From a bacterium (lineage in GTDB: Bacteria; Spirochaetota; UBA4802; UBA5550): a DNA stretch of 28,460 nucleotides. The stretch covers positions 1-28,460 of the forward strand of contig JAAENB010000898.1 in assembly GCA_024224995.1 (NCBI GenBank), given 5' to 3'. Made by a program: the position numbers and the translations under genes. How positions within the stretch are numbered: position 1 is the first letter of the stretch; every line of letters starts with the position of its first letter. Positions 1-28,460 of the stretch are shown piece by piece. The notes below the pieces were generated by a model, which had not been told where the DNA came from, made no database searches, and was given only the letters and a program-made list of their open reading frames with translations.

Positions 1-1085
1 GTACCGTATTTTTCAAAGACCCCGCTTACCATCCGAAAAAAAGGTTCAAAAATAATATTCTCATACTCCGGCGGTATTCCGATTACTCCCTTTTCCGTGG
101 GAGTAGGATCACTTATTACCGATATCGTCATATTCTTATCATCACAATTAAGTAAAACCAATACAGGACTATCTTTTTTTGAAAATTTAAAGGCGTTAAT
201 CAGCAATTCCGTAATGCCTATGCGGATATATTTTTTGTCGATTAATACCGACTGTTCCTTAAACGAACTCTTATCCTCACTCAACAATACCCGTTGATTC
301 TCAAAATCGGCATATTTTTGATTATCATTAATAATTTCCCGGAGAAATAAATGAACATCGGTAATAGAAGTTCTTTGGGTATCAAACTCGTTATTTAAAA
401 TATTGTGTATTTCGGAAAAAGTATCAATTGTATCCTGGGCCAGGTTCGCGCTGTCTTTCATAAGATCGAATAATTCAGCGTCTATAACGTACCGGTTATC
501 CTCAGGAACTGCCGAAGAAAAAATCAGCTGGAGCAGAGTAAGCAAGGCTCCCATGCCGGCACCCTGCGTAAACCCGGTATGAAGGTTTTTAAACAATTCC
601 CGGTCGAGGCGGTTATAATCCCGTTTTGTAAATTGTTCATTCCATTTTAACCAGTCCAGCTGCGATTCAAGTTTTACAATTCGCTCTTTTCTGAGTATAT
701 CATTCGCTCTTCGCAGGCCGGCAGTTTCAAAGGCTCTTTCAAGTTTCATGGAAATATCACCGGCATTAAGCGGTTTGATTATATAATCATAAGCCCCCCG
801 CTTCATGGTTTCAATAACATTGGGTAATTCATCATGTACTGTCTGAACAATTACCAGCGGCGGCGGGGTTATCTCATTAAGATGACTGAGCAATTCATTC
901 CCATCCATTTGCGGCATATCAATGTCTGTAATAACAACCAGGAAGGGATTCTTATTAAACAGTTCCAGAGCATCCTTGCCGTTTGAGGCGGAAACCACTT
1001 CATACCCCATTGAGGTAAGCATCTCTTTTAAAATTTGTCTTGTTAAGTCTTCGTCTTCGGCTATGAGAACTCTTTTGTCGGGCAT
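1..1085 (-). CDS. Response regulator receiver fused to HATPase-type sensor module (partial, C-terminus outside window)
   Basis: Reading on the minus strand from ATG at 1085, after a GAGG ribosome site, gives an open frame to the window edge (about 361 residues). The N-terminus is a CheY-like receiver: acidic pair EDED near residue 10, phosphoacceptor Asp54 in the context TDIDMPQMDG, and a KP pair near residue 105. A helical linker follows, then an ATPase module with an N-box-like ELLINAFKFS and a later IPPEYENIIFEPFFR segment that resembles the F-box/ATP-lid part of histidine kinases. I do not see a clear phospho-acceptor His box. It may therefore be a receiver-controlled ATPase or a degenerate kinase rather than a standard hybrid kinase. 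It starts 12 bases after the HD-GYP gene, so the two are probably one operon in signalling. Confidence 0.85.
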   Translation of the reverse strand, partial: MPDKRVLIAEDEDLTRQILKEMLTSMGYEVVSASNGKDALELFNKNPFLVVITDIDMPQMDGNELLSHLNEITPPPLVIVQTVHDELPNVIETMKRGAYDYIIKPLNAGDISMKLERAFETAGLRRANDILRKERIVKLESQLDWLKWNEQFTKRDYNRLDRELFKNLHTGFTQGAGMGALLTLLQLIFSSAVPEDNRYVIDAELFDLMKDSANLAQDTIDTFSEIHNILNNEFDTQRTSITDVHLFLREIINDNQKYADFENQRVLLSEDKSSFKEQSVLIDKKYIRIGITELLINAFKFSKKDSPVLVLLNCDDKNMTISVISDPTPTEKGVIGIPPEYENIIFEPFFRMVSGVFEKYG

Positions 1086-1097
1086 AGACTACCTCAC

Positions 1098-1940
1098 TTA
1101 AAGATCGATTTCTTTTGGTGCCTCACGGATAATCCCTTCAACGGTTTCCAGGTCCGGCTGCGGTACATATACACTGGTCATTGTTTCTTTAAATTCAAGC
1201 TCAAAGGTCTCTCCCTTTTTGTGAGCAACAAACTCTCCGGTACAGGCAGGACACATAAGATTATCCCCCTCTTTTGCCTTTTGGGAATGAGTAATAATGG
1301 GGCCGCACCCGGGACACATAAGCATCATTGATTCATCGGAGCTATGGCCTAAGACATGTGAAAGGCTGCCGCTCCTTCCCAGTTCAATGAAGCTCCTGCC
1401 GGTCTCATTATCGAACTGATTTCCCAATTCTTCTTCTATTATGGAATATGCTTTTTCCGGCGGCATGCCTCTTCTGTAAGGACGGGTACTGGTCATGGCA
1501 TCAAACGCGTCGGCGATGCTTATTATTTTTCCAATAACAGAAAGATTCGATTTCTCTGTTTTATGGGGATAGCCCTTACCGTCGATTCGTTCATGATGTT
1601 CTGTTATGGCTGCTTTTACCAGGGGTGAAAGGGGGTGTGAAATAATTACATTCTCGCCAATTACCGGGTGCTCTTTCATTATTATATATTCGGTATCGTT
1701 GAGCTTATCTTTTTTATTTAAAATTGAATCGGGAATTCCAACTTTGCCCAGGTCATGGACCAGGCCGCCAAGTTTGGCCACAAAAATCTCGCCCGGACCA
1801 AGACCCAGTTTGTGCGCCAGGACTCGCGCGTACTGGCTCACGCGCCAGGTGTGTCCGCCAGTGTAGGCGTCCCGCGCTTCAATTACCGTTGCCAGGACCA
1901 ACAATGAATTTAGTAAGGGCTCATCTATTTGCAGTTTCAT
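1098..1940 (-). CDS. HD-GYP domain phosphodiesterase with C-terminal zinc-ribbon-like segment
   Basis: The protein carries the full HD-GYP signature: an early His (GGHTWRVSQYA), HDLGK, the downstream KEHP His, HHE and GKGYP. This family hydrolyses cyclic di-GMP or related cyclic dinucleotides in the cytoplasm. After the HD-GYP core, a CPGC...CPAC arrangement about 20 residues apart looks like a zinc ribbon, an uncommon addition. The frame is open from an ATG at 1955, but the ATG at 1940 is preferred because a GAGGTG ribosome site lies just before it; that gives 280 residues. The receiver/ATPase gene follows 12 bases downstream, which suggests a small signalling operon driven by the promoter at 1994-2022. 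Substrate is inferred from the family only. Confidence 0.9.
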   Translation of the reverse strand: MKLQIDEPLLNSLLVLATVIEARDAYTGGHTWRVSQYARVLAHKLGLGPGEIFVAKLGGLVHDLGKVGIPDSILNKKDKLNDTEYIIMKEHPVIGENVIISHPLSPLVKAAITEHHERIDGKGYPHKTEKSNLSVIGKIISIADAFDAMTSTRPYRRGMPPEKAYSIIEEELGNQFDNETGRSFIELGRSGSLSHVLGHSSDESMMLMCPGCGPIITHSQKAKEGDNLMCPACTGEFVAHKKGETFELEFKETMTSVYVPQPDLETVEGIIREAPKEIDL

Positions 1941-1993
1941 CACAACACCTCGCATATGAGTACAGAATTTACGCGCAACTACAACTATGATAT

Positions 1994-2022
1994 TCTATAC
2001 ACTATTATACGATAGCTTTCAA
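1994..2022 (-). promoter_or_regulatory. Predicted sigma-70-type promoter of the HD-GYP/response regulator operon
   Basis: On the minus strand TTGAAA (2022-2017) and TATAGA (1999-1994) are 17 bases apart, about 50 bases before the HD-GYP start. A second AT-rich hexamer, TATAAT, lies between them at poorer spacing. This rests on sequence match only. Confidence 0.45.
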
Positions 2023-2076
2023 GGACAAAATTTTTATACTATAAAAAAGGTCGCAGTTCAAAAGGCCGGATCTTTT

Positions 2077-2325
2077 TTACACGACAGCTTTGTACATGCC
2101 TGAGTGTTTTATTTCGGAAAGAGCAAAAAGATCATTTGCGGCTGTTACAATTTTATCACTGATTCCAGGCGGAAAGTAGACCTGCCCACATTTATCACAC
2201 ACAAGAGCCGGAATCCCTTCAATCTTAACCTCAAGTCCCCCACGCTCAAAAGTTTGAGAAACTTCGCTACTTTTGAGTTTTCCTGTTTTACATGATTTAC
2301 AAATAGTTCCTTCTTTTATTTTCAT
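2077..2325 (-). CDS. YgiT-type zinc-finger protein (antitoxin-like)
   Basis: An 82-residue protein with two CxxC pairs: CKSC near the N-terminus and CDKCGQVYF about 37 residues later, followed by a short helix. This is the YgiT/MqsA-type zinc finger found on antitoxins, usually paired with a small DUF4258-like or MqsR-like toxin. There is no C-terminal helix-turn-helix of the MqsA kind, since the protein ends soon after the finger. The start is the ATG at 2325, preceded by GAGAGG; the frame is open further upstream only through a TTG inside the decayed upstream gene. The partner toxin appears broken, so this may be an orphan antitoxin. Confidence 0.75.
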   Translation of the reverse strand: MKIKEGTICKSCKTGKLKSSEVSQTFERGGLEVKIEGIPALVCDKCGQVYFPPGISDKIVTAANDLFALSEIKHSGMYKAVV

Positions 2326-2343
2326 TTTTTTTTGCCTCTCTGA

Positions 2344-2455
2344 TGGGGTGTGTCCCAAAACGGACGTCGAGGAATATAAACAGTTACAATATCAACTCAA
2401 GCAACTTCCCATTTTCAATAGCTTGAAGAATGTCACTTTTTACAAGAATTCGAGG
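2344..2455 (-). pseudogene. Remnant of a DUF4258-like toxin gene
   Basis: On the minus strand between fdhD and the YgiT-type gene, one frame reads SDILQAIENGKLLE, then stops. About 40 bases on, another frame reads SSTSVLGHTP. In intact DUF4258 proteins an ENG...E segment is followed about 15-20 residues later by a VLG(Y/H)T-like strand, so the two pieces fit a single gene with a frameshift and a lost N-terminus. Its place immediately before a YgiT-type zinc-finger gene matches the usual toxin-antitoxin order. The pieces are short, so this is tentative. Confidence 0.35.
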
Positions 2456-2471
2456 TTTTTTTCTTAACCGA

Positions 2472-3257
2472 TTACCTTACTTTCACCTGTTCAGCTCCGC
2501 TAAATATTGAAAATGAACTGCTCTTAACCTTTCCGATTAGAATAATACCATGCCGCCGGGCAAGCTCCGCAGATAAGGTTGTGGGAGCCGCTTTTGATAC
2601 AATTACCGGCGCTGAAGCGAATAATGCTTTATACATAATTTCGCTGGAGAGCCTTCCGGTTGAAAAGATCATTGTTTCTTTAAGAGAAATATTATTTTTC
2701 ACGGAATAGCCTATTATTTTATCTACCGCGTTATGCCTGCCGATCTCATCAAAAAAAACAATGTTTTCTCCTGCCAGGGTTACCAGCGCCGCGCTGTGTA
2801 CTCCCCTGGTTTTCGTATGCATATCCGATGATCGTAAAAATTCTTTCATTGTTGAAGTTATTACCAGGGGATCAATGACCGGCAGTTCCGTAAATTTTTT
2901 GTTTTGCAGAACAACTTCCGAAGTCCTTCCCTGGCCGCAGCCCGACGCGATGGAATGTATTTTAAACAGCCGCTCCAGGATATCATCATTTACTACGGTT
3001 GTTATATTAATCTCCAGGTTCTCTTCATTTATATCGATCTTTTCTATCTCCGATAAATTAAGAATTATCCCCTCGGAAATAAGGTGTCCTACTGCGAGAT
3101 ACTCCATATCGGAGCCGGAGCATACAATTGATACATACGGATTGTTGTTGATCTTTATTACAACCGGGTATTCCGTGCTCACCGGTATTGTTACCGCTTG
3201 TATTCCTGCTTTCGAGTATTCATGTATATCAAGATCTATAAATTCAGGCAGTGCCAT
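2472..3257 (-). CDS. fdhD: FdhD sulfurtransferase for formate dehydrogenase/Mo-bisMGD maturation
   Basis: The 261-residue protein matches the FdhD family, which transfers sulfur from a cysteine desulfurase to the molybdenum or tungsten cofactor of formate dehydrogenases. Visible hallmarks are the central SGCGQGR loop carrying the family's functional Cys (one Cys here rather than the CxxC of E. coli), GVHSAALV, the EIGRHNAVDKIIG motif, and the conserved end FSTGRLSSEIMYKA...SKAAPTTLSAELARRHG. Its ATG lies inside the end of the NifU-like gene (14-base overlap), so the two are probably translationally coupled. It is the last gene of the sulfur operon. No formate dehydrogenase is seen in the window, so its client is unknown; the molybdoenzyme at 13306 is a possible but unproven client. 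Confidence 0.93.
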   Translation of the reverse strand: MALPEFIDLDIHEYSKAGIQAVTIPVSTEYPVVIKINNNPYVSIVCSGSDMEYLAVGHLISEGIILNLSEIEKIDINEENLEINITTVVNDDILERLFKIHSIASGCGQGRTSEVVLQNKKFTELPVIDPLVITSTMKEFLRSSDMHTKTRGVHSAALVTLAGENIVFFDEIGRHNAVDKIIGYSVKNNISLKETMIFSTGRLSSEIMYKALFASAPVIVSKAAPTTLSAELARRHGIILIGKVKSSSFSIFSGAEQVKVR

Positions 3258-3630
3258 GACCCGCTTCCCCGGTTTTATATGTTTTCAGGATAGCCTTATA
3301 TGCTTTCCCGGCAAGATTTACGCAATAAATATGACGCTCCGGAATATTTTCGATAACTCCGGGTATACTTTCTTCTATTAAAGAAGCAGCATCCTCTGCC
3401 TGTTTCCCCTTAATGGTCTCAGTAATAAACGAAGCCCCGGCAATGGAATAGCCGCATCCGAACACCTGGGCCTTTATATCTTCTATACAACCACTGCTGT
3501 TGATAATTACCATCATCTTTACAATGTCATTACAGGTCTCACTTTTAACAATGCTTTTGTGGGTGGGCTCCGCAATTTCCCCCATATTCCGGGGATTAAG
3601 AAAATGATCTTTTAAAAGACTGTTTTTCAA
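3244..3630 (-). CDS. NifU/IscU-like Fe-S cluster scaffold protein
   Basis: The 128-residue protein aligns with the IscU/NifU N-terminal scaffold domain: DHFLNPRNMGE at the start, then the three ligand-type cysteines in the contexts SETCND, FGCGYSIAGAS and IYCVNLAGKA. The third lacks the usual RxxHC neighbourhood but the LAGKA helix is kept. It assembles Fe-S clusters in the cytoplasm from sulfur delivered by a cysteine desulfurase, which is not in this window. The start is a TTG directly after the stop of the HMA gene (TAATTG), with GAGGCGG upstream. The 3' end overlaps fdhD. The sulfur-assimilation neighbours point to a sulfur and Fe-S homeostasis operon. Confidence 0.88.
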   Translation of the reverse strand: MKNSLLKDHFLNPRNMGEIAEPTHKSIVKSETCNDIVKMMVIINSSGCIEDIKAQVFGCGYSIAGASFITETIKGKQAEDAASLIEESIPGVIENIPERHIYCVNLAGKAYKAILKTYKTGEAGHGTA

Positions 3631-3846
3631 TTATTCCGCCTCTACAGCAGCGGGATATCCCGCTTCTTCCATTGCCGACAGGATTATCCCGGTATCGACA
3701 TCACCATTCAGGGTGATATTGACCTTTTTTGCGTCAACATCTACTGTTACCTCGTCCACCTCTTTCATTTGTGAGATGGTTTTTTCTATTGTTCCGGCAC
3801 AATGATGGCATGAAATACCGGGACTGGAAAGCGTAAGAGTTTTCAT
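3631..3846 (-). CDS. Small heavy-metal-associated (HMA) domain protein, CopZ-like
   Basis: A 71-residue protein made of one ferredoxin-like HMA fold: the metal loop GISCHHCAGTIEKTI near residue 13, then the usual VDEVTVDVDAKKVNI strand and a GYPAAVEAE end. HMA chaperones of this size bind Cu(I) or other soft metals through the CxxC pair and deliver them in the cytoplasm. There is no signal peptide, unlike the exported HMA protein at 11196-11531. An AGAGG ribosome site lies before the ATG. Its presence between a ferredoxin and a NifU-like scaffold is unusual; it could handle metal for cofactor building, but that is inference. Confidence 0.9.
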   Translation of the reverse strand: MKTLTLSSPGISCHHCAGTIEKTISQMKEVDEVTVDVDAKKVNITLNGDVDTGIILSAMEEAGYPAAVEAE

Positions 3847-3868
3847 TATAGTTCCTCTTTTTATTATA

Positions 3869-4057
3869 TTATTTAATCGTTATGGCCATTACGGGACACA
3901 CTTTTTCACATCCTCTCAGCCTGTCACATTTGGTCTCATCCAGGCACTTGCACATGCTGCTCTCCTCTTCGATATATAATATCCTTTGAGGGCACAGTTC
4001 CACGCACGCGGCGCAGCCAATACAGAGTTCTTCATCAATTATTACGATTGAGTTCAT
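3869..4057 (-). CDS. Small 4Fe-4S ferredoxin
   Basis: A 62-residue ferredoxin. The first cluster motif is regular, CIGCAACVELCP. The second is irregular: CKC, then CDRLRGCEKVCP with wider spacing, so it probably has one regular and one modified cluster with additional cysteines. It is cytoplasmic, with no signal. The ATG overlaps the end of the serine acetyltransferase gene by four bases and has AAGGAG upstream, which argues for tight co-expression. It may supply electrons in sulfur or Fe-S metabolism; the partner enzyme is unknown. Confidence 0.88.
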   Translation of the reverse strand: MNSIVIIDEELCIGCAACVELCPQRILYIEEESSMCKCLDETKCDRLRGCEKVCPVMAITIK

Positions 4058-5013
4058 ATTCCCGCTCCTTCTTCAAAAGAAGACTGCCGTGCTCTTGACT
4101 GGCTTACCTTTGTTCCCGGAGGAACATCATACGTAATCCATACATTTCCGCCAATCTCCGCTCCCTTCCCTATGGTTACCCGTCCCAGGATGGTTGCTCC
4201 CGAATATATTACCACACCATCCTCAACTAAGGGATGACGCATTATTCCCTTGATGGGGTTTCCATCTTTATCAAGGGGAAAACTTTTCGCTCCCAGGGTA
4301 ACTCCCTGGTATATGCGTACATTCTTGCCTATAATACTGGTCTCTCCAATAACGACCCCGGTTCCATGATCGATAAAAAAACTTTCGCCAATTGTTGCTC
4401 CCGGATGAATATCGATCCCGGTCTCGGAATGAGATAATTCCGAAACGATCCGGGGGATGAGCTGCACTCCAAGAAGAAACAGCTCATGAGCAATCCGGTG
4501 ATTGGTTAACGCCCGCAGACTGGGATAACAAAAAATGGTCTCCCCCGGCTGCTTTGCTGCCGGGTCTCCTTCAAACGCGGCTTCCACATCCTTTGCCAGC
4601 ATGGAGCGGATATGTGGTATCCGCTGAAGAAACAGCAGCGTACTTTTCCTTGCCCGCATTTCACAGTCCGTGCAGCTTACAAATTCCTGTTTGTTCGAAT
4701 AGTTCCCGCACGCGAAACAATCTCCCCGCTTTATCTGCTCGGAAAGAGCCAGGAACAAGCGGTCAAGAGTTGAACCGATATAAAACTTCATTGTCTGAGG
4801 TTTTACTTCGGATGGGCCAAAATAGCCGGGAAAAAGGACCGACCGCAGCAGCTCAATAACATCCATAATCTCACTGAGCGAAGGCATGGGAATATCATGA
4901 TTTGAACTATGATACACCGATTTATACGACTCCTCTTTACAGAGATCCTCTACAACATTGTTCAAATGTTCCTCGTATACTCTGTTCAATTGGAATTCGT
5001 TTAACTCTTCCAT
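4054..5013 (-). CDS. cysE: Serine O-acetyltransferase (CysE/SAT family, long form)
   Basis: This 319-residue protein makes O-acetylserine from serine and acetyl-CoA, the first committed step to cysteine. The C-terminal half is a left-handed beta-helix of hexapeptide repeats with the family signature GIDIHPGATIGESFFIDHGT and the GVTLGAKSF motif that follows. The N-terminal helical domain is long and carries a small CFACGNY...CTDCEMR cysteine cluster that could bind a metal, not present in E. coli CysE. It starts with ATG after AAGGAGG. It sits between the sulfhydrylase and ferredoxin genes, matching a cysteine biosynthesis operon with cysK. Confidence 0.92.
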   Translation of the reverse strand: MEELNEFQLNRVYEEHLNNVVEDLCKEESYKSVYHSSNHDIPMPSLSEIMDVIELLRSVLFPGYFGPSEVKPQTMKFYIGSTLDRLFLALSEQIKRGDCFACGNYSNKQEFVSCTDCEMRARKSTLLFLQRIPHIRSMLAKDVEAAFEGDPAAKQPGETIFCYPSLRALTNHRIAHELFLLGVQLIPRIVSELSHSETGIDIHPGATIGESFFIDHGTGVVIGETSIIGKNVRIYQGVTLGAKSFPLDKDGNPIKGIMRHPLVEDGVVIYSGATILGRVTIGKGAEIGGNVWITYDVPPGTKVSQSRARQSSFEEGAGI

Positions 5014-5034
5014 ACTGCCTCCTTTTTCCCCGTA

Positions 5035-6330
5035 TCAATGGGACTTTTGCAATCCGTCCTCTAATGCTTGCAGGATATCGTCAATATGCTCAATCCCAAT
5101 TGAAAGACGAACCAGGTCGGGTGTTAACCCGCTTTCCAGTTGATCTGCCTCGCTCAACTGGGAATGTGACGTGCTGGATGGATGCAAAATAAGACTTTTC
5201 GCGTCTCCAACATTTGCAAGATGTGAGAAGAGCTCAATATTGTCAATCAGTTTCACCCCGGCATCATAGCCGCCTTTTACTCCAAAAACGACCATACCGC
5301 CAAATCCATTCTTTAAATATTTCGACGCGATCCCATAATCAGGATCATCCTCAAGACCGGGATACCGGACCCATTCTACTGCTTTATGTGCCTTTAAAAA
5401 TTTAGCGACCGCCAGGGCATTCTGAGAATGACGCTCCATTCTCAAAGAGAGAGTTTCTATTCCCTGCAAAAAGATCCACGCGTTGTCCGGAGAAATACAA
5501 GCTCCCAGGTTTCGCAGCGGAACAAGCCTCATTCGCAATACATAGGCAAGAGGGGCAAGCTCACCCAGGTCATGCCCGAACCTGATTCCAAAATAACTAT
5601 CTTCAGGATCATTGTACAGGGAAAACTTTTCATCGGTCCAGTCAAAAGTACCCGAATCAACAACAATTCCGCCAATCCCGGTGCCATGGCCCCCAAGCCA
5701 TTTTGTTAGAGAATGCACAACAATATCGGCCCCGTGTTCAATGGGATTAAACAATGCCGGTGTTGTAAAGGTAGAGTCCACGACCAATGGAAGATGATGT
5801 TTTTTCGCGACAGCCGAAAGCTTTTCAATATCAGTAAATCCAAGAACAGGATTCCCAATAGTTTCAGTATAAATTACCTTTGTATTTTTATTGATAGCCT
5901 TTTCAACTTCATCAAAATTATTACTATGAACAAAATTTACCTTTATATTAAAGTTCGGTAATATGTTTTTGAACATGGTATAGGTTCCGCCATACAGATT
6001 ATTCATGGCAACCACTTCATCTCCGGCCTTACAGATATTAATAATTGAATAAAAAATCGCCGAAGTTCCCGATGACAGGGCAAGAGCGCCAACTCCTCCT
6101 TCAAGAGCCGCCATTCGTGTCTCCAGAAGATCCTGTGTTGGGTTCATTAACCGGGTATAAATATTTCCCAGCTCTTTTAAACCAAAAAGACTGGCAGCAT
6201 GCTCCGTGTTGTCGAACAGGTAAGAGCTGGTCCGGTAAACAGGAACCGCCCGTGATTTTGTTTCAAGGTCGGGCTGATTCCCGCCATGCAGTGATAACGT
6301 TTCAAGCCGATATTTTTTTTCTTCGCTCAT
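5035..6330 (-). CDS. metY: O-acetylhomoserine/O-acetylserine sulfhydrylase (PLP-dependent, MetY-like)
   Basis: A 431-residue member of the Cys/Met-metabolism PLP family. It has the N-terminal ETLSLHGG, the GVGALALSSGTSAIFY cofactor loop, the PLP-lysine motif VHSLTKWLGGHGT and the C-terminal HPSSTSHSQL. Length and inserts match O-acetylhomoserine sulfhydrylases, which use sulfide (or a sulfur carrier) to make homocysteine, rather than the shorter cystathionine lyases. The ATG at 6330 is favoured over a GTG two codons earlier because AAAGAGG lies just in front of it. Placed between cysK and the serine acetyltransferase, it could also act on O-acetylserine; the sequence does not settle this. Confidence 0.9.
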   Translation of the reverse strand: MSEEKKYRLETLSLHGGNQPDLETKSRAVPVYRTSSYLFDNTEHAASLFGLKELGNIYTRLMNPTQDLLETRMAALEGGVGALALSSGTSAIFYSIINICKAGDEVVAMNNLYGGTYTMFKNILPNFNIKVNFVHSNNFDEVEKAINKNTKVIYTETIGNPVLGFTDIEKLSAVAKKHHLPLVVDSTFTTPALFNPIEHGADIVVHSLTKWLGGHGTGIGGIVVDSGTFDWTDEKFSLYNDPEDSYFGIRFGHDLGELAPLAYVLRMRLVPLRNLGACISPDNAWIFLQGIETLSLRMERHSQNALAVAKFLKAHKAVEWVRYPGLEDDPDYGIASKYLKNGFGGMVVFGVKGGYDAGVKLIDNIELFSHLANVGDAKSLILHPSSTSHSQLSEADQLESGLTPDLVRLSIGIEHIDDILQALEDGLQKSH

Positions 6331-6351
6331 ATCCACCTCTTTATTTTCATT

Positions 6352-7278
6352 TTATTCTTCAAAAAGCCATGTTGATAAATACCGCTCTCCGGAATCGGGC
6401 AAAAGTACAACAATTCGCTTATCCCTGTTTTCGGCCCGTTTCCCTATCTTTAAGGCCGCGTAAAGAGCTGCTCCGGAAGAGATTCCCACAAGAATCCCTT
6501 CTTCTTTTGCGATACGCCGTGCTGTTTCACCAGCTTCATCATTTGAAACAGCAATAATTTCATCATAAATTTCCGTATTTAAGACATCGGGTACAAAACC
6601 TGCTCCAATACCCTGTATCCGGTGAGGACCGGACTTCTCTCCCGACAATATTGCCGAATCCTTTGGCTCAACAGCAATAATCTTAATTCCGGGATTTTCT
6701 TCTTTCAATCGCTCCCCTACCCCGGTAATGGTTCCCCCGGTACCGATCCCACTGACAAAAAAATCGAGCTTTCCATCGGTATCTTCCAGGATCTCCACGG
6801 CTGTTGTTCTTCGATGGATCCCGGGATTGGCCGGATTTTTAAACTGCTGCAGCATTACCGCGTTCTCATTCTCAGCAACAATCTCTTCGGCCTTTCGTAT
6901 GGACCCCGGCATACCTTCGCTTCCCGGAGTAAGAACAAGTTCCGCTCCCAGGGCCTGAAGCAATTTTCTTCTTTCAATGCTCATGGTGTCGGGCATTGCA
7001 AGGATTAATTTATATCCGCGAGCCGCTGAAATAAAAGCCAGGGCAATGCCTGTATTTCCGCTGGTGGGCTCCACAATAATACTATTTTGTGTAATCAATC
7101 CTTTTTTTTCAGCTTCTTCCACCATGGAAAAGCCTATCCGGTCTTTAACACTGGACATTGGGTTAAAAGACTCCACTTTGGCAACCACCTCGGCATGTAA
7201 TCCCTCAGTCATCCTGTTTAGCCGGATAAGTGGTGTTTTTCCAACGGTTTCAGTAATATCATTATAAATCTGTGTCAT
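6352..7278 (-). CDS. cysK: Cysteine synthase A (O-acetylserine sulfhydrylase)
   Basis: A 308-residue PLP enzyme that converts O-acetylserine and sulfide to cysteine. Hallmarks: [19 protein letters not shown] at the start, the PLP-lysine context [11 protein letters not shown], the substrate loop [24 protein letters not shown] for phosphate binding, and the ISSGAAL segment near the end. The frame opens at a TTG at 7290, but that codon is part of the GGAGG ribosome site; the ATG at 7278 is the real start. It is the first enzyme gene after the Rrf2 regulator, so the operon order is regulator, cysK, metY, cysE. Confidence 0.95.
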
Positions 7279-7304
7279 AACAGCCTCCAAATACTAATCA
7301 AATA

Positions 7305-7754
7305 TCATATATGATACATATTCTTTTTCGCGGCCTTCTTTCGAAGCCTGATCTCCCGATCTGCCAGTTCCGCCAGAGTAAGAGACTTCAAATAGTCTTC
7401 TATCGTCGAATTCATCTTTTTCCAGAACGCCTGGGCCGCGCATATCGTAGTCCTGTCGCAATCGTGCTTCTCCCCAATACAATCCATTGAAAGAATCTCC
7501 GGATCAAATGCCTTAAATACTTCCACAGGCTTTATCTTTGACGGATCTTTGGTTAAAACATACCCGCTTTTTTTTCCCCTGGCATTCTTGATCAATCCCG
7601 CTACCTTTAACGGCGCAATGATATGATCGAGATATTTCAATGAAATACCCTGCTTTTCTGCTATTTCCTTCTGAAGTATACCGGTATCGTCCTTTTCAAT
7701 AGCCAGTTCAATCATGACTCTAAGCCCATACCTGATCTTTGTGTTGAATTTCAA
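7305..7754 (-). CDS. Rrf2-family transcriptional regulator
   Basis: A 149-residue regulator: an N-terminal winged helix (KFNTKIRYGLRVMIELA, then KEIAEKQGISLKYLDHII, then AGLIKNARGKKSGYVL) typical of Rrf2/IscR/CymR proteins, and a dimerisation helix after it. Between them lies a three-cysteine stretch, MDCIGEKHDCDRTTIC, with spacing close to the Fe-S ligand loop of IscR, so an Fe-S cluster is plausible. The frame is open to 7931, but the TTG at 7754 directly follows GAGAGGAG and begins the conserved LKFNTK. It heads the cysteine/Fe-S operon and probably controls it according to cysteine or Fe-S status, by analogy with CymR and IscR. Confidence 0.88.
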   Translation of the reverse strand: MKFNTKIRYGLRVMIELAIEKDDTGILQKEIAEKQGISLKYLDHIIAPLKVAGLIKNARGKKSGYVLTKDPSKIKPVEVFKAFDPEILSMDCIGEKHDCDRTTICAAQAFWKKMNSTIEDYLKSLTLAELADREIRLRKKAAKKNMYHI

Positions 7755-7781
7755 AGCAAACTCCTCTCGTGATATTTTTAC

Positions 7782-7826
7782 TACTAATCCTAGTACTTTG
7801 GTAGCAAATAATACTCTATTTGTCAA
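7782..7826 (-). promoter_or_regulatory. Predicted promoter and palindromic operator of the Rrf2-cys operon
   Basis: On the minus strand a perfect TTGACA (7826-7821) precedes a weak -10 candidate, TACCAA, at 17 bases. Just after it lies TACTAGGATTAGTA (7795-7782), an inverted repeat of two 5-base arms around four bases. It lies between the presumed transcription start and the TTG start, where an autoregulator would bind. The -35 is good, the -10 is poor, as is common at promoters controlled by Rrf2 proteins. Confidence 0.45.
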
Positions 7827-7844
7827 GCAAAAAACATAAAAAGC

Positions 7845-7873
7845 AAAAAAAAAAGCCTTGCTCTCGCAGCAAG
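7845..7873 (-). terminator. Possible minus-strand terminator-like hairpin
   Basis: Read on the minus strand, CTTGCT and AGCAAG form a 6-base stem (7873-7857) followed by GGC and ten T. No minus-strand gene is close upstream, so it may insulate the cys promoter from antisense reading. The sequence AAAAGCCTTGCT is repeated in the vicinity, which weakens the call. Confidence 0.25.
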
Positions 7874-7929
7874 AAAAAGCCTTGCTTGCAAAACAAAAAT
7901 TTCTCGAAGGCATAAAATAAACAAAAATC

Positions 7930-9237
7930 ATGATCTATATAAAAACAATACCCGCCATTATATCATCTTTATTATTAGGCGCTCATTTCCTGCGCTTCGG
8001 AGAGATGGGGCTTCTCCTTGTGTCACTCCTTTTTCCTTTCCTGTTATTTATCAAAAAAAGATGGATTATTAGCAGTATGTCGATAGCTCTTGCTGCCGGT
8101 TCCGCGGTGTGGCCGGCAACTGCGCTCCGGATGATCCATATAAGATTTGTCCTGGGTGAACCCTGGGTCCGGCTCGCCATTATTCTGGGAGGAGTTTTCC
8201 TTTTTTCCCTGTTTGCCGTTTTTATGCTCTTTTCTCTTAGAAATCATGAACCCTATAACAGGGAAGAATCGAACTCCGCCGCGAGTACTGCCGCGTTTAT
8301 TGCCACCGCTCTTCTCCTTGGCTTTGCCCGGTATAAAGCCTCATTCACGATTCTCATATTCGACCGGGTTATTCCCGGTTCCGGCGCTCTTGAGATTTTG
8401 CTGCTCGCCTTCTACAGCGCCTGGGTTACGGAAAAAATGCTCGTGCCTGGATTGACTTCAAAGATCCGGGTTCGCATATGGACCATTTTTTCCGTTGTAT
8501 TCTTTTCGCAATTTATCCTGGGTGTGACGGGCCTGGATATTTTCCTTATGACGGGTACGCTCCATATCCCGGTGCCGGCGTTAATTATCGGTGGGCCGCT
8601 ATACCGGGGCAGTGGTTTATTTATGCCTGTTTTATTCGGTTCAACAATTCTTCTTGTGGGTCCGGCATGGTGCAGTCACCTCTGCTACATCGGGTCCTGG
8701 GACAATCTTGCCGCGTCCGGGCAAAAGCGTCCGGGCTCTACTCCTTCGCGGCTCCCGTTTTTTAGAGCTGCCATCCTGGTGCTGGTTATTGCCATTGCTC
8801 TTCTGTTTAATTACTTCGGTGTTGGGCCCTTTACCGCTTCAATCGCGGCGCTCTCTTTTGGGTCTGTTGGCATTGCTATTATGGTTTTTATTTCCCGCAG
8901 AAAAGGGCTTATGATCCATTGTATATCATACTGCCCCATTGGGTTACTGGCGAACCTGTTTGGAAGGATATCACCCTTTCGCGTTAAAATAAAAGACTCC
9001 TGTTCCGAATGCGGGGCCTGCTCACGAGTCTGCCGCTATAACGCGTTAAAACCCGGGGATATTCAAAAAAGACGGGCCGGGTTTTCCTGTACGCTGTGCG
9101 GTGACTGTGTTGCTCCGTGCAAAGACGGTTCTATTGGATACCGTTTTTTTAAGCTGTCTCCTGAATCGGCACGGACTCTTTTTATTGTTATTATCGTCTC
9201 TATGCATGCCGCGTTTTTGGGTATTGCGATGATTTGA
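7930..9237 (+). CDS. Polytopic membrane protein with two C-terminal 4Fe-4S motifs, NapH/NosR-like
   Basis: A 435-residue protein with about ten hydrophobic segments and a ferredoxin domain near the end: CSECGACSRVCRYNA and CTLCGDCVAPCKDG. Two further Cys pairs lie at membrane edges, WCSHLCYIGSW and CISYCPIGLL, the pattern of NapH, NosR and YccM proteins that pass electrons from quinol toward other redox proteins. It begins at ATG 7930; the ribosome site is weak (AAGG about 17 bases away). It is divergent from the Rrf2 gene and about 540 bases before hgcA on the same strand, separated by a gene remnant. An electron-transfer role is likely; the partner is unknown. Confidence 0.78.
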   Translation: MIYIKTIPAIISSLLLGAHFLRFGEMGLLLVSLLFPFLLFIKKRWIISSMSIALAAGSAVWPATALRMIHIRFVLGEPWVRLAIILGGVFLFSLFAVFMLFSLRNHEPYNREESNSAASTAAFIATALLLGFARYKASFTILIFDRVIPGSGALEILLLAFYSAWVTEKMLVPGLTSKIRVRIWTIFSVVFFSQFILGVTGLDIFLMTGTLHIPVPALIIGGPLYRGSGLFMPVLFGSTILLVGPAWCSHLCYIGSWDNLAASGQKRPGSTPSRLPFFRAAILVLVIAIALLFNYFGVGPFTASIAALSFGSVGIAIMVFISRRKGLMIHCISYCPIGLLANLFGRISPFRVKIKDSCSECGACSRVCRYNALKPGDIQKRRAGFSCTLCGDCVAPCKDGSIGYRFFKLSPESARTLFIVIIVSMHAAFLGIAMI

Positions 9238-9240
9238 TTA

Positions 9241-9645
9241 TTATATCAGGGCTTCCATTCTTTCAAGTTTACCCGAAGAAAGTATGATGATAATCTTCTT
9301 TAATTCATTCTCTTTTGTGGATTGGATCTTTTTATCCTGCATATACTGTTCCAGCTTTTCTTTTGCTTTATCATAGGCGCTCTTTACTGCTGAAGCATTC
9401 GTCTTCATTTCATCGGCTTTAATATATTTCAGTTCTATAAGATAACTATACCGGGTCATCTCCGTTACAAAACTGTCCCGTTCCAGCCAGATATCAGCAT
9501 ACCCCTTATTCATCTCCGGTTCTGAGTGGACCCGGTAAAGCGGGGTCAGGTTAAGATAGGCCAGGAGAAAAAGTTTTATTCCTTCTTCATGAAACGTAAA
9601 ATCCCGGATTGAGCTTGCTTCATAGAACTTATCAATAAGGATCTC
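9241..9645 (-). pseudogene. Truncated PD-(D/E)XK nuclease-family protein (DUF1703-like C-terminus)
   Basis: The minus-strand frame between 9645 and 9241 reads like the C-terminal domain of the AAA-ATPase/PD-(D/E)XK proteins (PF09820/PF08011 type): FYEASSIRDFTFHEEGIK, LFLLAYLNL, then NKGYADIWLER and the nuclease-like core YSYLIELKYIK. A stop codon (TGA, 9648-9646) cuts the frame upstream, and no AAA domain is present. It could start from the ATG at 9513 as a 90-residue peptide, but the missing several hundred N-terminal residues make it a gene remnant. Such genes are multicopy and often decay. Confidence 0.65.
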
Positions 9646-9710
9646 TCACATTTCTACTACAGCAAAAATTCATTAAAAACAAAACCCAAAAAAAATCAAT
9701 AAAAAAAGCT

Positions 9711-9726
9711 GGTATTTGTTGATACC
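9711..9726. repeat. Inverted repeat overlapping the hgcA -35 element
   Basis: GGTAT, six bases, ATACC. The right arm overlaps the proposed -35 hexamer of hgcA. A run of seven A precedes it on the plus strand (T on the minus strand), so it can serve as a minus-strand terminator, or with the GGTTTTT that follows as a weak plus-strand one. It could equally be an operator. Confidence 0.4.
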
Positions 9727-9747
9727 GGTTTTTATATTTGGTATATT
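9719..9747 (+). promoter_or_regulatory. Predicted hgcAB promoter
   Basis: TTGATA (9719-9724), 17 bases, TATATT (9742-9747), about 30 bases before the hgcA ATG. Both hexamers match sigma-70 consensus at five of six positions or nearly so. The inverted repeat at 9711-9726 overlaps the -35. Confidence 0.55.
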
Positions 9748-9776
9748 CTTAAAAAAGACCCGGAGACCCATTTCCT

Positions 9777-10859
9777 ATGAAAATAGCCAAAATCGACAGT
9801 ACCATAAAAATCCCGGACCAGCCGGTGTTCATTGTTCCCGGAAAAAACGCCCGGAAAACCACATCGGCCTGGACAAAACAGGACTACTGGGGCGCCTTCA
9901 AAAGCCGCATCAGCGGTTTTCGCATGGATTATATTGTGGAGCCCGGGCTCTATGCCCTGGGAAATCCCGGCGAAGGTTCTAATGTTTTCGTGAGTGCCAA
10001 CTACAAACTGAGCTTTGATGTTCTCAGGAAAGAACTCGCCGGCATGGACGCGTGGATACTGGTTCTCGATACAAAAGGGATCAATGTCTGGTGCGCCGCG
10101 GGCAAAGGCACCTTTGGCACCAATGAACTGGTAAAACGTATTAACGATGTTAGCCTCTCGCGGATTGTCACGCATAAGCGGGTCATTGTTCCACAGCTCG
10201 GCGGCCCCGGAGTGAGCGCCCCTATTGTAAAAAAACAAAGCGGTTTCTCTGTTCTGTTTGGCCCGGTCCAGGCTTCCGATATTCCGGCCTGGCTTGAAAA
10301 TAATTTCACCGCCACAAAAGAAATGCGTGCTATTCAATTCCCCATGAAAGACCGCGTGGTCCTTACCCCTATGGAGCTGAACCCCGTTTTAAAAAAATTC
10401 CCTCTGTACGCGGCTATCTTACTGATTCTCTTTGGTCTTCGTCCCGAAGGGATCATGTTTAAAGATGCTCTTTCGGGCAGCCTGCCCTTCCTTATCCTGG
10501 GGCTTATGGCGATCTTTTCAGGAGCCTTTCTTACTCCCGCGCTCCTTCCGTTTATCCCGTTCCGCTCTTTCGCGATCAAAGGCTGGATCATGGGCGTTCT
10601 CACTTCCGCGCCCCTGGTTTATTTCAGCAATATGTTTTCTTTTAATGATATATCTCTCAACTCCATACTCCTGGCGGTTCCGGTCTTTCTCTTCTTCCCG
10701 CTTGCAAGCTCATACATCGCGCTGCAATTCACGGGCTCAACTACGTTCACGGGAATTTCCGGAGTGAAAAAAGAACTTAAAATTGGCCTGCCAATATATA
10801 TCGCTGCCCTGGTAATTTCATCGATATCATTAATTATATATAAAGTAATTAACTTTTAA
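9777..10859 (+). CDS. hgcA: HgcA, corrinoid mercury methyltransferase
   Basis: The 360-residue protein has the diagnostic HgcA cap-helix motif NVWCAAGKGTFGT with Cys106, the lower-axial cobalt ligand of the corrinoid. This motif separates HgcA from the acetyl-CoA pathway protein CdhD. The corrinoid domain covers about residues 1-185. Five hydrophobic segments follow (near 208-223, 232-258, 268-284, 293-316, 337-357), the HgcA membrane domain. HgcA moves a methyl group from methyl-corrinoid to Hg(II), giving methylmercury, at the inner membrane. GGAG lies 11 bases before the ATG. hgcB follows after 17 bases with its own GGAGGT, the standard pair. The gene is intact and full length. Confidence 0.97.
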   Translation: MKIAKIDSTIKIPDQPVFIVPGKNARKTTSAWTKQDYWGAFKSRISGFRMDYIVEPGLYALGNPGEGSNVFVSANYKLSFDVLRKELAGMDAWILVLDTKGINVWCAAGKGTFGTNELVKRINDVSLSRIVTHKRVIVPQLGGPGVSAPIVKKQSGFSVLFGPVQASDIPAWLENNFTATKEMRAIQFPMKDRVVLTPMELNPVLKKFPLYAAILLILFGLRPEGIMFKDALSGSLPFLILGLMAIFSGAFLTPALLPFIPFRSFAIKGWIMGVLTSAPLVYFSNMFSFNDISLNSILLAVPVFLFFPLASSYIALQFTGSTTFTGISGVKKELKIGLPIYIAALVISSISLIIYKVINF

Positions 10860-10876
10860 AAACCGGAGGTTTTTGC

Positions 10877-11179
10877 ATGGTTTATCTTAAAAACGTTTCT
10901 ACGTTAAAGCTCTTCCCGGAAAAATGCACGGGATGTAAAAAATGCACGGAAGTTTGCCCCCGTGCTGTTTTTGATATTATTGAGACGAAAGCTCAAATTA
11001 TCAATCTCGACAACTGTATTGAATGCGGCGCCTGCCTTCGCAACTGCGCCTTTGACGCCATCCGGGTTGAAGCCGGGGTTGGCTGCGCTTCCGCTATTAT
11101 AAACGGCATGCTTACGGGCGGGGAGCCCACGTGCGGATGCAGTGATGATTCTTCTTCGGGATCATCGGGATGCTGCTAA
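10877..11179 (+). CDS. hgcB: HgcB, 2x[4Fe-4S] ferredoxin of mercury methylation
   Basis: A 100-residue ferredoxin with two regular clusters, CTGCKKCTEVCP (Cys17, 20, 23, 27) and CIECGACLRNCA (Cys47, 50, 53, 57). These are followed by the extra conserved Cys70 in the GVGCASAIINGM helix. The tail holds CGC (86, 88) and ends in a vicinal Cys pair (99, 100), the end expected for HgcB and thought to handle Hg(II). HgcB reduces the HgcA cobalt and may hand over mercury. It is co-transcribed with hgcA (17-base gap). The tail is Ser/Gly rich. A hairpin directly after the stop ends the operon. Confidence 0.97.
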   Translation: MVYLKNVSTLKLFPEKCTGCKKCTEVCPRAVFDIIETKAQIINLDNCIECGACLRNCAFDAIRVEAGVGCASAIINGMLTGGEPTCGCSDDSSSGSSGCC

Positions 11180-11182
11180 ACA

Positions 11183-11216
11183 AATGAACGCGACGTTACG
11201 GAACGGCGCGTTCATT
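11183..11216. terminator. Convergent hairpin between hgcB and the MerP-like gene
   Basis: AATGAACGCG (11183-11192) and CGCGTTCATT (11207-11216) form a perfect 10-base stem with a 14-base loop. The stop codon of the minus-strand MerP-like gene sits in the loop, and hgcB stops four bases before it. The T tracts on either side are short, so it may be a weak bidirectional terminator or a stability hairpin. Confidence 0.5.
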
Positions 11217-11531
11217 CTTAAGAGCCGGCTTCTGCTCTAAGTAAACCGGTTTCCCTTCAGAGGGGTATCCCCCGTCTTTTAGCGCCTTTTCCATATTCTC
11301 TACCGTAGCTTTTGTATCTTCAAAAGTAACGGTAGCCGTATTATCCGATGTATCTATTTTGACTTCTATCACCCCATTTACTTCTTTAAGGATAGACCTT
11401 ACCCTTGCCGAATTATTTCAGGAACATCCCGGAACCTGGAATTTTATAATTCTTTCTTTCGCCAAAACCGGACTATCGATAAAAAGAAGGAATATTCCTG
11501 CCAGCAATAAAAGAAGTGCTGTTTTTTTCAT
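11196..11531 (-). CDS. Exported MerP-like HMA-domain protein with in-frame TGA read as selenocysteine
   Basis: Minus strand, ATG at 11531 after GAGGAAA, 111 residues if TGA at 11420-11418 is decoded. A clear signal peptide (MKKTALLLLLAGIFLLF, cleavage after VLA) leads into an HMA domain: KFQVPGCS, Sec38, NNSARVRSILKEV, then the GVIEVKIDTSDNTATVTFED strand pair and the GGYPSE end. The reading frame runs without break on both sides of the TGA, and the domain is complete only when both halves are joined. After the TGA an RNA stem AAGGGU/AUCCUU with loop AAGGUCU begins 11 bases on, loop at base 18, suitable for a bacterial SECIS; the loop contains GGUCU as in E. coli fdhF. It follows the STAS gene by 23 bases and converges on hgcAB. 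It probably binds a soft metal, plausibly Hg(II), in the periplasm; that is inferred. The alternative is a pseudogene with one nonsense mutation. Confidence 0.75.
11388..11420 (-). promoter_or_regulatory. Candidate bacterial SECIS element in the MerP-like gene
   Basis: UGA is at 11420-11418. The stem arms are at 11406-11401 and 11393-11388 (six pairs, one of them G-U), with a 7-base loop 11400-11394 containing GGUCU. The UGA-to-loop distance of about 17 bases fits bacterial SECIS geometry. Found by eye; not folded computationally. Confidence 0.5.
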
Positions 11532-11554
11532 AGGTGTTTCCTCTATTGGTGGAA

Positions 11555-11896
11555 TTATCCGGAAAAATATTTATCTTCGAATTCTTTTTTTGAAAGAATA
11601 TCTATTACATTACCAAGTTTTATCATTGAAAAGACCTTTTGAATATATTCATTAGGGCCAAATATTACCAGTTTGATATTTTTTTCAGTAGTGACGTTTG
11701 AAAGCTTGAAAAAATAGTTAATGCCAACCGAATCGATCTGCTCCAGCCCTTCTAAATTTAAGGCTATTGTCTCCGGCTGTTTTTTCAGCTCATCTTCACA
11801 GGGCTCCATCACAAGGCATATCTCTTCCATCAAAAGAAGGCCAATAAACTCGATAATAATAATATTGTTTTTTTCTTCTATTTTTAAATCTATCAT
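11555..11896 (-). CDS. STAS-domain protein (anti-sigma factor antagonist-like)
   Basis: A 113-residue single-domain STAS protein. It has the central beta-strand NLEGLEQIDSVGINYFFKL with Ser in the DSVG context where SpoIIAA/RsbV proteins are phosphorylated, and the following KNIKLVIFGPNEYIQKVF segment. Such proteins bind kinases or anti-sigma factors in partner switching; no partner is nearby. It is the first gene of a minus-strand pair with the MerP-like selenoprotein gene, 23 bases apart. Whether it has anything to do with metal response is unknown. Confidence 0.8.
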   Translation of the reverse strand: MIDLKIEEKNNIIIIEFIGLLLMEEICLVMEPCEDELKKQPETIALNLEGLEQIDSVGINYFFKLSNVTTEKNIKLVIFGPNEYIQKVFSMIKLGNVIDILSKKEFEDKYFSG

Positions 11897-11899
11897 ACT

Positions 11900-11930
11900 A
11901 TTATAGTAATCATAATTTCTAAAAAGTCAA
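11900..11930 (-). promoter_or_regulatory. Predicted promoter of the STAS/MerP-like operon
   Basis: On the minus strand TTGACT (11930-11925) and a perfect TATAAT (11905-11900) are 19 bases apart, slightly long. The -10 lies only three bases before the STAS ATG at 11896, so this transcript would have to start inside the gene unless another start is used. The call is therefore weak. Confidence 0.25.
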
Positions 11931-11983
11931 TAAAATTTAATATTTTTTCCGGCAGCAGAAAAAATCAGTCATCATCCATTATT

Positions 11984-12199
11984 TTATACGATATTTGCCG
12001 GGTTCATCTTGCGCGGCAGTTCCCGTAAAATGATGATTGTGTTGACGGTCCGGGCTCCCGTGAGGGCAGCCCGGACCTGGTGAACTGTGCCTTCAACAAA
12101 TGATAGTGAAACTTTCGGTATCCTGCCGTTTTGTGAACAGCTGAGAAAAAACGCTAATAGTGCGGCCGGAAGAATATTATATGTTGTGACACATTTCAT
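11984..12199 (-). pseudogene. N-terminal fragment of a FecR-like lipoprotein
   Basis: The minus-strand frame of 71 codons opens with a lipoprotein-type leader (hydrophobic stretch ending FFLSC, a lipobox-like site at about residue 21). It then reads PKVSLSFVEGTV, which resembles the first strand of FecR domains in spirochaete and deltaproteobacterial lipoproteins. After that the reading runs through the GC-rich palindrome at 12047-12077 and becomes unrelated, with no continuation downstream. No ribosome site is visible. I read it as the truncated start of a lost gene, or a chance open frame. Confidence 0.35.
12047..12077. repeat. GC-rich perfect palindrome
   Basis: GGTCCGGGCT and AGCCCGGACC form a 10-base stem around an 11-base loop. 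It interrupts the lipoprotein fragment and is unlike the AT-rich surroundings, so it looks like an inserted repeat unit of REP or terminator type. There is no T tract. Confidence 0.5.
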
Positions 12200-12266
12200 T
12201 ATAGTAAATATACTAATTCTATGGGAATTATCCTGTCAAAAACCGGGCGGTCAGGAATTGAGGACA

Positions 12267-12352
12267 CTTCGGCTCCGCTCAGTGACCTACAGGCTCTTTC
12301 TGCGAAACCCGGTCCGGTATCAGGACCATCCGGTGTCTGAGCGGAGCCGAAG
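12267..12352. repeat. Palindromic intergenic repeat with 16-base arms
   Basis: CTTCGGCTCCGCTCAG (12267-12282) is repeated exactly in inverse orientation at 12337-12352, with 54 bases between. Sequences very close to this arm are common intergenic repeats in several bacterial phyla, so it is likely a dispersed REP/MITE-like element. Flanks contain further short repeats of CCGGT and CCGGG. No gene is seen inside. Confidence 0.6.
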
Positions 12353-12417
12353 ACCCGGGTCCACACTCCTTAAGAAATCACTAAACAACTAAAAAACTGA
12401 AAATATCAAAAAAAGAC

Positions 12418-12465
12418 TTGCCGAACCCCCAATATTATTGTATTATTGTAATATAACGATAATAC
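12418..12465 (+). promoter_or_regulatory. Promoter and palindromic operator of the arsR-type gene
   Basis: TTGCCG (12418-12423), 17 bases, TATTAT (12441-12446). The -10 lies in an AT-rich palindrome at 12440-12465, GTATTAT and ATAATAC at its ends, in which 22 of 26 positions are self-complementary. A repressor bound here would block the promoter. A related, longer palindrome lies at 12915-12948. Confidence 0.6.
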
Positions 12466-12476
12466 GTTAGATACTT

Positions 12477-12521
12477 AAGCCGGGATGGTCATCTCACCCC
12501 CCCGAGGGACTGTCCCGGTTT
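12477..12521 (+). other. Hairpin in the 5' leader of the arsR-type gene
   Basis: AAGCCGGGA (12477-12485) pairs with TCCCGGTTT (12513-12521) over nine positions, one G-U, with a 27-base loop rich in C. It lies between the promoter and the ribosome site. No T tract follows, so it may be an RNA stability or regulatory element. Confidence 0.35.
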
Positions 12522-12575
12522 AGACATATAGAAGATTAGTTCATTTAACAAAAAATTTCCGAAAGGAGTGACCTT

Positions 12576-12881
12576 TTGTCAGCAAATTCTGAATACGAAA
12601 AGAATAGTGAGATATTAAAGGCACTGGGGCACCCGGTTCGCCTGCAAATTGTCGAAGGGCTCATCAACCATGATGAATGCAATGTAAACGCTATGGTAGA
12701 GGAGTTAGAACTTCCCCAATCTACAATATCGCAGCATTTGAACACACTGAAAAACGCGGGGATCATTACCCCCCGGAAAGACGGAGTAAAAACATGCTAC
12801 CGGGTAATAGACCCACGAGTAAACGAAATACTTCTTATTTTAAAGAAGGGATTAAATATATCACAGGAAAAAGCAGGATAA
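12576..12881 (+). CDS. ArsR-family winged-helix repressor
   Basis: A 101-residue ArsR/SmtB-type regulator: SEILKALGHPVRLQIVEGL, the recognition helix LPQSTISQHLNTLKNAGII, and the wing DGVKTCYRVID. Metal-site motif ELCVCDL is replaced by DECNVNAM, so a classical As/Cd site is not complete. There are just two cysteines, Cys35 and Cys74, which could form a thiol or persulfide switch as in SqrR/BigR regulators; this is inference. The start is TTG after AAAGGAG. Palindromic operators lie before this gene and before the HesB-like gene that follows, so it likely represses itself and the sulfur operon. Confidence 0.92.
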   Translation: MSANSEYEKNSEILKALGHPVRLQIVEGLINHDECNVNAMVEELELPQSTISQHLNTLKNAGIITPRKDGVKTCYRVIDPRVNEILLILKKGLNISQEKAG

Positions 12882-12914
12882 ATACTGCAAATTCTCCTTT
12901 TTTTTACCCACATT

Positions 12915-12948
12915 CATCGTATTATTACGATAATATAATAATACGATG
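12915..12948 (+). promoter_or_regulatory. Long palindromic operator before the HesB-like gene
   Basis: Arms CATCGTATTATTA and TAATAATACGATG are perfect 13-base inverse repeats around an 8-base centre. The core GTATTATT is shared with the operator at 12440-12465. A TATAAT (12934-12939) within it may be the -10 of an internal promoter; the -35 is poor. The ribosome site GGAGG follows at 12961. Confidence 0.65.
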
Positions 12949-12972
12949 AGACAAACTACCGGAGGACTTACA

Positions 12973-13284
12973 ATGGCAAAAACAAAAGTAGAAATTACAC
13001 AAAAAGCAAGAGAGCAGCTAATAGAGTTAATCAAAAACGCGGATTACAAAAAACCTACTCTCCAGGTAGTTTTACGGGGAGTTGGATGAGGCGGCCCCAG
13101 GCTGGGGCTGGCTCTGGATGAGCTAAAAAACACAGAAGATCTTATCATAAACGAGTCCGATTTACGCCTTTCAGTAGAAAAAGGACTCACCCGTTTTATC
13201 AACAACAGACTGCCAATAACCATTGACTATATGGATTCCCCATACGATTCGGGATTTTTAGTAAGCAATGGACGAAATTGTTAA
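12973..13284 (+). CDS. HesB/IscA-like selenoprotein (in-frame TGA at 13087-13089)
   Basis: ATG after GGAGG; 103 residues if TGA is read as selenocysteine (Sec39). Sequence before: KVEITQKAREQLIELIKNA, then LQVVLRGVG; after the TGA: GGPRLGLALDELKNTED and a normal HesB-type end, PITIDYMDSPYDSGF. In HesB/IscA/ErpA proteins this position is the first of three conserved Cys (GCSG-type loop), so Sec replaces a ligand Cys. HesB-like selenoproteins are a known family. The C-terminal Cys-x-Cys is reduced to one Cys, the last residue. A SECIS-like stem follows at 13110-13124. The role is probably Fe-S or selenium/sulfur related; its position at the head of a molybdoenzyme operon suggests a maturation or redox part. 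Confidence 0.85.
13087..13124 (+). promoter_or_regulatory. Candidate bacterial SECIS element in the HesB-like gene
   Basis: UGA at 13087-13089. Arms GGCUC (13110-13114) and GAGCU (13120-13124) frame the loop UGGAU, which has G near its start as bacterial SECIS loops require. The loop begins 26 bases after UGA, inside the usual range. A stronger competing stem, GCCCC/GGGGC, lies closer to the UGA. Confidence 0.45.
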
Positions 13285-13305
13285 AAAAAGTGCAAGGAAG
13301 AAGTG

Positions 13306-15507
13306 ATGAGTAAAAAACTTAACCGCCGTGAATTTATAAAGATCTCGGGCCTTGGAATAGGCGGGCTTGCAGCAGGAGGAGGACTTTTCAAGCTTGCTTC
13401 AAGTCTCACTGAAGAAGATAAAAAAAACGCGATAATAACCAAAACTCCTACCTATTGCGAAATGTGCACCTTCAAATGCGCGGGCTGGGTCCATCAAAAA
13501 AACGGACAGCCCTGGAAAATTACCGGCAATGAAATTGACGAACACTCCTACGGAAGACTCTGCACCAAAGGCTCTGCCGGAATGGGTGCCTATACCGATC
13601 CCGACAGGCTGCGGGTTCCCCTGATTCGAACCGAAGAAAGAGGAAAGCAGGTTTTTAAAGAAGCAAGCTGGGAAGAGGCCTTCAAATATATCGCGAAAAA
13701 AATGGAAACCATTAAAGAAAAACACGGCCCTGAATCGCTTGCCCTGTTTACCCACGGAGCAGGAGGCTCCTTTTTTAAGTCCCTGCTCAAAGCATACGGA
13801 TCGAACAGCATCACTGCTCCCTCCTACGCCAATTGCCGTGGCCCAAGAGAAGAAGGCTACCTTCTAACTTTTGGAGAAGCCATAAACTCCCCGGAACGGA
13901 CCGATATGAAGAACAGCAAGTGTATTGTTCTTTTGGGCTCACACATTGGAGAGAATACCCATAGCGCCCAGGTTAACGAATTTACCACAGCTCTGGCGAA
14001 CGGCGCGAGCCTCATTGTTGTAGACCCCCGGTTTTCCACAGCCGCGAGCAAAGCAAAATACTGGCTTCCTATTAAACCGGCAACAGACATCGCGCTCCTC
14101 CTTGCCTGGATCAATGTTATAATAGAAGAAGAACTCTACGACAAAGACTATGTTGCCCAATACACAACCGGCTTTAATCAATTAAAAAAAGCAGTTCGAA
14201 AAAATACTCCCGAATGGGCATACCCCATTACTTCAATAGATCCCGAAATTATCCGCGAAAGCGCACGGGAAATGGCAAAAAACAAACCCGGCACCCTTAT
14301 TCACCCGGGCAGGCATAATGTCTGGTATGGTGACGATACCCAGCGCGTACGCGCGGGCGCTATCCTTAACGCGCTCCTGGGAAGCTGGGGCCGCAAGGGC
14401 GGATTTTATCTGCCCACCAAAGCAAGTATACCATCATATCCTCATCCTCCTTATCCAAAACCCAAAAAAGGATGGCGCGATATGATACGGGGGAATTTTG
14501 AGCTGGCAAACCTCTCCCTCTCTTCGGGAATTTGTGAAGCAACAATCCCTTCACCCGACAAAAGCCCGAGTTACAAAGGATGGCTTGTCTACGGAGCCAA
14601 CCTCATTAAAACCATGCCAAACCCGAAACAAACAATAGAAGCAATTCAAAATCTCGATCTTCTTGTGGCTGTTGATATTCTCCCTTCGGAAATAACCGGT
14701 TGGGCAGATGTTGTTCTTCCCGAATGCACGTACCTGGAACGCTACGACGATATACGGGTTTCTCCGGGAAGAAAACCCCAGATCGCGCTCAGGATGCCCG
14801 CGTTCAAACCCCTGTATGATACAAAACCCGCCTGGTGGATGGCTAAAAACCTCGCGGAAACCATGGGACTGGGCTCGTTTTTCCCCTGGAAAAACATCGA
14901 AGAGTATCTCAATTACCGGCTAAAAAAAATCGGCAGTTCACTCAATGAAATGAAAAAAATCGGGGTAAAAAATCTAGCCGGAGATGATCCTCTTTATTTC
15001 GCGAAAGGAGAACAGGTTGAATTTAGTACGGACAGCGGCAAAATAGAACTCTACTCCAAAACCCTTGAAGAATACGGCTTCGATCCTGTTCCAAAATACA
15101 CCCGTCACCAGGAACCGGAACAGGACTTTTTCCGGCTCCTGTACGGCCGGTCTCCCGCTCATTCATTTGGGAGAACCACCAATAATCCCATTCTTACACA
15201 GGTAAAGCCCGAAAACGAAGTCTGGATAAACACTTCAGTAGCAAAAGAATGGAGCATTAATAACGGCCAATACATCCAACTGAAAAACCAGGATGGAACC
15301 ATAAGCAATAAAGTTAAGGTACGGGTTACGGAACGAATCCGTCCCGACTGCGTGTTCATGGTCCACGGCTTTGGCCATACCCAGAAAAAAATGAAACGCT
15401 CCTATAACAAAGGTGCCGATGATACCGCGCTAATGACAAAAATAAGCGTTGACCCGATTATGGGTGGAAACGGTATTAGAAATAATTTTGTAACCCTGGT
15501 TGTATAA
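13306..15507 (+). CDS. Periplasmic molybdopterin oxidoreductase, Psr/Phs-like catalytic subunit
   Basis: A 733-residue member of the DMSO reductase superfamily. It has a twin-arginine signal (NRREFIKISGLGIGG), so the enzyme is exported folded. An N-terminal [4Fe-4S] site follows: CEMC, three residues, C, and a later CTKG. The probable Mo ligand is Cys177 in SYANCRGPREEG, the Cys type used by polysulfide and thiosulfate reductases. The C-terminal MGD-binding part ends normally. ATG 13306 is chosen over the GTG one codon earlier; GGAAG precedes it. It is followed by Fe-S and NrfD subunits and sulfur transporters, so a sulfur-compound reductase or oxidase is the best guess. Substrate cannot be read from sequence. 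Confidence 0.88.
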   Translation: MSKKLNRREFIKISGLGIGGLAAGGGLFKLASSLTEEDKKNAIITKTPTYCEMCTFKCAGWVHQKNGQPWKITGNEIDEHSYGRLCTKGSAGMGAYTDPDRLRVPLIRTEERGKQVFKEASWEEAFKYIAKKMETIKEKHGPESLALFTHGAGGSFFKSLLKAYGSNSITAPSYANCRGPREEGYLLTFGEAINSPERTDMKNSKCIVLLGSHIGENTHSAQVNEFTTALANGASLIVVDPRFSTAASKAKYWLPIKPATDIALLLAWINVIIEEELYDKDYVAQYTTGFNQLKKAVRKNTPEWAYPITSIDPEIIRESAREMAKNKPGTLIHPGRHNVWYGDDTQRVRAGAILNALLGSWGRKGGFYLPTKASIPSYPHPPYPKPKKGWRDMIRGNFELANLSLSSGICEATIPSPDKSPSYKGWLVYGANLIKTMPNPKQTIEAIQNLDLLVAVDILPSEITGWADVVLPECTYLERYDDIRVSPGRKPQIALRMPAFKPLYDTKPAWWMAKNLAETMGLGSFFPWKNIEEYLNYRLKKIGSSLNEMKKIGVKNLAGDDPLYFAKGEQVEFSTDSGKIELYSKTLEEYGFDPVPKYTRHQEPEQDFFRLLYGRSPAHSFGRTTNNPILTQVKPENEVWINTSVAKEWSINNGQYIQLKNQDGTISNKVKVRVTERIRPDCVFMVHGFGHTQKKMKRSYNKGADDTALMTKISVDPIMGGNGIRNNFVTLVV

Positions 15508-15519
15508 GAGGAATTTATT

Positions 15520-16071
15520 ATGAAAGAAAAAAATAGAAAATACGCCATGGTAATAGACACAAAAGTCTGTGTCGGCTGCGGAGCCTGCGTTGTTGCCTGT
15601 AAAACCGAGAACGAAGTTCCCGAAGGACTGCACCGGGTCTGGGTTGTGGAAGAACTTTCGGGCAGCTTTCCCAATCTTAACCTGGAGATCCGTTCCGAAC
15701 GATGCAACCATTGCAGCAATTCACCCTGTGTCTCTGCCTGTCCTACCAAAGCCAGTCATTTTGTTGAAGGCACGAATATAGTTGATGTTGATAAAGGCAA
15801 ATGCACGGGTTGTAAAGCCTGTATGGCAGCCTGCCCCTACAATGCCCGTTTTGTTATGCCCGAAGGGTACATTGGGAAATGCAGCTTTTGCAGGCACCGC
15901 CTGGCAAAGGGTGAGAAACCCGCGTGCGCGTCGGTATGTCCCGCTCACGCGATCCATTTTGGTGATCTTAACAACCCTCAAAGCGAGGTTTCCAAATTGT
16001 TAGGGGCGAGAAAATATAAGACAATTATTCCCGAAGCAGGGACAGAGCCAAATATCTATTACCTGGTATAA
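15520..16071 (+). CDS. Four-cluster ferredoxin subunit of the molybdoenzyme (PsrB/PhsB/NrfC-like)
   Basis: A 183-residue electron-transfer subunit with sixteen cysteines for four [4Fe-4S] clusters: CVGCGACVVACK, CNHCSNSPCVSACP, CTGCKACMAACP and CSFC...CASVCP. This is the DMSO reductase B-subunit pattern. There is no signal peptide, so it is presumably carried across the membrane with the Tat-bearing catalytic subunit. It links that subunit to the NrfD-type quinol-interacting protein. The gap to the catalytic gene is 12 bases, and to the membrane subunit 26 bases. Confidence 0.94.
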   Translation: MKEKNRKYAMVIDTKVCVGCGACVVACKTENEVPEGLHRVWVVEELSGSFPNLNLEIRSERCNHCSNSPCVSACPTKASHFVEGTNIVDVDKGKCTGCKACMAACPYNARFVMPEGYIGKCSFCRHRLAKGEKPACASVCPAHAIHFGDLNNPQSEVSKLLGARKYKTIIPEAGTEPNIYYLV

Positions 16072-16097
16072 GCGTACCGGGTTACTGAGGTTATCGA

Positions 16098-17090
16098 ATG
16101 AATACAATGAACGAAATAGTTATCACAACAAATAAGATCAGCCATGCAGCGGGTTCTTCCCTGGGCATATGGAACTGGGAAGTACCGGTTTACCTCTTCC
16201 TGGGCGGCTTAACAGCGGGTATTCTCATTATTGCGGCGGTAATGATCCTCAGGAATAAAGAAAAGACCTTTCCTGTTGCGGCAAATAAAATCATTCTCCT
16301 GGCACCGGTTCTCCTTACCCTGGGAATGTTCGCGCTCTTCCTTGACCTGGAACATAAACTCTATGTCTGGCGATTCTATACCGCCTTTAATATAACATCG
16401 GTAATGTCATGGGGCTCCTGGATACTGCTGCTTGTTTACCCGGTAAGTTTATTGCTCATTGCCGGTACCTTCAGACAGAGCTATCCCGGTTTTTATTCCC
16501 GCATAGAATCGTTTATTCAAGGCTCGAAACTGAACAGGTTTATTAAGCTCTATTATTGGATCTTTGATTTTTCAGAAAAATATAAGAGAAAAGCCGCCAT
16601 GATCACCATCCCTGTTGGGGTGTTCCTGGGAATTTACACCGGCGTACTGTTAAGCGCCTTTGGCGCGCGTCCTTTCTGGAACTCCGGTATATTTGGTCCC
16701 CTGTTCCTTGTTTCAGGTATGTCTACTGCCGCCGCGCTCATTCTTTTACTGGCAAAAGAAAAAGAAGAAAAACTCTTCTTCATGAAACTTGATCTTTCTT
16801 TAATCGCGGTGGAAGCTTTTTTACTCATCCTGTTTATTGTGGGGCTGGTCACGTCAACGTCGCAGCATATTAACGCGGCCGGGCTTATTCTGGGCGGGGC
16901 TTTAACCCCGGTTTTCTGGATATTCATTTTCGGCATCGGCCTGGGACTGCCCGCGTTCCTTGAAGCTCTTGAGCTGAAAGGAAAACATATACCAGCGGCT
17001 CTCGCGCCGGTCCTTGTTTTAGCAGGCGGCTTATTGCTGCGAATAATATTAGTAGAGGGAGGCCAGATGATTTCCTGGCTGCCCTATTAA
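16098..17090 (+). CDS. NrfD/PsrC-type membrane subunit
   Basis: A 330-residue integral membrane protein with eight or nine hydrophobic segments, beginning near WNWEVPVYLFLGGLTAGILI. That start, and the later FLDLEHKLYVWRFYTAFN and GVFLGIYTGVLLSAFGARPFWNS, are typical of NrfD/PsrC proteins, which exchange electrons with quinones and anchor the periplasmic molybdoenzyme. Together with the two preceding genes it makes a complete three-subunit complex of polysulfide or thiosulfate reductase type. GAGG lies before the ATG. Confidence 0.93.
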   Translation: MNTMNEIVITTNKISHAAGSSLGIWNWEVPVYLFLGGLTAGILIIAAVMILRNKEKTFPVAANKIILLAPVLLTLGMFALFLDLEHKLYVWRFYTAFNITSVMSWGSWILLLVYPVSLLLIAGTFRQSYPGFYSRIESFIQGSKLNRFIKLYYWIFDFSEKYKRKAAMITIPVGVFLGIYTGVLLSAFGARPFWNSGIFGPLFLVSGMSTAAALILLLAKEKEEKLFFMKLDLSLIAVEAFLLILFIVGLVTSTSQHINAAGLILGGALTPVFWIFIFGIGLGLPAFLEALELKGKHIPAALAPVLVLAGGLLLRIILVEGGQMISWLPY

Positions 17091-17132
17091 ATATAAACTT
17101 ATTGTCTCAATCCATTTGGAGGATATAGATCG

Positions 17133-17645
17133 ATGGAACAAAAAAAATACTCATCTCCATATATAGCCGGTGTAGGACTGGGGCTTGTATTGCTCGCCTC
17201 GTTCTTCATCGCGGGCCGGGGCCTGGGAGCGTCCGGCGCTTTGATGCGGACCGTTGTTGCCGCGGAGAAAACAATATCTACGGAACACGTGAACAATAAT
17301 ACCTACCTCGCCAAATACGGCGGCGAAGAGAAAAACCCTTTCGACAACTGGCTTGTTTTTGAGGTCATTGGTGTCCTGGTTGGGGGAATGTTATCCGGCG
17401 CTCTTGCGGGCCGACTTAAAAAAGAGACGAATAAAGGGCCGAACATCAGCAATAAACAGCGCTGGGCTTTTGCTCTTCTTGGCGGCAGCCTCTTTGGTTT
17501 TGGAGCAAGGCTTGCCAGGGGCTGTACCAGCGGGGTAGCCCTGTCAGGGGGCGCGACTCTTGCCCTGGGCAGCTGGGTAACCATGATCGCTATTTTTGTT
17601 GGCGCTTATGCGGCAGCTTATTTTGTTAGAAGATTATGGATTTAG
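17133..17645 (+). CDS. YeeE/YedE half-transporter, first half
   Basis: A 170-residue membrane protein of the YeeE/YedE (DUF395) family, which imports thiosulfate (TsuA) or has been tied to selenium and sulfur handling. The family hallmark is present near the end: GFGARLARGCTSGVALSGGATLALGSW, with the conserved Cys. There are about four hydrophobic segments. It has GGAGG before the ATG. It is followed after 10 bases by a second YeeE/YedE-type gene; together they correspond to the two pseudo-symmetric halves of a full-length protein. Confidence 0.88.
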   Translation: MEQKKYSSPYIAGVGLGLVLLASFFIAGRGLGASGALMRTVVAAEKTISTEHVNNNTYLAKYGGEEKNPFDNWLVFEVIGVLVGGMLSGALAGRLKKETNKGPNISNKQRWAFALLGGSLFGFGARLARGCTSGVALSGGATLALGSWVTMIAIFVGAYAAAYFVRRLWI

Positions 17646-17655
17646 GAGATATACT

Positions 17656-18258
17656 ATGGGACCTATAGCAATACTACAAGACTGGGGCGACGGAGTGGGC
17701 TTTTTAGCAGCCTTTATTATCGGCATCGGGTTTGGTTTCGCTCTTGAACGGGCCGGGTTTGGTAATTCAAAAAAGCTGGCTATGCAATTCTACTTCCGGG
17801 ATCTCACTGTTTTTAAAGTGATGTTTACCGCGATTATTACAGCCATGACCGGGATCATTTTCCTGGGAGCCTTTGGAATACTCGATATTTCAAGTATTTA
17901 TATCAATCCTACGTACTTATGGCCGGGACTGGCAGGCGGGCTTATAATGGGCCTGGGATTCGTCATAGGCGGTTACTGTCCGGGCACCAGCGTTGTGGGA
18001 CTGTCCACGTTTAAAATGGACGCCGTATTTTATATAACCGGCGCCTTATTCGGCATGTTTGTTTTTGGCGAAATCGCGCCGTTTATTCAAGGATTTTTTA
18101 AAGGCGAATTCAGCGGTTACTACGGAACCATTACCATTTACCAGGCTCTCGGAGTATCCAGCGGCGTAATTGGCTTCCTGGTTATACTCATGGCTCTGGG
18201 CGGCTTCTGGGGATCGGAATGGCTTGAGAAAAAATTCGGTGAAGGAGAAGCAAAATGA
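17656..18258 (+). CDS. YeeE/YedE half-transporter, second half
   Basis: A 200-residue membrane protein of the same family. It begins GPIAILQDWGDGVGF and carries the LERAGFGNSKKLAMQFYF segment and the second conserved Cys site GGYCPGTSVVGLSTFKMDAVFY. The ATG at 17656 follows AGGAG; the frame opens earlier, inside the preceding gene, without a ribosome site. Its end overlaps the rhodanese gene by four bases (ATGA). With the first half it probably forms a transporter for a sulfur species that feeds the molybdoenzyme or sulfur assimilation. Substrate is inferred. Confidence 0.88.
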   Translation: MGPIAILQDWGDGVGFLAAFIIGIGFGFALERAGFGNSKKLAMQFYFRDLTVFKVMFTAIITAMTGIIFLGAFGILDISSIYINPTYLWPGLAGGLIMGLGFVIGGYCPGTSVVGLSTFKMDAVFYITGALFGMFVFGEIAPFIQGFFKGEFSGYYGTITIYQALGVSSGVIGFLVILMALGGFWGSEWLEKKFGEGEAK

Positions 18259-18878
18259 AATTTGTAAACAAACAAACCGGGGTTATCATTGCCCTTATCC
18301 TTGGTGCTCTAATGCTGCTGCTGCCGACTCAGGATAAAACCAAATATTCATTTGAGCCTTCACTGCTGGCCAAAGCGATAAGCAATAACGAAGACCAGGT
18401 AAGCCCGGTGGAGCTTTCCGACTGGATAATTAAAGGCAAAAACGATTACCAGCTCATCGACATTCGGTCCGAAAAAGAATACGGGAACGGTTCTATTAAG
18501 GGAGCGGAAAATATCCCTCTTGAAAAACTACTTAAAAAAGAGACCATAAACGACGAGTTAAGTGACAGTAAAATAATTGTTCTCTACTCTACAGGGAATT
18601 CACACGCCCACCAGGCTTGGCTGGTCTTAAAAAGCGTGGGCAAAGACGCGTACGTTCTTGAAGGCGGATATAATTTCTGGAACAGTATGATCTTAAATCC
18701 CAAACTCCCTTCCCGGGAAGCTTCGGATGATGAGATTCTCAAGTATAAAAAAGCCAAATATATTGCGGCATTCTTTGGCGGCAGTTCTGCCCAGGTAGAG
18801 TCCGCCGACGGCGCGACTCCTCAAGCCAAAAAGCCCGTTAAGAGGAAGAAAAAGAAGAAAAAACTTGAGGGATGTTGA
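18255..18878 (+). CDS. Membrane-anchored rhodanese-like protein lacking the catalytic cysteine
   Basis: A 207-residue protein: an N-terminal membrane anchor (VIIALILGALMLLLP, residues 10-24), then a rhodanese fold at about 50-145 (YQLIDIRSEKEYGNGSIKGA, IIVLYSTGNSHAHQAW, AYVLEGGYNFW). In active rhodaneses the loop after the central strand begins with Cys; here it is Ser112 and the loop is one residue shorter, so sulfur transfer in the usual way is unlikely. A lysine-rich tail ends in a lone Cys. The last codons are TGT TGA TAG. Overlap with the second YeeE/YedE gene suggests a functional unit, perhaps as a sulfur-binding or regulatory partner. Confidence 0.85.
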   Translation: MKFVNKQTGVIIALILGALMLLLPTQDKTKYSFEPSLLAKAISNNEDQVSPVELSDWIIKGKNDYQLIDIRSEKEYGNGSIKGAENIPLEKLLKKETINDELSDSKIIVLYSTGNSHAHQAWLVLKSVGKDAYVLEGGYNFWNSMILNPKLPSREASDDEILKYKKAKYIAAFFGGSSAQVESADGATPQAKKPVKRKKKKKKLEGC

Positions 18879-19016
18879 TAGAAGATAGGGATCAGGGGGC
18901 GGGTTCAGGGAACAGATCCTGCCCCGGGTCAATATTTAGCCGCTTACCACACCCTAAAAATACCCCATTGATCATAAATACGTACATTTTTTGAACAGAA
19001 TGCATCAAAAAAAAGA

Positions 19017-19047
19017 TTGACGATTTTTTTATTATTGGTAGTATTAT
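19017..19047 (+). promoter_or_regulatory. Predicted promoter of the vWA-cyclase operon
   Basis: TTGACG at 19017-19022, then TAGTAT at 19039-19044 (16 bases) or TATTAT at 19042-19047 (19 bases). The region 18879-19106 has no gene; its left part holds a GC-rich inverted segment (GGGGC 18896-18900, GCCCC 18921-18925) that may end the preceding operon. Confidence 0.4.
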
Positions 19048-19106
19048 TACTTCATAGGCAACTCTAATTTGGTTATACAGTGTTTTAATATTTACTGTAA
19101 TACAAT

Positions 19107-20867
19107 ATGAAGAAAATATTCTATTTTTTTATTTTAATAATTATTCCCGGCATTTTATTTGCTAAACCAGGCATAGATGTTTTAAATCTTGATACAAGCT
19201 CTTTTCCTGACATTTCATTGAATATAGCATTGACAGGTGGAACGGGAGAATCAAGTACAAATAAAAATGAGTATATAATTCTTTTTAATAACCAACCCGT
19301 AGATTACTCTTTACATGCGCAAAAAGTTATACCACCTACCTCAACACTTGTTCTCATCGATGCCTCCTATTCATTACGGGAAGGGAAATTACAACAAATT
19401 AAATCCTCAGCTAAAAGATTTATCAAAAAAATCTCCGAAAAAGATACCTGTGCAGTATTCATTTTTCATGATACATTGGAAAAAAAATGCGATTTTACCA
19501 CTGATAAAAATAAACTTATTACGTGTATTAACAACATTCGTAGAAACGGGAAAAATACACTGCTATACAACTCAGCTATTGAGGCTATTGATTTCCTTTC
19601 AAAAGACCATGTAAATACTAACAAAACAATTTTACTGTATAGTGATGGATATGATCAATATTCGAAATATACAGTAAACAATGTTATAGAAAAAGCAAAA
19701 TCGTTACAAATTCATATTTTCACTGATGGCTACACAAATACCCATCACCGCCATTTAAAAAGTTTAAAACAATTAGCGAGTAAAACAGGCGGGTTATACG
19801 CGTATAACAGTAATATTGATTTATATAAAAAAATGTTTTCATATAAACAAGACCGTCTGCTTCAATTTTCTTTTGAAGGTGAAAATCTGCAAAAAAACAA
19901 CCATATCACCCTAAAAAACACAAAATATAATATCACGAAAAATATATATTTTAAATCCCCGGACTATACAGCGGCTAATTCTTCTACAAATAAAAAAGTA
20001 CAATTAAAGATCATTCTTGGTATTATAGTTTTTTCTTTTTTACTCCTGGGGATTATACTAATCTTTAAATTGCCCAAAAAAAAATATGGTTTTCAAAAAA
20101 GGATTACCAAAACAGTACCGGGATTAAAAGAAATATTAGACGCGTTTGAAGACGACATTGCTGAACATGAAAAAGATATTATAGGAATAAAAACCTATGA
20201 TGATAGTGATTCGGACTTTGATCTGTTTGCTGATATTTTTCTAAATAACAAAGGAAAAATGAATGTTGAGATGAATCAAATCTTAAATGCTATTTTCAAT
20301 CTTGACAGTAATAAAATATCAAAATTAATTCCATTTATGATTCATGTTGTTAAAGATTCAAGTGGTTTTGAAAAAGACAACAATCTAAACCTTCTAAAAG
20401 AAATGGCACAGAATTTAAATTTATCCTTAGATACTGAAAATGATATTAACCATTTAGAAGAATGGTGGAATAAAAACAAAGAAAAAGTAAATGCTGAAAT
20501 AAAAAAACAAAATGAGAACAAATCTTTTGAAAAATTTCAAAAAGATGAAAACCTGTTATTTTATTTTATAGAAGACAACAACATTCGAGAGGGTACCGGT
20601 TCAGTAGTAACAGCTAACAATGAGGAATTTATTGTTTTATCGGATAGCAAAATCCTGCTTGATACAATTCTCTGTTTTTATAGAATAAATGCTAATAGTA
20701 ATTCGACCACTGTCAGTTTAGATGATTATTATTTTCTACAATTACATGAAATTTCAAAAGAGAAGAATAAAACGTATCGACTAAAATCTCTTCGGATCAG
20801 TTCCGAACAAATGGAGAATGAGGACGTTAAAAAAATAGTAAATTTTTTATTGGTGAATAAATCATGA
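19107..20867 (+). CDS. von Willebrand factor A-domain membrane protein with cytoplasmic C-terminus
   Basis: A 586-residue protein. It has a signal peptide (residues 1-19) and a vWA domain at about 78-250. The MIDAS site is complete: DASYS at 85-89, Thr151 in GKNTLL and Asp180 in LLYSDGYD. A single membrane helix (about 300-320) follows, then a lysine-rich stop and about 265 cytoplasmic residues that I do not recognise. The vWA domain would lie outside the membrane and bind a metal-dependent ligand. No ribosome site is seen before the ATG. The stop overlaps the cyclase gene by four bases (ATGA), so the two are coupled; a sensor that passes a signal to the cyclase is a reasonable but unproven idea. 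Confidence 0.82.
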   Translation: MKKIFYFFILIIIPGILFAKPGIDVLNLDTSSFPDISLNIALTGGTGESSTNKNEYIILFNNQPVDYSLHAQKVIPPTSTLVLIDASYSLREGKLQQIKSSAKRFIKKISEKDTCAVFIFHDTLEKKCDFTTDKNKLITCINNIRRNGKNTLLYNSAIEAIDFLSKDHVNTNKTILLYSDGYDQYSKYTVNNVIEKAKSLQIHIFTDGYTNTHHRHLKSLKQLASKTGGLYAYNSNIDLYKKMFSYKQDRLLQFSFEGENLQKNNHITLKNTKYNITKNIYFKSPDYTAANSSTNKKVQLKIILGIIVFSFLLLGIILIFKLPKKKYGFQKRITKTVPGLKEILDAFEDDIAEHEKDIIGIKTYDDSDSDFDLFADIFLNNKGKMNVEMNQILNAIFNLDSNKISKLIPFMIHVVKDSSGFEKDNNLNLLKEMAQNLNLSLDTENDINHLEEWWNKNKEKVNAEIKKQNENKSFEKFQKDENLLFYFIEDNNIREGTGSVVTANNEEFIVLSDSKILLDTILCFYRINANSNSTTVSLDDYYFLQLHEISKEKNKTYRLKSLRISSEQMENEDVKKIVNFLLVNKS

Positions 20868-23800
20868 AAAGCCTCTATAAAAAATATCTTCATAATGATT
20901 ACCTGAAAAAAATCCAAAATAGCTGCATGTCTCCACATGATACGAATCAAATGTTGAAAAAGTATAATAACATTTTACGTATCATTTCTACATATATCCC
21001 CCAGAATATTGTGATAAGTAAAATTCGAAATGTTGAGGACAAGACGCATTCCGGCAATTTTGTAGAAGGAACTCTTCTTTTTGCAGATGTAAGCGGGTTT
21101 ACCGCACTTACGGAAAAACTCAGCAGCCAGGGCTATGAAGGTTCTGAAGAAATAACACGAATCCTCAATAATTTTTTTATGGTTATGGTTGAAGTCATTC
21201 TTCAATACGGCGGCATATTATTAAAATATGGCGGTGATGCGATGATGATATATTTTTCCACGGATGACGATTTTTGTGGAAAAGATCATGTGTATCATGC
21301 TGTTTCATGTGCCAATGAAATGCGCAATGCAATGTCTAATTTTTCATTAATTGAATCAAAATTTGGTTCATTTTCCCTGCAAATGAGCATGTCAGTGCAT
21401 ACCAATACTTTTTTTGAAACTATTGTTGGTGATCCCTCTATCCATTGTGAATATTTCCTTACGGGCGCAGGAGTTGAAGAGACAGCCATCCTGGAAGGCA
21501 AAACAGGTAAAGGAGAGATATTACTGGATAAAAACACTTACACAAAAATAAAGGATCATGTGAATGGTTTTTCTTTAAAAGAAAATTGCTATTTAATTGA
21601 AGCCTTTAACAGTAAAAAAATGCCAACAGTAACAAAATCCAAGTTTTCAATTGATTATGATAATATTGATGATATCCTGAAGAGGCTGGATGCATTATTA
21701 AATTTCGTTATGAGAGGGGTGTATGACAAAGTAAAATTATCCTGGAAAAGCCTTGTTCTTGAAGGCGAGTACCGGCCCGTAACAATAGTTTTTCTAAATT
21801 TTTATTTCTTACGTGACCTTCATAAGGATTTTGAGTATACGAATGAAGAAACGATCCAATCAATATATAATGAATATTTTCTAATGGTCCAGAAAAATGT
21901 GGAGCATCATGACGGTACAATCAATAAAATAGATATGTATGATAAAGGGGATAAAATAATAATTATATTTGGCTTCCCTCAGTCACATGCTGATGATGAA
22001 AAGCGAGCAGTAAAATGCATGAACTCAATTTTAGAAGAGGGGAAAAAATTTATAAAAAGAAAAGTCAAGGATGTGGAATTTACAATTCATCAGAAGATTG
22101 GAATTCACTCCGGCTTTATATTTTGCGGCAATGTGGGTTCACCCTTACGACAGGAATATACAATTATTGGTGATTCCGTGAACCTGTCCGCGCGCTTGAT
22201 GAGTGCCGCAAAAGATAACCAGATGTTAATAACCGACTCTATATTAAAAGAAACCTCCAACATCGTTACAATTGAATATTCTGAAAAAAAGACATTCAAA
22301 GGAAAATCCAATAAAATTCCTGTACACGCCGTAGAATCAGTCAGGGATCGTGGAACAGTCAAAGTAGAATTCTTTATTGGCAGGAATAAAGAATTAGATA
22401 TATTGGAAAAGCAATTACATGAATCTTCAGACAAGTTTAACGCAATACAGATTGTTGGCCCAGCCGGTATGGGTAAATCTTTTTTAATACAGGAGTTTTT
22501 ACGAAATAATATAGTTGATCACGAAATAATTGCCGGAAGAGGCCTTCCAATTGGATCAGCTGTACAGTTTCATACAATAAAAGAAATGTTAATGCTTATC
22601 TTTGGTATCATCTCCAAAGATAATGACGATACCATAAAAGAAAAAATTAATAAATTAATCTCCTACTTGAAATTAGAGAATCTCGCTTTTTCAATACCTC
22701 TTATTGGTGTTTTGTTATCAAAGGCATACAAAAATGAAGCTGTTTTAGAAATAGAAGACCCAACTGAAAAAAAAGAACTGTTCTTTAGCACCTTTTACCA
22801 AATAATTAAAGCAAAATGCGAACTGAGTCCCTGCATTCTTCTTTGTGAGGATGGTGAATGGCTTGATAAAAAAAGTATAGAAACATTAAATTATTTAGTC
22901 AAAAGACGCGTGAAAAATTTATTTATCATAGTACTAACACGAAAAGAGTTACCCTTTCAGGGTACTATGAAGACCCTGAATCTCAAACCCTTTAATGAAA
23001 ATGAAGTAAATGACTTTATAGATCAATATCCTCACCTGGCGGATATACCCGCAAAGGTTCAAAAACAAATTCAGGAAAAAAGCAGAGGGGTTCCGTATTT
23101 CATTTTTGAATTACTTAATTCAATACGGGACAGAGGAGTTAATTCCCGTTTGCCCGATTCCATCTATAAGAGTATTCTATCCCGGCTCGATGAAATGGGT
23201 GAAGAAAATAAAGACCTCATAAAAAAAGCTTCCGTTTTTGGCATCAGTTTCAAACAAGATCTCCTGCAAAAACTCACAGAGGATAAAATTGATATTGAAA
23301 GTATAATTAAAAAAATTATTACAGAAGATTATATAATGAAAAGCGGTACGGATGAATACATTTTTCGCAATATGATGGTACAGGAAGTAACATACAATTT
23401 ACTTTCAGTAAAAAAAAGAAAAAAATTACATTCAACAATTGCTGCCATCATTGAAAAAGAAGGGGATATAACACCATATTATGAGATTCTCGCCTACCAT
23501 TATGAAAAGTCAGAAGTATATGATAAAGCAATTTATTATTTTGAAAAATCCGGTGATAAAGCCGTTCAATTAAACAATTACCCCAATGCGATAGAATTTT
23601 TTGACATGGCTCTTTCATTAATGGTTCACTCAAAGAAAAAAGAAACCTATAGTAAAACCGAAGCAGACATCCTTGGCAAAAAAGGCAACGTTTTAATAAG
23701 CATTGGTGAATTTTCGAAAGCACAAAAGGCATTCACCCAATCAAAAAAGATAGCTAAAGAATATGGTTTAGATGATGAAATAGCTTTTGCTGAAATAAAT

Positions 23801-25585
23801 CTTGCAGAAATCTACTTGAAAAAAGGTAATTTCAAAAAAGCTCATACAACTTTTAATCAATCTATTACCCTTTATAAAAAAATAAACAATAATAACCAGT
23901 TAGGAAAATGTTATTTAAACCTGGGAATTGTTAAAAAACTTACCGGGGAAAGCAAAAACGCATTTGAATATTTCGAAGAGTCAATAGCATACTATGAGCA
24001 AGAAAATAATATTTCAGGGATTGCAGATGTTTATACGAATAGAGGGAACCTGGCAAAAGAATTGTCAGATTTTGATTACGCGTTAGAATCATATAATAAC
24101 GCTATGGAATTATATAATGAGATAGATCATGAATTCGGCAAAGCATCAATACTAAATAATATTGGCACACTCTACAATTCCCTGGGAAAATATAAAGAAG
24201 CAATAAAGCATTTTAAGGAAAGTCAATACATAGAAGAAAAAATCGGAAATGAGAAGGGTACAGTCGTTTGTTTAAATAACCTGGGTAACTCATATTCATT
24301 ATTGCGTGATTGGGATGTTGCTGATGATTATTTTATACAGGGTTTAGAGATTGCCAACCAGGTAAAAAACCCGGAGGATTTAGCCAATATATATCTCAAT
24401 CGCGGCGTAATGTATATGTATAAAGAAGAATACGTCATGGCAAAAGATTTAATTCTAAAAGCTGTTGAATATTTTTCTGTGGTTAAGGATGGACATGGTC
24501 TCTATACTTCATTTTACAATCTTGGTTTGATATTTCAAAAACAAAACGACATAGATAAATCATTGGAATACTTTAATAAGGCTCTTAATGAAGCAAAACT
24601 CCTTGACACGAAAATATATATAAAGGCAGCCCTAAATATTTCTCTAAACTATTACACGGTCAACAAAATTAAGAGAGCATTGGAGCTGGTTACCGCCGCT
24701 ATTTCCGCAAGCGAGAATATTTCATATTATTCTTTATCAGCTGAATTATATCAAGCTGCAGCCAAATACCATACAGCACTAAAAGAAAATGAACAAGCAA
24801 TTGAATATTTGCAACAATCACAACAGCTATGGCATCAACACTCCGAAGAAAAAAGTGCAGCCTATACCGGAATACAACTGGCTCAGCTATATTTAGAAAA
24901 CAATGATATAGAAAAAGCAAAAGAAGAGTTAAACAAGTCTTTGCTGTTTTTTGATTCAAGCAATGATATAGTTGGCAAGATATATAGCCAGACAAAAATT
25001 GCCTCCTTATACGAAGGAATTAATGATATTGAATCTGCGAATAGCCATTATGAAAGCAGTTTGAATGAACTGGAAAAGATTGGTTTTGAACAACAACTGC
25101 CGTATATTTATGAGAAAATAGCATTGAATTACTTGAAAATAGACAATCTCTCAAAGGCCATTAGTACATTACAAAAAGCCATTCGCATTGCAGAAGAGCA
25201 GTCTTCTACTGATACAGCGCATTGTTTTTTTGTTTTAGCTGATATATATTACAAGATTAAGAATTTTTCATTAGCCGTAGAATACTATGAAAAGGGATTT
25301 GAACAAGATTTTTTTACCGATACTTCCCAAAAGGAACATGCAGCATATAAAATAGGAACTCTTTATAAAAACTCAGGTAATGCTAAAACAGCAATTAAAT
25401 ATTTTGAGCTGTGCGCAGTATCTCATGATTTACCTGTTAAGATAATTGCGAATAAGCAGCTCGCTCTTATTTATGATAGTATTGGTGATACAGTACTACT
25501 AAAACAAACATTAATAGAAATTTCAGATCTTGAAAAAAATTCGGAAAAGAAAGATTTGCTCAAGAAGTGCCTTAATAATTTTTAA
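20864..25585 (+). CDS. Soluble adenylyl cyclase-like protein: two class III cyclase domains, NTPase, TPR array
   Basis: A 1573-residue protein with the same order as animal soluble adenylyl cyclase (sAC/ADCY10). C1 (about 65-250) has both metal Asp residues, Asp75 in FADVSGFT and Asp125 in KYGGDAMM, but lacks the transition-state Asn/Arg. C2 (about 300-490) has lost the first metal Asp (Asn312 in FLNFYF) yet keeps Lys355 (INKIDMYDKGDK), Thr433, Asn440 and Arg444 (EYTIIGDSVNLSAR), the ATP-type set. One hybrid active site is thus expected, making cAMP. A P-loop NTPase follows (GPAGMGKS near 530, Walker-B-like LLCEDGEW near 657), then more than fifteen TPR-like repeats from about 880 to the end. 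It is cytoplasmic and coupled to the vWA gene. Confidence 0.9.
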   Translation: MKSLYKKYLHNDYLKKIQNSCMSPHDTNQMLKKYNNILRIISTYIPQNIVISKIRNVEDKTHSGNFVEGTLLFADVSGFTALTEKLSSQGYEGSEEITRILNNFFMVMVEVILQYGGILLKYGGDAMMIYFSTDDDFCGKDHVYHAVSCANEMRNAMSNFSLIESKFGSFSLQMSMSVHTNTFFETIVGDPSIHCEYFLTGAGVEETAILEGKTGKGEILLDKNTYTKIKDHVNGFSLKENCYLIEAFNSKKMPTVTKSKFSIDYDNIDDILKRLDALLNFVMRGVYDKVKLSWKSLVLEGEYRPVTIVFLNFYFLRDLHKDFEYTNEETIQSIYNEYFLMVQKNVEHHDGTINKIDMYDKGDKIIIIFGFPQSHADDEKRAVKCMNSILEEGKKFIKRKVKDVEFTIHQKIGIHSGFIFCGNVGSPLRQEYTIIGDSVNLSARLMSAAKDNQMLITDSILKETSNIVTIEYSEKKTFKGKSNKIPVHAVESVRDRGTVKVEFFIGRNKELDILEKQLHESSDKFNAIQIVGPAGMGKSFLIQEFLRNNIVDHEIIAGRGLPIGSAVQFHTIKEMLMLIFGIISKDNDDTIKEKINKLISYLKLENLAFSIPLIGVLLSKAYKNEAVLEIEDPTEKKELFFSTFYQIIKAKCELSPCILLCEDGEWLDKKSIETLNYLVKRRVKNLFIIVLTRKELPFQGTMKTLNLKPFNENEVNDFIDQYPHLADIPAKVQKQIQEKSRGVPYFIFELLNSIRDRGVNSRLPDSIYKSILSRLDEMGEENKDLIKKASVFGISFKQDLLQKLTEDKIDIESIIKKIITEDYIMKSGTDEYIFRNMMVQEVTYNLLSVKKRKKLHSTIAAIIEKEGDITPYYEILAYHYEKSEVYDKAIYYFEKSGDKAVQLNNYPNAIEFFDMALSLMVHSKKKETYSKTEADILGKKGNVLISIGEFSKAQKAFTQSKKIAKEYGLDDEIAFAEINLAEIYLKKGNFKKAHTTFNQSITLYKKINNNNQLGKCYLNLGIVKKLTGESKNAFEYFEESIAYYEQENNISGIADVYTNRGNLAKELSDFDYALESYNNAMELYNEIDHEFGKASILNNIGTLYNSLGKYKEAIKHFKESQYIEEKIGNEKGTVVCLNNLGNSYSLLRDWDVADDYFIQGLEIANQVKNPEDLANIYLNRGVMYMYKEEYVMAKDLILKAVEYFSVVKDGHGLYTSFYNLGLIFQKQNDIDKSLEYFNKALNEAKLLDTKIYIKAALNISLNYYTVNKIKRALELVTAAISASENISYYSLSAELYQAAAKYHTALKENEQAIEYLQQSQQLWHQHSEEKSAAYTGIQLAQLYLENNDIEKAKEELNKSLLFFDSSNDIVGKIYSQTKIASLYEGINDIESANSHYESSLNELEKIGFEQQLPYIYEKIALNYLKIDNLSKAISTLQKAIRIAEEQSSTDTAHCFFVLADIYYKIKNFSLAVEYYEKGFEQDFFTDTSQKEHAAYKIGTLYKNSGNAKTAIKYFELCAVSHDLPVKIIANKQLALIYDSIGDTVLLKQTLIEISDLEKNSEKKDLLKKCLNNF

Positions 25586-25601
25586 AAGAAAAGTAAAGAA
25601 A

Positions 25602-25913
25602 ATGAAAAACGAAAAAAATTATCATGATTTATATGAAGATTTTGTCCGGAGATTGATCTCCGGAGATTATAGTCTCTATGAGGAAGATAAAGAATTAACC
25701 GAATTAATTTTCAGTTCTAAAATAAGTTTTCCCGGATTAACCCAAATCCCCAGTTATTTATTTAAAATGAATTATTTAACTGAAAAATTATCACATGAAT
25801 TTACTAAAATCAATATTGATGTAACACCCCAGGAAATCATTGACAATATTCTAAAAGAAAAAACACTTATTTATCATAAAAAAAAATGGACCCTCAAATT
25901 AACCAGGACGTAG
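25602..25913 (+). CDS. Unrecognised 103-residue protein
   Basis: A small, charged protein starting MKNEKNYHDLYEDFVRRL, 16 bases after the cyclase stop. I recognise no domain; it looks mostly helical. The frame opens earlier inside the cyclase gene, but the ATG at 25602 begins a more protein-like sequence after an A/G-rich stretch. Base composition is as AT-rich as the cyclase gene. Its end overlaps the following gene by 28 bases around a run of nine A (25878-25886), so the two may be parts of one protein joined by a frameshift. Confidence 0.6.
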   Translation: MKNEKNYHDLYEDFVRRLISGDYSLYEEDKELTELIFSSKISFPGLTQIPSYLFKMNYLTEKLSHEFTKINIDVTPQEIIDNILKEKTLIYHKKKWTLKLTRT

Positions 25914-26473
25914 ATTATTTTTTTGTTATTGATAGTGAAATATTTTTTGCATCAGGGTACCGAAGGCTGCTTGAACCTGTAGATGAACAATTTTCAAAGC
26001 GTAAGCCGGAAAAAACATTTTTGGATATATCCTCAACAGATATTGATGATATTATTGAAAACATTATTAATCTTGTAGATTTCGATGTCTCAAGTCAACC
26101 GATGGTTGATAAAGAAAGTCTTTTGTCTCTCTTTAAGAAAAAAGATCCGGAATTAATAATCCATACCAATACTGATGAAGTATTATCGTATGAAAAAAAT
26201 AATATTTCTTTATATATTCCATCTGATATTCCATCTGAAAATTCTAATCATGTAGTAATCAGGATCAAAACTGAAGAGAATCCCATTGTTGATAGTCAAG
26301 TTCATCTGGCAATAAAAGACGAAAAAAAGGAATACTATACGATTAGAGGAACCATTTTTAACGAAAAAACATTGAAAATTGGTTATCATTATAGATTAGA
26401 CATTATCATTGAAATAAAATCCATTAAAAGTATTAATAATCTTAAAGCTATTTTGTTTTTTATTCAAAACTAA
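25886..26473 (+). CDS. Unrecognised 195-residue protein, last gene of the vWA-cyclase operon
   Basis: The protein starts MDPQINQDVDYFFVIDSEIFF and ends in beta-rich sequence (DSQVHLAIKDEKKEYY, IIIEIKSIKS). I recognise no family. There is no ribosome site; the ATG lies directly at the end of nine A, inside the preceding frame, which favours translational coupling or frameshifting. It converges on the zinc-ribbon gene, the stop codons overlapping in CTAA (26470-26473). Its co-expression with vWA and cyclase genes is the only functional clue. Confidence 0.6.
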   Translation: MDPQINQDVDYFFVIDSEIFFASGYRRLLEPVDEQFSKRKPEKTFLDISSTDIDDIIENIINLVDFDVSSQPMVDKESLLSLFKKKDPELIIHTNTDEVLSYEKNNISLYIPSDIPSENSNHVVIRIKTEENPIVDSQVHLAIKDEKKEYYTIRGTIFNEKTLKIGYHYRLDIIIEIKSIKSINNLKAILFFIQN

Positions 26474-27186
26474 CTCGTAACCACCACCGCAGTTATAACA
26501 ATAACTATCAAACTTGCGATTAATAAAACTGTTCCAATGGTACCAAGACCAATCATATACCTTCTTCTTCTTAAAAGACGTGAGGCCTGCTCCAGGGTCT
26601 GAATGGCGGAACCAGCCTCCCGGACAAGGTCATCAACAGGAATTATTTCCAGGATGCTGTCGGTATTGCAATAAACACAGGTTGCTGAAAGGGCATCTTT
26701 TTCAACGGTCAGGGGAGCGCCGCAGCTCCGGCAGCACGGCGGGCCTTCATTTCCTCTTATTTTTTGCGGTGGCCTGGCGCTTAATGCCTGTTTAAAACGG
26801 GCTGTAGTGGCGTTTATGGCAACAGACCAGATCCAGATGCCGGCACCCGGCAGTATAGAGGGAAACGAAAATGCCGCGAGTATCATAAGCTGGTTCATGG
26901 GCGGATAGGGAATTATGTTGGCCAGGAGTGTCGCGATTGGCGGCAGCAGTGCTGTTAACACCAGGGCCGCGATAAGTGATCTCTTTGGGGCTTCCCGTGA
27001 AACTCTGCTCCAGAGGGGCTCCATAGCTTTTCGGGCTTCGGATGATGCCCGTGACGCCCGAACCGCTTTCTCATATTCATCGGGAATATCCACCTCCGTT
27101 TTACAATAGGGACAGCTTGTTGTATCTGCCTCAATCAACGGCACTGGCCCCGAGCAGCCGGGACAGGTTACTGGTTTCAGGCTCAT
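26470..27186 (-). CDS. Zinc-ribbon membrane protein
   Basis: A 238-residue protein with an N-terminal zinc ribbon (CPGC and CPYC, residues 8-28) and a second one at about 150-175 (CRSC and CVYC). Hydrophobic helices lie near 70-92 and 98-125 between them, with a third at about 211-236 at the C-terminus. The two ribbons are probably cytoplasmic. I do not recognise a named family. It overlaps the preceding membrane protein gene by four bases, so both are one operon of unknown role. Confidence 0.72.
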   Translation of the reverse strand: MSLKPVTCPGCSGPVPLIEADTTSCPYCKTEVDIPDEYEKAVRASRASSEARKAMEPLWSRVSREAPKRSLIAALVLTALLPPIATLLANIIPYPPMNQLMILAAFSFPSILPGAGIWIWSVAINATTARFKQALSARPPQKIRGNEGPPCCRSCGAPLTVEKDALSATCVYCNTDSILEIIPVDDLVREAGSAIQTLEQASRLLRRRRYMIGLGTIGTVLLIASLIVIVITAVVVTS

Positions 27187-28145
27187 CTTCTTTCTCCGGA
27201 ATTTTTATCATGCGCTTTAACTCCCGGTTCATGCAGGTACCGGACCTGGAACGCGCAGCCTTTGCCTATTTTTACCCGGTATACTTTTCCCGGTTCCGGG
27301 TAAAACCGCAGCATTGGATGGTCACCCTTTTTGGGTTCTATTTTTAATCGTTTAACTTCTTCCCAGCTTATTCCTTTTACCGGTTTTCCATCCTCTGTTA
27401 CTATAGTAACAGGGCATCCGCCGCTCTCATAATATTCAAAACGGATCATCCTGCTGTTTTTAGGAACCAGCTTGATTATGATATCCTTCTTATTTCTGTA
27501 AATTGTTTCTCCCTCGATCCAGTCTCCGTATGCCATTACCGCGGTATCATTGCTGAGCCGGTAAGAGATTATAAAGGTGTTTACCGACATACTGAGCCCT
27601 ATTCCCAGAACGGCAATAGCAACGAGTATAGCCGTATTAAAAGATTTTGATTTTTTTTGAATGGGAGCCTTTCCTTTTTTCCGGGCAAAATATACGCGCG
27701 GCACCAGGGGGATAAGCCCAAACAGGATCCCGGACAGTACAAACAACAAGCCCATGAGCGCCCGGCTCTGGGTTACTGATTTTACCCCGAGACGGAATAA
27801 CAAAACACCACCGCTTATACTAACAAGCGCAAATGCTATATTTCCCCAGGCCAGGATTACATTCTCCTTACGGTCGCTGAAATATTCGGGAATCCATCCG
27901 CTCAACATTCCCATCCATCCTTCCGAAACGGCCTGAAGAAGCAGCCCGGCCGTAAATCCAACAGCACAGACACCCGCCGCCAGGACAATTATTCCAAATA
28001 CAACAGCGGTAATCCCTTCAATTACGTCATGAACCTCAAACGCCCAGTCCAGAATGCCCTGGATAAAAACCAGGCTTACGAGCAGCACAACTGTTGATAG
28101 AACTGCTACGCCAATTTCCATGCCTATTATTTTTAATTTTTCCAT
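27183..28145 (-). CDS. Membrane protein of unknown function
   Basis: A 320-residue protein with about five hydrophobic segments in the first 195 residues (VLSTVVLLVSLVFIQGIL at the start, SFNTAILVAIAVLGIGLS the last). A beta-rich, probably extracytoplasmic C-terminal domain of about 120 residues follows, with a GKGCAFQVRYLHEPG end. No ribosome site is visible, and the predicted -10 is only eight bases upstream of the ATG. First gene of the pair with the zinc-ribbon protein. Confidence 0.7.
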   Translation of the reverse strand: MEKLKIIGMEIGVAVLSTVVLLVSLVFIQGILDWAFEVHDVIEGITAVVFGIIVLAAGVCAVGFTAGLLLQAVSEGWMGMLSGWIPEYFSDRKENVILAWGNIAFALVSISGGVLLFRLGVKSVTQSRALMGLLFVLSGILFGLIPLVPRVYFARKKGKAPIQKKSKSFNTAILVAIAVLGIGLSMSVNTFIISYRLSNDTAVMAYGDWIEGETIYRNKKDIIIKLVPKNSRMIRFEYYESGGCPVTIVTEDGKPVKGISWEEVKRLKIEPKKGDHPMLRFYPEPGKVYRVKIGKGCAFQVRYLHEPGVKAHDKNSGERR

Positions 28146-28153
28146 GTTTTTTG

Positions 28154-28181
28154 ATTATATCATTTATAAAGAAGCAAACAA
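28154..28181 (-). promoter_or_regulatory. Predicted promoter of the membrane protein/zinc-ribbon operon
   Basis: On the minus strand TTGTTT (28181-28176), 16 bases, TATAAT (28159-28154). The ATG at 28145 is just eight bases after the -10, so the expected transcript begins at or next to the start codon (leaderless). Confidence 0.5.
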
Positions 28182-28246
28182 GCTAATTTAAGCCGCTATT
28201 GTAAAAAAAAATACAAAAGGAACTTGCTAAAATAGGAAGATGCCTT

Positions 28247-28316
28247 AAAAAAAGGCTGGTTGTCGGCGCTCTGTCAACTGCCAACCAGTTCCGGGCAAAA
28301 TCCCCGGAAACCAGCC
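28247..28316 (-). terminator. Rho-independent terminator of an upstream minus-strand transcript
   Basis: Read on the minus strand, GGCTGGTT (28316-28309) pairs with AACCAGCC (28261-28254), directly followed by seven T (28253-28247). Inside, CCGGG/CCCGG makes a second hairpin. An alternative stem, CTGGTTG (28288-28282) with CAACCAG, competes for the same 3' arm. It ends whatever is transcribed from beyond the right window edge. Confidence 0.6.
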
Positions 28317-28460
28317 CTATTTAAAAAGAGTTTCTTGAGAGCAGCGGACCCCGCCCCGGCGGGGAAAAAATACGTCAGAAACAAAATAGTATTGCGAGCT
28401 GCATCTGGCCTTGAAGTAGTATGGGCTCTTTGGGTTGTGAGGACTGTTTGAGCAACGCGA
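28317..28460. other. GC-rich structured segment at the window edge
   Basis: No recognised gene. A CCCCGC/GGCGGGG hairpin lies near 28350-28365. Several frames are open on both strands to the edge, but none reads like a known protein. With the terminator at 28247-28316 downstream on the minus strand, it could be the 3' part of a non-coding RNA or of an intergenic repeat. Confidence 0.35.

Follow-up and report, generated by a model that had tools for sequence, protein, structure and literature searches.

Among the described systems, MerP (profile TIGR02052; structures 1afi and 1osd) is the best match in profile and in fold to the protein considered here, and both combine a signal-peptide-like start with a single HMA domain. 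A selenocysteine (Sec, U) form of MerP has been recorded by name. The 2008 GOS survey lists a "Mercuric transport protein MerP" among its selenoproteins (PMC2398784). The row reads 2, 1, 0, which we take, from the figures of the row itself, as two Sec sequences and no Cys homologues; the likeness of that protein to ours is one of name. In addition, two selenoprotein families with HMA-related parts are represented among the NCBIfam models, namely the HMA-like UxxU metal-binding (seleno)protein (NF041115) and the MerT/CopZ fusion-like selenoprotein (NF045683). A 2026 review counts 119 prokaryotic Sec families or subfamilies, and its Table 1 includes MerT-like (PF02411), UxxU metal-binding, HgcA and HgcB entries, the last two with Sec forms in CU and GVGU motifs, respectively; that table has no row for a C-x-U HMA protein or for MerP (PMC13188914). 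The open-access papers searched, judged by titles and the beginnings of abstracts, yielded no paper about a Sec MerP beside hgcAB. The preliminary description of the present locus was aware of no such protein in association with hgcAB; this agrees with the literature as far as the association is concerned, but a Sec MerP as such is already present in the GOS survey. Sec-containing MerP is accordingly not wholly new, and it is the Cys-x-Sec form, absent from the 26 Nitrospirota genes described below, that looks new.

The locus lies in a window of 28,460 nucleotides, i.e. the whole stretch of DNA analysed, from a contig assigned to the Spirochaetota (JAAENB010000898.1). The MerP-like HMA gene occupies 11196..11531 on the reverse strand and contains a single in-frame TGA (11418..11420) at residue 38; its translation reads MKKTALLLLLAGIFLLFIDSPVLAKERIIKFQVPGCS up to that codon and NNSARV...P after it, so that the surroundings are VPGCS-U-NNSARV, and the frame is open everywhere else. 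A probable signal peptide is encoded at 11460..11531, with cleavage likely after VLA (residue 24), as judged by eye from the sequence. When the TGA is read as Sec, the Pfam HMA domain (PF00403) extends across it over residues 31-89 and, at 31.2 bits, exceeds its cut-off of 24.8. None of the NCBIfam models listed for the protein reaches its own cut-off; the best score among them is that of the MerP profile TIGR02052, which aligns over residues 1-92, thus including the putative signal peptide stretch, and reaches 57.2 bits where 92.55 are required. An AF2 model built on a 50-sequence alignment has a mean pLDDT of 82, with blocks at 89-96 between residues 31 and 100, and shows the order of strands and helices of the HMA type; in the PDB it is matched best by two structures of MerP, 1osd (E 1.1e-6) and 1afi. 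The earlier claim that one in-frame TGA splits a signal-peptide-bearing HMA gene at its metal loop is therefore borne out by the translation and by the HMA match across the codon. We conclude that the product is probably a single-domain HMA selenoprotein, with export predicted from the sequence.

The metal loop of this protein differs from those of the described families. In the alignments with CxxC MerP sequences designated A1 and A5, Sec38 is aligned with the first of the two metal-binding Cys of MerP, Cys36 stands two residues earlier, and the second Cys is missing, whereas a third alignment (A3) sets a one-residue gap at the Sec column. The placement in A1 and A5 is preferred, because VPG-x-x-U and VPG-x-x-C are equally spaced from VPG; in a PDB profile alignment, the Trp found in relatives of the protein likewise sits on MerP's first Cys. 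In contrast to the GMTCxxC of MerP, the window protein thus has Sec for the first Cys, lacks the second one, and carries an extra Cys two residues before Sec, in agreement with the C-x-U spacing noted at the outset (GCSU). It also differs from the UxxU family in having C-x-U, and scores 23.8 bits with NF041115 against a cut-off of 95, although 14 of the 16 members of A1 match that model at E 0.001. Similarly, 12 of the 16 match NF045683 at E 0.001, but this is a fusion model of 235 positions, with which the window protein scores 27.7 bits against a cut-off of 375. The Sec forms of HgcA and HgcB are likewise selenoproteins, ones tied to mercury methylation; in the window, however, hgcA and hgcB are Cys forms and Sec resides in the separate HMA protein.

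Homologues with TGA or Cys at the codon, a check proposed in the preliminary description, were found in the Nitrospirota. Two overlapping samples were used, one of 395 genomes, of which 126 gave at least one HMA match at E 0.001, and one of 176 genomes from a single order, of which 59 gave a match at E 1e-5. After translation of the loci, TGA occurred at the same column in at least 26 homologous genes from 21 genomes, two of these genes (L107 and L108) being divergent and placed by eye; the TGA matches G195:C10 and G348:C247 stand outside this count. Ten of the 26 have the motif PGITU. A Cys within 12 residues of Sec is absent from all 26, so there is no chelating pair at that place in them and Cys36 of the window protein is not common to them. 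Nine CxxC copies (L021, L023, L027, L032, L047, L048, L114, L115 and L117) and one copy with a single Cys (L113) were left out of the Sec count, since their TGA lies outside the domain as an ordinary stop or upstream of it. One further HMA gene (L116, genome G157) has C-x-x-U, with Sec at the second instead of the first Cys, and was kept apart from the 26. Cys occupies the Sec column in L016/P0001, P0004, P0010 and P0025, and the Sec gene L106 and the Cys protein P0025 make a Sec/Cys pair identical at 75 of 103 residues (73%). Searches with the single window sequence gave no matches in the protein collection and no relatives in the genome scan. With P0003 as the query, viral contigs gave none, and 3600 plasmid records were returned, all below 60% identity, the 20 matches listed being merP, "cation transporter" or unannotated. 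Meanwhile, P0036, P0061 and 22 other proteins of 58 or 59 residues that start with MA (e.g. MAASDAAK...) resemble post-TGA fragments of Sec HMA genes, 18 of these 24 sequences having been viewed.

A bacterial SECIS-like stem-loop lies at 11388..11406 on the reverse strand, with the loop AAGGUCU and 17 nt from the TGA to the loop. Taken by itself, the stem is no better than chance: 28 of 200 and 32 of 200 shuffled sequences fold equally well, and p is 0.08 in a shorter stretch. The post-TGA stretches of 18 Nitrospirota genes and the window were folded together with it, and 18 of the 19 fold better than their own shuffled mean, 10 of them at p up to 0.05. In an alignment of these 19 sequences (A4), a five-pair stem has 93.7% of its cells paired, against 74.5% in shuffled alignments, and scores 0.611 for covariation as compared with 0.249, neither value being reached in any of 500 shuffles, which ignore kinship among the 19 genes. 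Double-sided changes occur at four of the five pairs, and every slid version of the stem scores lower; two of the five covariation measures, namely how many pairs show double changes and how many pair types occur, are unexceptional (reached by 70 and 63 of the 500 shuffles, respectively). The window sequence forms all five pairs. The SECIS support for the window gene therefore rests on covariation with its relatives, because the standalone fold is no better than chance. The earlier claim of a SECIS-like stem with GGUCU in its loop holds for the stem and the loop. At gathering scores no Rfam family matched within the window, and a tRNA scan of the window found none.

The genomic distribution of SelB is in line with Sec insertion. 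SelB exceeded its cut-off in 172 of the 395 Nitrospirota genomes, including 17 of the 18 carriers of Sec HMA genes as against 155 of the 377 others (p 5e-6), G218 being the sole carrier without it; none of six genomes picked for ordinary CxxC MerP had SelB over the cut-off. In the window itself, a second TGA-containing gene (12946..13284, forward strand; motif GVGUGGP) is flanked by genes for ArsR and a molybdopterin oxidoreductase. It appears to be HesB/IscA-like, its best match being NF038090 IscA_HesB_Se with 56 bits (cut-off 85), followed by TIGR01911 with 36.5 bits (cut-off 66.35), while Pfam gave no match up to E 0.1; a strong stem follows its TGA as well (z -2.5). Though below the family cut-offs, this gene supports Sec use in the organism, as had been proposed. 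Translation of TGA as Trp throughout was also considered and is unlikely, as nine of the 26 window ORFs that were treated as genes end in TGA. The HesB-like gene is followed on the forward strand, at 13303-18878, by a sulfur-compound module, with a PhsA-like molybdopterin reductase, Fe-S and membrane-subunit-like genes (these two recognised by eye), two Sulf_transp (YeeE/YedE) genes and a rhodanese.

Trp in homologues had been named in the preliminary description as a sign against Sec, and at face value it is what the nearest relatives show. Among the 237 matches in the protein collection, 120 of them listed, all of the best 30 (40-50% local identity) have Trp at the Sec column and none has Cys there, and 28 of these 30 have VPGC, giving VPGC-x-W. 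As Trp is one base away from TGA, such a pattern would fit a true stop at the codon, produced by a nonsense mutation of TGG or another codon in a decaying gene, and some of the full-length Trp calls come from long contigs (P0144, 31.8 kb; P0145, 10.8 kb), their codons being known here from the protein only. Three observations, however, point to a misread TGA in at least some of the relatives. The protein P0002 shows Trp where the DNA of L008, on another contig, has TGA, and the other 94 of the 95 residues are equal by eye; this near-identity is strong evidence, if not proof, that a TGA was probably translated with another code. Furthermore, 20 short gene calls of the VPGC subfamily (43-62 residues, chosen as short and excluding the window's own) start only past the column, in five cases by one or two residues, as expected if a gene caller meets a stop there. 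P0159, encoded on a contig of 43.7 kb, matches the end of P0121, a protein with Trp, at 100% identity over 45 residues. By this indirect evidence, at least some of the VPGC-x-W relatives probably represent TGA read as Trp. The covarying stem, the HesB-like TGA gene nearby and the otherwise open frame also stand against a true stop, which is hardly credible. Sec is the best reading, because it is the one that the TGA homologues, the Sec/Cys pair, the SECIS covariation and the co-occurrence with SelB jointly indicate, and the TGA of the window gene very probably encodes it. On this reading, the product of 11196-11531 is a selenoprotein of the MerP-like HMA type, in which Sec replaces the first ligand and, in the window subfamily, is preceded by a Cys at a distance of two residues.

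The gene lies next to the mercury methylation genes. hgcA (9777..10859, forward strand; NVWCAAGK) scores 401 bits with NF040863 (cut-off 275) and hgcB (10877..11179, forward strand) scores 118.8 bits with NF040864 (cut-off 99), both being Cys forms; hgcA of the window shares no more than 65% identity with hgcA of Nitrospirota. hgcB and the HMA gene converge on a strong inverted repeat at 11183..11216 (fold -16.8 kcal/mol, z -5.6), a probable shared terminator. On its other side, the HMA gene is preceded at a distance of 23 nt by a STAS-domain gene (11555..11896, reverse strand; Pfam STAS 45.9 bits), which has the same orientation and is a possible operon partner; judged from this spacing, expression of the HMA gene together with the STAS gene is the more likely arrangement. 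No mer genes were found among the nine other window proteins scanned, and thus there is no mer operon among them. Elsewhere in the window, 20864-25585 on the forward strand encode a protein of 1573 residues with a cyclase-like start, an ATPase-like middle and a long TPR-like tail (by eye), adjoining a VWA-like protein.

Mercury binds selenolates strongly, and to our knowledge the route by which it reaches HgcAB and the exit of methylmercury from the cell are open questions. With the HMA gene directly adjoining hgcAB, a Sec MerP-like protein dedicated to methylation might therefore be proposed, capturing periplasmic Hg(II) for HgcAB or the methylmercury product from it. Among the 395 Nitrospirota genomes, hgcA was counted in 57 after removal of four with distant hgcA-like genes (G155, G191, G272 and G381) from 61, and it is enriched in carriers of Sec HMA genes (10 of 18 versus 47 of 377 others, p 3e-5). 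The association is weak, however, once SelB is fixed (10 of 17 carriers versus 44 of 155 others, p 0.024, uncorrected for kinship), and the two genes in the window converge on a common hairpin. Moreover, hgcA was found at none of 21 Nitrospirota loci with Sec homologues (17 loci of 7-20 kb, out of a set of 20 tested, and four more); two weak hgcB matches in that set of 20 (32% over 63 residues) are in our reading generic ferredoxin similarity. Conversely, an HMA homologue was found at none of 31 Nitrospirota hgcA loci, which represent 30 distinct genes, as L001 and L076 are the same place, come from 30 of the 57 hgcA genomes, and mostly cover 1.5 kb on each side. One of them, L001 from a Nitrospirae MAG, was the single locus returned by the hgcA genome scan and holds no HMA homologue in its 14.9 kb. 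Because of these two counts, both from Nitrospirota, a recurrent hgcAB neighbourhood is not apparent; the adjacency is a single case so far, and the link of the HMA gene to hgcAB is weak. A dedicated part in methylation appears unlikely. It is rather improbable that the Cys-x-Sec subfamily, which is known from the contig host and many metagenomes, would be a dedicated periplasmic Hg(II) or methylmercury ligand of methylating anaerobes and the first selenolate-based carrier of mercury with a connection to HgcAB. Of the Cys/Sec periplasmic mercury binder proposed earlier, the Sec and the MerP-like nature have stood, upheld by the homologues, the Sec/Cys pair, the covariation and SelB, but the role in supplying mercury is not supported, given the convergent genes and the two counts of zero.

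The gene neighbourhoods of the Nitrospirota carriers are varied. In two genomes, the Sec HMA gene stands in the order ArsR, HMA(Sec), a membrane protein that we take to resemble TauE/SafE, and SelD (L041, 7668-10534, and L043, 9320-12196; SelD at 342.6 and 340.3 bits, respectively, cut-off 125), an arrangement that hints at a selenium-linked gene set; the membrane protein of L041 has no NCBIfam match at E 1e-8. In another carrier, NifU-like and NqrF-like genes are followed by a pair of HMA(Sec) copies, and the remaining listed neighbourhoods differ. What fits best is a family without one common pathway, which may handle soft metals and perhaps serve selenium supply in some members.

The best explanation, to which we assign a probability of about two in three, is a probably exported Sec MerP-like HMA protein of general soft-metal (or selenium-linked) function, which stands beside hgcAB by chance and has no dedicated part in methylation. 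The Sec38 selenolate, helped in the window subfamily by Cys36, would bind Hg(II), methylmercury, Cu(I) or another soft metal in the periplasm, and the bound metal would then be sequestered or handed on. The most likely role of the protein, as read from its sequence, is that of a soft-metal ligand in the periplasm, and a function in mercury binding is plausible. The C-x-U arrangement could instead point to a redox protein, with a selenenylsulfide between Cys36 and Sec38 and an HMA fold that is used for thiol/selenol chemistry or the reduction of peroxides instead of metal binding; the 2026 review considers that most prokaryotic selenoproteins still uncharacterized probably have redox functions, and its Table 1 gives CxU motifs in other families (PMC13188914). 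A Cys near Sec is found in none of the 26 Nitrospirota members, however, and the fold is of the HMA and not the thioredoxin-like type, both of which make a redox role doubtful.

The protein is part of a larger family of Sec MerP-like proteins that has drawn little notice. Gene calling either splits its members into fragments of 43-62 residues or renders the codon as Trp. Both for mercury on its way to HgcAB and for methylmercury on its way out of the cell, a selenolate in the periplasm would be a ligand of unusual strength. Even without a link to hgcAB, the family offers a Sec/Cys series in a metal-binding fold with Sec at a metal-ligand position, which makes the role of Sec in binding metals directly testable.
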